Below are positions 1 through 64,000 of a stretch of DNA of 64,000 nt, one piece after another. The stretch's first letter is position 1. Every line of letters starts with the position of its first letter. The notes below the pieces were generated by a model. It saw only the letters and a program-made list of their open reading frames with translations. It was not told the DNA's origin and did no database searches. The position numbers and the translations under genes were made by a program. This stretch comes from Picosynechococcus sp. PCC 7003 (GTDB taxonomy: Bacteria > Cyanobacteriota > Cyanobacteriia > Cyanobacteriales > MRBY01): NCBI RefSeq assembly GCF_001693255.1, contig NZ_CP016474.1, forward strand, positions 124,001 through 188,000, read 5' to 3'.

Positions 1-1100
1 TTTTTGTGGTGGATGGCCAGGCCGGATTAAACGCCGCCGACCAAGAAATTGCCGACTGGTTGCGCCAACAAAATGTCCCCGTTGTCCTTGCTGTCAACAA
101 GTGCGAATCCCTCGAACAAGGTTATACCCAAGCAGCCGAATTCTGGGAACTGGGCATGGGAGAACCTTTCCCCATCTCAGCGATCCATGGCAGTGGTACC
201 GGTGATCTTTTAGACAAAGTCATTGAATATCTCCCGACGATCACCGACGTGGAAGAAGATACCACTATTAATGTCGCGATTATTGGTCGCCCCAATGTCG
301 GTAAATCGAGTCTGCTAAATGCTCTTACCGGGGAACAACGGGCGATCGTCAGCCCAATTTCTGGTACAACCCGCGATGCCATTGACACAATCATCGCGCG
401 CAACGGCCAACAATATCGCCTCATTGATACCGCTGGCATCCGCCGGAAAAAAAATGTGGATTATGGGGCCGAATTTTTTAGCATTAACCGTGCCTTTAAA
501 GCAATCCGCCGCGCCGATGTGGTGCTTTTTGTAATTGATGTTTTGGATGGGGTGACTGAACAGGATCTCAAACTGGCGGGTCGGATCATTGACGAAGGTC
601 GAGCCGTAATTATCATCGCTAATAAGTGGGATGCCGTCGAAAAAGATACCTACACCATCAACCAATACCGCAAAGAGTTGCAGGCGCGTCTATTTTTCAT
701 GGAATGGGCCGATATGCTCTTTATCAGTGCCCAAACTGGTCAGCGGGTAAATAAAATCCTCGATTTAGTCGATCAAGCTGCTGAATCTCACCGTCGCCGC
801 GTTTCTACCTCCGTCATTAATGAGGTGATCCAAGAAGCGGTTTCCTGGCATTCTCCCCCCACCAGTCGCCAAGGGAAACAGGGCCGGATTTACTATGGCA
901 CCCAGGTGCGTAGTCAGCCACCAACGATTTCTCTATTTGTCAATGACCCCAAACGTTTTAATGACAGCTATCGCCGCTATATCGAGAAGCAATTTCGCCA
1001 GGATCTTGGTTTCCATGGCACACCGATTAAATTGGTTTGGCGGGGTAAGCGAGTCCGGGATGCAGAGCGGGGCACTCCCAACCGAGCCACAAAGGTTTAA
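1..1100 (+). CDS. der: Ribosome-assembly GTPase Der (EngA), 5' end cut off by the window
   Basis: Der is a tandem two-domain GTPase needed for 50S ribosome assembly. The window opens inside the first G domain: its NKxD-type motif (NKCE) is visible about 31 residues in. The second G domain is complete, with P-loop GRPNVGKSS about residue 94, DTAGIRRK and NKWD, followed by the KH-like C-terminal domain. About 365 residues are visible; the family is usually near 450, so roughly 85-90 N-terminal residues lie upstream. The GTG at position 6 is internal to the gene and is not the real start. The reading frame is intact to the stop. Confidence 0.95.
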
Positions 1101-1147
1101 AGCAGGCGATACACTGAAGGGCATATTTGTCTTGGGCACCAGGCTTT

Positions 1148-2374
1148 ATGTCTTCTGAAAAAATGTCTTCGTCACCCACCTATGATCTGATTGTGGTGGG
1201 GGCCACTGGCTTTGTGGGCCAAATTATTTGCCGCTATCTTTGTGACCATGCGGAACGTGAATCATTTACTTGGGCGATCGCCGGTCGTTCAGCCGAAAAA
1301 TTAGCCCAACTGAAGCGTTCCTTAGGTGTCCCTGGGAAGACCTTAGCAAGTCATGTCGTTGATGTTTTTGATCAAGGGGCAGTGATGGCTCTCTGTGCGC
1401 AAACGAAGGTGATCGTCACCACGGTCGGCCCCTACAGCCTCTACGGCGAAACCCTGGTACGGGCCTGCGCCACGACGGGGACTGATTATTGCGATCTGAC
1501 TGGGGAAGTCCAGTGGATCAAAAAAATGGTGAGCAAATATGAGGCGATCGCCCAACAAGCGGGAGCGCGGATTATCCATTGTTGCGGCTTTGATTCGGTA
1601 CCGTCTGACCTTGGGGTGTATTTTTTGCAGCAGCAAGCCCGAAAACAATTTGGGGAACCCTGTCATCAGATAAAAATGCGCGTGAAGGCCGCCCAGGGGG
1701 GAATTTCCGGGGGAACAGCGGCCAGTGGTGTGAATCTGATCAAAGAGGCGATCGCCGACCCAGAGATCAAAGCACTGTTGGGAAATCCCTATGCCCTCTG
1801 TTCCGAAGCCCCCAATCCACAGCATCCAGCTCCCCTAATTCCCGTACAAATCGATCACGCCTTTGGTGAATGGGTGACACCCTTTATCATGGCGGCAGTG
1901 AATACCCCCATCGTGCTGCGCTCCAATGCCTTAGAAAATTGGGCCTATGGTGAACAATTCCAGTACGACGAAGGATTGCTTACGGGGGTCAGTGTTGGCG
2001 GTTGGCTCAAAGCCCAGGGTCTAAGCCTGTTACTCAAGATTCTGGGAGGAGCAGCGGCGATCGCCCCTGGCATCCTCGAAAAAATTGTCCCAGCTCCCGG
2101 TGAAGGGCCTTCCCCCGGCCAACAGCAAGCAGGGTTTTACGATCTACGCTTTTGGGGAACCACTGCCTCCGGCGAAACCCTCATGGCCAAAGTCACTGGC
2201 GATCGCGATCCCGGCTATGGCTCCACCGCAAAAATTATTGCCCAAGCAGGACTCTGTTTAGCCAAAGATCATTTATCCCGACCAGGTGGCTTCTGGACGC
2301 CAGCCACAGGGATGGGCGAACCTCTCATCGAACGTCTCACTACCTACAGTGGTTTAACCTTCAGCATTCTTTGA
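1148..2374 (+). CDS. Saccharopine dehydrogenase-like / trans-acting enoyl reductase family protein
   Basis: A 408-residue protein with an N-terminal Rossmann fold: VVGATGFVG near residue 17 is the dinucleotide-binding glycine motif. The middle has CGFDSVPSD and a glycine-rich GGISGGT stretch typical of the saccharopine dehydrogenase-like/trans-acting enoyl reductase family. Family members reduce acyl or amino-acid-like substrates with NAD(P)H; the substrate here cannot be told. It starts 47 bp after der. The ATG at 1148 is preferred to the upstream TTG (1127); a second in-frame ATG lies at 1163. A stem-loop beyond the stop separates it from the convergent transporter gene. Confidence 0.8.
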   Translation: MSSEKMSSSPTYDLIVVGATGFVGQIICRYLCDHAERESFTWAIAGRSAEKLAQLKRSLGVPGKTLASHVVDVFDQGAVMALCAQTKVIVTTVGPYSLYGETLVRACATTGTDYCDLTGEVQWIKKMVSKYEAIAQQAGARIIHCCGFDSVPSDLGVYFLQQQARKQFGEPCHQIKMRVKAAQGGISGGTAASGVNLIKEAIADPEIKALLGNPYALCSEAPNPQHPAPLIPVQIDHAFGEWVTPFIMAAVNTPIVLRSNALENWAYGEQFQYDEGLLTGVSVGGWLKAQGLSLLLKILGGAAAIAPGILEKIVPAPGEGPSPGQQQAGFYDLRFWGTTASGETLMAKVTGDRDPGYGSTAKIIAQAGLCLAKDHLSRPGGFWTPATGMGEPLIERLTTYSGLTFSIL

Positions 2375-2417
2375 GTTAATTCCCCAGGCGATCGCCCTTC
2401 CTTAATATCCAAAATAT

Positions 2418-2450
2418 GAAAAAGGAGCGACCTGAGTCACTCCCTTTATT
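2418..2450. terminator. Probable bidirectional intrinsic terminator
   Basis: GGAGCGAC (2424-2431) pairs with GTCACTCC (2436-2443), with one mismatch. A-rich sequence lies on the left and a T-rich run on the right. It sits between the convergent reductase gene and the formate/nitrite transporter gene, so it could serve both. Confidence 0.6.
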
Positions 2451-2497
2451 TCCCTAATTATTTTTATTTTGGCAATCAGTGGATTAAGCCCAATTTT

Positions 2498-3340
2498 TTA
2501 GCGCAGTACGGGATTTTTCATGGATTCTTCCATTGCCATTTGGGGAAGCCCTTGGGATTTCGTGTAGTGGGTTGAGTACAACAGAGCGCCGATGAAAATA
2601 CCACCGCCAATGATGTTACCGATCGTCACAGGCAAGAAATCCCAGAAGACCATATCCATACCAGAGATCGGTGCGCCGAGAACCATACCAGTCAAGATAA
2701 AGAACATATTAACGACGATGTGCTCCAGACCAAGGGTGACAAACGCGAAGATCGGGAACCAACAGCCCATAAACTTACCAGGGACAGACTTGCTCACCAT
2801 ACCCATCATCACGGCCAGGCAAACCAGGAAGTTACAAAAAATGCCACGGACGATAAAAAGGAAGAAACCATTGGTGCCCATTTCCTTGACGGCCACAGTT
2901 TTGGAGAGGGCAATTTCCATGATTTTTTCGCCCACAGGACTCGGGTCAGCCGTGCCACCATTGGTGAGGGAGAAACCCATCAGTAGTGCAACAAACAAAC
3001 AGCCTAAAAAGTTGCCGATATAAACCCAAAGCCAGTTATTTAGAGCTTTGCCAAACCTCACTCGCCCAGCCAACATTGCCGATGTCATCAAAGCGAAGTT
3101 TCCGGTCACCAATTCCATCCCAAAAAGCACGATGGAGGCAAATCCCCAAGGGAAGAGGAGCGCTCCGAGGAAGGGTAAACCACTTTGCACAGCGACGGTA
3201 ACAGCGAGAGTTGTGGCAACACCAAGAGCCAAACCAGAGTAGAAGCCACGGATGAGCAGATCTTTGACGGAAAGCCGTGCTTTTGTTTCGCCTGCTTTGA
3301 TACTGGCATCTACTAGTTCTTTGGGGATTACGTAGTCCAT
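2498..3340 (-). CDS. Formate/nitrite transporter (FNT) family protein
   Basis: A 280-residue integral membrane protein with about six hydrophobic helices. Family-typical stretches include the N-terminal segment with GFYSGLALGVA, LVTGNFALM in the second/third helix region, and GNIIGGGIFIG near the end. FNT proteins form pentameric channels for small monovalent anions such as formate or nitrite. No nitrate/nitrite assimilation gene is adjacent, so the anion cannot be assigned. The ATG at 3340 is preceded by an AGGAG ribosome site (TTAGGAGAAAATA). The long upstream region suggests an independent promoter. Confidence 0.9.
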   Translation of the reverse strand: MDYVIPKELVDASIKAGETKARLSVKDLLIRGFYSGLALGVATTLAVTVAVQSGLPFLGALLFPWGFASIVLFGMELVTGNFALMTSAMLAGRVRFGKALNNWLWVYIGNFLGCLFVALLMGFSLTNGGTADPSPVGEKIMEIALSKTVAVKEMGTNGFFLFIVRGIFCNFLVCLAVMMGMVSKSVPGKFMGCWFPIFAFVTLGLEHIVVNMFFILTGMVLGAPISGMDMVFWDFLPVTIGNIIGGGIFIGALLYSTHYTKSQGLPQMAMEESMKNPVLR

Positions 3341-3900
3341 TATTTTCTCCTAATTTAAAACCGATTGGGAAACAAAAGGGTGATTGGTTTTTATCGCGTT
3401 AATGCGCTTTGAGATTGACTTTTAAACCACAGGTAAATTGTTCATCAAGAACTTAATTTTACTTTTTGTGAATTTAATTGCAAAAGTTTAGCTCTAGATT
3501 TTTATTCTGCTTTGATATTGATCTAAAAAAAACTCTTGAACTACGTCAAGGCAGAATATCATAGCATTTTTGAGCAATTTGCCCAAAAGGCAATTCTCTT
3601 AAAAGAAATCATCTTCCAGTCACAATTAAAGCTCTACTTTTTTGCAGGTAGCAACAAAATATGGCGCATTTATATTGCTTAGAAGGAGATGATCAAGGTG
3701 TGATTTGCAGTGGCTTTTGCAAAGACAGTAATAATCCTTGATAAAAGATAAATTGATTTACAAAAAATCTTCTTTTAAAGAGATTTTTTACATTCAACAG
3801 TTCATAAGTTAAACAAGGAAATCCTGAAAATTTGTAACCGAAGCTACGATTTTTGATGGCACTTGAGCTCTATGCATGAATTGAATTACGTTTTTACATG
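3341..3900. other. Long AT-rich intergenic region, no convincing gene
   Basis: About 560 bp upstream of the transporter gene. Two small signals are visible: an FNR/CRP-like near-dyad TTGAT-ATTG-ATCTA (3512-3525) and a perfect 5-bp inverted repeat TTGCC-CAAAA-GGCAA (3579-3593). A 26-codon ATG frame at 3661-3741 encodes a short cysteine-containing peptide but has no clear ribosome site. I see no NtcA consensus (GTA-N8-TAC). Confidence 0.5.
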
Positions 3901-3940
3901 AAAAACACCCAAGCAGGCATGATTGCAGCCATGGGTGTAT
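3900..3940 (-). terminator. Terminator of trmH
   Basis: Read on the minus strand, ACACCCA and TGGGTGT form a stem (plus-strand arms about 3906-3912 and 3932-3938) followed by GTTTTTC. It lies about 30 bp after the trmH stop. Confidence 0.65.
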
Positions 3941-3970
3941 TGAAATGGGGGGGATTAAGGCTAGCTGGGC

Positions 3971-4630
3971 TTAGGTTTGAATGATTTGACCTTCTGAATC
4001 TAAAGGGGGATAGGGTAATTGGCGATCGCGGTAATGGGCAACAAGTTCGGGGTAGCCCCACTCAAAGACTTTCTGACGGTAGAACTCTGGATCGAGGCGG
4101 GGTTGGTCATAAAACCCGGCCTGGAGGCGTTGACGTTGCGCTTCAAAGAGAATCACCGCTGCAGCCACGGAAACATTGAGGGACTGCACCATCCCTAGCA
4201 TCGGAATAATAATGTGACCATCCACCCGCTCGGCTGCTGTGTCACTGACCCCCCACCGTTCGGCACCCATCAAAATTGCCGTGGGTTGCGTATAGTCAAT
4301 GGTGCGATAATCAACGGCGCGATCGCTTAAATGGGCCGCATAGATCTTGAAGTTTTGCTGGTGGAGCTGATCGATGGCCGTGGTGATATCAGGGTGACGG
4401 TTTAAATCAACCCATTTTTCACTACCTTGGGCCACCTGGGAATAAGTATCGAGGACATCACCATCTGCGACCCGATTCATACCATGGACAGCCATCACCC
4501 CTACTGCATCACAGGTGCGAATAATCGCAGAAATATTGTGGGGTTTGTGGACATCCTCCATGAGGACAGTGAGGTCGGGTTGACGACGGTTTAGGGTTTC
4601 GCAAATGCGTTGATATCTTCTCGATAGCAC
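3971..4630 (-). CDS. trmH: tRNA (guanosine-18-2'-O)-methyltransferase TrmH (SpoU)
   Basis: A 219-residue SPOUT-class RNA methyltransferase that uses S-adenosylmethionine to 2'-O-methylate G18 in the tRNA D-loop. Motif 1 (VLMEDVHKPHNISAIIRTCD, near residue 22), motif 2 (ILMGAERWGVSD) and motif 3 (IPMLGMVQSLNVSVAAA) are all present, including the Asn-Arg, Glu and Ser-Leu-Asn signature positions. The N-terminal RRYQRI segment and the C-terminal extension after motif 3 favour TrmH over other SpoU-fold enzymes. It is monocistronic with its own terminator. Confidence 0.9.
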   Translation of the reverse strand: MLSRRYQRICETLNRRQPDLTVLMEDVHKPHNISAIIRTCDAVGVMAVHGMNRVADGDVLDTYSQVAQGSEKWVDLNRHPDITTAIDQLHQQNFKIYAAHLSDRAVDYRTIDYTQPTAILMGAERWGVSDTAAERVDGHIIIPMLGMVQSLNVSVAAAVILFEAQRQRLQAGFYDQPRLDPEFYRQKVFEWGYPELVAHYRDRQLPYPPLDSEGQIIQT

Positions 4631-4676
4631 AATCTTATTTTTTAGCTAACAGCACAGGATCCAGATTTTAGGTGAT

Positions 4677-5054
4677 TTAGGAGAGATTGTCTTCCCAATT
4701 TTCCCCGTCAAAAAATATAATCTCAAAGACATCTAATAGATTTTCATCTAAACAGCGCAGATTCACATCGATACTATCGGGATGGGAGCGGGGGATATAA
4801 AAAGAATGGACGCCACAACGCCGACAAAAAAGGTGAGTTGCTTGGTGGGTATTAAAGTGGTGAGCCGTTAGTAGATCTTTTCCTTGGTGTAAATGGAAAT
4901 CTACCTGGGAAACAAGGATATGGAGAAATCCTTTTTTGCGACAAATGGAACAGTTGCAGTCAAGGGCTTTAACGTTTCTCAGAATGACTTGGAAGCGAAC
5001 ACCGCCACAATGACAGCCACCCCCATAGCGTTTCGGTTCAGAAAAATCAGACAT
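4677..5054 (-). CDS. GFA (glutathione-dependent formaldehyde-activating / CENP-V) family protein
   Basis: A 125-residue zinc-binding fold. The cysteine pairs are visible as CHCGG (near residue 14), CNCSIC (near 33) and FCRRCG (near 78), the layout of the GFA family. Only a few members have shown glutathione-formaldehyde chemistry, so the reaction is unknown. The ATG at 5054 (MSDFSEPKRYGGG) is chosen because the longer frame would run into the Rrf2 gene upstream. It starts 10 bp after that gene's stop, so the two are probably co-transcribed. Confidence 0.8.
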   Translation of the reverse strand: MSDFSEPKRYGGGCHCGGVRFQVILRNVKALDCNCSICRKKGFLHILVSQVDFHLHQGKDLLTAHHFNTHQATHLFCRRCGVHSFYIPRSHPDSIDVNLRCLDENLLDVFEIIFFDGENWEDNLS

Positions 5055-5064
5055 TGTGAAACCT

Positions 5065-5508
5065 TTAAATAACAAAACTTGTGGCTTCCCCCTGGGCCGC
5101 TTTCCAACTGCGGGCGTCGTAATATAAATCAGCAAGGGTAATGTTATAAAGGGCTTCTTGGAGTTTTTGGTGGAGTCGTTGCCAGAGACTAAAGGTCACC
5201 CAATCTTCGGCTTGGTCGGGATGGGGTTCATGGTGGGGTAGCGGTTCAATGGTTTCACCGATGGCCTGGAGAATTTGACCTAGGGAAATATCTTCGGGTT
5301 TCGATAGTAATTGATATCCCCCTTGGGCACCCCGGACTGAGCGAAGAATTCCGGCTCGACGCATCTCAATCAACAGCTTCTCAAGGTATGGGGCTGGGAG
5401 GTTTTGGCGTTTGGCGATCGCCTTTACGGAGGTGGGGCCATAACCGGGTTGTAAACTAATATCAAGTAAAGCTTTAACGCTGTAATGACCTCTGGTGGTT
5501 AGCTTCAT
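5065..5508 (-). CDS. Rrf2-family transcriptional regulator without Fe-S cysteines
   Basis: A 147-residue Rrf2 winged-helix protein. The N-terminus MKLTTRGHYSVKALLDI, the ISLGQILQAIGE segment and the RSVRGAQGGYQL wing are typical. IscR-type members use three cysteines after the wing to hold an iron-sulfur cluster; here that stretch has His-rich PHHEPHPDQ and no cysteine anywhere in the protein, so an IscR-style cluster is unlikely. Cysteine-free Rrf2 proteins are known in cyanobacteria. It is divergent from the cyAbrB gene (215-bp gap) and likely co-transcribed with the GFA gene. Confidence 0.85.
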   Translation of the reverse strand: MKLTTRGHYSVKALLDISLQPGYGPTSVKAIAKRQNLPAPYLEKLLIEMRRAGILRSVRGAQGGYQLLSKPEDISLGQILQAIGETIEPLPHHEPHPDQAEDWVTFSLWQRLHQKLQEALYNITLADLYYDARSWKAAQGEATSFVI

Positions 5509-5723
5509 GGCTACCTTTTTTGAAAAAATTTTGGCATGTTAGGAAAGAATGCGATTATTTTTGCCAAAAAAAATCGTCTTAACCTCTATTTTAAGGGAGA
5601 ATAATGTAAGATAAACGTGAGAAACAGCTAATTTAAAAGTTTAAGGTGCGCAGCGAAGTGAAAATTAATTCGCAGGCTTCATCCCATAACTCTCATTTAT
5701 CGTCATTCATTCGTAATAAGTAA

Positions 5724-6110
5724 ATGGCTACAAAGAAAAAGATTGAAACATTGACCGGTGATGCACTGCTCGCGAAAGTGAAGGAGCTTGAAACCCACAG
5801 TAAAGAAGAAAAAGCTAGAGCTTGCGGCTATTACACGATCACCAAGAATGGGGTTGAACGTGTCAATATGATGAAGTTCTATAACGCCCTCATCGAAGCA
5901 GAAGGGGTGCAGTTAGATAGCAATACAAACGCCCAGGGCCGGGGTGGTCGTGCTGCCACCTATCGTATTAGTGTCCAGTCCAATGGGAATCTTTTGATTG
6001 GGTCTGCCTACACAAAAAAGATGGGTCTTCAGCCTGGTGATGAATTTGAAATTTCTTTAGGTCGCAAGCACATTCATCTCAAACAACTAGGTGCTGATGA
6101 TGAGGCTTAA
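5724..6110 (+). CDS. cyAbrB-type AbrB-like transcriptional regulator
   Basis: A 128-residue member of the cyanobacterial AbrB family. The N-terminal half (LTGDALLAKVKEL and ACGYYTITKNG) is the cyanobacteria-specific part. The C-terminal half (YRISVQSNGNLLIG and PGDEFEISLGRKHIHL) is the AbrB DNA-binding fold, placed C-terminally as is typical of cyAbrB. These abundant proteins modulate carbon/nitrogen balance and many promoters. Cyanobacteria usually carry two paralogs; I cannot tell which this is. A 215-bp gap separates it from the divergent Rrf2 gene. Confidence 0.9.
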   Translation: MATKKKIETLTGDALLAKVKELETHSKEEKARACGYYTITKNGVERVNMMKFYNALIEAEGVQLDSNTNAQGRGGRAATYRISVQSNGNLLIGSAYTKKMGLQPGDEFEISLGRKHIHLKQLGADDEA

Positions 6111-6144
6111 ATTTTCCTAAGAATTAATCCGTACAAATCGGTAT

Positions 6145-6176
6145 TGCGATCGCCATTATGGGGGTCGTTTTTTATT
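6145..6176 (+). terminator. Possible terminator after cyAbrB
   Basis: CGATCGCC can pair imperfectly (6 of 8) with GGGGGTCG across ATTAT, followed by a T6 run. The left arm is part of a HIP1-like site. Confidence 0.45.
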
Positions 6177-6187
6177 TTGTATAGTGA

Positions 6188-6841
6188 TTACCATTGACTA
6201 GGGTGATGTTGCTGGAAGCGTTGGCTCAGGTGTTGCCATTCCCGTTGCCCTAGCATTACCGGCGGAAAAAGATCACTCGACAGGCCAACGGCGATCGCCC
6301 CGGCTTGGATCAATTCGGGGCCATTAGTCAGGGTGACGCCCCCGGTGGGAATCAGAGGAATTTGAGGGAAAGGCGCTTGGAGACAACGGATAAAACTAGC
6401 GCCACCGACGGCTTTAATGGGAAAGACCTTGACGCCATCACTACCCCAACGCCAAGCTTGATAGATTTCGCTGGGAGTCATCGCTCCAAGAACCATGGGA
6501 ATATCTTGGTGGTGGGCAATTTTAATCAGAGCCTGGTCACTGTGGGGGCTAAAGGCAAAGGTTGCGCCACTGGCGATCGCCTCTTTTAATTCCGTAGAGG
6601 TGAGGATTGTGCCCGTGCCAATAATTGTCTGGGGAAACTTTTCCCGTAGGGTAGTAATGATGCGGCCGGCTTGGTCACTATTCCAGGTAATTTCGATGAG
6701 TTGCAATCCCCCAGCAATGGCGGTTTCAGCCATAGTTATGCCCTGTTGCCAATCCGTAGCCCGAATGACGGCGATCGCCCGGTGTTCTTGGAGTTGTGCA
6801 AACCAGCGTTGTTGGAGGGGGGTCATTGCAAATTTGGACAA
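6188..6841 (-). CDS. eda: 2-keto-3-deoxy-6-phosphogluconate aldolase (KDPG/KHG aldolase)
   Basis: A 217-residue class I aldolase that splits KDPG into pyruvate and glyceraldehyde-3-phosphate, the last step of the Entner-Doudoroff route. Visible family motifs: AVIRATDWQQG, IEITWNS (catalytic Glu), IGTGTI, FAFSPHSD, and VKVFPIKAVGG with the Schiff-base lysine, then PTGGV near the phosphate site. The start ATG overlaps the end of the MerR gene by 19 bp, so translation is probably coupled. It is the last gene of a three-gene minus-strand operon. Confidence 0.9.
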   Translation of the reverse strand: MSKFAMTPLQQRWFAQLQEHRAIAVIRATDWQQGITMAETAIAGGLQLIEITWNSDQAGRIITTLREKFPQTIIGTGTILTSTELKEAIASGATFAFSPHSDQALIKIAHHQDIPMVLGAMTPSEIYQAWRWGSDGVKVFPIKAVGGASFIRCLQAPFPQIPLIPTGGVTLTNGPELIQAGAIAVGLSSDLFPPVMLGQREWQHLSQRFQQHHPSQW

Positions 6842-7239
6842 ATGGTCGATGGGGGCTGGGGCTGATCAGAAAAATCTTGCCAACCAGACAGAATACCTTG
6901 TAATTCCCCCTTTAGGATCGTCAGGGCAGCCATTTGCTGATTAATTTCTTGGAGTTGCGCTTCTAATAATTCTTTAATCACCCCACAGGGCAAAGTTCCT
7001 TGGTCGCGCACCGATAGGATTTTGCCAATGTCTTCGAGGCTTAAACCGAGGGACTGGGCCCGTTTAATAAAGGCTAACCGAGCAAACACTGCCGCCGAAA
7101 AGAGTCGATAACCCTTTGGCGATCGCCCCATCACCGTGGTCAACAAACCCAGATCTGCATAGTAGCGAATCGTCTTTACCGGTAAACCGCTCTGCTGGGC
7201 CACGGTCCCAATTTTGAGGCCATAATCTGCCGTTGCCAT
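6823..7239 (-). CDS. MerR-family transcriptional regulator
   Basis: A 138-residue protein. The N-terminal winged helix is clear: LKIGTVAQQSGLPVKTIRYYADLGLL, then PKGYRLF. It is followed by the long dimerisation helix and a cysteine in TLPCGVIKELL, with a second cysteine near the end (TICPNLQ), a spacing also seen in metal- or redox-sensing MerR proteins; the effector is unknown. The ATG at 7239 shares one base with the stop of the upstream gene (TAATG), and the 3' end overlaps eda, so all three cistrons are stacked. It may control its own operon. Confidence 0.85.
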   Translation of the reverse strand: MATADYGLKIGTVAQQSGLPVKTIRYYADLGLLTTVMGRSPKGYRLFSAAVFARLAFIKRAQSLGLSLEDIGKILSVRDQGTLPCGVIKELLEAQLQEINQQMAALTILKGELQGILSGWQDFSDQPQPPSTICPNLQ

Positions 7240-7523
7240 TAGCGTTGTCTTTCGTTCATCAACTGGGGAAGCGGGACATTCACTTCTGTGGGGGGTAAAT
7301 AACGACGTGGTAAAACCCGGTTGAGATCCCGTTGATCGCGGCGAATGCGAGACCAACGAATGGCGATCGCCCCTAATACAAATCCCAAACCGATGGTAAA
7401 TAGACCCCAATGCTCATCGACGCCCCCAATCACCACCTCAATTAAACCCATCACAATCAAGAAGCTAGACACTGGCTCCTTACGATATAAACGCTTAACA
7501 GTTCGTCGATTGAAACGGGCCAT
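7239..7523 (-). CDS. Small two-helix membrane protein, function unknown
   Basis: A 94-residue protein with a basic N-terminus (MARFNRRTVKRLYRK), two hydrophobic segments at about residues 19-35 and 39-56, a basic stretch (RWSRIRRDQRD) and a soluble Pro-rich tail. I do not recognise the family. Its stop overlaps the MerR start as TAATG, a classic termination-reinitiation arrangement, so it is the first gene of the operon ending in eda. Confidence 0.7.
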   Translation of the reverse strand: MARFNRRTVKRLYRKEPVSSFLIVMGLIEVVIGGVDEHWGLFTIGLGFVLGAIAIRWSRIRRDQRDLNRVLPRRYLPPTEVNVPLPQLMNERQR

Positions 7524-7701
7524 AGAATTTTCCAGGGAAATTTTCCACAGGGGCTGAAAAATAATGAATAACGATCACCTTTAGCTTAACAAATTGGCGC
7601 TTCTCCTTGGTTCGAGGGACGATCCTAAATTGCAGTCTAGGCCAGGCAAGCTTGGATTTTTGCCTTAAGATACATTTTGATTCTGCGCCCCAGTATTCCC
7701 C

Positions 7702-8580
7702 ATGAAACTTTCAACTAAGTTCCTGACGCCATATCTGTTTTTGTTACCGGCCCTTGCCATTTTGGGCTTAGCGGTAGCCCTCCCGGCCCTCCAAGCGTTT
7801 TACCTCAGTTTTACCGAGTATCAATATGATCTGACCCAAACCCCCCGCTGGATCGGGTTTAAAAATTTTGCTCTGCTGTTCCAGGATGATTTGTTTTGGA
7901 AAACCTTGGGTAATACGGTGTTGTACTTAATTGGAGTCGTGCCGATCTTGGTAAGTTTTTCCTTAGCCTTGGCCATTTTGGTGAACCAGAGTCTCCGGGG
8001 GATTACTTGGTTTCGGGCAGCCTTTTATACGCCAGTGATCGTTTCTCTGGTGGTGGCGGGAATTGCCTGGCGCGCCTTGTATGCGTCCAATGGTTTTTTT
8101 AATCAACTCCTGAAACAAGTCGGTTTAGGGGACGGAATTCCTTGGCTCACGGATCCGAAACTCGCCCTCTGGAGTGTGATGTTGGTGACCATTTGGAAAG
8201 GACTGGGCTATTACATGGTGATCTATCTGGCCGGATTGCAGGCGATTTCCCCGGAACTGTATGAAGCAGCTTCCTTGGACGGTTCGGACGGCTGGCGCAA
8301 ACATCTAGATATTACGGTGCCCTTGATGCGTCCCTATATTTTGCTGGTATCGGTGATTTCGGCAATTTCGGCAACGAAGGTTTTCGAAGAAATTTATGTA
8401 ATGACCCAGGGGGGACCGTTAAACGCTTCAAAAACGGTGGTCTATTATCTCTATGAGCAGGCGTTTCAAAATCTGGAGATTAGCTATGCTTGCACCATTG
8501 GGCTGGTGTTGTTCCTGGTAATTTTTGTTCTCTCCATTTTTAACCTTTATCTGTCTCGCCAAACAAACCAGGGGTTTTAA
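7702..8580 (+). CDS. Carbohydrate ABC transporter permease (MalF/UgpA type), orphan
   Basis: A 292-residue inner-membrane permease with about six helices. The EAA loop that docks the ATPase is visible as YEAASLDGSDGWRKHLDITVPLM near residue 190. The N-terminal LFLLPALAILGLAVALPALQAF segment is typical of sugar permeases. Such permeases work as a pair with a MalG-type partner, a binding protein and an ATPase; none is adjacent, so the partners must be encoded elsewhere. It converges with murJ, with 25 bp between stops. Confidence 0.9.
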   Translation: MKLSTKFLTPYLFLLPALAILGLAVALPALQAFYLSFTEYQYDLTQTPRWIGFKNFALLFQDDLFWKTLGNTVLYLIGVVPILVSFSLALAILVNQSLRGITWFRAAFYTPVIVSLVVAGIAWRALYASNGFFNQLLKQVGLGDGIPWLTDPKLALWSVMLVTIWKGLGYYMVIYLAGLQAISPELYEAASLDGSDGWRKHLDITVPLMRPYILLVSVISAISATKVFEEIYVMTQGGPLNASKTVVYYLYEQAFQNLEISYACTIGLVLFLVIFVLSIFNLYLSRQTNQGF

Positions 8581-8605
8581 ACCAAATCCCTTCAAACTTT
8601 TGCTC

Positions 8606-10207
8606 CTAACCCCGTTTGAGCTTACCTTTGATGCGCTGCCAAAAAATTTCTAGTTCTGGTAGTTTCAACAAACTCGCGAGGCCAAAGAAAATGGCTAAGG
8701 AAAAGGCGATCGCCACGAATAATTCCAAGCCCTGCACATAGAGGTTTTGGCCGAAACTCAAGGATTCTACCCCCAGAGAAATTCCCCAGCTCACAAATCC
8801 AGCGGCGATCGCTGCCCCCGTTAGGCCCAGTAAATTCAAGCCCCATTCCCCCAAGGGCAATCCGCCCAGGCGGCGATTTAAGATTCCAAGCATCATAATG
8901 ATCGAAAAGACATTGACCCCAATCGTCGCAAAGACCAAACCCGGCGTCTGGAACTGATTCACCAAAATAAAATCTAAAAACGCATTCAAAAAGATATTAA
9001 AAACACTAATCCGTGACGGCGTGACTCCATCTCCCAAGCCATAGAAAACCCGCACCAACACATCCCGCCCCAGGTAGAAAAACATCCCCATCCCATAGGC
9101 CATCAAAACCGGGGCGACAATGGCCGTCGCTTCCGCCGCAAAGGCATTGTATTCATAAATAATCCGGATAATCGTCCGCGCCTGGGACACAAAAATTGCA
9201 CTCAGGGGCAACATCGAAAGGGCCGTGAGCAACAAACCCTGGCGGATACGGATCTTTAACTCATCCCAATTTTCTGGGGCCGCCAACCGCGAAAACACAG
9301 GCAACAACGGTACCAAAATCATGTTGGAAATAATCCCCAGGGGCGTGAGGACGATGAAATTGGCGTAGCGCATCGCCGCCGCCGCACTCTCAATGTAGGA
9401 GGCAAAATACATATCGGTATAAACATTGATATGCAGCATCCCCGAAGACAAGGTGGCAGGCAACATTACCCGCATCACATCTTTTACCCCTGGAATATTC
9501 AGATCCAACCGGGGCCGCAGGGTACCTAAGCCCGATTTCCACTGGGCAAACACCTGGGCGAGCCACTGCCAAACCGCACCAACGAGGGTCGTTCCCGCTA
9601 GGACAATACAACCCAACTGCATATATTCGGGGGCGCTGGCCTGTTCTCCTAAAATCCAGATTAAGCTGCCGACCCCAATCACCACACTGAGGCTTGAAAA
9701 TAACGGGCTAATCCCTGGTAGCCAATATTGATCTGAAGCATTTAATACCCCAAAACCAATACCAATGAGACCCGCAAAAACCGCCAACGGGGCCATAATT
9801 TGCAACTGCAAAATCGCTAGCTCCCGCACGGTTCCCTCTAAACCTGGGGCCACCAAGTCAATGAAAAATCCCGCAAAGACCACCAGCAGAATGGTGATCA
9901 ACAGGAGTCCTCCCGTCACCAGGGTAGAAACCGTTTCAACGAGGGGCGCCGCATCTTTTTGATCCCGCTTGGCCAAGATACTCACCAGGGCACTGTGGAA
10001 CGGCCCGTTGATTCCCCCCAACAAAATGAGCAAAAAGCCCGGGATAATGTAGGCATAGGCATAGGCGTCGACCACTGGCCCCACCCCAAACGCCCGGGCG
10101 ATCGCCTGCTCTCGCACTAGACCGAATACCTTACTAATCAGGGTGGCGATCGCCACAACCCCCGCAATACCAGCCAGCGAACGAGACTTTCGAGGAGAAT
10201 CAGTCAC
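8606..10207 (-). CDS. murJ: Lipid II flippase MurJ (MviN)
   Basis: A 533-residue polytopic membrane protein of the MOP superfamily that moves the peptidoglycan precursor lipid II across the inner membrane. The start segment (LISKVFGLVREQAIARAFG) contains the conserved Arg-Glu of helix 1, and VDAYAYAYIIPGFL follows. About 14 hydrophobic helices are visible and the length is normal for cyanobacterial MurJ. It stands alone on the minus strand and is divergent from psbZ with a 220-bp gap. Confidence 0.93.
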   Translation of the reverse strand: MTDSPRKSRSLAGIAGVVAIATLISKVFGLVREQAIARAFGVGPVVDAYAYAYIIPGFLLILLGGINGPFHSALVSILAKRDQKDAAPLVETVSTLVTGGLLLITILLVVFAGFFIDLVAPGLEGTVRELAILQLQIMAPLAVFAGLIGIGFGVLNASDQYWLPGISPLFSSLSVVIGVGSLIWILGEQASAPEYMQLGCIVLAGTTLVGAVWQWLAQVFAQWKSGLGTLRPRLDLNIPGVKDVMRVMLPATLSSGMLHINVYTDMYFASYIESAAAAMRYANFIVLTPLGIISNMILVPLLPVFSRLAAPENWDELKIRIRQGLLLTALSMLPLSAIFVSQARTIIRIIYEYNAFAAEATAIVAPVLMAYGMGMFFYLGRDVLVRVFYGLGDGVTPSRISVFNIFLNAFLDFILVNQFQTPGLVFATIGVNVFSIIMMLGILNRRLGGLPLGEWGLNLLGLTGAAIAAGFVSWGISLGVESLSFGQNLYVQGLELFVAIAFSLAIFFGLASLLKLPELEIFWQRIKGKLKRG

Positions 10208-10253
10208 AATCTTTAGGAATTAAAAAAACACAATAAAAAGCAAAAAGCTTTCC

Positions 10254-10327
10254 CATTCTCACCGAGAATGCCTTCTTTGAGAATCACTTGCGGCCCCATC
10301 TACCAGAGAAGGCCAATTTTCTGGTAG
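10254..10327. other. Two inverted repeats in the murJ-psbZ divergent gap
   Basis: CATTCTC-ACC-GAGAATG (10254-10270) is a perfect 7-bp hairpin. CTACCAGAGAA (10300-10310) pairs with TTTTCTGGTAG (10317-10327), with one mismatch. They lie between the divergent murJ and psbZ starts and may be leader structures or operators. No function can be assigned. Confidence 0.4.
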
Positions 10328-10427
10328 CTTACTATAAACAATAAAAACTTTAGGATTTTCAAAACCCTATTTGGCATCCTAAGCCCATAAACCCCATTTG
10401 CTTGCTGTCTTGGGAGAATTTTAAAAA

Positions 10428-10616
10428 ATGACTATTTTATTCCAACTTGCCCTTGCTGCCCTCGTGGCCCTCTCGTTCTTGATGGTAATTGGCGTCCCCG
10501 TTGCCTATGCCTCCCCTACCAACTGGGAACAGTCCAAATCCTTGATTTTTGTCGGCTCCATTGCTTGGACTGTGCTGGTCATTGCCGTCGGCGTCCTGAA
10601 TTTTTTCGTGATTTAA
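10428..10616 (+). CDS. psbZ: Photosystem II protein PsbZ
   Basis: A 62-residue thylakoid membrane subunit of the photosystem II core with two transmembrane helices (about residues 5-26 and 39-60) separated by the short loop [11 protein letters not shown]. PsbZ sits at the CP43 side and stabilises PSII and antenna interactions. The length and the internal VPVAYASP and SKSLIFVGS motifs match the family well. A GGGAG ribosome site (TTGGGAGAATTTTAAAA) precedes the ATG. ribH follows on the same strand. Confidence 0.95.
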
Positions 10617-10758
10617 CCAAGCACATTTTTATGTCTGGCGATCAGGACGATCCTGATCTTCCCCAAGGTGCAATCCCCTGCGTTGGCAACTTCAACGTGA
10701 TTGCACCTTAATTTTTTTATTGATTGCACCCTTTACACCTTTTCTCTACAAATCCACT

Positions 10759-11235
10759 ATGGCTACCTTTGAAGGAACCTATAACGACAACACCCAAGCA
10801 CTCAAATTGGCGATCGTCATTGGTCGTTTTAATGACCTTGTAACGAGCAAGCTCCTCGCAGGCTGCCAAGATTGTCTTCGTCGCCATGGGGTCGATACCG
10901 ATCCAGAAGGGACACAGATTGATTACATTTGGGTGCCCGGCTGCTTTGAAATTTCCCTAGTTGCCAAAAAACTGGCCGATTCCGGTAAATACAATGCCAT
11001 CATTTGCCTCGGGGCGGTAATTCGTGGCGATACCCCCCACTTTGATTACGTTGCGGCTGAAGTATCTAAGGGCGTTGCGGCGGCGGCGTTCCAAACGGGA
11101 GTGCCTGTTATTTTTGGCGTCCTCACCACAGACACCATGCAGCAAGCCCTCGAACGGGCCGGGATTAAGAATAACCTCGGCTGGGGCTACGCTCTCAGTG
11201 CCCTAGAAATGGCGAGTCTCATGGGGAAAATTTAA
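10759..11235 (+). CDS. ribH: 6,7-dimethyl-8-ribityllumazine synthase
   Basis: A 158-residue enzyme that condenses 5-amino-6-ribitylaminouracil with 3,4-dihydroxybutanone phosphate in riboflavin synthesis. Signature stretches: [10 protein letters not shown] near residue 16, [32 protein letters not shown] with the catalytic His, and [16 protein letters not shown]. The ATG at 10759 ([10 protein letters not shown]) fits the usual length; an upstream TTG in frame is less likely. It follows psbZ on the same strand. Confidence 0.95.
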
Positions 11236-11283
11236 GCCTTTGTGCCACCGTCAACAGTGGGTCAAAAAAAATCACCGAGACCC

Positions 11284-11312
11284 TTGACATCTTTGTTTTT
11301 TCTTGGCATAGT
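11284..11312 (+). promoter_or_regulatory. Promoter of tRNA-Gly
   Basis: A consensus -35 TTGACA (11284-11289), a 17-bp spacer and a -10-like CATAGT (11307-11312, 4 of 6 to TATAAT) lie just before the tRNA gene. Confidence 0.6.
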
Positions 11313-11334
11313 TGTATACATGCTCAGCACGCAA

Positions 11335-11406
11335 GCGGGTATAGCTCAGTGGTAGAGCGTCACCTTGCCAAGGTGAATGTCGCGCGTTCGAATCGCGTTA
11401 CCCGCT
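11335..11406 (+). tRNA. tRNA-Gly (anticodon GCC)
   Basis: A complete cloverleaf. The acceptor GCGGGTA pairs with TACCCGC, the D arm is AGCTCAGTGGTAGAGC, the anticodon arm CACCTTGCCAAGGTG has GCC at its centre, and the T arm contains GTTCGAAT. The discriminator base is U and no CCA is encoded. Confidence 0.97.
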
Positions 11407-11578
11407 TAATTGAAAAACTAATCAAACAATAAAATAACCTCATCGTTGGTCTGTTGAAATCGCCACGATTTGCTATAGACTGTCTGGAATATTCAAGCGC
11501 ATTTATTGAACTGGCCCAGAATCAAGGATTACGATGGACCATAGTGCTTAGTTTAAGCCATGCTTAGAGGATTTCGGC

Positions 11579-14029
11579 GTGTTTAATTTTGTCAGAAAGT
11601 CAGTGTCCCAACCCCTAGAAGACAACACCAACCAATTACAGAGTGGGTCACAACCTGGGACTAGCTCTGAACATGATTTACAAAGTGTTGAAATGAAAGC
11701 TATGGACGAGGGAGAATTAACACAAACTGCTGTAGATAAAGACTCATCGCCACAAAAGCCGAAACGAAGCTCGAAAAGACGACGTTGGCGGCTTTGGCTG
11801 TTGGCAGGACTCGTACTTGGGGTTGGCAGTGGCGGCGTTCTCATGTACCGAGGCTGGCAAGAACTAGAGGCACTGGTACCGGAAAATGTTGATGAAATCT
11901 TAATTTATACTCGTCCTGGCACCTTAACGATTCAAGCAGCAGACGGCAGCGTCATTGAAGAGGTTGGGCCGGTTTCCCATGACAGAGTCAAAATTTGGGC
12001 TGTTCCGACGACTTTAACAGAGGCATTTATTGCCAGTGAAGATCGACGCTTCTATGAGCATTTTGGGGTGGATTTGCAAGGGGTAGCCCGGGCTGCCTAC
12101 ATGAACTTTCGGGTGGGGAGAGTCGTAGAAGGGGGCAGCAGTATTACGCAGCAAGTGGCGCGGATTGTCTTTTTGAATCAGGACATGACTTTGGCGCGTA
12201 AGGTCAAGGAAATGCGCTTGGCAACGAAATTAGAAGAGCAGTTCTCCAAGGAGCAGATCCTAGAAAGTTATCTAAATTTGGTTTATTTGGGCTCTGGGGC
12301 CTATGGTGTCTCGGATGCGGCTTGGGTTTATTTTGGTAAAAGTTTAGACGAGTTGACCCTAGGAGAAACGGCGATGCTTGCGGGTTTAGCCCCAGCCCCT
12401 AGTTTATATTCGCCGTTTGTGAATCTCCAGGCGGCGACAGTGCGGCGGGATCAGGTGCTAGAGCGGATGTGGGAAGAGGGTTATATTTCCCAAACGGAGT
12501 ATGAAGCGGCGATCGCCACCCCCATTGAAACGAATCGGCAAACGCCCCAACGCCTGCTGCGCAAATACCCCTATTTTGCTGATTATGTGAAGGCAGAACT
12601 AAAGCAATATCTTTCGCCGGAACAACTGGAAATGGGCAGTTTTGTCATTGAAACGACCTTGAATCCCCAGTGGCAGGAGTGGTCAGAGGCCGCTGTGGCC
12701 AAGGGGATTACGAATTACGGGCGCTACCAACGCTTTGAACAGGCTGCAATGGTGAGCATCGACCCCCGCAGTGGCCAGATTAAAACGATGGTCGGGGGTT
12801 TAGATTTTGAAAATAATCAATATAACCGCGTCACCCAAGCCCAACGGCAACCGGGTTCGACGTTTAAAATGTTTGTCTACGCGGCGGCGATCGCCTCTGG
12901 AATGTCTCCAAGTACAGCCTACGTCGATCAAGAATTTAGCATTGACGGTTATCGTCCGAAAAATGCATCAGGAACATTCAGTAACCAGGCTATTCCTCTG
13001 ACAACAGCCTTAACCCAATCAGTGAATACCGTTGCCCTAAATCTCATGCTTGATGTGGGTTGGGATCCCGTGATTAGCCTCGCCCACCGCATGGGTATTG
13101 AGTCGGAGATGCAGCCAACCTATTCCCTTGCTCTAGGTGCTTGGGAAGTTAATCTATTGGAACTGACTTCCGCCTATGGCACCCTAGCTAATCGGGGAGT
13201 TCATCAGCCGGTGTATGGGATTAGTCGAATCCTTGATCGCAATGGCAAAGTTATTTACCAAGCAAAGCAAAAACCGATCCAAGCCATTGATCCTGATAGT
13301 GCTGCCATCATGACCTATATGCTAAGAAATGTCGTCAGTAGTGGCACAGGCAGCCAAGCCAATATTGGTCGTCCTGTTGCGGGCAAGACGGGAACCACTG
13401 ACAGATCAAGGGATCTGTGGTTCATTGGTTATATCCCCCAAATGGTGACAGGGGTTTGGCTCGGCAATGATGATAATAAACCCACCTGGGGGGCGAGTAG
13501 TACGGCAGCACGCCTATGGGGTGATGCAATGCGCCAGATTGCTGCTTCCATGGCAGTAGAGGATTTTCCCCCATTACCTAATTTAAATAATCGCGTGGGT
13601 TCTATTGCCGCAGAACCCATTCAAGGGGGCGCGAAAAAAACAAAGGCGATCGCCACCGAAAGCAGCAAAAAACCTACGGCTGCATCTGGAAACACAACAA
13701 GCCAAGCTTCCTCCCCAAGCACTGAAAATCGGAAACAACCAACAAGCACGACAACTGCTACAGGTACAACTACGACCAATACGGCAACAACTGAGACAAT
13801 CACCAAGAAAGCCGTTGCTAATAACGACAAAATTCAACCCACAGCACCAGCCTTTGACTTTAGTAATCCAGGAGATACTGTGCCTCCTTTAGCACCATTG
13901 CCCAGTAATAATCGACCGGCGGCACCAACCGCAACACCACCGAGCCCGCCTGCGGCCCCAAGACCAGCACCTACGAATGTCGAGGTGCCGGCTCCCCCTG
14001 TTATTCAGAAGAAGGAAGCGACTCCCTAG
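11579..14029 (+). CDS. Class A penicillin-binding protein (PBP1A-type transglycosylase/transpeptidase)
   Basis: An 816-residue bifunctional peptidoglycan synthase. A cytoplasmic tail of about 60 residues and a single membrane anchor (RRWRLWLLAGLVLGVGSGG) precede the glycosyltransferase domain (SEDRRFYEHFGVD with catalytic Glu, then GGSSITQQVAR). The transpeptidase domain follows with STFK (active serine), SVN and KTGTT. The last 130 residues are a Thr/Pro/Ala-rich low-complexity tail, probably periplasmic. The start is GTG; no ATG exists before residue about 38. Its stop codon overlaps that of the convergent response regulator. Confidence 0.93.
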   Translation: MFNFVRKSVSQPLEDNTNQLQSGSQPGTSSEHDLQSVEMKAMDEGELTQTAVDKDSSPQKPKRSSKRRRWRLWLLAGLVLGVGSGGVLMYRGWQELEALVPENVDEILIYTRPGTLTIQAADGSVIEEVGPVSHDRVKIWAVPTTLTEAFIASEDRRFYEHFGVDLQGVARAAYMNFRVGRVVEGGSSITQQVARIVFLNQDMTLARKVKEMRLATKLEEQFSKEQILESYLNLVYLGSGAYGVSDAAWVYFGKSLDELTLGETAMLAGLAPAPSLYSPFVNLQAATVRRDQVLERMWEEGYISQTEYEAAIATPIETNRQTPQRLLRKYPYFADYVKAELKQYLSPEQLEMGSFVIETTLNPQWQEWSEAAVAKGITNYGRYQRFEQAAMVSIDPRSGQIKTMVGGLDFENNQYNRVTQAQRQPGSTFKMFVYAAAIASGMSPSTAYVDQEFSIDGYRPKNASGTFSNQAIPLTTALTQSVNTVALNLMLDVGWDPVISLAHRMGIESEMQPTYSLALGAWEVNLLELTSAYGTLANRGVHQPVYGISRILDRNGKVIYQAKQKPIQAIDPDSAAIMTYMLRNVVSSGTGSQANIGRPVAGKTGTTDRSRDLWFIGYIPQMVTGVWLGNDDNKPTWGASSTAARLWGDAMRQIAASMAVEDFPPLPNLNNRVGSIAAEPIQGGAKKTKAIATESSKKPTAASGNTTSQASSPSTENRKQPTSTTTATGTTTTNTATTETITKKAVANNDKIQPTAPAFDFSNPGDTVPPLAPLPSNNRPAAPTATPPSPPAAPRPAPTNVEVPAPPVIQKKEATP

Positions 14030-14721
14030 GTATTGTGCTCACCAAAGTAATATCCTTTCCCGTAAATGGTGTGGATTAAGGGGCGATCACCTTTCGCTTC
14101 CACCTTACGCCGTAGCAAGCGCACCAGGGCCGCCAGCACATTACTACTGGGAGATTCATCGCCATCTAGCCAGAGATGTTGGTAAATTTGATCGTGGGTC
14201 AGGAGTTGGGCTGGGTGCTCCATAAAATAGCTCAGGAGTTGTAACTCCCGATCCGAGAGGCGGATGGCCCGGCCCGCACGGTAGGCCATTTGATTAGCCA
14301 CATCGAGTTCGAGATCGGCAATTTTTAAACGATTAGGTGGCTCTCCCCCCGGCGATCGCCTTAATAAAGCCCGCACCCGGGCCAGTAGCTCCCGTAACTC
14401 AAAGGGCTTGACTAAATAATCATCAGCTCCGGCATCTAGACCAGAGACCCGGTCATCCACCGTATCCTTGGCTGTTAGAAATAAAATAGGTGTTGTGCGC
14501 CCCAGCGATCGCACCCGTTGGCAAATTTCAACCCCTGAATATTGCGGCAACATCCAATCCAAAATCAGCAGATCATACTCCTGATCACAGGCCAGTTCTA
14601 GCCCCTGTTGGCCAGTTTCTGCCAATTCAACGGTATGTCCTTCCCGCTGTAGCACTTGGCTGAGGGCTTCCCGTAATTCCCGTTCATCGTCCACCAACAA
14701 AATGCGCATGGTCATGTCCAA
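14026..14721 (-). CDS. OmpR/PhoB-type response regulator (RppA-like), no adjacent kinase
   Basis: A 231-residue two-domain regulator. The receiver has the acid pair (LLVDDE), the phospho-acceptor Asp in LLILDWMLP, the Thr in FLTAKD and Lys in DDYLVKPF. The C-terminal winged helix ends with VLAALVRLLRRKVEA and the typical IHTIYGKGYYF. It resembles cyanobacterial RppA/NrsR regulators, but no histidine kinase lies next to it. ATG at 14721 is used; an in-frame ATG four codons on is also possible. Stops of this gene and the PBP share the palindrome CTAG. Confidence 0.9.
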   Translation of the reverse strand: MDMTMRILLVDDERELREALSQVLQREGHTVELAETGQQGLELACDQEYDLLILDWMLPQYSGVEICQRVRSLGRTTPILFLTAKDTVDDRVSGLDAGADDYLVKPFELRELLARVRALLRRSPGGEPPNRLKIADLELDVANQMAYRAGRAIRLSDRELQLLSYFMEHPAQLLTHDQIYQHLWLDGDESPSSNVLAALVRLLRRKVEAKGDRPLIHTIYGKGYYFGEHNT

Positions 14722-14791
14722 AACACCTTGATTTCCATTATTCCTGAAGAAGGAAACCTAACCCAAGGCGATCGCCGACCATTTTCTCAAT

Positions 14792-14820
14792 AAAAAAGGG
14801 AGCAGCTTAAACCCACTCCC
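14792..14820 (-). terminator. Intrinsic terminator, now separated from its likely gene
   Basis: On the minus strand GGGAG and CTCCC form a stem over a 13-nt loop, followed by TTTTTT (plus strand A-run 14792-14797). The nearest minus-strand gene upstream is the DUF4278 gene ending at 15214; the IS remnant lies between them. Confidence 0.55.
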
Positions 14821-14901
14821 AATCAATGCTCATTATTCTTACTGTTACTGTTACGATTACTGGGGAGATTTACCTTGTTTCATCACCAGAGTCAGAAAGA
14901 G

Positions 14902-15191
14902 ATGAACTACTCCAGCCTAAGAGGCATGGAGTTTCCGACGCTTCATCGCTCCTAGTTGCCTCATGCTTCCGCAATCGGTAGAGCTAGGCAGCTCTGCGTC
15001 TAAAGAGGCCAGTTCCTGACCCCTTGCCCAGGCTAAATTAACCTAAGCTGCATTGATTCTCTTTAAGTGATCAATGTGGCTACTGTCATAGCATATTATT
15101 TCCACACTGGTTGGTGATTCCGCTTTGCTACATCACCGCGCTATCCTTCCCTACCCTAATACCCTAAAGAGAGATAGGGACTGCCGCGCTA
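14902..15191 (-). mobile_element. MITE-like remnant of the IS200/IS605-type element found at 43974
   Basis: Read on the minus strand, its first ~46 bp match the left end of the element at 43974 (GCGCGGCAGTCCCTATCTC onwards) apart from one 8-nt insertion. Its last 156 bp (14902-15057) align without gaps to 45321-45476 with 10 mismatches by hand count. The middle ~80 bp are unrelated. The right-end hairpin with a single bulged T (14909-14932) is conserved exactly. The core of tnpB and the small regulator gene are missing, so it can only move, if at all, with proteins supplied in trans. Confidence 0.85.
14917..15057 (-). pseudogene. C-terminal fragment of tnpB with an internal stop
   Basis: The frame reads INAA-stop-VNLAWARGQEL and on to MKRRKLHAS, matching the last ~46 residues of the intact TnpB at 44214. 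A CAG glutamine codon has become TAG. Several of the other differences are synonymous, so the source was a diverged functional copy rather than this window's intact one. Confidence 0.85.
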
Positions 15192-15213
15192 AAGTTCAAA
15201 TCAAAATCACCGT

Positions 15214-15627
15214 TTAAACCGAAGATAAAGCATGAGATTCCTGTTGTAAAAGGGTAATCAGTTGCTCATCTCCCTGGGCTTGGGCCGTGCGGATCCGCCG
15301 TTCCAAACTGCGACGCATATTTTCCAGGTGCACGCGCCGGGCGTCTTGACCCATTAACTTAGAGAGCTGTGGCACCCGTACCGGACAAGCTGCGGCTGCC
15401 GCTTCCTGTTGCTGTTGGGCTGTTGCTTTAACCACAGGTTGCTGAATCGCGTAGGTGCCGCCCCGATAATGGAGAAGTACGGACTCGACATCTGGACGAT
15501 CAACTGTTTGTGTTACACAGTGTCGCCGCACCACTTGTCCACGATAACGACCTAAAATATCTCCTTCCGTCACTTCTAAGGTTGCGGGAAGAGAATCATA
15601 GGAAACACCACGATATGTTAATTTCAT
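15214..15627 (-). CDS. DUF4278 domain protein
   Basis: A 137-residue cyanobacterial protein of unknown function. The N-terminus MKLTYRGVSYD and the later LHYRGGTYAI carry the Tyr-Arg-Gly motif that defines DUF4278. The rest is a soluble Ala/Gln-rich segment and a basic helical C-terminus (RRSLERRIRTAQAQGDEQLITLL). The ATG at 15627 is preferred because the family begins with MKLxYRG; the longer frame adds 14 unlikely residues. The IS remnant begins about 23 bp after its stop and separates it from a terminator. Confidence 0.8.
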   Translation of the reverse strand: MKLTYRGVSYDSLPATLEVTEGDILGRYRGQVVRRHCVTQTVDRPDVESVLLHYRGGTYAIQQPVVKATAQQQQEAAAAACPVRVPQLSKLMGQDARRVHLENMRRSLERRIRTAQAQGDEQLITLLQQESHALSSV

Positions 15628-15741
15628 AGAAATTTCCTCACTGTGTTTTAAAACATTTGCTGTAACCATTGTTACATTGCATCCTGAATTTTCTCGAAAA
15701 AATCAGGAAAACTTAAGGATTCTTCCTGGATGTGTAAACAA

Positions 15742-15764
15742 TAAAAAAGGAGCTTGCAAGCTCC
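15742..15764 (-). terminator. Terminator of clpC
   Basis: A perfect palindrome GGAGCTTGCAAGCTCC (15749-15764), followed on the minus strand by TTTTTTAT. It lies about 60 bp beyond the clpC stop. Confidence 0.85.
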
Positions 15765-15824
15765 TCTTGGCATTTTATGTTTAATCAAAGTTAGGGTTGC
15801 TGACAGGCAATGGATCGGTCAGTA

Positions 15825-18290
15825 TCAACCAGGCTGTTTTGCCAATTCCAAAGGTTTCGCAGCTTTACTGACGGCCACTTTACCTTCTTCATTGATGTCA
15901 ACGATCGCCGTATCGCCAGAACCAACGCGGCCAGAAAGAATTTCCTCAGCGAGGACATCTTCTAACAGGCGCATAATTGCTCGACGTAACGGACGGGCAC
16001 CATAGGATGGGTTGTAGCCTTCTTCCACGAGCCGCTCTTTAAACTTGTCGGTGACTTGCAACTCAATTTCCTGTTCAGTAAGGCGCTTAAAGACATCCTT
16101 AAGGAGAATTTCGGAGATTTCTTTAACCTCTTCTTTGTTGAGCTGACGGAAGACAATAATTTCATCAAGACGGTTGAGGAACTCTGGGCGGAAGTATTGC
16201 TTCAGTTCTTCGTTGACCAGAGAGCGAATCCGGTTGTACTGGGATTCTGCTGCATCTTCGCCGAATTCAAAGCCGAGGCCACCGCCACCTTTTTCAATCA
16301 CCTTAGAGCCAATGTTGGAGGTCAAAATAATCAAGGTATTCTTAAAGTCTACTGTGCGCCCTTTCGCGTCAGTTAAACGACCATCCTCAAGGATTTGCAG
16401 CAGCATGTTGAAGATGTCAGGGTGCGCCTTTTCGATTTCGTCAAAGAGAATCACGGTATACGGACGACGGCGGACTGCTTCTGTTAACTGACCGCCTTCG
16501 TTGTAGCCGACATAGCCGGGAGGGGAACCGATCAATTTAGAAACGGTATGCCGCTCCATGAATTCAGACATATCCAAACGGATCATGGCATCTTCAGAAC
16601 CGAAGAAGTAGGCGGCGAGGGCTTTGGTTAACTCGGTTTTACCAACTCCAGTGGGGCCAGAGAAGACAAAGCTGGCGATGGGACGGTTGGGGTTTTTCAA
16701 GCCAACGCGGGCCCGACGAATGGCGCGGGATACTGCTTTAACGGCATCCTCTTGACCAATGAGCCGCTGGTGCAGGGTATCTTCCATGTTGAGCAGTTTG
16801 GTGGATTCGCTCTCGGTGAGTTTGTTGAGCGGTACTCCAGTCCAAGACGCAACGATGTGGGCGATTTCTTCGGCATCAACAACGGCATCGATATCGCTGT
16901 TTTTCTCTTTTTGGCTGGCGGCGATCGCCCGAATTTCGGTCTTGATTTCCATTTCGCGATCACGCAGTTCACCCGCCTTGTCAAAGTCTTGGGAACGAAC
17001 CGCTTCATCCTTTTGCTTCAGGACATCGCGCAATTCTTTGTCTAGTTCCTTCGCTTCGGGGGGCAGTTGAGAATTGATTAACCGGACACGGGAACCCGCT
17101 TCGTCGATCAAGTCAATGGCTTTGTCGGGCAAGAAGCGATCGCTAATATAACGGTCTGCCAATTTTGCGGCTGCATCAAGGGCTTCATCAAGGATTTTGA
17201 GCTTGTGGTGCTGTTCATAGCGTTCCCGCAGCCCAAAGAGAATCTCGATGGTTTCTTCGACGGAAGGTTCCCCGACCATCACAGGCTGGAAACGCCGTTC
17301 TAGGGCTGCATCCCGTTCAATGTGTTTACGATATTCGTCGAGGGTGGTCGCACCGATACATTGCAACTCGCCACGGGCAAGGGCTGGTTTGAGGATGTTT
17401 GCTGCATCGATCGCCCCTTCCGCAGCACCTGCACCAATCAGGGTATGGACTTCATCAATCACCAGGATCACATTCCCAGCTTGACGAATCTCATCCATGA
17501 TTTTTTTGAGGCGTTCTTCAAATTCACCCCGGTATTTCGTGCCAGCGACGAGTAACCCAATATCGAGAGTAACAACGCGCTTTTCTTCGAGGATATCGGG
17601 CACATCCCCATTGGAAATTCTTTGGGCAAGACCTTCGGCGATCGCCGTTTTACCGACCCCTGGTTCACCAATTAGCACCGGATTGTTTTTCGTGCGGCGA
17701 CCGAGAATTTGAATCACTCGTTCAATTTCATTTTGGCGACCAACTACGGGATCAAGCTTGCCATCCTTGGCTAGTTGGGTCAGATTCGAGCCAAACTCAT
17801 CAAGAGTCGGGGTCTTATTACTCCGAGAGGAACCGCCACCCGCTGCGACTTCTGCGGTCTCACCGAGCATCCGGATCACCTGGGTGCGTACCTTGGAGAG
17901 GTCAACCCCTAAATTTTCGAGGACTCTGGCAGCAACTCCTTCCCCTTCACGGATTAAGCCTAGTAACAAATGCTCCGTGCCAATATAGTTATGACCCAAT
18001 TGGCGAGCCTCTTCGAGGGAGAGTTCTAAAACCCGTTTTGCCCTGGGAGTGAACGGAATTTCAACGGCCACAAAGCCGGAACCCCGCCCGATGATTTTCT
18101 CTACCTCAATGCGGGCATCCTTGAGATTAACTCCCATAGACCGGAGTACCTTAGCGGCAACGCCAGTCCCCTCACCAATGAGACCGAGGAGGATTTGCTC
18201 CGTACCAACGAAGTTGTGACCAAGGCGACGCGCTTCCTCTTGGGCAAGCATAATCACCTTAATAGCTTTTTCTGTGAAGCGTTCAAACAT
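15825..18290 (-). CDS. clpC: AAA+ chaperone ATPase ClpC
   Basis: An 821-residue HSP100 unfoldase that feeds substrates to the ClpP protease. In order: two N-terminal Clp repeats (residues ~1-145), the first ATPase domain (Walker [14 protein letters not shown], Walker [12 protein letters not shown]), a UVR/coiled-coil middle domain ([20 protein letters not shown]), the second ATPase domain ([30 protein letters not shown]) and a C-terminal domain ending [15 protein letters not shown]. Length is normal for cyanobacterial and plastid ClpC, and no key motif is missing. Confidence 0.97.
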
Positions 18291-18419
18291 GACCTGTTTT
18301 TTACCTGCTGCTAGTCCCTATGTAGAGTTGATTCTAGCACAGGGGAAATTTTTGGTTGATGCCTAGAACAATTGATTCTGATACGGTTTCTCCCCCTTGG
18401 CAAGCCCTGGTAACATTCG

Positions 18420-18791
18420 CTACGAACCGACGTTAATGGCGGAGACAGTGAGGCCATACAGAAGCCCAATTTTAAAAACATGCACCAGTTGAAAAAAGAG
18501 TCGGTTTTGGGATGCAGCGGTGTTTGTGGCAGCTTTTTGGGAAACGATTTGGCGATCGCCCTTTTTGTAGTAGAGAAAATTGACTACTTCAGCCAGAAAA
18601 ATAATCCCAGCGGCGACCATGGGATCCCAAGTGGTCGTTTGGCCGATGGCCGGCGGAAAAACCACAGCAACAAAGTTTCCAAACAGTAGAAAAATGACAA
18701 GTAAGGCCATTTTGCGCCATGGATTTTGGAAGAAACTGGTAAATTGACCCAGGGTTTCCCCCAGGAGGAGATTGAGTCGGGTACGTTGCAT
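18420..18791 (-). CDS. ycf20: Ycf20-like (DUF565) membrane protein
   Basis: A 123-residue protein. The start MQRTRLNLLLGETLGQF and the following NPWRKMALLVIFLLFGNFVA match the Ycf20/DUF565 family found in cyanobacteria and plastids. Two or three hydrophobic helices are visible (about residues 28-48, 58-74 and 100-118). Algal and plant relatives have been linked to non-photochemical quenching; the bacterial role is not settled. The DUF3611 gene lies downstream-opposite in order on the same strand, 29 bp upstream. Confidence 0.8.
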   Translation of the reverse strand: MQRTRLNLLLGETLGQFTSFFQNPWRKMALLVIFLLFGNFVAVVFPPAIGQTTTWDPMVAAGIIFLAEVVNFLYYKKGDRQIVSQKAATNTAASQNRLFFQLVHVFKIGLLYGLTVSAINVGS

Positions 18792-18820
18792 GGGTCACGT
18801 TGGGAGCGGTGAGGACATTA

Positions 18821-19423
18821 TTACTTGTTCAAGCGATCGAGAAGCCAGAGGGCAATGACAATCCCGGTGAAGTGGGAGGCGATGGTGTGGGTATTCGCCA
18901 AGATGATAAATAAATCTTTCGGTTGAATCAGCTGGGATGTATTGGAAAAAACCGCCCCCTGGGGAATGGTCAAGGATTTACCCAGGACAAGCCCCACAAA
19001 GGCTTCGGCACCAATGATCGCAAACATCATGCCCAGGAGGTTGGCCAAGAGACCAAATTTAATCGTTTGAATGGTGTAGGATTTTTTGGGCCGGAGGGAG
19101 CTATCACCCGCGAGCATCAATCGGGCAATGGTTTTGTAGCGGAAAAAGAAAAAGATACTCACGATGAGGGCAATAATCCCGCCGGCAGCACAGAATAGAC
19201 CAAAGCTGCTGCCCTGGCTAAAGCGAATATCTTGGGTCGCGTTGGTGGCATCACTACCGACTAGGCTTGCACTGGCAAAGAGGAGGATGAGCGCCGCAAC
19301 AACACCGAGGATAATCTGCACCCAGAAGCCAATATTACCGGCGAGTTTGAGAGTAGCCGAGGCTCGGAGGATGGCGGCGGGGATCGATGCGCCCGCTAAA
19401 GCACCGTAGGAATCGCGTTTCAT
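18821..19423 (-). CDS. DUF3611 family membrane protein
   Basis: A 200-residue protein with four hydrophobic helices: NIGFWVQIILGVVAALILLF, LFCAAGGIIALIVSIFFFF, IKFGLLANLLGMMFAIIGAE, and one near the end before LLDRLNK. The layout fits the cyanobacterial/plastid DUF3611 family; function unknown. Its stop is 29 bp before the ycf20 start on the same strand, so the two are likely co-transcribed. Confidence 0.75.
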   Translation of the reverse strand: MKRDSYGALAGASIPAAILRASATLKLAGNIGFWVQIILGVVAALILLFASASLVGSDATNATQDIRFSQGSSFGLFCAAGGIIALIVSIFFFFRYKTIARLMLAGDSSLRPKKSYTIQTIKFGLLANLLGMMFAIIGAEAFVGLVLGKSLTIPQGAVFSNTSQLIQPKDLFIILANTHTIASHFTGIVIALWLLDRLNK

Positions 19424-19702
19424 AGGAGTTTGTGGTGATGGGGTTATGTCTGCAGGGTCAGAATTTTCTTTTGCTCCATTCTCTTATACCAACTGCTGGG
19501 TTGCCAAAAGGGAAAAGGCGATCGCCCCTAACGCCAACCAGCACTCCCTTGTCTAGAATTTGATGCCTATAACCGAGATCAATAGTGACCAAACAACCGG
19601 AAACGAACAATGGGAGTCAGGTGAACTAAGGGTTACAGCAGCCTCGGCGAAAGGGGACAGGCTATGATGGTCATCAGGTTTTTTTAAAGAGTTTGCGCCT
19701 TA

Positions 19703-21304
19703 ATGCACCCGATTCGCCTCACCTTATTTTTCATTGGCCTGAGTATTATTCTGGGGCTAATGTTGTGGTTGGTGAATTCCCTCTATCGTCTCTATCTCCA
19801 GGTGTCCTTTACGGCGCCGTTTCTGGCAAATCTGCTGATTTTAGTGCTTATTGCCCTAATTGGCCTCATTCTCTGGACATTTTGGCGTTATTTCAATCTT
19901 TTTGGCCGCAAACAAAAGGGGCGATCGCCCCGGAAAGTTGTCAATTATCAGCCCCAACTGCCCACGGAAAAAACAGAGGTGGCGGCGGCAAATCTGCGTA
20001 CCATTCAACAGCAAGTCAACCAAATCCAAGATAAAGTCGCCCAGAAAGTGCTCCTGAATCGTTCCCAAGAAATTCAGGCGAATTTTGAGCGCCAAGAGCT
20101 ACAGGTAGCTGTATTTGGTACGGGATCAGCGGGGAAAACATCTTTGGTGAATGCGCTAATTGGGCAAATGGTGGGCAATGTCGAAGCGACCATGGGTACC
20201 ACCCAAACGGGGCAGACCTATCGCCTGAAGCTAAAGGGGGTGAATCGGCAAATTTTGATCACAGATACACCGGGGATTTTAGAAGCAGGGGAAGCGGGCA
20301 TTCAACGCGATCGCCTAGCGCGGCAGTTGGCGACCAATGCGGATCTGCTGATTTTCGTGGTGGATAACGATCTGCGGCAATCGGAATATGATCCCCTCTG
20401 TGAGCTGGCTGAAATTGGTAAGCGATCGCTGTTGGTATTTAACAAAATCGATGTGTATCCAGACGCCGATCAACAACTGATTGGCGATCGCCTCAAGGAA
20501 AAAGTGCAACACCTGATCAATCCCCAGGATGTGGTTTTAGTCTGTGCCAATCCCCAACCTGTTGAACTAGAAGATGGTGAAATATTTACCCCAGAGCCGG
20601 ACGTGATGCCTTTGGTGAAACGTTTAGCGGTGGTGCTGCGAGCCGAAGGAGATGATCTCCTCGCCGATAATCTCTTATTGCAATCCCAACGCCTAGGGGA
20701 AGAAGCCCGCAAAATCATCGAACACCAACGGAAAAAACAAGCTGAACAGGTGATCGAACGCTACCAGTGGATCGGCGCTGGGGTGATCGCCGTAACTCCT
20801 TTGCCCGTGGTGGATATGCTGGCAACGGCGGCAGTGAATGCCCAGATGGTGATGGAAATTGGTCGGGTTTATGGCTGCGAAATTGATGGCGATCGCGGTA
20901 AAGAATTGGCCGTTTCTCTTGGGAAAACCCTCGTCAGCTTGGGGGTCGTCAAAGGCGCGGTAGAAATCCTCGCGAAGATTCTCCAAACCAACATCGCCAC
21001 TTACCTTGTGGGAAAAGCGATTCAAGGGGTAACGGCGGCCTACCTCACACGCATTGCGGGCAAGAGTTTCATTGAATATTTCCGCCATGACCAGGATTGG
21101 GGCGATGGAGGGATTACAGAAGTGGTGCAAGAGCAATTTAAGCTCAGTAAAAAGGATGAGTTTGTCAAAGATTTCGTCGGCGATGCGATCCTCAAAGTTG
21201 TCAATCCCTTTAAGGAAGTATGGCAAATTGAACTGGAAGAAGACCCAGAATTGGCGGAGTTGGAATGGACGGCACCCCAACGGCGACGGCGGGATGATTG
21301 GTAG
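19703..21304 (+). CDS. Membrane-anchored Era-like GTPase with DUF697 domain
   Basis: A 533-residue protein. Two N-terminal hydrophobic helices (about residues 4-27 and 37-56) anchor it. The G domain follows: P-loop GTGSAGKTSLVNAL near residue 146, TDTPGILEAGE, and NKID. The C-terminal DUF697 part contains the family-typical AVTPLPVVDMLATAAVNAQMV. Cyanobacterial relatives are uncharacterised; roles in membrane or envelope organisation are only guesses. It is followed at 22 bp and 51 bp spacing by two further plus-strand genes, suggesting one transcript. Confidence 0.85.
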   Translation: MHPIRLTLFFIGLSIILGLMLWLVNSLYRLYLQVSFTAPFLANLLILVLIALIGLILWTFWRYFNLFGRKQKGRSPRKVVNYQPQLPTEKTEVAAANLRTIQQQVNQIQDKVAQKVLLNRSQEIQANFERQELQVAVFGTGSAGKTSLVNALIGQMVGNVEATMGTTQTGQTYRLKLKGVNRQILITDTPGILEAGEAGIQRDRLARQLATNADLLIFVVDNDLRQSEYDPLCELAEIGKRSLLVFNKIDVYPDADQQLIGDRLKEKVQHLINPQDVVLVCANPQPVELEDGEIFTPEPDVMPLVKRLAVVLRAEGDDLLADNLLLQSQRLGEEARKIIEHQRKKQAEQVIERYQWIGAGVIAVTPLPVVDMLATAAVNAQMVMEIGRVYGCEIDGDRGKELAVSLGKTLVSLGVVKGAVEILAKILQTNIATYLVGKAIQGVTAAYLTRIAGKSFIEYFRHDQDWGDGGITEVVQEQFKLSKKDEFVKDFVGDAILKVVNPFKEVWQIELEEDPELAELEWTAPQRRRRDDW

Positions 21305-21326
21305 ATTTTGAGCAGGAATTTTAGGC

Positions 21327-21908
21327 ATGGTCATGACACCACAGCGACAGATTGACTGGCAAAAATTAGCGGAGATTTACGAACTCAAAGAATTTTTCGA
21401 GACGGATTTTGCTGGTTTCCAGGCCGAAATTGAACAGCAGTTGCAAGATCTTGATCGCTTCCCGACGGCAACCCTGGAGAAATTGGCAAAACTGCGCGCC
21501 CTCGAAGTGACCAATGGCATCACCCAATGGGCCTATCGGCGCGGCGCAGACCAAGCTCTTTCCATCGAGCAGACCCGGCAATGTATGAACATGGTGATGG
21601 GCTTTATGAAAAATGTAGAACTGACCTTTCCCAGCATCGGCACAGTTGAATTTAGCGATTGGGAAACCGACTATGTGCGGCGCGTGCGGGGACTTTATAT
21701 TGATGCGTTTAAAAATAATGTGCCAGGGGCAGAGTCGCAGTTCCATGCCATTTCTACGGCGCAGTTTATCGCCTGTGGTCATCAACGTTTAAATGAAGCG
21801 ATCGCCCTCGTGGAAGCGGACTATGGAGAACTGTTTTCGGCCTATTTCATCGAGCGGATGAAAAAATATATCGGCGCTTACCTAGATAGTTTTAGCGAAA
21901 GCCCCTAA
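21327..21908 (+). CDS. Conserved hypothetical soluble protein
   Basis: A 193-residue, mostly helical, acidic protein without signal peptide or membrane segment. I do not recognise a family. Two ATG codons (MVM) lie at the start; translation could begin at either. It sits between the membrane GTPase (22 bp upstream) and the NFACT gene (51 bp downstream) on the same strand, so a shared role in the same process is possible but not shown. Confidence 0.7.
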   Translation: MVMTPQRQIDWQKLAEIYELKEFFETDFAGFQAEIEQQLQDLDRFPTATLEKLAKLRALEVTNGITQWAYRRGADQALSIEQTRQCMNMVMGFMKNVELTFPSIGTVEFSDWETDYVRRVRGLYIDAFKNNVPGAESQFHAISTAQFIACGHQRLNEAIALVEADYGELFSAYFIERMKKYIGAYLDSFSESP

Positions 21909-21959
21909 GATCCAAGACTGCGCATCGGTGACATCGGCATTGGAGAGATTGGAGCAATA

Positions 21960-23726
21960 ATGAAAATTCAGGCAGTCGACTACACAACCTTGGTGGCCCT
22001 GGTCACGGAATTGCAACGGGACTGGGTGCCGGCGCGCCTCGAACAGGTTTATCAGTACGACCGCCAAACCCTCTGTTTAGCCCTGCGTACCATCGAAAAA
22101 CGGGAATGGCTCTGGCTGTCGTGGCACCCCCAGGCCGCAAGAATCCATTTAGGCGATCGCCCCCCCAGGGATCCTGATACCTTCACCTTTAGCGACCAAC
22201 TGCGCCATTTGATTAAAGGTTCAGCCTTGCTGGGGATTGAATTGATCCAGCCCTGGGAACGGGTCGTAGATTTTCAGTTTGGTCGTCGCCCCGGTGATCC
22301 ACCCCAATGGCATTTGTACGTTGAAATTATGGGGAAACACAGCAACGTAATCCTCGCCAATGCCGACCAGCAAATTGTCACCACCGCCCAACAAATCAGT
22401 GGCGATCGCTCCACCGTCCGCCCCGTCCAAACCGGCCAACCCTACGAATTTCCCCCGGCTTTGACAAAAACAGCGCCCAGCACCACAGAATCCTTGGAAC
22501 GCTGGCAAGAAAGAATCGCCTTATTACCCAAATCCCTAAAAAAACAACTGCTTGAAAATTACCGGGGTGTGAGCCCTATTCTCCTAGAAGGAATAGTTCG
22601 CGCGGCCCAATTAACTCCTGAGCAAACGACGGATAGCCTCACCGCTCACGATTGGGAAAATCTTTTTCAGCAGTGGCAACGGTGGCTCACTTGCCTAGAA
22701 CAGCGACAGTTTTGTTTAACGCTCCAGGACAACCAATATCAAGTAGTACCTTGGCAGCCGAATGACCCTTGTTTGCCCTTACAGCCAACTCTCAATCACT
22801 ATTACCAAAGTCGTCTTAATCAACAACAATTCCAGCAACTGCACCACCAACTAAACCAGAAAATTAGTCTCCTGTTGGCAAAATTGCAGCAAAAAGCCCA
22901 ACTTTTTCGAACGCGTCTCACAGAATCCACCGAAGCGGATCAATACCGTCAATACGGCGATTTACTCATGGCCTATCTACATGAATGGCAACCGGGCTTG
23001 ACTGAAATTGTCTTAACGGATTTTGCCTCAGGCGATCGCGTTAAAATCCCCCTTCAGCCCGATAAAAATGCCGTCCAAAATGCCCAGGCTTTTTATAAAC
23101 AACATCAAAAACTAAAGCGAGCAAATCACATTGTGCAACCGCTTTTAGAGGAAGTAGAAACAGAGATCCATTACCTCGAACACATTGAAGCCAGCTTGGG
23201 ACAAATCGCCCATTACGAAAATGCCACTGATTTGGAAGCCTTGCAAGAAATTCAGACAGAACTTATCCACGAAGGTTACCTCAAAACTAATCGGGAACCC
23301 ACTGCTAAACAAGAAGTTTCTAAACCCCACATTTACAGCACCCCAGGGGGAGCCGAACTGTGGATCGGTCGCAACAACCAACAAAATGACCATCTAACAT
23401 TTCGGATTGCCAACGATTATGATCTTTGGTTCCATAGCCAAGAAATCCCCGGTAGCCATGTGCTGCTGCGGCTCCAACCTGGCGCAGTTCCCGATGAGGC
23501 GGAATTGCAGTGGGCGGCGGATTTTGCAGCCTATTACAGTCGCGCCAGTCAAAGTGATCAGGTGCCCATTATTTATACAAAACCCAAGCACGTCTATAAG
23601 CCCAAGGGGGCTAAACCAGGGATGTGCATCTATAAACAGGAAACGATTCTCTGGGGTCAACCCCAACGGGCCAAGGCGGCGATCGCCAAATTTACCCAAT
23701 CAACAGATCAGCCCGAGAAAAAGTAG
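21960..23726 (+). CDS. NFACT-family protein (RqcH/Rqc2 homologue)
   Basis: A 588-residue protein with the NFACT layout: N-terminal NFACT-N domain (MKIQAVDYTTLVALVTEL and EIMGKHSNVIL), a middle helical/coiled-coil region (residues ~290-430) and the NFACT-R domain with WFHSQEIPGSHVLLR near residue 490. Bacterial RqcH binds stalled 50S subunits and recruits tRNA-Ala for alanine tailing of incomplete chains; older annotations say fibronectin-binding protein. Catalytic-site details were not checked residue by residue. It is the third gene of the GTPase run; groEL2 follows. Confidence 0.88.
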   Translation: MKIQAVDYTTLVALVTELQRDWVPARLEQVYQYDRQTLCLALRTIEKREWLWLSWHPQAARIHLGDRPPRDPDTFTFSDQLRHLIKGSALLGIELIQPWERVVDFQFGRRPGDPPQWHLYVEIMGKHSNVILANADQQIVTTAQQISGDRSTVRPVQTGQPYEFPPALTKTAPSTTESLERWQERIALLPKSLKKQLLENYRGVSPILLEGIVRAAQLTPEQTTDSLTAHDWENLFQQWQRWLTCLEQRQFCLTLQDNQYQVVPWQPNDPCLPLQPTLNHYYQSRLNQQQFQQLHHQLNQKISLLLAKLQQKAQLFRTRLTESTEADQYRQYGDLLMAYLHEWQPGLTEIVLTDFASGDRVKIPLQPDKNAVQNAQAFYKQHQKLKRANHIVQPLLEEVETEIHYLEHIEASLGQIAHYENATDLEALQEIQTELIHEGYLKTNREPTAKQEVSKPHIYSTPGGAELWIGRNNQQNDHLTFRIANDYDLWFHSQEIPGSHVLLRLQPGAVPDEAELQWAADFAAYYSRASQSDQVPIIYTKPKHVYKPKGAKPGMCIYKQETILWGQPQRAKAAIAKFTQSTDQPEKK

Positions 23727-23872
23727 GGGTAGGGTTTCGGTTCATTGGGGGGAAAGGTATGAGATCCCTCACTTGATTTTTTTAGAAAAATATGTATGCA
23801 CAGAAGACAAATTGCTTGAAAAGCCTTTTTTAAAAGCTTTTGGTCCGTTTGCGTCGCCGAAACCAGAAAACA

Positions 23873-23899
23873 TTAGCAGTCGCCCCCTAGGAGTGCTAA
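23873..23899. promoter_or_regulatory. CIRCE operator of groEL2
   Basis: TTAGCAGTC (23873-23881), a 9-nt spacer, then GAGTGCTAA (23891-23899). The consensus is TTAGCACTC-N9-GAGTGCTAA; only one base differs. CIRCE is the binding site of the heat-shock repressor HrcA and lies 38 bp before the groEL start. Confidence 0.92.
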
Positions 23900-23916
23900 A
23901 TTTGCTAGTGACGTAA

Positions 23917-25605
<1,689 letters not shown>

Positions 25606-25644
25606 TTTTCTCTAAACCCCTTTAAAGATTCATCATCTGAATTG

Positions 25645-25670
25645 GGCACCCTCCGGGGTGCTTTTTTGTT
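25645..25670 (+). terminator. Terminator of groEL2
   Basis: GCACCC and GGGGTGC form a tight stem over TCC, followed by TTTTTTGTTTTTT. It lies about 40 bp after the stop. Confidence 0.9.
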
Positions 25671-25684
25671 TTTTGGGCCAGAAA

Positions 25685-28600
25685 TTAGTCGGTTATCAGG
25701 GACTGTTCCTGTAACCAGTGATTAAGGGTTTCCCGGAGGGTTTGGGGATTGAGGGGTTTACTGAGATAGTCATTCATGCCCGCTGCCAAATACTGCTCTT
25801 GGCTGGCTTCTCCTAGGGTGGAAGTGAGGGCAATGATCGGTATTTGTCGGTGGCGATCGCCGCCTTCACCCTGGCGAATATATTGGCTCGTTTGAAAGCC
25901 ATTCATCTTGGGCATGAGGCAATCCATCAAAATTAAACGGTAAGGCTGATTTTCTGGAGCCGCCTGGAGCATCCGTAGGGCTTCTGTGCCGCCCATGGCA
26001 ACATCGATAGAAAAACCAAACTGCTGACAGAGGCCCCGAATAATAATTTGATTGACGGGGTTATCTTCCACGAGGAGGAGACGGGCTGGGATTTTTTGCT
26101 TTGGATGAATTGCGGTGGGTTGAGAGATGGAGTCTAGGACTTTCGGTTTTGGCGGGGCGAAGTTTTCACAGAAACGCCGACAGGCCTGCCATAGGGGACG
26201 GGATAAAATCGGCTTGATGAGGTGGTGGGTGGCCGTGAGTTGGGGGAAGCTTTGGGGATCGGTGGGACTGTAAGGAAACGTGGTGAGCAGTAATAATTGG
26301 CAGTTTTTATGGGGATAAAGCCGTTGGAGATTTTGGGCGAGGGTGAGGGCGTCCATATCCCTCAGGGAATGATCCAGGATCAGGAGGGGCGTTTCGGTGG
26401 TGGGGGGCTGGGTTTGCCAGAGGGCGATCGCCTCCTGGGCATTCGCTGCTACCTGGACAGTGGCACCCCAGGCTTTGAGTTCGTCGGACAAAATTTCCCG
26501 TTGGTTTTGCTGCTCCTCTACGACGAGGATTTCTAGCCCCTGCAAGCTATTGGCTGTCATCCGCGACATTTGGGAACGTCCCGCCCCACACCCCAGGGTA
26601 AAGGTAAAACAGCTCCCCTCCCCTGGGGTACTAACCACTTCAACAGTGCCCCCCATCACTTGGCAAAGACGCTGGGTAATGGCCAAACCGAGCCCTGTGC
26701 CACCATAACGGCGGGTGGTTCCCGCATCCAACTGGGTAAAAGGCTCAAAAAGATCATTGAGTTTTTCGGCGGCGATGCCAATGCCAGTATCCATCACTGA
26801 GCAGGTAAAATCGAGGCGATCGCCAACCCGCTCCGTTTGACAGCGAACAATCACCTCCCCTTGATCGGTAAATTTAATGGCATTACTCACCAGATTCGTC
26901 AGGATTTGTCGTAAACGCCCAGGATCCCCTTGGATAGCACTATGTTGCAAACCCCGCAAATCAAAAATTAGCTGTAGACCTTTCTCTTGGGCCGCAAAGG
27001 CCATCAACTTCGCGAAATTTTCAAAGAACTGATGGAGATCAAAATCCACCACTTCTAGTTGCAACTTCCCGGCTTCCATCTTCGAGAAGTCTAAAATATC
27101 GTTCAGCAGGATCAGTAAAGATTCGGCACTAGAAAGGGCAATGTGGGCGTGTTCTTGTTGTTCTGCGTTGAGATCTTCGCTGTAGAGTAATAAATTCAGC
27201 ATGCCAATAATGCCATTCATGGGCGTCCGAATTTCGTGGCTCATGGTGGCTAAAAACATACTTTTGGCATGGGCGGCTGCTTCTGCGGCTTCTTTGGCAT
27301 CAATCAACGCCCGCTCTGCCTGTTTGCGATCGCCAATATCACTGTGGGTGCCAATAATCCGCAAGGGCTCTCCTTCCGGCGTCCACTCGATCACCTTACC
27401 CCGGTCTAAAATCCACTTATAGGATCCATCTTTACACCGCACCCGATGTTCACTGCGATAGGCTTCTGTCTGACCATCAAGGTGAGCCTGGATTGCTCGA
27501 TAAGTCATTGCCAAATCATCTGGGTGGATACGACTTTCCCATTCCATCAGGGTGTCACCAATTTCCGCGTCGCTGTAGCCCAACATCGCTTTCCACTGCC
27601 GCGAGAAAAAGACATGGTTCGTTTGGGCATTCCAATCCCAGACCCCGTCCCCAGAACCTTCTAGGGCAAATTGCCAGCGGAGTTCACTTTCCCGGAGGGC
27701 TTGTTCTGCGAGGACTCGCTCAGTAATATCGAGGGCTGTTCCAAAAAAACGAATGGTTTTACCAGAGGCATCTTTTCGACTACTGCCCCTCGCTTCATGG
27801 TAGAAAATTTGTCCATTGGCGAGTTGGGCACGGTATTGAACCACATAGCTTTCGCCCGTGCGCATCGCCGTTTCAACGCAGCGCTTGAGACGTTCTTGGT
27901 CATCGGGGTGAATTAATGCCCAATGTTCATCGTAGGAGGGCGGCCCTTGGGTCGTGTTTAGGCCAAACATCCGCAATAGTTCCGGCGACCAGGAGAGATT
28001 ACCGGTGGTGAGATCGACTTCCCAGCTACCGATATGGGCCAGGCGTTGGGCTTCCTGGAGGGAGGCTTCACTGCGTTTGAGGCGTTCTTCAAAGCGTTTG
28101 TAAGGCGTGAGATCGATGTGGGAGCCAATCATGCGCAGCGGTTGACCTTGGTCATCCCATTCAATAACCTTGCCAGAGCAAAGCACCCAGACAGTGGAGC
28201 CATCCCGGTGGCGATAACGGACTTCGTTACAGAAGGGAATTTCGCCATGGCTCCCAATGTGCTGTTGCAAGTTTTGGTTAACTTTCTGGAGATCTTCGGG
28301 AAAAATCAGTTTTTGCCAGGATTCTGGGCGGTTGGGCAATTCGTGATCTGCATAGCCAAACATCCGCTTAAAACTGGGGCTGAGATACTCTCTATTGCTG
28401 ACAAGATCCCAGTCCCAATAGCCCGCAAAGGCATTTTCAAGAATTTCTTCAAAAAATTTCAGTTCATGGTGACTGTATTCTGGGGCGGCGGCTGGTTCTG
28501 GGTTGAGGTGTTGGCGTAATTCGGCAAGGCGATCGCCAGATAAGATCCCCACGGGTTTCCCCTGGTGATCAACAAGGGTTAACCAAGCAAGTTGTTGTTG

Positions 28601-28918
28601 AGCGAAGTATTGGCACAGCGGTTCGATTTGGTTGAGGGCGGCCACGGGATAGGTCGGTGCGGGCCGTTGCATAATCTCTGCGGCGGTGGCCGTTTGGGGA
28701 TTTTTTCCTTGGGCGATCGCCCTTAAAATATCCCCTGGGCAGACGGTACCAAGGAGCTGTTCGTCGGCCATAACCAGTACACCGACAAGCTGAGGATCGG
28801 CACAGAAGCGATCGCTCAAGGCTGGGAGGGAGAGATCAGGCCCAACAATGACTGGCGGATAGAGCAAACTGGCGATAATTTCGGGCACTGGAAACCGTGG
28901 TGGAAGTGCTGTTGACAT
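25685..28918 (-). CDS. CBS-PAS hybrid sensor histidine kinase with two receiver domains
   Basis: A 1077-residue cytoplasmic sensor with no membrane segment. Order: a CBS pair (~10-130), three PAS/PAC units (~145-525; each shows a WDWD- or GSWEVD-like start), HisKA with [19 protein letters not shown] (phospho-His), HATPase with [19 protein letters not shown] and GGTGLGLAI, then two receivers. The second receiver is canonical ([20 protein letters not shown]). The first keeps an Asp in LILDHSL and a Lys in LIKPI but has Glu-Glu (VVEEQ) at the metal site. The ATG at 28918 avoids a 14-residue extension. No partner regulator is adjacent; the signal is unknown. Confidence 0.9.
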
Positions 28919-29273
28919 GGCACACAAGCTGAAAGATGGCAGCGGCAGGGAGCGACACAAACCAACTTTGATGTATCAAGTCTTCGGGATATAATTTTTA
29001 TCTTATCAAGCGATGTTTCTTGCTGTTTGGTTTATGAAGGGAAAAGAAATATTTTTTTCATCTAAATTAAAACGACAGTTTCATGATGTAGAAATAACGC
29101 CTTTAAATCTTGTGGTAATTGATAGTAACTGTCAATTCAGTCTCAGCCTAAAAGCATTACTAGGCAGATTTAACTGACATCAAATTGCGATGAAATTTCT
29201 CCATCTTGAAATGCATAAATTATCTTTTTAGTTTTATTGAAATTTTCAGTATTAGGAGCGCCTCAAGCCTGGA
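28919..29273. other. AT-rich gap with one strong dyad, no gene seen
   Basis: This 355-bp stretch lies upstream of the hybrid kinase (minus strand) and downstream of the glycosyltransferase. I find no convincing coding frame. It holds a 19-bp imperfect palindrome, ATTGATAGTAACTGTCAAT (29118-29136), in which eight of nine arm positions match. This has the form of a regulator operator, about 200 bp before the kinase start. Confidence 0.45.
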
Positions 29274-30674
29274 CTATTGGACAATCAGATAACCGTCCCG
29301 ATACCAGTTTTCAAGCTGTTCAAGGGTAATATTTTCGGCGATCGCCGCTTGTTGGGTAAAGCCCTCAGGATATTGATTGAGCAATGATTGTAGGGCAGGA
29401 ATCGTTTGGTGTTTGGCGAGAAAATCATGGTAAATCCCCCCTTCCCAGAGGTAACACCACGACGGTAAACGGTAGCAGCTTTCCTCCGTGATCGGCGTAT
29501 AACGATAGGTGAGGGGTTCACGACATTTCGCATTTAAAATTGCTTGGGCATAGCCTTCGAGTTGACTTTGTACGCCATAATTTTCGTGGAGATAGGCGAG
29601 GGTTTCGGGGGAAGGTTTGCGTTTTTCCGTAATAATTTGATGGGCGATCGCCGCAGCGGTTTCGGCATCGCCAAAATGAACTTTATCAATTAAATGATCC
29701 GGCAATAATTCCCGATGGGTAGACACACGGGACACAATCGCGGGCGTACCACAACCTAAGGATTCATAGGGGGAATTACCAAAGGATTCAACGAAATTGC
29801 CTAAGCCTAACGTGACCGCACCTAAGCTGTAATATTGTGGCATTAAAGACTGGGGAATCCATTCATGAAAAATGAAATGTTGCGTTAAATTGCGGGTTTT
29901 AATCTCCGTTTCCATCTCTTGATAAAAAGCGGCTACTTCCGGCGAAATACCCACCTCTAACCAACGGGGCACTAATACTTTTAAATTGCTAATACCGTAT
30001 TTATGAACCAGTAAATCCGCGACGGCGATCGCCTGAGGTAAACCCTTCGTGGGTTCGGGGCGGTGGGGATGAATGACAATCGCATCTTTTGCTGGATCAA
30101 CTGACACAATTTCTAAAATTTCTTGGGGCATGGTAGGTTTAAAAATATCCCAATCAATACCCGTTGAAACCACCAATAACCGCTCATTTAATTCCGGTAA
30201 AAATCGCCCCATTGTCTCCGCATAAAATCGCCGCGAATATTCCGACACCGCAATCAGGCGATCGCCCTGAAAGAGAAATCCCCCTAAAATCGTTTCTGGA
30301 TAGACGTTATCCCGCAGGGCTACCACCGTCGGAATGTGCTGGTAGGCATAGGGAAACAGAAATTCCCCATCGTGCATATAGAAGCGATCTGCCCCGTCGA
30401 GGTGTGCTGCTACATCCTGCATCATGTTCGCAATGTCATAGGCAGGGATGGCGTAGGGCTGCGGAAAGGGTTGATGGAACCGCAAAATCGGTTTGACCAG
30501 CACCTTTTCATGCCAGCGAAATTCAACGCAACTATCAGCGCAACGGGTCGAGAGAATCACCACCTCATGCCCCATTTCCCCCAGATACACCGAGATATTT
30601 TTAATTTGTTTCGGTGCGCCTCCGGTCACATGGTCACGGAACAGAGGATTAATGGAGAACATGACAATTTTCAT
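29274..30674 (-). CDS. Glycosyltransferase, family 4-like
   Basis: A 466-residue GT-B-fold enzyme. The N-terminus (MKIVMFSINPLFRDHVTGGAPKQIKNIS) is a nucleotide-sugar GT acceptor-domain start, and the C-terminal half has HPHRPEPTKGLPQAI and SFGNSPYESLGCGTPAIVSRV, the usual donor-binding Glu motif (EX7E-like). The sugar and acceptor cannot be told; no polysaccharide cluster surrounds it. The ATG at 30674 is chosen over a TTG three codons upstream. Confidence 0.85.
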   Translation of the reverse strand: MKIVMFSINPLFRDHVTGGAPKQIKNISVYLGEMGHEVVILSTRCADSCVEFRWHEKVLVKPILRFHQPFPQPYAIPAYDIANMMQDVAAHLDGADRFYMHDGEFLFPYAYQHIPTVVALRDNVYPETILGGFLFQGDRLIAVSEYSRRFYAETMGRFLPELNERLLVVSTGIDWDIFKPTMPQEILEIVSVDPAKDAIVIHPHRPEPTKGLPQAIAVADLLVHKYGISNLKVLVPRWLEVGISPEVAAFYQEMETEIKTRNLTQHFIFHEWIPQSLMPQYYSLGAVTLGLGNFVESFGNSPYESLGCGTPAIVSRVSTHRELLPDHLIDKVHFGDAETAAAIAHQIITEKRKPSPETLAYLHENYGVQSQLEGYAQAILNAKCREPLTYRYTPITEESCYRLPSWCYLWEGGIYHDFLAKHQTIPALQSLLNQYPEGFTQQAAIAENITLEQLENWYRDGYLIVQ

Positions 30675-30784
30675 CGGTGGCAACCCAAACGCGACGGCAA
30701 AAAAACACTACTCATTTAACGGGAACCAGGTGAAGTTTAGTTTAAGGTTTCACTAGGAAATAGCTTCACTGCATTGCTGAGCTC

Positions 30785-30818
30785 TGTATCTTGATCCTCA
30801 CGTGACCTAGAAGATACA
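30785..30818. repeat. 8-bp perfect inverted repeat
   Basis: TGTATCTT (30785-30792) and AAGATACA (30811-30818) flank an 18-bp loop that itself contains CACGTG. No T-run follows on either strand, so it is not a clear terminator. It sits beyond the 3' end of the secreted-protein gene. Confidence 0.4.
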
Positions 30819-30908
30819 AACCCATACTAAGTAAATCCGTTTGGTGTCGATTTAGCAGCGCTAAAATTATCTAAGGTATTCTCGTTTTCCGATTGGGAGA
30901 TCATCGCT

Positions 30909-32168
30909 TTACGGAACCTTATGTACGGAAAACTCGAACCAGTCGCGGCTGCCAAGTACCACAGATATATTTCGTGCTGCTGCTATGTAGTAAAGATCTC
31001 CATCAATGACTTGTAGGCTACAACCGAATCGACAACTTGGTCGCATTAAAAAAGATTCAAATTGGGTTCGTCCTAGATTTATGCCTGTTCTCGCATCCCT
31101 CGGAAAAACATCTGAAGCTCTAAAATCAAAGATGTCCACTTCCACAATTTCAGGGCGTTGATAAGTGCTTCTACTAATTACGCCTGGTCGGCCTCGCGGA
31201 TCTCTATCTTGGTTTCTCGGATCGCGTGTAGTTACAGTGTCAGTTACTAGACGAATGGTCGGGATACTTGTAACGTTATTATCTAAAATAATTTCATGCA
31301 GAACAATATAATCGATTTCTCCTCGGTTAAACATACTCGCTAAAACCAATCGATCAGTTTGCTGGATCAAGCTCATACCAGACGACGATGACCAAACATC
31401 ATCAAAAGTCTTAATTAGTCGCCATTTACAACCTGGTTGATCTAAGTCATCACACTTTACTGATTTGAAAGACCGTGGCACCCATGGATCAAGATTCTCT
31501 TGACCAGGAGATGAATATATTTCACGCTCAGCGCGGTAAATTTCCAATTGCGAAGGTGCATATTCAGCGACATCTGAGCGAACGAGAAAAATACCATGAT
31601 CACCAAACTCTGTAATCCCTACCGAATTAGTCTTTTTTTCGATGCGGAGACCTGGTAACTCTCTTAATTGATTATTGGCTAAATTGTATACGCTAATATT
31701 GCCTATCCCTTTTTTATCGTCGTTATCTGTAGCAACGATATAATTCCCATGGGCTTGCAAAACACTGGGGTGGTAATTATTAAAGATACATTCGGTCTTC
31801 CAGGTAAGATTTTTAGCATCCATGCCTTCAGACCATGGCGTCGAATAGGAGATCGTTCCACAAGCTTGACCGTTTTCACCTCTATTCTCTAGTGAATGGC
31901 TGATCACAATCCGGCGATCGCCGGTCATAGTGATGCCTTGAACATGATCACTCCATCCCCGCTGATCGTTGAACCGGTCGTAGAAGCCCTGAATTTCCGT
32001 AGTATAAGTTGTAGAACGATCTGACCACCTCCTATTAGGGCTTGAATTCGACAAGAGGTCGAGCACACTTCTGTTAAAGGTTGAGTCCCCAGCATGTGCT
32101 ACACTCTGCAGAAATGTTCCGAAAACAATGATTTGACAGGCAAACAATAGCAACTTCAGGGTGCGCAT
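30909..32168 (-). CDS. Secreted protein of unknown function
   Basis: A 419-residue protein with a clear signal peptide: basic MRTLK, a hydrophobic core LLLFACQIIVFGTFLQ and a likely cleavage after AHA (residue ~26). The mature part is rich in short beta-like stretches such as GNYIVATDNDDK, GDHGIFLVRSD and DGDLYYIAAARN, which could form a beta-propeller; I recognise no family. The flanking genes are unrelated. By eye, the gene is more AT-rich and has fewer HIP1 sites than neighbouring genes (one partial site), which would fit recent acquisition. Confidence 0.65.
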   Translation of the reverse strand: MRTLKLLLFACQIIVFGTFLQSVAHAGDSTFNRSVLDLLSNSSPNRRWSDRSTTYTTEIQGFYDRFNDQRGWSDHVQGITMTGDRRIVISHSLENRGENGQACGTISYSTPWSEGMDAKNLTWKTECIFNNYHPSVLQAHGNYIVATDNDDKKGIGNISVYNLANNQLRELPGLRIEKKTNSVGITEFGDHGIFLVRSDVAEYAPSQLEIYRAEREIYSSPGQENLDPWVPRSFKSVKCDDLDQPGCKWRLIKTFDDVWSSSSGMSLIQQTDRLVLASMFNRGEIDYIVLHEIILDNNVTSIPTIRLVTDTVTTRDPRNQDRDPRGRPGVISRSTYQRPEIVEVDIFDFRASDVFPRDARTGINLGRTQFESFLMRPSCRFGCSLQVIDGDLYYIAAARNISVVLGSRDWFEFSVHKVP

Positions 32169-32303
32169 TTTCTCGACCTAATTATGTTCTTTTATCATGT
32201 TATCTGTGATTTTAAAGCGGGTTATAAAAGTTCACAAAAAGAGATAAGAGAAAGAGAAAATATTGCCTGTTATTGAGCCAATCTTGATGTATGCCAAGAG
32301 TTA

Positions 32304-34160
32304 TTAAATATCATCAATCTGTAATCGTCCATCCCGCACCACTCCGCCTGCTTTCGTTACACCGCCATCGATTTTGATGTGACTAATCAACGCCTCTCGC
32401 AACAGAATCTCCGTATCTTTGCTCGGTTGTTGGTCGAGATCAAACAGGGCGATCGCCGGATATTGTTGTTGAAATTGCCGTTCCCAGTGGCAAGCCGCTT
32501 GGCGAATAAAACTATGAGTGACAAAAGTAAAAGTTTGCGCCAGTTGCTCTTTTAACGGGATGCCCTGCACAAAAATCTCCGTTGCCCGTGCCGCCGCCCG
32601 ATTTTCACCGAGCCGAATCTGGTAACGAATTTGTCCGCTAAACTGCACAAAACCCCGTTCTAGGTGGGGTTCCCCGCAGCGATTTGCCCGCCGTGCATTG
32701 TCCTGCAACAAAGCCCAGAGCTGTTCCCCGGTGAGTTGAAACAACCGCAACGTATCGGCATGGGGCATCACCGCAAACCAATCACCATAGACTAAATTGT
32801 CCGTTGGCAGTCCCGTCCGTACCACCGCCGCATCGGTCAGGGCAAAATCCACGGCATAACCTTTTTTTCTTGCCTGAGCCACCATCCCTGCGGTAATGAA
32901 ATTGGCAAAGGCAGATTCATGGCTGGCGAAATCATTTAAAACGGCATCGGTTTCCAAATCGGGATGATTCGCAACAATGCCCAAGGGCTGATTTAATTTC
33001 TGATGCAGCGACGCAACAATGGGCGTAATTTGGATTTGTTCAAAGGCTTGATCCACAGGGAGATCCGCCGTTACAGACAGTTTGGCATTGGTGACGGTGG
33101 CTGGTTGCTGCTGATCCCTGAGGGTAATGGTCACTTCCCCCAAAAACCGCCCCAAGGTTCCCGCCTGCACAATGGGAATGCCGTTAACAATATTGCCTTG
33201 ATCCAGACAGGTTTCATTCAAAATGTGGTGGGTATGGCCGCCGATAATCAGATCCACTGCGCCACGGGGTAACTGTGCCGCCAGTTGGCGATCGCCATAA
33301 CCTTCGACGGTGGCACTGGTCGAGTGCAAATCATAGCCCAGATGACTGAGGACAATCAGCACATGGCAATAGGGACGCAGCACAGGCAGCAAATTTTTAA
33401 CAACCCGCACCGGATCGACAAAGGTTAAATTCCGCGCATCGGAACCCTTCATTTGTGCCGAGGTGGTTAGCCCGATTATGCCGACCCGCACCCCTTTTAC
33501 ATCTAGTAATGCCGCCGGATAAACACACTTTTTTAACTGGGCTGGTGGCATCAGATTAGCTGACAACACCGGAAACGCCCCCGACCGCTGAATCATTTTG
33601 GCGAGGGCATGGGTTCCCAAATCGAGATCATGGTTCCCTAGAGCGGCGGCATCGACCCCCAAGGCTTGGTAGAGATCGTAGGGGTGGTTGCCTTCGGAAA
33701 CCAGTGCATCAAAAGGCGTTCCCACCATGTCATCCCCCGCCGAAAGCAGTAACACCCCCGCCTGGGGATTATCGGCATACTTGCGTTGTTGCTGGTGATA
33801 ACGGAACACAAGGCGCGAAAAAACGGGAATATTTCCCTCTGGGGCAAGGTGGGCGATCCGTCCATGCAGATCATTAAAATGCAAAATTTTTAACCGAAAG
33901 GGGGTCACCACGGGCAGGTCGGCGGCACGGGGAATTTGGTAGCGACTGGAAAGATTCGGCGTAATCTCAATTTCGGTGACGGGTTGGGTCGCATCGCCGA
34001 TCCATAAAAAGCGCGATCGCCGTTGATTTTTGGCAAGATAGGGAGCCGCCACCAAACGCAACGGATTCGGGACAAACGCAGGTTCGGATCGGGCAGCAGG
34101 CTTTGGGACTGGAAGGTTTGGCTGACTGTTCACAGGACTTCCCAAAAAATATGACGGCAC
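32304..34160 (-). CDS. Bifunctional metallophosphatase / 5'-nucleotidase (UshA-like)
   Basis: A protein of up to 618 residues. The calcineurin-like metallophosphatase domain shows ILHFNDLHG, SAGDDMVGTPFD, ALGNHDLD, VLSHLG and GGHTHHIL, all metal-site motifs. The C-terminal 5'-nucleotidase substrate domain follows (NFITAGMVAQAR, YGDWFAVMPHADTLRLFQLTG). UshA-type enzymes release phosphate from nucleotides, usually in the periplasm, but no signal peptide is visible here. The start is GTG at 34160; another GTG at 34133 is possible. An N-terminal Pro-rich stretch of ~90 residues precedes the catalytic domain. Confidence 0.88.
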   Translation of the reverse strand: MPSYFLGSPVNSQPNLPVPKPAARSEPAFVPNPLRLVAAPYLAKNQRRSRFLWIGDATQPVTEIEITPNLSSRYQIPRAADLPVVTPFRLKILHFNDLHGRIAHLAPEGNIPVFSRLVFRYHQQQRKYADNPQAGVLLLSAGDDMVGTPFDALVSEGNHPYDLYQALGVDAAALGNHDLDLGTHALAKMIQRSGAFPVLSANLMPPAQLKKCVYPAALLDVKGVRVGIIGLTTSAQMKGSDARNLTFVDPVRVVKNLLPVLRPYCHVLIVLSHLGYDLHSTSATVEGYGDRQLAAQLPRGAVDLIIGGHTHHILNETCLDQGNIVNGIPIVQAGTLGRFLGEVTITLRDQQQPATVTNAKLSVTADLPVDQAFEQIQITPIVASLHQKLNQPLGIVANHPDLETDAVLNDFASHESAFANFITAGMVAQARKKGYAVDFALTDAAVVRTGLPTDNLVYGDWFAVMPHADTLRLFQLTGEQLWALLQDNARRANRCGEPHLERGFVQFSGQIRYQIRLGENRAAARATEIFVQGIPLKEQLAQTFTFVTHSFIRQAACHWERQFQQQYPAIALFDLDQQPSKDTEILLREALISHIKIDGGVTKAGGVVRDGRLQIDDI

Positions 34161-34278
34161 AGGGAGAGGCGATCGCCAAAATGACGAAATTTAGTTCTAA
34201 GGGAAGCGTGGCACAGTTGCTTAATCGACGCGTTAAGGTTCCGTTAGTGGGCTGTAAAGTTCTGCCAAAGTGACCGAA

Positions 34279-34307
34279 AAAAAAGACATGGCCGCAACCA
34301 TGTCCAA
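34279..34307 (-). terminator. Terminator of the TM-repeat channel gene
   Basis: On the minus strand GACATGG and CCATGTC form a 7-bp stem over TTGCGG, followed by TTTTTTTT. It lies about 25 bp after the stop. Confidence 0.92.
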
Positions 34308-34330
34308 ATTGATTAAGTTTTTAAGGGCAT

Positions 34331-35944
34331 TTAGTCGTCTTTCATCGAATCAAGCCAATTTCTGACCTGTTCTGCGGCGATATCTTTACCACCGAGACCA
34401 AAGGCAATGGCGATCGCCACGGCGATTCCACCGACGAGCAACCCAAAGGCAAGATTGACAATATTGGTCGCAATGCCCATTTGTTCCAGGGCCATCGCCC
34501 CAACGAGGACGAGGATAATGATCCGCGCCGCTTGACCGAGGATCTTCGATTGCCTAGAACCAGATGCAGCCAGAGCTTTGTAGGAAATGTTGGAGAAATA
34601 CAAACCCAACGCAAAGATTAGGAGTGCGACTAATACCTGTCCGGCGATCGCTAAAATGACGCCTACAACGCTGGTAAGAGCCTCAATTTGCAGTACATCA
34701 ACGGCAGTAAGAGCCGCCACCAACATAATGACCACCAGGGAAATTGTCCCCATTACCTGGGAAGGGGTTTTACCTGGTTTCGTGGTTTCGCCTTCGCCTT
34801 CCCTAGGGGCAGCACTGACCATCCCATCGAGGCCGAGCCAAGTTAAGACATTATCAAAGCCAAAACCCGTCAGCACATTACTCACAAACTCAGACACATA
34901 TTCACCCACTACATAGGCAAAGGTGAGAATAATCGCCGCCGCGAGAAGCTTGGGCAAGAGCATCAATACTTGATCCAACATGGCGATCGCCGGGAGAGAA
35001 ATCGCCTCAATTTGGGCCACCTCTAGGGCAGAAATCGCCACAGGGATCAAGATCAAAATATAAGCAACAGTACCGAGTACCCAAGACAAAGACTGTCGCC
35101 CAGCACTACTAGATAGACCAAATTTTTCGCCAATCTGATCCACGCCCGTTGCCTTCAGGAGATTGGTCACCAAACGGCGTACCACCTGGGCAATGAACCA
35201 ACCCACAACCCCAATTAGGGCCGCTGCAAAGAGATCCGGCAGGATGAGTAGCACCTCGTCTACCAAATCCCGGAGGGGCGCAAGGGTATTTTCTAGACCC
35301 AGGGTTTCGAGGATCGGTGTGAGGAAAAAGAAGAAAATGAACCAATACAGCGCATTGCCGATGGTTTCACTGATATTGGTGGTCTGGGATTGCGGAGCAG
35401 CTTCTGTCTCCTCGGTCTCAGCTTCGAGGCTAGCGGGATTGAGGCGCTCATCAAGTCGAAAGGTATTGAGGCCTTTGACGACAATTAATTTGGCAATGGT
35501 GGCCACCAACCAAGCGACCCCTAACCACAGACCTGCCGCAAACAGTTGGGGCAAGAAGTTTGTCACTTGACTGAGTAGTTCATTCAGTGGCGTGTAAACC
35601 CCATCAAGCTGGAGGGTTTCTAAAACAGCCACCACCGTAAAGAGGATGACAAACCAGTAGACGATATTTGCGGCCCAAATTTCAATGGGCAGATCACTTT
35701 TACCGTCTTGACCGGTGATCCAAGCGGCAATTTTATTATCAACTTCGGTTTTATTCAGGAGCCCTTTGACGATCGCTTTGACCACTAGGGCCACGATCCA
35801 ACCGATGATTAAGATGGCGATCGCTTTAATAATATTGGCGACATCTTCCCCAACGAGGGTTTGTAGAGACTCCGGCAGTTGGAGTGCTAAAACAGGATAG
35901 GAATCTACCATGGGAGGCCCCAGGGTATGGATTAAAGGTGACAT
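34331..35944 (-). CDS. Mechanosensitive-channel-like protein with TM-helix repeats (CmpX-like)
   Basis: A 537-residue membrane protein built from about five repeats of a conserved hydrophobic helix unit, for example LFAAGLWLGVAWLVATIAKLI, LFAAALIGVVGWFIAQVVRRL and LLAAAIILTFAYVVGEYV. This is the TM_helix (CmpX) repeat family linked to mechanosensitive channels. The C-terminal soluble MscS beta domain is absent; the protein ends with GGIAVAIAIAFGLGGKDIAAEQVRNWL, which is MscS-pore-like. Ion selectivity and gating are unknown. The ATG at 35944 is used; an alternative lies at 35911. Confidence 0.8.
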   Translation of the reverse strand: MSPLIHTLGPPMVDSYPVLALQLPESLQTLVGEDVANIIKAIAILIIGWIVALVVKAIVKGLLNKTEVDNKIAAWITGQDGKSDLPIEIWAANIVYWFVILFTVVAVLETLQLDGVYTPLNELLSQVTNFLPQLFAAGLWLGVAWLVATIAKLIVVKGLNTFRLDERLNPASLEAETEETEAAPQSQTTNISETIGNALYWFIFFFFLTPILETLGLENTLAPLRDLVDEVLLILPDLFAAALIGVVGWFIAQVVRRLVTNLLKATGVDQIGEKFGLSSSAGRQSLSWVLGTVAYILILIPVAISALEVAQIEAISLPAIAMLDQVLMLLPKLLAAAIILTFAYVVGEYVSEFVSNVLTGFGFDNVLTWLGLDGMVSAAPREGEGETTKPGKTPSQVMGTISLVVIMLVAALTAVDVLQIEALTSVVGVILAIAGQVLVALLIFALGLYFSNISYKALAASGSRQSKILGQAARIIILVLVGAMALEQMGIATNIVNLAFGLLVGGIAVAIAIAFGLGGKDIAAEQVRNWLDSMKDD

Positions 35945-36134
35945 TTTTCAGAAGTAAATTAAATAACAACATCGCTAATCACGGCCATAATGGGCGTTTT
36001 TGCGCTAATTTGTGGCAAGCATTTGCCTCTTAATACCCTACAGAGATCCCCTAAATTTTTCACCCGTCAAATAGACAAATTCGCTATATTTCTTTTCATA
36101 ACTTTGGGAAAATCCACCTTTAGACGGAATTTTG

Positions 36135-36578
36135 ATGGAAATTTTTGAACAATCAATTCAAGTGCGAGCCAGCGCCACCTGTGTCGAGCAGTGTTTTACG
36201 GATCTAGAAACCATGCACCGCTGGCTAAATCCCCTCCTACAGTGTGAACCCCTGGGCGATCGCTGGAGTACAGCCCTCGAAAGTCAAAGTCGCTTTTGGT
36301 TAAAAATTCCCTTGGTTAACCTGGTGTTGAATAATCGTGTCGTGGAACGGGAACCGGGTTTAATTGTCTGGCAATTTACCGGATTTTTCCGGGGACGAGA
36401 CCGTTGGGAATGTATCCCCAATGCCACAGGAACCCAGTTAGTGAACCGCTTTCAGTTTGACATTCCCAATCCTTTGGTACGTTGGGGGTTTAAAACCTTT
36501 GCCGCCCGCTGGACGCAGAAAGACATGCAAGCCCAACTGCGCCGGATCAAGGCGATCGCCGAAGCCGCCCAACCGTGA
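36135..36578 (+). CDS. SRPBCC (polyketide cyclase/START-like) family protein
   Basis: A 147-residue single-domain protein. The start MEIFEQSIQVRASATCVEQCFTDLETMHRWL and the later TQLVNRFQFDIPNPLVRWGF match the SRPBCC cyclase/dehydrase fold, which binds hydrophobic ligands. No ligand can be named. The ATG at 36135 follows a TTG that the longer frame would use. The small UPF0367 gene comes 51 bp later on the same strand. Confidence 0.75.
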   Translation: MEIFEQSIQVRASATCVEQCFTDLETMHRWLNPLLQCEPLGDRWSTALESQSRFWLKIPLVNLVLNNRVVEREPGLIVWQFTGFFRGRDRWECIPNATGTQLVNRFQFDIPNPLVRWGFKTFAARWTQKDMQAQLRRIKAIAEAAQP

Positions 36579-36629
36579 TCTCCCAAACCGTTTAAGATAA
36601 ATAACAGGAAAAATAACCCGTAAACCTGC

Positions 36630-36902
36630 ATGTATAGTCTGGATTTGACCCTCAAATATAGCCCGATCCCCGTTTCTATCCAACGGAAAGAGGCAGATGC
36701 TGCCCAAGCGCTGTATCAATCTGTCCTCGAGGCCATGAAAGGAGACCACGCCACCCTCCTCGAACTCACCTGCGAAAAGGATGAGGATAAAAAAATTGCC
36801 CTCCTCAGTGATCAAATCAGTGCCGTTGTCCTCAACAAGAAAAGTGGTGCGGCTGCCGGCGGACGGGTACCAGGCTTTTTTGCCACCCAAGCTGCCGAAT
36901 AA
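36630..36902 (+). CDS. UPF0367 family small protein
   Basis: A 90-residue soluble protein conserved in cyanobacteria with no known function. The opening MYSLDLTLKYSPIPVSIQRKE and the AALYQ/SVLEAMK helix followed by LLELTCEKDEDKKIALL fit the UPF0367 family. It is followed by a GC-rich stem-loop with a T-run. Confidence 0.8.
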   Translation: MYSLDLTLKYSPIPVSIQRKEADAAQALYQSVLEAMKGDHATLLELTCEKDEDKKIALLSDQISAVVLNKKSGAAAGGRVPGFFATQAAE

Positions 36903-36928
36903 CCAAGGTCTCTGGCCTCAAACCCACG

Positions 36929-36954
36929 GGGGGCGATCGCTCCCCTCTTTTTTG
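36929..36954 (+). terminator. Terminator after UPF0367, built on a HIP1 site
   Basis: GGGGGGCGATCGCTCCCC is a near-palindrome containing the octamer GCGATCGC, followed by TCTTTTTTG. It precedes the ABC ATPase gene by about 60 bp. Confidence 0.7.
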
Positions 36955-37011
36955 TTATGTTTACTTACTGTGTCGTTGTGATTGTGGCCCCAAGTGACCC
37001 CTCCCAAAGCC

Positions 37012-37680
37012 ATGTCTAGTCCTGCCATAGCCGTCGAAAACCTGAATTTTAGTTGGCAACCGGACAAAAAAATCCTCAGTCACTGCAATTTAGCCGTCCC
37101 CCAGGGGGAATTTTGGATGCTCTTGGGCACCAATGGCAGTGGAAAATCGACCCTACTACGCATTTTGGCGGGACTCTTGACGGCCGATTCGGGTACCGTT
37201 GAATTGATCCAGCCCGTCGGCTTTGTCTTCCAAAACCCCGACCACCAATTGGTCATGCCCACCGTGGGGGCGGATGTGGCCTTTGGCTTGGTTTCCGAAC
37301 GCTTACCGACCCCCATCATTCAACAACGGGTGGCCGAAGCCTTGGGCGCAGTGGGTCTCAGTAATTTAGCGCGTCGGCCGATCTATGCCCTCAGTGGTGG
37401 CCAAAAACAACGGGTCGCCATTGCCGGGGCGATCGCCAGACATTGTGAAGTCCTCCTCCTCGATGAACCCACGGCCCTTTTGGATGGCGATACCCAGCTT
37501 GATCTCGTCAAACAGGTACAACATTTAGTAAAAAGCCGGGGGATGACGGCCCTTTGGGTGACCCATCGCCTCGATGAATTAGACTTTTGTGATGGGGCTT
37601 TCCTTTTGGAAAATGGCCGAGTCGTTGACCAAGGTGATCCCCAAATCCTCAAACATCGTTTACAAACCACCACCGTCTAG
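37012..37680 (+). CDS. ABC transporter ATPase, CbiO/EcfA-like
   Basis: A 222-residue ATPase with Walker A GTNGSGKSTLL, Q-loop VFQNPDHQLVMPTV, signature LSGGQKQRVAIAGAI, Walker B VLLLDEPTALLD and the H-loop His in WVTHRLDE. The QNPDxQ form of the Q-loop is typical of energy-coupling-factor (cobalt/nickel/vitamin) transporters. The permease (T) and binding (S) components are not adjacent. The ATG at 37012 (MSSPAIAVENL) is preferred to the longer frame. Confidence 0.88.
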   Translation: MSSPAIAVENLNFSWQPDKKILSHCNLAVPQGEFWMLLGTNGSGKSTLLRILAGLLTADSGTVELIQPVGFVFQNPDHQLVMPTVGADVAFGLVSERLPTPIIQQRVAEALGAVGLSNLARRPIYALSGGQKQRVAIAGAIARHCEVLLLDEPTALLDGDTQLDLVKQVQHLVKSRGMTALWVTHRLDELDFCDGAFLLENGRVVDQGDPQILKHRLQTTTV

Positions 37681-37686
37681 CTTTCT

Positions 37687-38115
37687 ATGCACCTCCGCCT
37701 CCTCAAGCTCCATCCCAACGCAATTATTCCCAAATATCAACACGATGGGGATTCTGGCGTTGATCTCCATGCCATCGAACCCGTGGCGATCGCCCCCCAC
37801 AAAACGGCCCTGATCAAAACAGGTCTCGCGGCGGAGATTCCCATTGGCACAGAACTCCAGATCCGCCCCCGCAGTGGCCTAGCCCTCAAACAAAGCGTCA
37901 CTGTCCTCAACAGCCCTGGCACCATCGACGCCAACTATCGCGGTGAAATCGGCGTGATTTTAATCAACCACAGCGATACGGTCTTTGAGGTTAAAGCCGG
38001 GATGCGCATTGCCCAAATGGTGATGGTGCCAGTGATGCATTTGGATATTACAGTGGTCGACAAAGTCAGTAGTACGAGTCGAGGTACGGGCGGGTTCGGC
38101 TCTACGGGCACCTAA
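37687..38115 (+). CDS. dut: dUTP diphosphatase
   Basis: A 142-residue trimeric enzyme hydrolysing dUTP to dUMP and pyrophosphate. All five motifs are visible: DGDSGVDLHA (1), RPRSGLALK (2), NSPGTIDANYRGEIGVIL (3), RIAQMVMVPV (4) and RGTGGFGSTG (5). It begins 6 bp after the ABC ATPase stop, so the two are probably co-transcribed. Confidence 0.96.
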   Translation: MHLRLLKLHPNAIIPKYQHDGDSGVDLHAIEPVAIAPHKTALIKTGLAAEIPIGTELQIRPRSGLALKQSVTVLNSPGTIDANYRGEIGVILINHSDTVFEVKAGMRIAQMVMVPVMHLDITVVDKVSSTSRGTGGFGSTGT

Positions 38116-38176
38116 ATCCCAAGTGCCTTACGCTAAATTGGAAGAAAGGTAACTACAGTAGGCAACATCCGTGGCT

Positions 38177-39025
38177 ATGGACTTTTCTTTTTTTTGGGGC
38201 TTAGGGTTAGGGGGCATCGGCCTGTTTTTTACGATGCGCACCTTCCAAAAGCAAGAGATCTTAAAACTCAAAAAAAACTTTGCCACCCAACAGGAAGCCT
38301 ACGAATCCCAACTCCAGCTCCAGGCGGAAAATTACAGTTTAGAAATAGCGAATCAGGCCCAAGATTTTCACCAGGCGATCGCCGATCTCGAACAACGTAT
38401 TGCCAGCCAAACCCAAGCCAAGGAACGCCTCGAACAAAAACTACAACGGGAAAAAGAATTAAGCCTCGCTAGCCAAAAAAAACTCCGTGAAAATAACCGC
38501 GACATTGACGAAATTCTTGAATCCTTAGAAAAATCACAACAGGATGTCTTGCATCACAAAGAAGCAGAAATCAGCCAACTGAAAGCCCAATTGCAAGAGT
38601 ACGCCGTTAACTTAGAACAGCAAAGGGTTGATTTATTTAATCTCCAACAGCAGTCATCCTCTCGACAACCGACCCAAGGCGATCGCCTCAACGCCGAGCA
38701 AATACAAATCCTCGTGAGTACTCTACTGCCAGAAATCACCCTCTTGCGGGATTCTCTGAATGTATTAGTAGACCAGCCTGAAAACCTCGCCGCCCTCATC
38801 AAAGCTCTGAAAGATATCCTCGAAGGCCAAGCCTACGCCGCCAAAAAAGTCCGCGCCACCGACAACAAATGGACAGAATGCCGGGTGCCCCATATCAATT
38901 TGATGCGCCTTTATTATCAAAAGTGCAAAAAAACACCGGGTTATCAAGTCTTAATTTCACCCAAAAAAAATCAAAAAAGCCAAGATCAAGATTACGAATG
39001 GCTCAAAAATCAAACTAGCTGTTAA
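38177..39025 (+). CDS. Membrane-anchored coiled-coil protein, function unknown
   Basis: A 282-residue protein: one N-terminal hydrophobic helix (FSFFWGLGLGGIGLFFTM), then a long Gln/Glu-rich coiled coil (about residues 25-160), a short helical segment, and a basic C-terminal part (QKCKKTPGYQVLISPKKNQ). No family is recognised. The ATG at 38177 is chosen over a GTG six bases upstream. It follows dut by 61 bp. Confidence 0.65.
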   Translation: MDFSFFWGLGLGGIGLFFTMRTFQKQEILKLKKNFATQQEAYESQLQLQAENYSLEIANQAQDFHQAIADLEQRIASQTQAKERLEQKLQREKELSLASQKKLRENNRDIDEILESLEKSQQDVLHHKEAEISQLKAQLQEYAVNLEQQRVDLFNLQQQSSSRQPTQGDRLNAEQIQILVSTLLPEITLLRDSLNVLVDQPENLAALIKALKDILEGQAYAAKKVRATDNKWTECRVPHINLMRLYYQKCKKTPGYQVLISPKKNQKSQDQDYEWLKNQTSC

Positions 39026-39113
39026 TGCTTTAACCAAGCAGATTTTTTTTATTTTTTGTCTTCACGCTACCGACAGAAAAGAATTCCCGGAAATCGCCCA
39101 AAAAAAAGCAAGC

Positions 39114-39148
39114 AAAAACCCCCACCATCTCTGGTAGGGGCCTTCGCC
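39114..39148 (-). terminator. Terminator of psbA
   Basis: On the minus strand CCCTACC pairs with GGTGGGG over AGAGAT, followed by GTTTTTG. It lies about 75 bp beyond the psbA stop. Confidence 0.85.
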
Positions 39149-39222
39149 AATCATTACTTATTCAGTTTTACTGTCAAAGCAATCATCTTTTTTTCAACTA
39201 AGCCCTAAGACTCAATCCGGTA

Positions 39223-40305
39223 TTAACCGTTGATTGCAGGTGCTTGCAGTGCTACAGGAGCTTGCTCGCCAGCTGCTAAGTCTAAGGGGAAGTTGTGAGC
39301 ATTACGCTCGTGCATTACTTCAAAACCGAGGTTGGCACGGTTCAGAATGTCAGCCCAGGTGTTGATTACACGACCTTGAGAATCAAGGATGGACTGGTTG
39401 AAGTTGAAACCGTTCAGGTTGAATGCCATGGTAGATACACCAAGGGCAGTGAACCAGATACCTACTACAGGCCATGCACCCAAGAAGAAGTGCAAGGAAC
39501 GAGAGTTGTTGAAAGATGCATATTGGAAGATCAAACGACCGAAGTAGCCGTGAGCTGCAACGATGTTGTAGGTTTCTTCCTCTTGACCGAACTTGTAACC
39601 GTAGTTTTGAGATTCGGTTTCAGTAGTCTCACGTACCAAAGAAGAGGTTACGAGAGAACCGTGCATTGCGGAGAACAAAGAACCACCGAATACACCAGCC
39701 ACACCAAGCATGTGGAAGGGGTGCATCAGGATGTTGTGCTCTGCCTGGAATACGATCATGAAGTTGAACGTACCAGAGATACCCAAAGGCATACCATCAG
39801 AGAAGGAACCTTGACCGATGGGGTAGATGAGGAATACTGCAGTTGCTGCTGCTACGGGAGCAGAGAATGCAACACAGATCCAGGGACGCATACCGAGGCG
39901 GTAAGAAAGTTCCCACTCACGACCCATGTAGCAGAATACGCCAATGAGGAAGTGGAAAATTACCAACTGGTAAGGGCCACCGTTGTACAACCACTCATCG
40001 AGGGAAGCTGCTTCCCAGATGGGATAGAAGTGGAGACCAATTGCGTTAGAAGAAGGTACAACTGCGCCAGAGACGATGTTGTTACCGTAAAGGAGAGAAC
40101 CTGCTACGGGCTCACGGATACCGTCGATGTCAACGGGAGGAGCAGCGATGAACGCAATGATGAAGCAGGTGGTTGCAGTGAGAAGGGTAGGAATCATCAG
40201 GACGCCGAACCAACCGACATAGATGCGGTTCTCGGTGCTGGTGATCCACTGACAGAACTTCTCCCACAAGGAAGCGCTGCCGCGCTGTTGTAGTGTAGTA
40301 GTCAT
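39223..40305 (-). CDS. psbA: Photosystem II D1 protein, Glu130 (high-light) form
   Basis: A 360-residue reaction-centre protein. All functional residues are in place: Tyr161, Asp170, Glu189, His190, His198, His215, Ser264, His272, His332, Glu333, His337, Asp342 and Ala344. The C-terminal extension after Ala344 ([16 protein letters not shown]) is removed in the cell. Residue 130 is Glu (GREWELS), the form associated with high light rather than the Gln130 low-light form. It is monocistronic, with a promoter at 40381-40409 and a leader of about 70 nt containing a hairpin. Confidence 0.99.
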
Positions 40306-40338
40306 GTGTTTATGATTGCTATGAGATTATCAAGGTGC

Positions 40339-40358
40339 GTTCTAAAGCAATTTAGAAC
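40339..40358. promoter_or_regulatory. Hairpin in the psbA leader; terminator-like on the antisense strand
   Basis: GTTCTAAA-GCAA-TTTAGAAC is a perfect 8-bp inverted repeat. In the psbA transcript it lies about 15-35 nt from the predicted 5' end. On the plus strand it is followed by TGG and TTTTTTT, the form of an intrinsic terminator for antisense RNA. Confidence 0.7.
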
Positions 40359-40380
40359 TGGTTTTTTTATGTATGTGTCC

Positions 40381-40409
40381 ATACTAACAGAGAAATAAAG
40401 TTTTGTAAA
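40381..40409 (-). promoter_or_regulatory. psbA promoter
   Basis: On the minus strand TTTACA (-35), a 17-bp spacer and TAGTAT (-10, 4 of 6 to consensus). The spacing and placement are typical of cyanobacterial psbA promoters. Confidence 0.75.
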
Positions 40410-40475
40410 GTATTCTCAGATATTTTTTACATTTACTGTGGTGTTGGCAAAGTGAAAGCCGGATAAAAAGGGGAC

Positions 40476-42629
40476 TTAGAGAGTTTGGAGTTTTCGGTTT
40501 AGCTCAGGATTGTAAAGGCGTTCGTAGTTCCAATAATTCGCAAAGACAGATTCGACGTAGTTTTTCGTTTCATTGAACGGAATCTGTTCGATAAAGGTGT
40601 CGGGGTCATCGAGGCCGTAACGTTGTAGCCATTGGGCCACGTTGCCGGGGCCAGCATTGTAACTGGCGATCGCCAACATAGAATTGTCATCATATTCCCG
40701 GTGGGTATAGCGCAGATACCAGGTACCGAGCTGAATATTGCTTTCTGGGTCACTGAGATCATAGGTGCCACTATCGGTCTGCTGGGCAATCCATTCGGCG
40801 GTACTGGGCATCACCTGCATTAACCCCTTTGCTCCCACCGGGGATTCAATATTTTTCTCAAAGCGAGATTCTTGGCGCATTAAAGAAACGACCAATAGGG
40901 GATTGAGGTCATTTTCGGCGGCCCAACGCTGGATCGGCTCTGCATAGGGGAACGGGAAAAGGGAGTGCCAATAGGTTTCGTTTTCCCGGAGTGCTAACCA
41001 AGCTTGGCGATCGCCGGGGTTATCCCGTTGGCTGAGATTCCAAATGGTATTGATCCCCTGGAGATAGCGACCTTGGGCAAGTTTCAACAAACCCTGGGTA
41101 AAGGTTTCGGGGACAGTAAGATCTGTTTTACTCGCGAGTTCGAGTTGGAGGGTATTCCAAGCGTCAAAATCCTGGCCGAGGCGATAAAGCTCCTGAAACG
41201 TTTCGGAACCTGCCGGGGGGACAGGGCGAGTTTCGGGAATATCTAATACTGGTTGGAGGCTGCGCACAGAGTTAAAATCTCCCACATCCCAACCAAGTTG
41301 CACTGCCGATCGCCAAGCATAGTAGGATTCGGGGTAGTCGCGGAGGACTTGTTGATAGGCTTGTTTCGCCGCTTGGGTTTCACCGAGTTGTTGTTGCCAT
41401 TTTCCCGTCCAAAAAATAGATTCAGGGGTGAGGGAATGGTCGGGGGTCAGGGAGGCGATCGCCTTGGCCCATTCAATGGCCTTGGTGTAATTTTCTTCTG
41501 CGGCATAACGTTCGGCCTGTTGCCAGCGATATTCTGTGGTGGCGGCTCCGTCTTTATAGGAACTGAGGGCTTTTTCGCGGGTTTGGCTGGCGGAACTGTT
41601 ACTCCCCAACTTTTCTAAAAGGTTGGCCTTGGCAAAAAGAGCGTCGGGGGCTTCCTCTGGAAATTTTTGGGTGGCTTGATCTAAATAAGTTAGCGCCGTA
41701 GTGTCATTGACTAAAGTTGCGAGACGACGTAAACCAAGGCCCGTTTCTGGGGCATCGGGGAAAGTTTTGATCAAAGCTTCGTAGGCAGGTCGGGCTTGCT
41801 CCGGTTGGTCACTGACCTGGAAGCTGCGGGCGAGGCGGTACAAATTCTGGGGCGTTCGGGGTGCTTTTTGGTAGGCGGTGGCGGCGTCGGCATACTGCCA
41901 TTGATCCCAAAAGCTATCGGCGATCGCCTGCCAGGTTTCTGGGGATAACTGCTCGGCAAAATTATCGATTAAAGCTTGACGGACTGCGGCAATATCCGGG
42001 GCATCGGCGTCATATTTGAGGCGTAGTTCCAACAGATCCCGTTGCTTGGGGTTATCGGCAAGACGCTGTTGAATTAAGCTTTGGGTGCGCGGGTGGGCGG
42101 GATATTCGGCGATCGCCTGGTCGGCATACTTCCCATCGTAGGCACTGAGGCGAAAAAGGGCTTCGGCGGCGGCACCATCCTCCGGGTAATTTTGCACCAC
42201 ATCAAACCAAATTACCTGGGCCTGTTCAGGATTGTTGACTAATTCATAGGCACGCCCCCGTTTGATCAAAATATGGGGCGTGAGTACGGGATAGTCCTGC
42301 TCTAGGTTCTCGAAGGCGGCTAGGGCAGCGGCACCATCCTGTTCGACGAGATAATCCATCCCTAACAAGTAACGGGCGCGACTGCGGTCAAGACTCTTTT
42401 TCTTCCCGTTGGCGATCGCCTCAAGCTGTTCCCGACGTTCCTCTGGTGTTTGTTCTACCAGGGTCAACACCTCAGAATCGCTTGCTTCAGAGGATTCCAC
42501 TTGGCTGGCATTCTGGGATAACAACGGGATCTGCTGCCGGGCGGCGATTGCCCCCAGACCCAAAACCCCCGTTAAACCAAGGCCAATCCAAAAGGTTGGC
42601 GAACTGTACTTGACCCGAACCCGCTTCAT
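40476..42629 (-). CDS. Soluble lytic transglycosylase (Slt70-like) with TPR repeats
   Basis: A 717-residue envelope enzyme that cleaves peptidoglycan glycan strands. A single N-terminal membrane anchor or signal (SPTFWIGLGLTGVLGLGAIAA) is followed by about 450 residues of tetratricopeptide-like helical repeats. The SLT catalytic domain at the C-terminus (NPLLVVSLMRQESRFEKN) holds the catalytic Glu, with GAKGLMQVMPSTA and ASYNAGPGNV. It is monocistronic and lies between psbA and desB on the same strand, with no clear functional tie to them. Confidence 0.92.
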   Translation of the reverse strand: MKRVRVKYSSPTFWIGLGLTGVLGLGAIAARQQIPLLSQNASQVESSEASDSEVLTLVEQTPEERREQLEAIANGKKKSLDRSRARYLLGMDYLVEQDGAAALAAFENLEQDYPVLTPHILIKRGRAYELVNNPEQAQVIWFDVVQNYPEDGAAAEALFRLSAYDGKYADQAIAEYPAHPRTQSLIQQRLADNPKQRDLLELRLKYDADAPDIAAVRQALIDNFAEQLSPETWQAIADSFWDQWQYADAATAYQKAPRTPQNLYRLARSFQVSDQPEQARPAYEALIKTFPDAPETGLGLRRLATLVNDTTALTYLDQATQKFPEEAPDALFAKANLLEKLGSNSSASQTREKALSSYKDGAATTEYRWQQAERYAAEENYTKAIEWAKAIASLTPDHSLTPESIFWTGKWQQQLGETQAAKQAYQQVLRDYPESYYAWRSAVQLGWDVGDFNSVRSLQPVLDIPETRPVPPAGSETFQELYRLGQDFDAWNTLQLELASKTDLTVPETFTQGLLKLAQGRYLQGINTIWNLSQRDNPGDRQAWLALRENETYWHSLFPFPYAEPIQRWAAENDLNPLLVVSLMRQESRFEKNIESPVGAKGLMQVMPSTAEWIAQQTDSGTYDLSDPESNIQLGTWYLRYTHREYDDNSMLAIASYNAGPGNVAQWLQRYGLDDPDTFIEQIPFNETKNYVESVFANYWNYERLYNPELNRKLQTL

Positions 42630-42710
42630 GGTGGTGCCGTCATTAATTCAACGGTCTTGATCATAGGCGATCTCTCAAAAATCCGGTGCTTTACCCAGGC
42701 GATCGCCGCA

Positions 42711-42742
42711 AAAAAAACCTAACTTCCAGGGGAAATTAGGGC
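42711..42742 (-). terminator. Terminator of desB
   Basis: On the minus strand CCTAATTTCC pairs with GGAAGTTAGG (one mismatch) over CCT, followed by TTTTTTTT. It lies about 35 bp after the desB stop. Confidence 0.85.
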
Positions 42743-42774
42743 AAAAAAGAGAGATTGTGACAGTAATAATACCG

Positions 42775-43827
42775 CTACTTTTTCGGCTGATAGTAGAGGT
42801 TAGACCCTTGATCGGCGATGTAATGGCAGGCCTTTTGGGATCTAAAGAAACTGCGCCAAATGGGAGCATGGCTCACCCGGTAATAATCGCCCAGGAGAGG
42901 CTTGATCGCTTCCGTCGCATCCTTGAGATAGTAGTGGGGAATGGTATGGAAAATGTGGTGGGCGACGTGGGTGCCAATATTATGGTGAATTTCGTTGAAA
43001 ATGCCATAATCCCGGTCAATGGTGGAGAGGGCGCCCTTGAGGTAGTACCAGTCATCACCCCGATACCAGGGAATATCCGCTTCGGTATGGTGCAGATAAG
43101 TCACTAAATCGAGCCAAACTACAAAGATGACGTAGGGCACGAAATAGAATTTCACAAAGGCAAGAAGCCCGAACTGCACTGTAAACCACGCGAGAAAACC
43201 GACCATGGCGATAATCGCGGCGGTGCTGACGATGATATCGTTGCGCTCGGCAGGCTTAAACAAAGGGCTTTTTGGCGAAAAATGGGAACCAGGCCCCCGA
43301 CCCGGCGATCGCTTAAACAAATAAATTGGATAGGCAATCAGGGGCGCATAGAAACGGACAAGCTTTTCAGCGAAACCCATTTGGTCATATTTCGACTCTG
43401 GGATCGGGTACCAACTCTCATCGGTATCAATGTTGCCCGTATTGGAGTGGTGGGTGCGGTGGGAAATGCGCCAACCATGGAAGGGCACCAAAATCGGCGT
43501 GTGGCTCAAATGGCCGATTAAGTTATTGAGCCATTTGGATTTAGAAAAAGAGCCGTGGCCGCAATCATGGCCGACCACAAATAAAGCCCAAAACATCGTG
43601 CCCTGGGCAAACCAAAAGATGGGATAGAAAAACCAAGAATCTAAATAAGCGGCGATCGCATAGAGACCGGCAATGATCCCAATATCAAGAAAGAAATAAG
43701 CGAGGGAACGGAAGACAGAAGGCTGAAAACAGTAGTCTGGGATGGCTGCTTTCACATCCTTCAGGGTGAAGGGCAGATCCTGCCGTAGAGACTCGCGACT
43801 CCCTGGGGAGCGGACTGTGCTTTGCAT
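42775..43827 (-). CDS. desB: Acyl-lipid omega-3 (delta-15) desaturase
   Basis: A 350-residue membrane diiron enzyme that inserts the omega-3 double bond into membrane lipids. The three His boxes are HDCGH (87-91), HRTHH (123-127) and HVAHH near residue 290. GTMFWALFVVGHDCGHGSF, HTPILVPFHGW and GALSTIDRDYGIFNEIHH match the DesB group rather than the delta-12 DesA. Transcription of desB is low-temperature induced in relatives; no cold box was assigned here. The first TnpB element sits about 145 bp upstream of its start. Confidence 0.92.
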   Translation of the reverse strand: MQSTVRSPGSRESLRQDLPFTLKDVKAAIPDYCFQPSVFRSLAYFFLDIGIIAGLYAIAAYLDSWFFYPIFWFAQGTMFWALFVVGHDCGHGSFSKSKWLNNLIGHLSHTPILVPFHGWRISHRTHHSNTGNIDTDESWYPIPESKYDQMGFAEKLVRFYAPLIAYPIYLFKRSPGRGPGSHFSPKSPLFKPAERNDIIVSTAAIIAMVGFLAWFTVQFGLLAFVKFYFVPYVIFVVWLDLVTYLHHTEADIPWYRGDDWYYLKGALSTIDRDYGIFNEIHHNIGTHVAHHIFHTIPHYYLKDATEAIKPLLGDYYRVSHAPIWRSFFRSQKACHYIADQGSNLYYQPKK

Positions 43828-44047
43828 TCAGTTTCAAAAAGAGGTTAACAAATGTTTACGATTTTACTGCCTTTTGTCGGGATGCAGGGGAAATCACCGC
43901 AAAATTCCTTAATTTCGTTTAATTTTTCCCATTGTCTGGCCCTGGCGATCGCCCCAAAACTTCTTGAACTTGGGCGCGGCAGTCCCTATCTCTCTTTAGG
44001 GTAGGGAAGGATAGCGCGGCTACTGAAGAGAAACGGAAGTAGCCAAA

Positions 44048-44185
44048 TCAATCAGGCTTAGGCAATCGCCTTATGTACTCTCTGATAATTTGAGCCATGC
44101 TGACATCCTTGTTGGACGCGAACGCCTTGAGTCTTGCCAGATCCTCTGATGTTAGCCTTATTTTTAGTATTTCTGACTTGTTCAT
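44048..44185 (-). CDS. 45-residue ribbon-helix-helix (CopG-like) protein
   Basis: Too short for usual gene-finding limits but convincing. It reads MNKSEILKIRLT (beta strand), SEDLARLKAFASNKDV (helix 1) and SMAQIIREYIRRL (helix 2), the exact order of a ribbon-helix-helix DNA-binding domain. It is divergent from tnpB with 28 bp between start codons, in the position usually held by tnpA. Such proteins act as dimers on palindromic operators; two dyads lie in the gap. The stop is TGA at 44048-44050. No strong ribosome site is visible. Confidence 0.8.
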   Translation of the reverse strand: MNKSEILKIRLTSEDLARLKAFASNKDVSMAQIIREYIRRLPKPD

Positions 44186-44219
44186 TGTGGGCACAATAGA
44201 CTACCATAGGAGCATGGTA
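44184..44219. promoter_or_regulatory. Two perfect dyads overlapping both start codons of the element
   Basis: ATTGTG-GG-CACAAT (44184-44197) overlaps the RHH start codon. TACCAT-AGGAGC-ATGGTA (44202-44219) has the tnpB ATG in its right arm and the AGGAG ribosome site in its loop. They are candidate operators for the RHH protein; the second could also fold in the mRNA and hide the tnpB start. Confidence 0.7.
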
Positions 44220-45461
44220 ACACGCCGAATCACTTACAGGCTCTATCCAAGTCGCCAACAGCAAAAAAAGCTGCACTATTGGCGGCGTTTACATTGCAGT
44301 TTGTATAACGCAGCGATTGCTAACCGTAAAACCCAGTACCAAAAGTTCAACCATGCAGTCGATTACTTTGAGCAGCAAAATAGTCTGCCAGGGTTCAAGC
44401 AAGTATGGCCAGAATTTAAGGAACTGGGTTCCCATGCCCTACAGGCAACGTTAAAGCGAGTGGACTTTGCCTTCAACCGATTTTTTAAGGGATTGGGGGG
44501 ATATCCAAAGTTCAAGGCATCTCGACGCTATGGAGGGTGGACATATCCCTGCGGGGCAGGTTGGCAGGTAGAAACAGACGGTCAGCATGGCTTTCTCAAG
44601 TTGAGCCACTTAGGCAGAATGCAAATGAGAGGGAAAGCTCGCACCTGGGGAAAACCAACAACTTGCACAATTTTCTTCCGCCAGGGCAAGTGGTATGCCT
44701 CAATCACCGTCAAATGTGAACCCAAGCGGGAAACCGAGGGTGGGTCTGTGGGGATTGATTTAGGTTGCAAGGAAGCGATTACCCTTTCTACAGGGGAGCA
44801 ACTATCAAAGCCTGGCTTTATCAAAGTCGGTGAGGTTGCTGTAAGGCAAGCATCCAAGCAACTCAGACGAAAGCGTGCACCAAACCGAAATAAGCGAGTT
44901 AAAGCATCGCGGCGGTGGCAAAAAGCGAGACGGCAGGTATCAATGCGGCAACGCAAAATTACCCGTCAGCGCGAAGATTGGCTGCATCAAATCACAAGCA
45001 ACATAGTCAGCGGTAATAGCCTAGTTGCAGGTGAGCAGTTAAACGTCAAAAACATGACCCGCAAAGCCAAAAAAGGCAGCAAACGGAAAGCTCAAAAAAC
45101 AGGGCTTAACCGCTCCATTCTCTCGGTTGGCTTCGGCATGATTGGTTCAATGCTGGAATACAAGCTGGCAGAGGCAGGAGGATTTTATGTGGAGTCCCCG
45201 ACAAGGACGCTTAAGCCCTCTCAGCGTTGCGCTAAATGTTGGGAGCTAACGCCAAAGACATTGGCAGACAGGGTACATATTTGCTCAAACCCAAACTGTG
45301 GCCACAGGGAGGATAGAGATATCAATGCAGCTCAGGTTAATTTAGCCTGGGCAAGGGGTCAGGAACTGGCCTCTTCAGTCGCGGAGCCGCCAAGCTCTAC
45401 CGATTGCGGAAGCATGAGGCAACTTGGGGCGATGAAACGACGGAAACTCCATGCCTCTTAG
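44214..45461 (+). CDS. tnpB: TnpB RNA-guided nuclease of the first element, intact
   Basis: A 415-residue protein with the N-terminal OrfB helix-turn-helix region (RRITYRLYPSRQQQKKL), then a split RuvC site: Asp182 (GIDLG), Glu274 (AGEQLNVKNM) and Asp369 (EDRDINAAQ). The zinc finger is Cys339/Cys342/Cys357/Cys362. All catalytic residues are present, so it is probably active as an omega-RNA-guided DNA nuclease. The ATG at 44214 follows AGGAG by one base, a tight spacing; the longer upstream frame would cross the divergent gene. The stop lies inside the right-end hairpin. Confidence 0.92.
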   Translation: MVTRRITYRLYPSRQQQKKLHYWRRLHCSLYNAAIANRKTQYQKFNHAVDYFEQQNSLPGFKQVWPEFKELGSHALQATLKRVDFAFNRFFKGLGGYPKFKASRRYGGWTYPCGAGWQVETDGQHGFLKLSHLGRMQMRGKARTWGKPTTCTIFFRQGKWYASITVKCEPKRETEGGSVGIDLGCKEAITLSTGEQLSKPGFIKVGEVAVRQASKQLRRKRAPNRNKRVKASRRWQKARRQVSMRQRKITRQREDWLHQITSNIVSGNSLVAGEQLNVKNMTRKAKKGSKRKAQKTGLNRSILSVGFGMIGSMLEYKLAEAGGFYVESPTRTLKPSQRCAKCWELTPKTLADRVHICSNPNCGHREDRDINAAQVNLAWARGQELASSVAEPPSSTDCGSMRQLGAMKRRKLHAS

Positions 45462-45520
45462 GCTGGAGTAGTTCATGAGTTCTTTGTAGAATAGAAACTA
45501 GTCCATTGCACAAAAATTTT

Positions 45521-45988
45521 ATGTCCACTACCACTGAACCCACGGATCGTTTATTTGGCGCCTTACCCTACCTTCTACCCCTCGTTTATGCCTTGCCCCT
45601 GGGGATTCCATTTTTGAGGCAATTCCCGATTCTCTCGATTATCTATGTACCCCTACAGCCATTAATCCGCCTTTATTCTTTTCCCTTTGCGGGGCTGATT
45701 ATTTTCTTCGTCCTCTACAGCGCGGTGGTACGGAACAGCCGGATTAGTCACTTCATCCGCTTCAACACCCTACAAGCGATTCTCATCGATATTGCCTTGA
45801 TTTTATTGAGCATTGTGATTCAATTATTCGGCTTTGGGAGTGGGGGCATTCTCATCGAAACCCTTTCTAATGTAGCTTTCCTCGGCACTCTAGTCGCCTG
45901 TGGTTATGCCATGGTGCAATCAATTCTCGGCAAATATGCGGAGTTGCCGACCATCTCCCAGGCCGCCTATTCCCAATTACCCTACTAA
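45521..45988 (+). CDS. Tic20-family membrane protein
   Basis: A 155-residue protein with four hydrophobic helices. DRLFGALPYLLPLVYALPLG, HFIRFNTLQAILIDIALILL and ETLSNVAFLGTLVACGYAMVQS match the Tic20 family, whose plastid members form part of the inner-envelope import channel. The bacterial function is unknown. The ATG at 45521 is chosen over a TTG five codons upstream. The first TnpB element ends about 45 bp before it, so its promoter may have been altered by the insertion. Confidence 0.82.
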   Translation: MSTTTEPTDRLFGALPYLLPLVYALPLGIPFLRQFPILSIIYVPLQPLIRLYSFPFAGLIIFFVLYSAVVRNSRISHFIRFNTLQAILIDIALILLSIVIQLFGFGSGGILIETLSNVAFLGTLVACGYAMVQSILGKYAELPTISQAAYSQLPY

Positions 45989-46091
45989 TTTGGGAGAAAT
46001 GGGCAAAATTTTAGCAATTTAGGGTCTAATCGAGAAACTTTTTTGCGGTTACCCCAGACAAATAATCATGGTGAAGTATTAGGGAAACACA

Positions 46092-46649
46092 ATGGCGAAA
46101 TTGATGATGTTAGAGCCTTATCAATTATTGTTGGGCGGCGTAGTGGCGATCGCCTTTTTGACGGTGGGCCTCACGGTGGGGGTGAGTAATGCCCTGGGGC
46201 GTAATATTCTCAAACCACGGCAGTTTAGCTGTCAGCCCGTCATAGAACCCCAAACAGGAGAGTTGATGTGGACAGTCTTCCATCAAGGCCAGGGACAACC
46301 ACAACCTTGGCTACAAATGGTGCCGGGCATGGAAGGGGATGTGTCCCTCAAAAGTCGTTGTGAACAGGTGGCCCAGCGGCTCGATTCACTGGCATCACAA
46401 GAGCTCCGCGCCCTTACCTATCAGCCCAATCCGGCCACCCCAGAACGGGAAGTGATCTGTGCCCTAACCCAGGTTAAAAGTGCCCCTTGTACAACGCTCT
46501 TGATTTTGAAGCCCGATACAGACCCAACGCAGTTTTTTGCAGATTTGACCCTGCCCCTGCGCCAATGGGGGGAGAGGATGCAATTAGAGACCGCAAACCA
46601 AGTGCCCCTCGATCTGCAACCCTATCTTCTGGGGCCCGCGTCTCCCTAG
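46092..46649 (+). CDS. COP23-domain-like membrane protein
   Basis: A 185-residue protein with one N-terminal hydrophobic helix (LLLGGVVAIAFLTVGLTVGV) and a soluble part. FSCQPV, TVFHQGQGQPQPWLQM, SRCEQVAQRLDSL and REVICAL follow the conserved pattern of the COP23 (circadian oscillating protein) domain, including its cysteines. COP23 was described as a clock-regulated membrane protein in cyanobacteria; its role is not known. It follows the Tic20-like gene by about 100 bp. Confidence 0.6.
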   Translation: MAKLMMLEPYQLLLGGVVAIAFLTVGLTVGVSNALGRNILKPRQFSCQPVIEPQTGELMWTVFHQGQGQPQPWLQMVPGMEGDVSLKSRCEQVAQRLDSLASQELRALTYQPNPATPEREVICALTQVKSAPCTTLLILKPDTDPTQFFADLTLPLRQWGERMQLETANQVPLDLQPYLLGPASP

Positions 46650-46661
46650 AGCCTGGGCAGC

Positions 46662-47759
46662 CTAAATTTTACCAGGGCGATCGCCGAGACAAATCCCTAA
46701 TCCCCGCGCGGTTTTGACCAAAGTTCCCTCCGGATTAACGACCCGATTGATCTCGATGGCCTCACGAATCGGCACACTAGACACCTGGCCATTTTGCCAC
46801 GTCACCATGCGATCAAACTTGCCCTGGGCGATCAAGTCCACCGCCGCGACCCCAAAGGCTGAGGCTAACAAACGGTCTAGGGGTGAGGCGATGCCCCCCC
46901 GCTGGATGTGGCCCAATACCGTTACCCGCGTTTCTGCGCCCGTCTTTTTGGCGACTTCATCGCCCATGTATTGGCCGATGCCCCCCAGGCGACATTCCCC
47001 AAATTGCAATTCGTGTTTAAGGGTTTCTCCAGAGGTCGTACAGACAGCCTCGGAAACAACGACGAGGGTATGATCTTTACCGGAATTTTGGCGATCGCAA
47101 ATAAACTCACACACCGTCTGTAAATCGTAGGCGATCTCTGGAATCAAGATCACATGGGCACCGCCTGCAATCCCGGCATTCAAGGCAATGTGGCCGGCAT
47201 CACGGCCCATTACTTCCACAATCATCACCCGGTTGTGGCTCGCCGCCGTAAAATGTAGCCGGTCTAAAGCTTCCGTGGCAATATTCACCGCCGTTTCAAA
47301 GCCAATGGAACGCTCTGTGATGCCCACATCATTATCAATGGTCTTGGGGATGCCCACGAGGTTCATGCCCCCCAGGTGCGCCAATTTCTGGAGAATGGCC
47401 AAGCTCCCGTCGCCACCAATCCCGACCAGGGCATCTAGCCCTAGACGGTGGTAGGCTTCGCCGATTTCCTGGGAACGATCTTTGAGGGAACCATCTTCCA
47501 TGGGAAAAGCAAAGGGATTCCCTTTATTGGTTGTCCCCAACATGGTGCCTCCCATGGTCAACCAAGTATCCACCCGATCTTCGGTGAGGACAATGGTTTC
47601 TGGCGGATCCTGGAGCAGGCCGAGGGTCGCCCGACAAATACCAATGACTTCCCAGCCGTATCGATGCCGGGCACAGCGGGTTACAGCTCGAATAGCGGCA
47701 TTCAGGCCAGAGCAGTCGCCGCCACTGGTGAGTACACCGATTTTTTTTACGTTTCCCAT
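46662..47759 (-). CDS. pfkA: 6-phosphofructokinase
   Basis: A 365-residue glycolytic kinase converting fructose-6-phosphate to the 1,6-bisphosphate. Visible motifs: LTSGGDCSGLNAAIR at the phosphate donor site, GIGGDGSLAI, GIPKTIDNDV with the catalytic Asp, and MGRDAGHIAL. The donor-site pair is Gly118 (GGDGS) and Lys139 (PKTID). Gly at the first position goes with ATP use, while Lys at the second is typical of PPi or mixed long-clade enzymes, so ATP is the likely donor but the clade differs from the E. coli type. Confidence 0.93.
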   Translation of the reverse strand: MGNVKKIGVLTSGGDCSGLNAAIRAVTRCARHRYGWEVIGICRATLGLLQDPPETIVLTEDRVDTWLTMGGTMLGTTNKGNPFAFPMEDGSLKDRSQEIGEAYHRLGLDALVGIGGDGSLAILQKLAHLGGMNLVGIPKTIDNDVGITERSIGFETAVNIATEALDRLHFTAASHNRVMIVEVMGRDAGHIALNAGIAGGAHVILIPEIAYDLQTVCEFICDRQNSGKDHTLVVVSEAVCTTSGETLKHELQFGECRLGGIGQYMGDEVAKKTGAETRVTVLGHIQRGGIASPLDRLLASAFGVAAVDLIAQGKFDRMVTWQNGQVSSVPIREAIEINRVVNPEGTLVKTARGLGICLGDRPGKI

Positions 47760-48082
47760 AACTGATGCTATTTACCGTTGTCCTAAAGCGTTTATGGATT
47801 GAAGCCATTGGGCCTATTGTTAATCAGGAAACGGCGATCACCACAGCCTCTGAGATGATTCGTTTAATTTTTTGACAGTTATTTACTGATATGCGCGATA
47901 AGTCAGCAATCGCTCACATCCTACCGGGAACTTTCGGGGGAAGCTTTAGTTGATCGCGGAGAAGCCCCGCGCTGTAATTTTAATTCAGCGTCGGGATGAG
48001 GAGCGGTGAGTCGGAGCGAAGCAGAGACGAACAACTCTAGGGAGATCCTGATTTCCTCCTAAGATTCTGATATGATCGAAAA

Positions 48083-49288
48083 ATGCTTAACCTGACTTAC
48101 GAATACAGGCTCTATCCGACGGTCAATCAATCTTCCAAAATGGAGGAATGGCTGGAAACTTGCAAGCGCGTCTATAACTACGCCTTGGCAGAACGTCGTG
48201 ACTGGATTCAGTCCCGTAAGTGCCCAGTTAATGCTTGTAGTATTCAGCGGGAATTTATTTACCCAATGGATTCAGAAAAACCGACCTATTACAGTCAGAA
48301 GCGAAATTTGACCGCAGCGCGGAAAGAGAATCCTTTTCTGCAAAATGTTCATTCTCAAGTGCTTCAGGACGTAATGGGTCGGCTGGAAAAGGCGTTTAAT
48401 GCCCTGTGGAATAGTGGGTTTGGATTCCCACGGTTTAAGAAGCGTTTTCGCAGCTTTAACTTTCCGCAGTTGGGGAAAAATCCCATTGACAGCAATCGAA
48501 TCAAGCTGCCGGTATTTGGCTGGGTTAAGACCGTGATGCACCGTCCGATCCCTGATGGGTTTGAGGCGAAGCAAGCACGGGTCGTTAAACGCGCTTCTGG
48601 TTGGTATATCCAGCTAGTTATCCAAAGCGACGTTAAAATCCCAGATCCTGTTATCGGTGGTCACGCCATTGGGATTGATGTGGGGTTAAATCATTTTGTT
48701 GCGACATCAGACAACGAGTTAATTGCAAGGCCCAGATTCTTTGTGGAGGCACAACACAGGCTGAAAGTGCTGAACCGTGCCGTTGCCAGAAAGCAGAAAG
48801 GGTCAAAGAACCAGCAAAAAGCTCGTCAACGAGTCGCAAGATTCTATGAACGAATTGCGAACCGACGCAAGGATTTTCACCGCAAGCTCGCCCATCATCT
48901 CTGTGATCAAGCAGGGATGATATTTGCGGAGGAATTAAACCTAAAAGGACTGGCTAAAGGAATGCTGGGGAAGCATTGTCTGGATGCTGGGTGGGGTCAA
49001 TTCCTCGATACGCTTAAATGGGTCTGCTTCAAGCGGGGTGTGCATTTCCAAAAGGTTAAAGCCGCTGGCACAAGCCAAGAATGCCCAGCCTGTGGAGTAG
49101 CGGTGAGGAAAGATTTGTCTGTGCGTCGGCATGAATGCCCGGAATGTGGCTACACCACTCATCGCGATGTAGCCAGCGGACAAGTGATTCGTAATCGTGG
49201 ACTAATAGCGGTTGGACAGACCGTTCAATCCTGTGGAGCTACGCCCAGTGGGGAGGCTTTGAAGCAGGAATTTCTTAAGGCGACTTAA
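48083..49288 (+). CDS. tnpB: TnpB RNA-guided nuclease of the second element, intact
   Basis: A 401-residue protein, only distantly like the TnpB at 44214. The start MLNLTYEYRLYP is the OrfB helix-turn-helix form. The RuvC residues are Asp199 (GIDVGLNH), Glu283 (FAEELNLKGL) and Asp362 (THRDVAS); the zinc finger is Cys334/Cys337/Cys352/Cys355. All are intact. The stop codon TAA abuts the right-end hairpin, so the guide-RNA scaffold overlaps the gene's 3' end, as in other TnpB systems. A -10-like TATGAT precedes the ATG. Confidence 0.93.
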   Translation: MLNLTYEYRLYPTVNQSSKMEEWLETCKRVYNYALAERRDWIQSRKCPVNACSIQREFIYPMDSEKPTYYSQKRNLTAARKENPFLQNVHSQVLQDVMGRLEKAFNALWNSGFGFPRFKKRFRSFNFPQLGKNPIDSNRIKLPVFGWVKTVMHRPIPDGFEAKQARVVKRASGWYIQLVIQSDVKIPDPVIGGHAIGIDVGLNHFVATSDNELIARPRFFVEAQHRLKVLNRAVARKQKGSKNQQKARQRVARFYERIANRRKDFHRKLAHHLCDQAGMIFAEELNLKGLAKGMLGKHCLDAGWGQFLDTLKWVCFKRGVHFQKVKAAGTSQECPACGVAVRKDLSVRRHECPECGYTTHRDVASGQVIRNRGLIAVGQTVQSCGATPSGEALKQEFLKAT

Positions 49289-49332
49289 GAAGCCCGCGCT
49301 GTACCGTTAGGTCAGCGTCGGGAGTATGTCAC
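49288..49332 (+). ncRNA. Predicted omega-RNA 3' scaffold of the second element
   Basis: The hairpin GCCCGCGCTG/CAGCGTCGGG and the tail GAGTATGTCAC lie directly after tnpB. In this family the RNA runs from within tnpB to the right end, and the flanking DNA (here GATGCGAGGTAATGGGG) acts as guide. This is inferred from family knowledge. Confidence 0.55.
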
Positions 49333-50084
49333 GATGCGAGGTAATGGGGAATAATCACATCGGGAATACTTTGGCCCGTCAGACATTGCCAATGACAGGT
49401 AAATAGGTCTGGTTGTTGGCACCGCAAAGAGGCGATCGCCGGCGCTGCCGGGAACGGCCAGAGTCGATCAAAAATCAGTCGTTTTTCTGGTGAAAAAGAA
49501 AACTGTAGCAGGTAAACCCCAGGGGTCGCCCCAATGGAATCGAGGAGTTGATAGCCCAGATAATATAAGCTTTGGCGTTGATCATCCCGGAGATCGATGG
49601 GCTGATGGTAGGAGTTGGGCATTACTCCTTCGCCGATCACTTCGCCGTACAAAGGCCCCTTCGCGGTATAGATAATCGGTAACCAATGATCGCCCAGATA
49701 ATTATGACTACAGACCCGGTGGGTTGTATGTTTCTGTACCCACTGACGCCGTTCTTCAATTCTGCGACAGGCCTGAAATACTTTTTGGTGTGCGAAGGAA
49801 AAGGGTTCTGGTAAATCAATCGTCAAAGGACAAACGAGGACGTCGCGACTCTGGGATTGCCCACCATGTCGAACCATCGCTGGCGTGAGCACTTCTACTT
49901 CTGTGCCTTCGGCCTGCTGCACAATTGCCGTTTTAAATGCCTTAATCATCCGCTCCGTAACGGGGGAAGCAGAGATAAATTTGCCAGAATGCTTTAATTC
50001 AGCATTGACTAAGATGATGACCTTAGAGGGTACTGAACGTCGGGATGGGGCTGCCACCTTTGGGGTTAAATGTGGGTAATTCAA
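49329..50084 (-). CDS. Hypothetical protein; C-terminus likely altered by IS insertion
   Basis: A protein of up to 251 residues, mostly soluble, containing VIILVNAELKHSGKF, HNYLGDHWLPIIYTAKGPLYGEVIGEG and YLLQFSFSPEKRLIFDRLWPFPAAPAI. I do not recognise a family. Its start overlaps the upstream coiled-coil gene by 62 bp; an in-frame GTG at 50057 is an alternative. The stop codon TGA (49329-49331) lies inside the right end of the second TnpB element, so the original C-terminus was probably longer by about ten residues. Confidence 0.65.
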   Translation of the reverse strand: MNYPHLTPKVAAPSRRSVPSKVIILVNAELKHSGKFISASPVTERMIKAFKTAIVQQAEGTEVEVLTPAMVRHGGQSQSRDVLVCPLTIDLPEPFSFAHQKVFQACRRIEERRQWVQKHTTHRVCSHNYLGDHWLPIIYTAKGPLYGEVIGEGVMPNSYHQPIDLRDDQRQSLYYLGYQLLDSIGATPGVYLLQFSFSPEKRLIFDRLWPFPAAPAIASLRCQQPDLFTCHWQCLTGQSIPDVIIPHYLAS

Positions 50085-50565
50085 TCTCAGACAGGCTATG
50101 ACGACGATTTTTTACTGCAAGACGGTAACTCACACTTTGTAAGTCGGCGTGGAGTTGACGATTTTCCCTTTGCAGCTTCTCTACTTTATCGCGAACTGTT
50201 GCCATTCTCTCAGCGAATTTTTGCCGATACATTTGCGGTAGTTCCTGAACCACCTGTTCTAAGCGCCGACTGCGATCGCCTAATTCTTTAACGGATTGGC
50301 GCAATTGGGAAATTTCTTGATCTTTCTGGGTCAGGCGCTCTTGGTAAAAAATAACCTGTTGTTCAACCTCTTGGAACTGCTCCCGGAGACGTTGGAGTTC
50401 TTCTTGGTGCTGTGCCTCTAGGGCCGGAGCCGGGTCATCATTGCCCTTTACGAGACGAAATAGCTCCTGGGACAATTGCTGCACCAGTTGATCCCGCAGT
50501 TGGAGTTCCTGCTGGAGTTGGGCGACATCGATGGGTTGGGGTTGGCGGGATTCGGTTGTTGCCAC
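50023..50565 (-). CDS. Coiled-coil protein of unknown function
   Basis: A 180-residue protein that is almost entirely Gln/Glu/Leu heptads (LQQELQLRDQLVQQLSQEL through about residue 145), with a short tail NRRHSLSEIELPTFNPKGG. There is no membrane segment. Its 3' end overlaps the start of the next minus-strand gene, so the two are probably translationally coupled. No family is recognised. Confidence 0.7.
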   Translation of the reverse strand: MATTESRQPQPIDVAQLQQELQLRDQLVQQLSQELFRLVKGNDDPAPALEAQHQEELQRLREQFQEVEQQVIFYQERLTQKDQEISQLRQSVKELGDRSRRLEQVVQELPQMYRQKFAERMATVRDKVEKLQRENRQLHADLQSVSYRLAVKNRRHSLSEIELPTFNPKGGSPIPTFSTL

Positions 50566-50834
50566 GGTTATGTATCACTCCATTGATCAAGGGTTTGGGG
50601 TTAAATCGTCCGATATGTACATCAATCTAGACAAAATTTGCACCGCCCGAAGGATAGAAAAGACAGTCTTTCGCCTATGACTTTTTACTGGAATTGGCCA
50701 GTATAGACCTAATAATATCTAATGCTTTGGAAAAATGCCTGTCTGCGGGGAAATTTTGTAAAAAAATCGCCATTCGTGGTTTCCCCCTTGCGGATAAGAT
50801 AAAGGGGATTTTTAATAAGCCCTGTTTTTCTTCC

Positions 50835-52268
50835 ATGAGTATTGCAAGCAATCCCCCGATTAAGTTTGGCACTGACGGTTGGCGTGGCATTATCGCCGAT
50901 GATTTTACCTTCGCTAATGTTTGTAAAGTGACCCGGGCGATCGCCAGCTACCTAGAGACGGCCTATGGGAAGGATCGTCCGGTGCTGGTGGCCTACGACA
51001 CCCGTTTTTTTGCAGACGAATTTGCCCAGACTGCGGCGGAAGTGCTCGCGGATCTCGGTTGGACGGTGAAGGTGGTAGAACGGGATTGCCCGACCCCGGT
51101 GATTGCCTACAATGCGAAGTTTCTCAATTCTGCTGGGGCGTTGATGTTTACGGCCAGCCACAACCCCGCCCCCTACTGTGGGATTAAATATATTCCCGAT
51201 TATGCAGGGCCAGCAACCCCAGAGATTACCGATACGATTGTGGCGAATATTGCCAGTGCTTCGGCGGAGATGCCCACAGGCAAAAATGGCGACAAGATTT
51301 CTCGGTTCGACCCGAAACCTGACTATCTAAAATTCATCTACACTCTTCTGGATGTGGATAAGATTCGCTCAGCGGGCCTGAAGGTCAAGTATGATGCGCT
51401 GTATTCCACCTCACGCGGTTATTTAGACGAAGTGTTGGCCCACTGCGGTTGCGAAACGGAGTCGTTTAATACCAGCCGTGATGTGTTGTTTGGCGGTGGG
51501 ATGCCAGAACCGAAAGGCTCTCAGTTGGTGGGCCTCGTGGATGCGGTAAAAGCCGATCAAGCGGATCTGGGCTTGGCTACCGATGGTGACAGCGATCGCT
51601 TTGGGGTTGTGGATGAATTGGGGAATGTTTTAACGCCCAACACAATTCTGCTGTTGCTCGCGCGACACCTGCTGAAAAACAAAGGTCAAAAAGGGGCGAT
51701 CGTCCGCACGGTAGCCACGACCCACTTACTGGATAATTTGGCTGCGAAATATGGCTTAGAAATTTTTGAAACGGCCGTTGGTTTTAAATACATCGGCGAA
51801 AAAATGCGGGAAACCGCTGTCCTTATTGGTGGCGAAGAATCCGGTGGTTTGAGTGTGCTCGGTCATATCCCGGAAAAGGATGGCATTTTGGCCGATATGC
51901 TCGTGGCCGAGGCGATCGCCTACGAAGGCAAGCCCCTGTCCCAGTTAGTCAAAGAAGCCCTGGAAGATGCCGATGGGCCGCTCTTTAACAAACGCTTGGA
52001 TCTCCACCTCGAAGAACCCCACAAAAAGGCTGTTTTGGACTTCTATAAGGCGACCCCCCCGGAAACGGTGGCTGGTTTAGCAGTCAAGGAAGTGGGCTTA
52101 AAGGATGGCGTGAAACTGTACCTCGAAAATGGCAGTTGGGTGCTCCTGCGTCCTTCTGGCACGGAACCGCTGATGCGGGTTTACATGGAAACAGATTCTG
52201 CGGCCCTTGAAGCGAAAATTGCCTCGGAAATGGAAGCGGCGATCGCCAAACTGGATCCCGCGAAATAA
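50835..52268 (+). CDS. Phosphoglucomutase/phosphomannomutase-family phosphohexomutase
   Basis: A 477-residue alpha-D-phosphohexomutase. The four domain motifs are present: KFGTDGWRG at the start, TASHNPAPYCGIKY with the phosphoserine, DGDSDRFG metal loop, GGEESGG sugar-binding loop and RPSGTEP phosphate-binding loop. The family includes phosphoglucomutase, phosphomannomutase and phosphoglucosamine mutase; the sugar loop GEESGG fits glucose/mannose forms, but the substrate is not certain. The ATG at 50835 gives the family start; the upstream extension of 47 codons is not typical. Confidence 0.88.
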   Translation: MSIASNPPIKFGTDGWRGIIADDFTFANVCKVTRAIASYLETAYGKDRPVLVAYDTRFFADEFAQTAAEVLADLGWTVKVVERDCPTPVIAYNAKFLNSAGALMFTASHNPAPYCGIKYIPDYAGPATPEITDTIVANIASASAEMPTGKNGDKISRFDPKPDYLKFIYTLLDVDKIRSAGLKVKYDALYSTSRGYLDEVLAHCGCETESFNTSRDVLFGGGMPEPKGSQLVGLVDAVKADQADLGLATDGDSDRFGVVDELGNVLTPNTILLLLARHLLKNKGQKGAIVRTVATTHLLDNLAAKYGLEIFETAVGFKYIGEKMRETAVLIGGEESGGLSVLGHIPEKDGILADMLVAEAIAYEGKPLSQLVKEALEDADGPLFNKRLDLHLEEPHKKAVLDFYKATPPETVAGLAVKEVGLKDGVKLYLENGSWVLLRPSGTEPLMRVYMETDSAALEAKIASEMEAAIAKLDPAK

Positions 52269-52290
52269 ACATCTTTGAAATTTTGCAGGA

Positions 52291-52325
52291 GGGGACGTTA
52301 CTAATCGGTAGCGTCCCTTTTTTAG
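52291..52325 (+). terminator. Terminator of the phosphohexomutase gene
   Basis: GGGACGTTAC pairs with GTAGCGTCCC (one G-T wobble) over TAATCG, followed by TTTTTT. Confidence 0.9.
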
Positions 52326-52346
52326 TGCTTTTTTAAGAGATAAAAA

Positions 52347-53333
52347 TTAGGCGATCGCCTTGAGATTTTCCTCGATGTGCGCCTGGGGGTCATGGTTTCG
52401 GATTTGGCGAATAAAGAAATCTTCTAAGGAAACCCGCGCCAATTTTAAATCCAGTAATCGCGCCTTCATCAAGCTCAGGGACGCAATAAACTTTTGGGGA
52501 TCTCCCTCCAAATGGCCAATCCAATGGTGATCCTTGCGGCTCAAATCCGGCACCCAAGACCGTAACGCTGCCTCGGTGCCCCCTTCGATGACCACTTGAT
52601 AGCGATCCGCCGCCCCCAAAAGCTCATCTAAAGTACCTTGGCAGATAATTTCCCCCTTCGACAAAATCGCCAGGCGATCGCAAATCAGTTCCACATCCGC
52701 CAGAATATGCGAATTAAAGAAAATCGTTTTCCCCTGGGCCTTGAGGGACAAAATAATTTCTCGCACCTGGTAGCGACCGAGGGGATCGAGACCCGACATC
52801 GGCTCATCGAGGAACACCAAATCCGGATCATTGATTAATGCCTGGGCCATGCCAACCCGCTGGAGCATCCCCTTGGAATATTTGCGGAGTTGCCGCTTTT
52901 TCGCCACTTCCTGGGCCAGACCCACCGTATCCAGCAATCGTTTAATTCGCTTTTGTCGTTTGCCGCGCGGAATCTGAAATAAACCCGCCGTAAAATCCAG
53001 AAATTCCCAGGCCGTTAAAAAGTCATAAAAATAAGCATTTTCCGGAAGATAGCCAATACGCTGGCGGGTGGGGCGATCGCCAAACGGTTTTCCCAACAGC
53101 GTCGCATTTCCCCCAGTTGGTCGAATAATCCCCAACAGAATCTTCAAAAGGGTCGTTTTTCCTGCCCCATTCGGCCCCAGTAGCCCAAAGGTTTCCCCAC
53201 CCAAGACTTCTAAAGAACAACTCTTGAGGGATTCACTGGTTTTGTTGAGCCAAAAGCCGGTACGGTAAGTCTTGCAAAGGTCCCAGGTCTTGACCACTGG
53301 CATACCATCGGAGGAAGGAGATGCGGACTGCAT
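52347..53333 (-). CDS. ABC transporter ATP-binding protein
   Basis: A 328-residue ATPase with Walker A GPNGAGKTTLLK, a divergent signature KYSKGMLQRVGMAQALI, Walker B LVFLDEPMSGLDPLGR and switch His in FNSHILADV. The C-terminal ~90 residues are the regulatory extension common to ABC-2/gliding-type exporters. The permease is not adjacent, so the cargo is unknown. The ATG at 53333 is used; the frame extends six codons to a TTG. Confidence 0.88.
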   Translation of the reverse strand: MQSASPSSDGMPVVKTWDLCKTYRTGFWLNKTSESLKSCSLEVLGGETFGLLGPNGAGKTTLLKILLGIIRPTGGNATLLGKPFGDRPTRQRIGYLPENAYFYDFLTAWEFLDFTAGLFQIPRGKRQKRIKRLLDTVGLAQEVAKKRQLRKYSKGMLQRVGMAQALINDPDLVFLDEPMSGLDPLGRYQVREIILSLKAQGKTIFFNSHILADVELICDRLAILSKGEIICQGTLDELLGAADRYQVVIEGGTEAALRSWVPDLSRKDHHWIGHLEGDPQKFIASLSLMKARLLDLKLARVSLEDFFIRQIRNHDPQAHIEENLKAIA

Positions 53334-53382
53334 AGGGCGATTTTGTGACAAATTGAAACAATTTAAGGAATTTTAGGCCAGG

Positions 53383-53413
53383 CGTTTGAACCAAACGACA
53401 AGATCGATAAAAT
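53383..53413 (+). promoter_or_regulatory. petJ promoter with an overlapping dyad
   Basis: TTGAAC (53386-53391), a 16-bp spacer and TAAAAT (53408-53413, 5 of 6 to consensus). A perfect 15-bp dyad, CGTTTG-AAC-CAAACG (53383-53397), covers the -35 box and could be a repressor site. Confidence 0.65.
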
Positions 53414-53485
53414 ATAGTCTGGTTGATTATATTAAACTTTTAACCAAATTCTTTTTCTGTTGAGAGCATTGAGAGGAAAACTCCT

Positions 53486-53839
53486 TTGAAAAAATTACTT
53501 GCTATTGCTTTAACCGTCCTTGCGACTGTGTTTGCCTTTGGTACCCCTGCATTTGCCGCTGATGCTGCTGCCGGTGCTCAGGTATTCTCCGCGAACTGCG
53601 CCGCCTGTCATGCTGGCGGGAACAACGCTGTAATGCCAAATAAAACCCTGAAGGCTGATGCCCTCAAGACCTACCTTGCTGGCTACAATGACGGCAGCAA
53701 GTCCCTTGAAGAGGCGATCATCTACCAAGCAAAAAATGGTCAAGGGGCAATGCCTGCTTTTATCGGTCGCTTGAGCGATGACGATATTGCTAATGTTGCT
53801 GCTTACGTTGCTGATCAAGCAGAAAACAACAAATGGTAA
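53486..53839 (+). CDS. petJ: Cytochrome c6
   Basis: A 117-residue thylakoid-lumen electron carrier between cytochrome b6f and photosystem I, used in place of plastocyanin. Signal peptide MKKLLAIALTVLATVFAFGTPAFA, then the mature protein ADAAAGAQVFSANCAACHAGG with the CxxCH haem site and axial His; the Met ligand is in GAMPAF. The start codon is TTG: no ATG lies in a suitable place, and an AGGA ribosome site is 8 nt upstream. A strong terminator follows the gene. Confidence 0.96.
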   Translation: MKKLLAIALTVLATVFAFGTPAFAADAAAGAQVFSANCAACHAGGNNAVMPNKTLKADALKTYLAGYNDGSKSLEEAIIYQAKNGQGAMPAFIGRLSDDDIANVAAYVADQAENNKW

Positions 53840-53881
53840 ACGGCTGATTGCATCAAAATCAGTTGCAACCCATTTCCCGAT

Positions 53882-53917
53882 AACCAGTTATTTGCATAGA
53901 AATAACTGGTTTTTTTA
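53882..53917 (+). terminator. Terminator of petJ
   Basis: A 12-bp perfect stem AACCAGTTATTT / AAATAACTGGTT over GCATAG, ending in a run of seven or more T. Confidence 0.95.
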
Positions 53918-53953
53918 TGGTGATCAAGTCTCTTGGTAGATAAACTTCAGAAC

Positions 53954-53978
53954 AAAAAACCTCCCCAAATGGAGAGGT
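53954..53978 (-). terminator. Terminator of the DUF4912 gene
   Basis: On the minus strand ACCTCTCC and GGGGAGGT form a stem over ATTT, followed by TTTTT. It lies about 60 bp past the stop. Confidence 0.8.
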
Positions 53979-54036
53979 CAAGAAATAAAGTGAGCAAATC
54001 AAAATATTCGTTTTTGAGATTTACCGCAACAGTCGC

Positions 54037-55344
54037 TTAGACAAACCACTCGTCCATCGCTTGTTCTTTGGTGTTGGTATTCCGGGAGGGAGTCGCCCGA
54101 TCAAAGGTCATGTGAATTGAACGGGTTTGTTCCCCATCAGCGGCTACGGCCACAATCGGATAATCGATATTGCCGTCCTGGAAAGACATCTGGAAGCGGA
54201 AAGTGCCATCAGGATTCAGTTTGATCTGCTGGCCGCCAATGGTGACGGTCGCATCAGGTTCCGTCGCACCGTAAACGATTAACTCCGCGTCTGCCACGAG
54301 CCAGAATTTCCGGGGACGGGCTGGTGGCATCGAGGCAAAGCCAGCACCGGACATATTCAAACCGGACATGTTGAGACCAGAAACGTTGGGAGCGGCCCAT
54401 AGCCCAGCTCCAGAGGGGAAGACGTAGGAACTGATCGATTCTTGGGGCGGTACTGAGCCAGCCACATGCTGCATCGAACCGAACAGAGACCCGGCGATGC
54501 GTTGGGCTTCGAGGGATTGAAGATCGCCAAAGATTTCGTCGTAAATGGGGCTGGAGGTACTTTCGGCAGCGGCGGCAGCGGCAGCAGCTTCTGCTTGTTT
54601 TTTGGCTGGGGGAACCAGAGTGTAGACGGTTTTGCCTTTTAGCTCTTCATCCCACTGGACGGTCACAAAAATGTCTTCTACCCAGTCGCTAGGATAAACG
54701 GGAGGAACACGAATCGCGGTAGAACGGGCCAAGCTTAACCAACGGCCATCGGCGCAACGGTAGCCAATTTCCACAACATAATCGCGATCGCTAACGGGTA
54801 CGGGGAAATACCATTCCCGCGCCATTTCGTCACATAAATATTCTTGGACGTTGTGGGGAGTTTGATAGTCGAGGTTGATATCTGTTACGTCATAGAGACG
54901 GAGGGCAATTTGCTGTCCCCCTTGGTTGCGCAGATATTGCTTGTGGTCGTTGGGAATATCCCAGTAGGCGTAGGCCCATTGGGGATCGCGGGGTAAGAGG
55001 ACGATGCGACTTTGACCGTAGCCGCCGGGGAGGTCACCGAGGTCTTCATCGACGCTGGCGAGATCGAGCTCGATGGGATCATCTTGACCAACTTCAAATT
55101 TTGCTGCTTCCACTTGAGTTTCCTCCTCTTGGCTGTTGACTGGGGTGATGGATTCAGTTTTGTCGGGGGTGACTGAGGCTTTGGGATTGTCGTAGTTTGA
55201 GCGTTTTTTGACCTCAGCGAGGAGTTGATCTTTGCGCATCCGACTATAGCGACTGATGCCGAGTTTGCTGGCTAGTTTCCGTAGTTGCCTCAGGGTCATA
55301 TCTTCCAGATTGTCTTCGAATCCATTGCCTACTGTAGTGGTCAT
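54037..55344 (-). CDS. DUF4912 domain protein with N-terminal Rho-N/SAP-like domain
   Basis: A 435-residue protein. The start MTTTVGNGFEDNLEDMTLRQLRKLASKLGISRYSRMRKDQLLAEV is a SAP/Rho-N-like helix pair. The DUF4912 part follows with RIVLLPRDPQWAYAYWDIPNDHK. A Gly/Met-rich spacer with short NMSG repeats (NVSGLNMSGLNMSG) precedes a C-terminal region containing LWLVADAELIVYGATEPDATVTIGG, a carbohydrate-type beta fold. The role is unknown. The ATG at 55344 follows a GGAGG site; the longer frame is unlikely. Confidence 0.8.
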   Translation of the reverse strand: MTTTVGNGFEDNLEDMTLRQLRKLASKLGISRYSRMRKDQLLAEVKKRSNYDNPKASVTPDKTESITPVNSQEEETQVEAAKFEVGQDDPIELDLASVDEDLGDLPGGYGQSRIVLLPRDPQWAYAYWDIPNDHKQYLRNQGGQQIALRLYDVTDINLDYQTPHNVQEYLCDEMAREWYFPVPVSDRDYVVEIGYRCADGRWLSLARSTAIRVPPVYPSDWVEDIFVTVQWDEELKGKTVYTLVPPAKKQAEAAAAAAAAESTSSPIYDEIFGDLQSLEAQRIAGSLFGSMQHVAGSVPPQESISSYVFPSGAGLWAAPNVSGLNMSGLNMSGAGFASMPPARPRKFWLVADAELIVYGATEPDATVTIGGQQIKLNPDGTFRFQMSFQDGNIDYPIVAVAADGEQTRSIHMTFDRATPSRNTNTKEQAMDEWFV

Positions 55345-55663
55345 GGGATGGGCTCCTCCGTTGCGCGAATTTTGGACTGATACAGGGTAGGCGCTTGCAT
55401 CGGTTTTTTGGCGATCGCCTGTTGTTTCATGTTTTAGCAGAGAATCCAGAACTTCGTGATCCCAGAAGTTATAAAACCTTGACATTTAACGAATTCAATG
55501 ACTTTCGGGCGTTTTTTATGTCAAGAAATAATGACTTTTGTGTTCGGGATAAGTATTTATACTTGCTCAAAAAGACGAATTTGATTGATTCTGCCCCGGG
55601 CCATAGGCAAGGGATTTGGAAATCCGCTAAGATGACATCGCCCATTTGTAACATCCCGACATT

Positions 55664-57004
55664 ATGATTCGTCTCGAAACGGTTTCTCCCCACCAGCAAC
55701 TTGTGATTACGCCGCCTGCATCGGGCCTCAGCTTGCAGGGAAAGGTGCGGATTCCGGGGGACAAGTCTATTTCCCACCGGGCGCTGATGTTGGGGGCGAT
55801 CGCCGAAGGGGAAACGATCATCGAAGGCTTGCTATTGGGGGAAGATCCCCGCAGTACGGCAGCTTGTTTTACGGCGATGGGGGCCAATATTTCAGAATTA
55901 AATGAAACGGAAGTCCGGGTGCAGGGGGTGGGTCTCGGTAATTTGCAGGAACCGGATAATGTCCTCGATGCAGGCAACTCCGGCACTACGATGCGCCTCA
56001 TGTTAGGTCTGTTGGCCTCTTCGGCGGATCGCTTTTTTGCCGTGACGGGGGATGGTTCTTTGCGATCGCGGCCCATGTCCCGTGTCGTTAACCCTCTCAA
56101 GGAAATGGGGGCGCAAATTTGGGGCAAAAAAGGGAATACCCTTGCACCGCTAGCGATTCGAGGACAACACCTAAAAGGCATTCATTACCACTCCCCCATT
56201 GCGTCAGCCCAGGTGAAATCCTGTGTATTGTTGGCAGGACTCTTGGCGGAGGGTCAAACCACCGTTACCGAACCCGCCCTCTCACGGGATCATAGTGAAC
56301 GAATGCTCCGGGCCTTTGGGGCAAATCTCACCATCGATCCAGAAACCCACAGCGTCACCATTGACCCTTACCCGACGTTACGGGGCCAAAAAGTTGTGGT
56401 ACCGGGAGATATTAGTTCGGCAGCTTTTTGGATGGTGGCGGCGGCGATTGTGCCGGATTCTGATTTGACCATTGAAAATGTCGGTATTAACCCGACCCGC
56501 ACCGGGATTATTGAAGCAATGCAGATGATGGGGGCGGACATGACCCTCGACAATGCGCGGGAAGTGGCTGGGGAACCGGTGGCGGATCTGCGGGTGCAAT
56601 ATTCTCCTCTCAAAGGCTGCACCATCGGCGGCGAGATTATCCCTCGGCTCATTGATGAAATTCCGATCCTGGCGGTGGCGGCCTGTTTCGCAGAAGGCAC
56701 AACAATCATTAAAGATGCTGAGGAATTGCGCGTTAAAGAAAGCGATCGCCTTGCCGTGATGGCCGCAGAACTAACGAAAATGGGCGCAAATATCATCGAG
56801 CATCCCGATGGCCTAGAGATTATTGGGGGGGCCACCTTAAACGGCGCAGAAATGGATAGCTACACTGACCATCGCATTGCCATGAGTTTGGCGATCGCCG
56901 CTTTAAATGCCAAGGACGAAACCCGCATCCACCGGGCCGAGGCTGCCTCCATTTCCTATCCGACGTTTGTGGAAACCCTCACCAACGTTTGTCAGGTTGA
57001 ATAA
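55664..57004 (+). CDS. aroA: 5-enolpyruvylshikimate-3-phosphate synthase
   Basis: A 446-residue shikimate-pathway enzyme joining phosphoenolpyruvate to shikimate-3-phosphate. Signature motifs: [19 protein letters not shown] near residue 30, [18 protein letters not shown], and [15 protein letters not shown]. Its stop is nine bases from the convergent P450 stop, so these two genes share almost no terminator space. Confidence 0.97.
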
Positions 57005-57013
57005 AGGCACAGG

Positions 57014-58381
57014 CTAGATTTTCATTCCGTTAAAGCGCATTTTTACTCCCGTGGCGGGGGACAGGACTAACCCCTTGCGTTTGGCCGCGACGGGCATCTG
57101 ATCCAACAGGGTTAAATCAGCTTGGGTGGCGATCGCCGCCAGACCTAGGCGCAACTCCACCATCGCTAAAGCTTCCCCGGCACAACGGCGCACACCGTCC
57201 CCAAAGGGCATAAATTCATAGGGCGTAAACTGCCGTTCCAGGAACCGTTCAGGGCGAAATTCTCTAGGGTTGGGATAGAGATCCGGGCGTTGGTGGAGCA
57301 GGTAAATTGACCCCATCAACACCGTGCCAGCCTCGATGGAATAATCGAGCAACTGGGTGGTGCTAACGGCTTGGCGAGCAAAGGTAAACATTGCCACGGG
57401 GTTAATGCGTAGGGTTTCATTACAAACCGCCGCCAGATAAGGTAAACGGTAAATATCCATCGGGTCAGGATTTTCACCCAAGGCTGTAATTTCGGCGCGG
57501 ACTTTCGCCATTACCTCCGGGTGGGTCTGGAGCCAATAGGTCCCCCAGGCCATGGCGATCGCCGTGGTTTCGTGGCCCGCAAACAAGAGCAACATCAGCT
57601 CATCCCGCAATTGTTGATCGTCCATGGTGTTGCCTGCTTCGTCGGTGGCGGCCATTAGCAGGGACAAAATGTCAGTCCGCTCCGGGTCGGGATGGGCGCG
57701 GCGTTCCTGCAATTCGGCGTAGATCAACTCATCTAGGGCTTGGCGATCGCGGATGAAACTGCCCCAGGGACTCCAGGCCCCAAAGTCCTTTTGCAGCGAT
57801 GTAAAAAAGAGAAAACTATTGGCGATGGGCGAGGTAAACCGATTCAAAATCTTGCGGGTCATCGCCATAATCGGTGCGTAGCGATCGCCCCCCTGCACCC
57901 CAAAGACCACTTCAATAATGGTGCGCAGGGTAATTTTTTGGGTGATATCCTGCATCTGGAAGGCTTGACCTGGCTTTAACTGGGACAACTCCTCCTTAAT
58001 AATCTGGGTAATGAGCGCCCCATAGTTGTGCATCCGCGCCCCGTGAAACGCAGGCATGATCAGCTTTCTTTCTTGCCGATGGCGATCGCCACTCAAACTC
58101 ACCAAAGACTGTTGGCCCACCAAGGGTTCAATAATGCCATTCAACTCCCCAGGGGCCGCGAAAGCTTGACTACTATTACTTAATAATTGCCGCATCGCCT
58201 CAGGGTGATAGGCCAAAACCAGGGGTTCGCTATAGCCCGCCGCTGGCATATAGGCGAGATCCGGCGCCAGGGCCGCCAAGCGGGTCAAATACCCCACAGG
58301 ATTCAACAACGATTGTAATTTTTGCTGGAATTTGCCCGTAGATAAACGCGGAATAGACTTGAATTCAGTGGCGATCGCCAT
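57014..58381 (-). CDS. Cytochrome P450 (CYP110-like)
   Basis: A 455-residue P450. The I-helix oxygen site AGHETT is near residue 266, the K-helix ExxR appears in ETLR, and the haem loop is FGDGVRRCAGEA with the axial Cys at about residue 400. General likeness to cyanobacterial CYP110-type enzymes, which hydroxylate fatty acids or terpenes, is my impression; the substrate is unknown. No ferredoxin or reductase gene is adjacent. No N-terminal membrane anchor is visible. A divergent gap of 240 bp separates it from ccmR. Confidence 0.88.
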   Translation of the reverse strand: MAIATEFKSIPRLSTGKFQQKLQSLLNPVGYLTRLAALAPDLAYMPAAGYSEPLVLAYHPEAMRQLLSNSSQAFAAPGELNGIIEPLVGQQSLVSLSGDRHRQERKLIMPAFHGARMHNYGALITQIIKEELSQLKPGQAFQMQDITQKITLRTIIEVVFGVQGGDRYAPIMAMTRKILNRFTSPIANSFLFFTSLQKDFGAWSPWGSFIRDRQALDELIYAELQERRAHPDPERTDILSLLMAATDEAGNTMDDQQLRDELMLLLFAGHETTAIAMAWGTYWLQTHPEVMAKVRAEITALGENPDPMDIYRLPYLAAVCNETLRINPVAMFTFARQAVSTTQLLDYSIEAGTVLMGSIYLLHQRPDLYPNPREFRPERFLERQFTPYEFMPFGDGVRRCAGEALAMVELRLGLAAIATQADLTLLDQMPVAAKRKGLVLSPATGVKMRFNGMKI

Positions 58382-58621
58382 AGGTTTGACTCGATAGGGT
58401 TAAATACCTTGTTCCTTTATTGTTGCACTTTTAATCGGGGAACTAAACTTGCCCAAACCTCGCCTAGGCCAGAAATGATCAGAGTTTGACGGGATGCCAC
58501 CGAAAATTTTTATAAAATTTCCTTATATAGAACCGAAACTATGACGATATTTCCTTGTATTGACTCTAGTCTATGGTGTTGCTAAACTCAGGCATAACAG
58601 CACAAGTTCAGGAGTAAACCC

Positions 58622-59557
58622 TTGATCCCTGCGACTCTCCACCAACTCAAGGTGTTTGAAACCACGGCTCGCCACGGTAGTTTTACCAAGGCAGCAGAGG
58701 AGTTATCAATCACCCAACCGACGGTTTCTGGACAAGTGAAACAACTGACCCAGACCATCGGTATGCCACTGTTTGAACATATTGGCCGCAAGCTATATCT
58801 CACAGAAGCAGGTGAGGAACTCCTAGCAACCTGCCAAGAAATCTTTGAACGGTTGGATAACTTTGAGATGAAGTTGGCAGCGCTGCAGGGAGCGAAACGG
58901 GGTCAACTCCGCCTTGGTGTGATCACGACAACTAAATATTTTGTGCCGCGTATCCTGGGGGAATTTTGCCAAGATTACCCAGATATCGATGTGTCTTTGC
59001 AGGTGATCAATCACCAACAACTCCATGATCGGATGGCGGATAATTTGGATGATCTCTATATCCTGAGTAATTTGCCCGATGATCTCGATGTCCATGCGAA
59101 GGCGTTTTTGGACAATCCGTTGGTGGTAGTAGCCCGCGCCGATCATCCCCTGGCACGCCAGAAAAATCTCCCTCTGTCTGTGTTGGACGGGGCAGATTTT
59201 GTCACGCGGGAAATGGGGTCGGGGACACGGCTCGCGGTCGAAAAGCTCCTGGCAGAACATGATGTATCGGTACAGGTGCGCCTGGAACTGGGGTCAAATG
59301 AGGCGATTAAACAGGCGATCGCCGGTGGCCTAGGGATTTCTGTCTTGTCCCGCCATACTTTGATCACGGAGCCTCCCCACGGCGAATTAACGGTCTTGGA
59401 TGTGGAGCATTTTCCGATCCAGCGCCAGTGGTATGTCGCCTACCTCGCCGGGAAACAACTGTCGGTGATTGCCCAAGCCTTTTTGGAGTTTATGGTCCGG
59501 TCTAGCCAGAAAACTCTCGAAAATTCAGGGCGGCGATCGCTCGCTCTGCAACCCTAA
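58622..59557 (+). CDS. ccmR: LysR-type regulator CcmR (NdhR), repressor of CO2-uptake genes
   Basis: A 311-residue LysR protein. The winged helix is TLHQLKVFETTARHGSFTKAAEELSITQPTVSGQVKQL, followed by a two-lobed effector domain with GVITTTKYFVPRIL and SNEAIKQAIAGGLGISVLSRH. It is upstream of ndhF3-ndhD3-cupA on the same strand, the place held by ccmR in PCC 7002-type genomes, and related regulators respond to 2-oxoglutarate and 2-phosphoglycolate. The start is TTG with an AGGAG site seven bases upstream. The assignment rests mainly on context. Confidence 0.8.
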   Translation: MIPATLHQLKVFETTARHGSFTKAAEELSITQPTVSGQVKQLTQTIGMPLFEHIGRKLYLTEAGEELLATCQEIFERLDNFEMKLAALQGAKRGQLRLGVITTTKYFVPRILGEFCQDYPDIDVSLQVINHQQLHDRMADNLDDLYILSNLPDDLDVHAKAFLDNPLVVVARADHPLARQKNLPLSVLDGADFVTREMGSGTRLAVEKLLAEHDVSVQVRLELGSNEAIKQAIAGGLGISVLSRHTLITEPPHGELTVLDVEHFPIQRQWYVAYLAGKQLSVIAQAFLEFMVRSSQKTLENSGRRSLALQP

Positions 59558-59684
59558 AAGCTCAAGATTGTTGGGCCATTTCCCGTGCCTTTGGTAGGTC
59601 GAAGTTGGAAATTGCTCAACCAGTAACAAAGATGGGTCACCATCCCTCTTTACACTAAGCCAATTATTTCAGCGTCATCGTCAT

Positions 59685-61535
59685 ATGAATACTTTTTTCA
59701 GTCAGAGTGTCTGGCTTGTTCCCTGCTATCCTTTGCTGGGAATCGGTCTATCGGCACTATGGATGCCTAGCATCAGCCGAAAAACGGGGCCGCGGCCCGC
59801 AGGCTACGTCAATATGTTGCTTACTTTTATGGCCTTAGTCCATAGTTGCCTTGCCTTTATTGAAAGGTGGCAACAACCCGCCCTCAAACCATCACTGACT
59901 TGGCTCCAGGCGGCGGACTTGACCCTCAGCATCGACCTCGATATTTCCAGCATTACTATCGGGGCGCTGATTCTGATTGCTGGGATTAATTTACTCGCCC
60001 AACTCTATGCCGTGGCCTATTTAGAAATGGATTGGGGCTGGGCGAGATTTTTCGCGACCATGAGCTTGTTCGAAGCAGGGATGTGTGCCTTGGTGCTCTG
60101 CAACTCCCTCTTCTTCAGCTATGTGGTGCTCGAAATTCTGACCCTCGGTACCTATCTGTTGATTGGCTATTGGTTTAACCAGTCCCTCGTGGTAACGGGA
60201 GCCCGGGATGCGTTTTTGACAAAACGGGTCGGGGATCTTTTCCTACTGATGGGTGTGGTGGCCCTGTTGCCCCTCGCCGGAACTTGGAATTTTGATGGTC
60301 TGGCTGAATGGGCGGCGACGGCAGACCTTGATCCAACTTTGGCGACGCTGCTTTGTCTAACGTTAATTGCTGGGCCTTTAGGGAAATGTGCCCAATTTCC
60401 GCTGCACCTCTGGCTCGACGAAGCGATGGAAAGCCCTGTCCCCGCAACAGTGGTGCGGAATAGTCTCGTGGTCGGCACGGGGGCCTGGGTGCTAATTAAG
60501 TTGCAGCCGATTTTTGCCCTCTCGGATTTTGCCTCGACATTCATGATCGCGATTGGGGCAACGACGGCATTGGGGGCGGCCATGGTGGCGATCGCCCAGA
60601 TTGATATCAAACGTTCTTTGTCCTATTCCGTCAGTGCCTACATGGGCATGGTCTTCATGGCGGTAGGTTCTCAACAGGATCAAACGACATTGGTATTGCT
60701 ACTCACCTATGGCGTGGCGATGGCAATTTTGGTGATGGCCATTGGCGGTGTTGTGTTGATTAATATCAGCCAAGATTTAACCCAATATGGTGGTCTCTGG
60801 TCGCGGCGGCCGATTACGGGGATTTGTTACCTCGTCGGCGCGGCTTCCCTTGTTGCCTTACCGCCGTTTGGTGGATTTTGGAGCCTAGCCCAACTGACAA
60901 CGAATTTTTGGAAAACGAGTCCGATTCTAGCGGTGATTCTGATTACGGTAAATGCTTTAACTTCCTTTAGCATCATGCGGGAGTTCGGCCTGATTTTTGG
61001 CGGTAAGCCGAAGCAGATGACTGTGCGATCGCCAGAAGGATTGTGGGCTTTGGTCTTACCGATGGTCATTTTGGCAGGTTTTGCCCTCCATAGTCCTCTG
61101 ATTCTGGCCAAGCTAGACTTTCTTCCCGATTGGCAACAGTTAAATCTCCCCCTAACGGCGGCATTGGTGTTATCCACGGTCACCGGGGCTGGTCTCTCAA
61201 TGTATCTCTATTTGAGTGATCAAGTTAGTAAGCCCATTCACTTGGTGCCGGAGCCGATTCGAGAACTGCTTGCTAAGGATTTATACACTGCGGAATTGTA
61301 TAAAAATACCGTTATTCTCGCGGTGGCTTTTGTTTCAAAAATCATTGACTGGCTAGACCGCTATTTTGTCGATGGTGTAATTAATTTTCTCGGTTTAGCA
61401 ACTCTCTTTGGGGGGCAAACCTTGAAATATAACAACTCTGGTCAAAGTCAATCCTATGCCCTCTCGATTGTGGCCGGTATTCTCCTCTTTATTGCCGCTT
61501 TATCGTATCCTTTGCTGAAGCATTGGCAATTCTAA
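59685..61535 (+). CDS. ndhF3: NDH-1MS subunit NdhF3
   Basis: A 616-residue Nqo12/NuoL-like proton-pumping subunit with about 15 helices. The core has DISSITIGALILIAGINLLAQLYA, GARDAFLTKRVGDLFLLMGV and PLHLWLDEAMESPVPATVV. Being paired with ndhD3 and cupA, it belongs to the inducible, high-affinity CO2-uptake NDH-1 complex of the thylakoid rather than the respiratory NDH-1. Spacing to ndhD3 is 55 bp. Confidence 0.93.
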   Translation: MNTFFSQSVWLVPCYPLLGIGLSALWMPSISRKTGPRPAGYVNMLLTFMALVHSCLAFIERWQQPALKPSLTWLQAADLTLSIDLDISSITIGALILIAGINLLAQLYAVAYLEMDWGWARFFATMSLFEAGMCALVLCNSLFFSYVVLEILTLGTYLLIGYWFNQSLVVTGARDAFLTKRVGDLFLLMGVVALLPLAGTWNFDGLAEWAATADLDPTLATLLCLTLIAGPLGKCAQFPLHLWLDEAMESPVPATVVRNSLVVGTGAWVLIKLQPIFALSDFASTFMIAIGATTALGAAMVAIAQIDIKRSLSYSVSAYMGMVFMAVGSQQDQTTLVLLLTYGVAMAILVMAIGGVVLINISQDLTQYGGLWSRRPITGICYLVGAASLVALPPFGGFWSLAQLTTNFWKTSPILAVILITVNALTSFSIMREFGLIFGGKPKQMTVRSPEGLWALVLPMVILAGFALHSPLILAKLDFLPDWQQLNLPLTAALVLSTVTGAGLSMYLYLSDQVSKPIHLVPEPIRELLAKDLYTAELYKNTVILAVAFVSKIIDWLDRYFVDGVINFLGLATLFGGQTLKYNNSGQSQSYALSIVAGILLFIAALSYPLLKHWQF

Positions 61536-61590
61536 ACGGTAATACGTTAACGATTTTCGCTGAAATATTTATGACCTTCTTCGAAAGATT

Positions 61591-63087
61591 ATGCTGAGTT
61601 TCTTATTGTTCTTACCGCTCGTTGGAATTGGGGCGATCGCCCTTTTTCCCAGACCGCTGACCCGGATTGTGGCGACGGTGTTTACGGTTGTCACCCTGGC
61701 GATCAGTAGTGGGTTATTGATTAACCTCAACCTCCAAGATGCCGGTATGCAATATACCGAATTCCATAATTGGTTAAGCATTCTGGGCCTTAACTACAAC
61801 CTCGGTGTGGACGGTTTATCGTTACCGCTGATTGTCTTAAATAGTTTGCTGACGCTAGTGGCGATCTACAGCATTGGTGAAAACAACCACCGCCCGAAGC
61901 TTTATTACTCTCTCATTTTGTTAATTAATAGTGGGATTACTGGGGCCTTGATTGCCAATAATCTGTTGCTCTTTTTCCTCTTTTATGAAATTGAGTTGAT
62001 TCCTTTCTATTTACTAATTGCCATTTGGGGCGGCGAGAAAAAGGGCTATGCTTCGACTAAATTTTTGATCTACACTGCCATTTCTGGACTCTGTGTGCTG
62101 GCGGCATTTTTAGGGATTGTGTGGCTCAGTCAATCTTCTAATTTTGACTTTGAGAATTTAACCCTAGAAAATCTTGAATTTAATACCAAGGTAATCCTAC
62201 TCACGATTTTATTAATTGGCTTTGGGATCAAAATTCCCCTCGTTCCCCTACATACCTGGCTGCCAGACGCCTATGTGGAAGCAAATCCAGCAGTAACAGT
62301 TCTATTAGGCGGTGTTTTCGCCAAGTTAGGCACCTACGGTTTGGTGCGCTTCGGTTTGCAACTGTTCCCGGATGTCTGGTCTACGGTTTCCCCTGCCCTC
62401 GCGGTTATTGGTACGGTGAGTGTGATGTATGGTTCTCTCGCGGCGATCGCCCAACGGGATCTCAAGCGGATGGTGGCCTACAGTTCCATCGGTCACATGG
62501 GCTATATCTTGGTTTCGACCGCAGCCGGGACAGAGTTAAGCTTGCTCGGTGCGGTGGCGCAAATGATTAGCCATAGTTTGATTTTGGCGCTGTTGTTCCA
62601 CCTCGTTGGCATTATCGAGCGCAAAGTTGGCACCCGGGATCTGGATGTGTTGAATGGCTTGATGAATCCGGTGCGTGGGTTGCCCCTCACCAGTAGCCTC
62701 CTGATTTTGGCGGGGATGGCCAGTGCGGGAATTCCTGGCTTAGTCGGTTTCGTGGCAGAATTTCTCGTGTTCCAAGGCAGCTTTAGCCGTTTCCCGATTC
62801 CGACGCTGTTCTGCATTATTGCGTCTGGTTTAACGGCGGTTTACTTCGTGATTTTGCTCAACCGCACCTGTTTTGGTCGCCTCGACAGTCACACCGCCTA
62901 CTACCCCAAAGTTTTTGCCAGTGAAAAAATTCCGGCGATCGCCCTAACGGTTATTATCCTTTTCCTCGGCTTACAACCCGCCTGGCTCACCCGTTGGATT
63001 GAACCGACAACCAGTCAATTCATTGCTGCTATTCCCACGGTTCAGACCATTGCCTTAAACCCGGCTGAATTGTCGAAAGCACCCTAG
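61591..63087 (+). CDS. ndhD3: NDH-1MS subunit NdhD3
   Basis: A 498-residue Nqo13/NuoM-like antiporter subunit. NLGVDGLSLPLIVLNSLLT, FYEIELIPFYLLIAIWGG, PLHTWLPDAYVEANPAVTVLLGGVFAKLGTYG and YSSIGHMGYILV are all present, so the proton channel Glu and Lys residues are intact. It lies between ndhF3 and cupA and works with them in CO2 hydration coupled to cyclic electron flow. Confidence 0.94.
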   Translation: MLSFLLFLPLVGIGAIALFPRPLTRIVATVFTVVTLAISSGLLINLNLQDAGMQYTEFHNWLSILGLNYNLGVDGLSLPLIVLNSLLTLVAIYSIGENNHRPKLYYSLILLINSGITGALIANNLLLFFLFYEIELIPFYLLIAIWGGEKKGYASTKFLIYTAISGLCVLAAFLGIVWLSQSSNFDFENLTLENLEFNTKVILLTILLIGFGIKIPLVPLHTWLPDAYVEANPAVTVLLGGVFAKLGTYGLVRFGLQLFPDVWSTVSPALAVIGTVSVMYGSLAAIAQRDLKRMVAYSSIGHMGYILVSTAAGTELSLLGAVAQMISHSLILALLFHLVGIIERKVGTRDLDVLNGLMNPVRGLPLTSSLLILAGMASAGIPGLVGFVAEFLVFQGSFSRFPIPTLFCIIASGLTAVYFVILLNRTCFGRLDSHTAYYPKVFASEKIPAIALTVIILFLGLQPAWLTRWIEPTTSQFIAAIPTVQTIALNPAELSKAP

Positions 63088-63142
63088 TAAATCGGCGTTT
63101 TTTGACCCATTCGTCCAGCATTTTCTTAAGGAACAAAGCACT

Positions 63143-64000
63143 ATGATCACCACGAAAATTCCCCCCTCAACCCATCCCCATGCCGATGTGATCCATCGCC
63201 TCGAAGCCGGGGGGTCGATGTTGCCCGACACTCCCGAAAATCTGATGCAAATTATCGGCATCTATAAAGCCTATGCCGTGCCGATGGATTTCTACTGGCG
63301 GGATCTTCTCTACATTGCCGAACAGGTCTTTCTTGAACCCTTCCGCTTCTTTAAATACTTCATTTCCGATGAATATTTAGAGCGGCAAAACCATTACGCG
63401 GGCGACCAAGCTGATCTCCGCATTTGGCGCGGCACCGGTTCGGCCCACCCGGAACTTTTGGAATTTATGAAAAAAGGGGAAACCTTCAAAGCCCCCAAAC
63501 TATTCCACCATCTTTTCCATGACCGGATTAACATGGAATTCGCCGAAGCCTGTATGCAGGCGATGTTGTGGCACGGGCGGGACATGGGTATGGGGCAGTT
63601 CGACGCTTACCTCGATTCCGACGAATACAAAGCCAACGCCGACCGCGCGATCAAAGCCTACTTCAAGAAAAATCCGGTCATGTTGGGTCTCTATAAACTC
63701 TTCCCCGATATGTTCCTGGAGCAGGTGCGCGAACTCTCCTACTACGCTAACCTCGGCCTTTTTTGGGAGGTGATGGCGCCCGTCTTCTTTGAAATGTCTG
63801 ATATCTACGATGAAGGCGGATTTAAAGGCGTACCCGATGCGATGAATTTCTTGGTGAATGGGATTTTTGCGATCGCCGGCCGACCCATTTACCACCACGT
63901 CTATATCGACGGCGAATGTTTTGAAATTATTCCCAAATCCAAAGGGTTTACCTGGCTCTATGAAGCCGCTTTACCCTACGTCGAAGCCGTGTTTTATCGC
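63143..64000 (+). CDS. cupA: CO2-uptake protein CupA (ChpY), 3' end cut off by the window
   Basis: The first 286 residues of CupA, the NDH-1MS-specific protein thought to hydrate CO2. The opening MITTKIPPSTHPHADVIHRLEAGGSMLPDTP and the DFYWRDLLYIAEQVFL, RINMEFAEACMQAMLWHGRDMG and ELSYYANLGLFWEVMAPVFFEMSD segments match the family. The frame is open to the window end. An AAGGA ribosome site precedes the ATG. cupS would be expected next in the operon. Confidence 0.93.
   Translation, partial: MITTKIPPSTHPHADVIHRLEAGGSMLPDTPENLMQIIGIYKAYAVPMDFYWRDLLYIAEQVFLEPFRFFKYFISDEYLERQNHYAGDQADLRIWRGTGSAHPELLEFMKKGETFKAPKLFHHLFHDRINMEFAEACMQAMLWHGRDMGMGQFDAYLDSDEYKANADRAIKAYFKKNPVMLGLYKLFPDMFLEQVRELSYYANLGLFWEVMAPVFFEMSDIYDEGGFKGVPDAMNFLVNGIFAIAGRPIYHHVYIDGECFEIIPKSKGFTWLYEAALPYVEAVFYR

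Follow-up and report, generated by a model that had tools for sequence, protein, structure and literature searches.

A mobile protein-less IS200/IS605-type element family with a putative TnpB guide RNA in Picosynechococcus sp. PCC 7003

The 293-nt element at positions 14902 to 15194 (minus strand) of the window, by which we mean the whole 64,000-nt stretch of the Picosynechococcus sp. PCC 7003 genome that was analysed, belongs to a family of seven copies and is not a one-off deletion. It is well supported that the family is an IS200/IS605 element which moves, encodes no protein and keeps the structure of a TnpB guide RNA intact, and its action in trans with TnpB is plausible judging from the sequence. 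We lean towards reading it as a mobile guide RNA, that is, a non-autonomous IS200/IS605-type element (MITE/PATE-like) that would use both TnpA and TnpB in trans. The preliminary description had proposed that the locus arose by deletion from the first TnpB element and may act as a stand-alone guide-RNA locus. The sequence-level features of such a locus were borne out, namely a complete scaffold backed by covariation, the right end, a unique flanking guide and a TAM-like target at the left, and TnpBs with open reading frames are present elsewhere in the genome, whereas the derivation from the first TnpB element was not upheld.

Parts, copies and insertion sites of the element

The element starts with C-TTTAGCGC and ends with GTTCAT, and it adjoins TTGAA (15195 to 15199, minus strand), the target site and presumed TAM, which reads TTAAA at the unoccupied orthologous site in the same-genus genome G002. 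Of the span given at first, 14902 to 15191, the right boundary at 14902 holds and the left one moves to 15194. The left end (15138 to 15194, minus strand like all parts that follow) forms a subterminal imperfect hairpin; the first 60 nt fold at -20.5 kcal/mol, a figure without a shuffle control, and the hairpin loop has an 8-nt insertion in this copy (L009) only, the other six short copies being without it. A second left-end hairpin, GGTGAT..ATCACC (15113 to 15137), is replaced by GGCTACT..AGTAGCC in the tnpB copies and in the short copies L013 and L014, a different sequence with the complementarity kept (both by eye). Further inwards lie TATGCTATGACAG (15083 to 15095), which might be an extended -10 and is TATAAC in five other copies and CATAAT in L015, and the MITE-specific linker hairpin ATTGAT-CACTTAAAGAG-AATCAAT (15052 to 15075, by eye). 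The 122-nt omega-RNA scaffold (14902 to 15023) has a complete fold and includes the right-end hairpin CTCCATGCCTCTTAGGCTGGAG (14910 to 14931), so that subterminal hairpins are found at both ends, as in IS200/IS605 elements. The flanking DNA at 14886 to 14901 is the presumed 16-nt guide, CTCTTTCTGACTCTGG, and has the same letters in the unoccupied G002 allele.

A tnpB-only relative of 1508 nt lies in the same window (43969 to 45476, plus strand), preceded by its own TTGAA target/TAM (43964 to 43968) and followed by the guide GAGTTCTTTGTAGAAT (45477 to 45492). An ungapped comparison of the minus-strand element with this intact one, which ends at 45476, confirmed that the last 156 bp are kept with 10 mismatches and no gaps; beyond 156 nt the similarity drops fast (30 mismatches at 180 nt). 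Likewise, the right-end hairpin is identical in the alignment, the tnpB core is absent from the short element and the two guides, CTCTTTCTGACTCTGG and GAGTTCTTTGTAGAAT, are unlike, all as described before.

A whole-genome search with the element (3.35 Mb, three contigs) returned 23 matches, comprising seven short copies of ~290 nt (L009, the copy at 14902 to 15194, and L010 to L015), matches to the ends of longer elements and a single match of 22 nt next to one of the short copies. The six further short copies matched over 254 to 290 nt with 91-96% identity (E 3e-108 to 8e-134), and the 3' ~161 nt matched the full copies with E-values of 5.5e-64 to 9e-60; these E-values and identities exclude chance. 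The longer relatives are seven elements with tnpB alone (~1508 nt) and a copy on contig C3 that has a tnpB and a divergently oriented Y1 tnpA. Among five same-genus genomes, only G002 was matched by the whole element, with a full-length relative. An exact pattern from the MITE interior had no match in a collection of genome contigs, which possibly does not include the PCC 7003 genome itself, and a plasmid collection gave three records with partial matches only. In L013 and L014 a MITE-like interior is combined with left ends equal to those of the tnpB copies, which an exchange of ends by recombination could have produced.

As read from the alignment, all 15 copies, short and long, start after TGAA (11 TTGAA, three CTGAA and one GTGAA), and their right ends are GTTCAT in 14 and GTTCAC in one (L015). 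Ten of the 15 insertions were queried as joined sites against the five same-genus genomes and seven gave readable unoccupied junctions: L009, L010, L013, L015, L016 and L022 in G002, L011 in G001 and L022 again in G001. L017 had no match in the five genomes; L012 and L014, the remainder of the ten, had no readable unoccupied junction, nor had G001 at the L009 locus. At the L009 locus PCC 7003 has GATTTTGATTTGAA / element / CTCTTTCTGACTCTGG and G002 has GATTTTGATTTAAACTCTTTCTGACTCTGG, with 442 of 500 columns identical and the first 21 nt of the guide-side flank identical. The other unoccupied sites read CTTCAA/GACTTC for the tnpB-only element of the window (G002), CCTGAA/ACAATG in G002 and CTTGAA/ACAA in G001 for L022, CGAA for both L010 and L013 (G002), TTGAA with a 15-bp flank difference for L015 (G002) and TTTGAA/TTAGATC for L011 (G001). 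From these junctions it follows that the element spans 14902 to 15194, the C after TGAA included, and that its target is not duplicated; insertion on the 3' side of a short, fixed sequence, here (T/C/G)TGAA, with the target left single is the behaviour of IS200/IS605 elements. The exact ends of seven copies at scattered sites, together with the unoccupied sites in relatives, show that after the deletion the family was mobile as one unit. Judged by eye, L011 and L014 seem to lie inside reading frames or at their 5' ends, and the L011 site is uninterrupted in G001.

Fold and divergence of the omega-RNA scaffold

The scaffold was compared in an alignment of 24 sequences, made up of four MITE rows, five tnpB rows (three chromosomal ones, the C3 copy and G002) and 15 rows from other cyanobacteria; L051, L055 and L068, in which the pattern was not found, and L011, L014, L015 and L018 to L021 of the own genome, most of them duplicates, stand outside it. 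The fold counted was the centroid structure of the MITE minus four inner pairs of the last hairpin. Its 32 pairs hold in 97.4% of cells and 15 pairs show changes on both sides. Covariation was 0.372, against 0.150 in shuffled alignments (0/500 as high) and ~0.05-0.06 when the fold was slid, a control that flatters the count of paired cells and less so that of double changes because the fold came from one of the aligned sequences. Covariation thus gives strong support to this fold across cyanobacteria, a conserved structure that ends at the right end of the element, as an omega RNA does. When the window was scanned with Rfam, no family other than a tRNA reached the threshold.

Nine scaffold sites differ between the MITE and the tnpB copy of the window, and six of them form three compensatory pairs: 25-86 (A-U/U-A), 34-74 (U-A/C-G) and 38-71 (U-A/A-U). 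At sites 22, 25, 38, 71, 83 and 86 the letter of the MITE majority is the commonest one among the 15 rows of other cyanobacteria. All five tnpB rows, C3 and G002 included, carry the other letter at five of these six sites, and at site 22 C3 and G002 agree with the MITE. Sites 34 and 74 are derived in the MITE (U34-A74 for C34-G74), a double change within its own lineage, and at site 29 either letter may be the older one. As the MITE keeps the commonest letters at six of nine sites, its lineage seems to be an earlier split that spread as a family of its own, and an origin by deletion from the first TnpB element is not supported. The seven-copy family and the older letters in the scaffold together rule out a private deletion of the TnpB element of the window. 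The differences could predate the loss of tnpB, and the helix sequences of the present tnpB copies are partly unlike those of the MITE.

Between divergent short copies the scaffold is better preserved than the linker. L015, the most divergent MITE, and L009 have 15 differences over 114 linker sites and one over 122 scaffold sites (Fisher p 1.2e-4), and L013 differs from L010 at 12 of 116 and three of 122 sites (p 0.015). Close pairs showed no difference between the two regions (L009/L010, 3/114 vs 1/122, p 0.36; L012/L011, 1/114 vs 2/122, p 1). The low scaffold divergence could come from gene conversion or from youth. In L013 and L014 the pair 38-71 is broken by an uncompensated A38 A71 mismatch.

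Candidate partners, guide geometry and transcript

The tnpB gene of the window (44097 to 45461, plus strand) encodes a candidate nuclease in trans. It carries GIDLG, GEQLN and DRDINAA and the Cys pairs CAKC and CSNPNC, which we take to be the RuvC triad and the zinc ribbon of the family, and it aligns to the solved TnpBs 8h1j and 8bf8. The protein is identical to that of one other copy, 92-97% identical to those of the remaining chromosomal copies and 84% identical to that of C3. Internal stops are absent from six of the seven chromosomal full copies, the seventh being interrupted, and from the C3 copy over residues 29-454. The genome thus holds a putative nuclease of the matching clade with motifs intact by eye. 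The C3 copy also encodes a full-length Y1 TnpA of 136 aa, with HVH and Y read by eye and a match to PF01797 over positions 1-121 (1.7e-40), and so represents an autonomous relative. A second Y1 match to PF01797 is weak and partial (C1:588943-589116) and lies inside a 205-aa frame, possibly of a REP-type Y1 protein. Another, distant TnpB of 401 aa in the window (48083 to 49288; PF01385/PF07282) belongs to a different group, and its relatives elsewhere in the genome have ~28% identity to the first TnpB.

The identity of TAM and target and the guide length of 16 nt were adopted here from ISDra2, for which passages of PMC8612924 state that the TAM is the insertion target and that the flank supplies 16 nt of the guide. 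When TTGAA plus the 16-nt guide was searched with up to three mismatches, the own genome gave only the right junction of the element itself (two mismatches, TTCAT in place of the TAM) and G002 gave the unoccupied allele with one mismatch, located in the TAM (TTAAA); G001 and G004 had one three-mismatch match each elsewhere, and G003 and G005 had none. The flank-derived guide therefore matches the TAM plus the empty allele, with the reservation that the G002 allele has the guide and TTAAA at the TAM. This is the geometry expected for a TnpB guide, by which the occupied site would be spared and the empty site would be the target.

A DUF4278 gene (PF14105; 15214 to 15669, minus strand) lies upstream in the same direction, and the element sits in its 3' region before a terminator-like stem with a T run (14798 to 14820, minus strand; one found vs 0.9 in shuffles). 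The unoccupied G002 allele has a stem with a T run at the same place and paired changes in the stem (by eye), which makes read-through from the DUF4278 gene into the element plausible; such read-through could make the candidate guide RNA. The promoter scan found nothing above chance: its single weak site upstream, TTTACA/17/TATCTT (9/12; 15222 to 15250, minus strand), points into the element from just upstream (one found vs 0.6 in shuffles), and the internal TATRAC box noted above is weak and was not called.

The element lacks tnpA and nearly all of tnpB and retains the left end, the right end and the whole omega-RNA scaffold. In the mechanism that we propose, the Y1 TnpA from contig C3 would mobilise it. 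A transcript, from DUF4278 read-through or from a weak promoter upstream or inside, would be trimmed by TnpB from an intact copy to the ~122-nt scaffold plus the ~16-nt guide. TnpB would then cut only the empty allele (TTGAA plus CTCTTTCTGACTCTGG), which excision leaves behind or sister chromosomes carry, and the element would be restored by repair from the occupied copy. As each copy has its own guide, one pool of TnpB would protect all copies in trans. On a more tentative reading, each jump writes a new guide and the mobile guide RNA would amount to a trans-acting gene drive. Picosynechococcus is polyploid, and such a drive in a cyanobacterium with multiple chromosomes would help insertions to sweep the sister chromosomes.

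Scaffolds without tnpB in other genomes and competing explanations

Among 195 genomes of the order, 65 had a match to a covariance model of the scaffold (E <= 1e-4); some of the 195 had supplied rows to the model. We examined 60 loci outside the own genome, mostly from the top of the matches listed and with those at contig edges excluded; seven with short upstream context were dropped and 53 with at least 1.5 kb upstream were counted. An upstream TnpB was absent from 16 of the 53, in 11 genomes (tblastn with the window TnpB, mostly on the best of the listed matches), and several others of the 53 have a truncated tnpB; among the counted loci, L149 has a TnpB match downstream only. Short stretches of TnpB C-terminal codons or a run of N, seen by eye, indicate that part of the 16 are truncated or interrupted elements and not clean MITEs, and a left end is present by eye in L139, L172, L176 and L180. 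Directly upstream of the tnpB-less scaffold of L149 (genome G030) are TTGACA and TATAAT, 19 nt apart; the close TnpBs among the matches listed for that genome are all broken. Two viral contigs from IMG/VR (L236 and L237) contain the scaffold core; next to it, each matches TnpB over a C-terminal fragment only, and so no stand-alone copy borne by a phage was found there.

One genome, G084, has a family of its own. Twelve of its 13 scaffold matches were examined: 11 have no TnpB in a stretch of ~0.5-1 kb (two of them at contig edges), and the twelfth adjoins the only close TnpB among the matches listed, at 60% identity. Eight tnpB-less copies share a linker, and their alignment, with L204 trimmed, L205, L207, L208 and the tnpB-linked L209 left out and the fold taken from one member (L199), gave 10 double-change pairs vs 5.1 in shuffles (1/500 as high) and a covariation of 0.227 vs 0.161 (0/500 as high); of the five covariation measures one, the count of additional pair types, did not exceed that in shuffles (202/500). 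The linker hairpin of this family is a predicted fold and lies outside these pair counts. Against a guide role in all copies speaks that L204 has lost the right end and L205, L206 and L207 part of helix 1. L202 and L208 are tnpB-less scaffolds without a recognised left end, and L208 lies ~60 nt behind a tRNA-Met gene on the same strand (ARAGORN, L208:490-563, minus), the transcript of which could include it.

The main competitor of the mobile guide RNA is an ordinary MITE/PATE moved by TnpA in trans, in which the scaffold was kept since the right end lies within it and the copies are young, and no guide works. We consider this rather unlikely, although much agrees with it: end hairpins are a known requirement of TnpA, an ends-only IS605 element has been described without a stated RNA role in the passages of PMC7290912 that treat it, the copies are similar to each other, L013 and L014 break one scaffold pair and between close MITE pairs the scaffold is no more constrained than the linker. 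Moreover, of nine genomes searched that have tnpB-less or context-less scaffolds, four (G048, G088, G084 and G029) have an intact close TnpB (at least 55% identity, open frame of at least 390 aa) in the matches listed and five (G021, G030, G018, G158 and G064) have none among them, which counts against universal use in trans. What such a MITE leaves unexplained is that the right-end hairpin lies within the last ~40 nt and yet 122 nt are kept with compensatory changes, that divergent copies keep the scaffold far better than the linker and that the same scaffold recurs in other tnpB-less loci, one set of which is a family in its own right.

An RNA that acts as a competitor or brake of TnpB, or as a 3' UTR element of the DUF4278 mRNA, in place of a guide for cutting, seems very unlikely to us. 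The position in the 3' region of that gene, before a terminator-like site present in G002 too, would suit the 3' UTR role, and cleavage is reportedly inhibited by TnpB mRNA according to passages of PMC10278001; the guide side is nevertheless intact and matches a true empty allele, and the 3' UTR role cannot be general since other copies sit in other flanks. Hardly credible is a dead remnant, the product of a chance internal deletion in a tnpB element and now decaying: the missing tnpB core and the 8-nt insertion in the left-end hairpin loop of L009 would fit, and the seven dispersed copies, exact ends and unoccupied sites in relatives contradict it for the family. For the family, the unoccupied sites in relatives rule out a dead single remnant.

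The mobile guide RNA reading has near neighbours. With the ISDra2-type TnpB/omega RNA (reRNA) of IS200/IS605, as presented in parts of PMC8612924, the system shares TnpB RuvC motifs, a right-end RNA (which in the full copies here overlaps the 3' end of tnpB), a flank guide and a TAM equal to the insertion target (TTGAT in ISDra2, TTGAA-like here); it differs in that this RNA locus has no tnpB in cis, so that any action is necessarily in trans. The Halanaerobium ends-only PATE/MITE of IS200/IS605 (~271 nt) is similarly short with both ends present, and such elements are said in sections of PMC7290912 to move by transposase in trans; it is described there with palindromic ends only, whereas the element here has a complete covarying omega-RNA scaffold. 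The RAGATH-18 RNAs share a conserved TnpB guide scaffold, although theirs is another scaffold and belongs to the IS607 family; 64% of them (10,258/16,029) adjoin a TnpB according to portions of PMC11061315, so about a third do not. For the TnpB gene drive in multicopy plasmids the proposed benefit is likewise the cutting of element-free copies (excerpts of PMC11870625), but there TnpB and guide are in one element, whereas the guide element here would borrow its TnpB.

Our literature search, outside which Altae-Tran 2021 and Meers 2023 stood, found no description of tnpB-less mobile elements that retain a TnpB guide RNA. Both of these works may touch on tnpB-less guide-RNA elements, and Altae-Tran 2021 reportedly includes stand-alone trans-acting omega RNAs of IscB in Ktedonobacter racemifer. 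Those loci are reportedly alike in lying away from the nuclease gene and differ in serving IscB and not TnpB. A look-up of terms in parts of PMC10711439, PMC12558985 and PMC8730458 brought up no tnpB-less mobile guide elements. Given ends-only PATEs, RAGATH-18 RNAs away from TnpB and stand-alone IscB RNAs, we regard the element as a variant and not as a new kind.

Should the RNA be in use, a TnpB system would not have to consist of one nuclease and one guide: small parasites could add guides in trans, each for its own empty site, and the arrangement would resemble a simple forerunner of nucleases that work with many guides. Only tentatively do we extend this to cyanobacteria at large, which might carry mobile guide-RNA families that have no protein gene and borrow TnpA to move and TnpB to defend their insertions, with one nuclease served by many dispersed, self-reprogramming guides. 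Were this so, G084 would be the extreme case, with one close TnpB among the matches listed, 11 of 12 scaffold loci tnpB-less and one behind a tRNA-Met gene. The linker hairpins at 15052 to 15075 and in the G084 family both have (R)TCACTTAA near the 5' arm in otherwise unlike linkers, by chance or as a shared RNA part.
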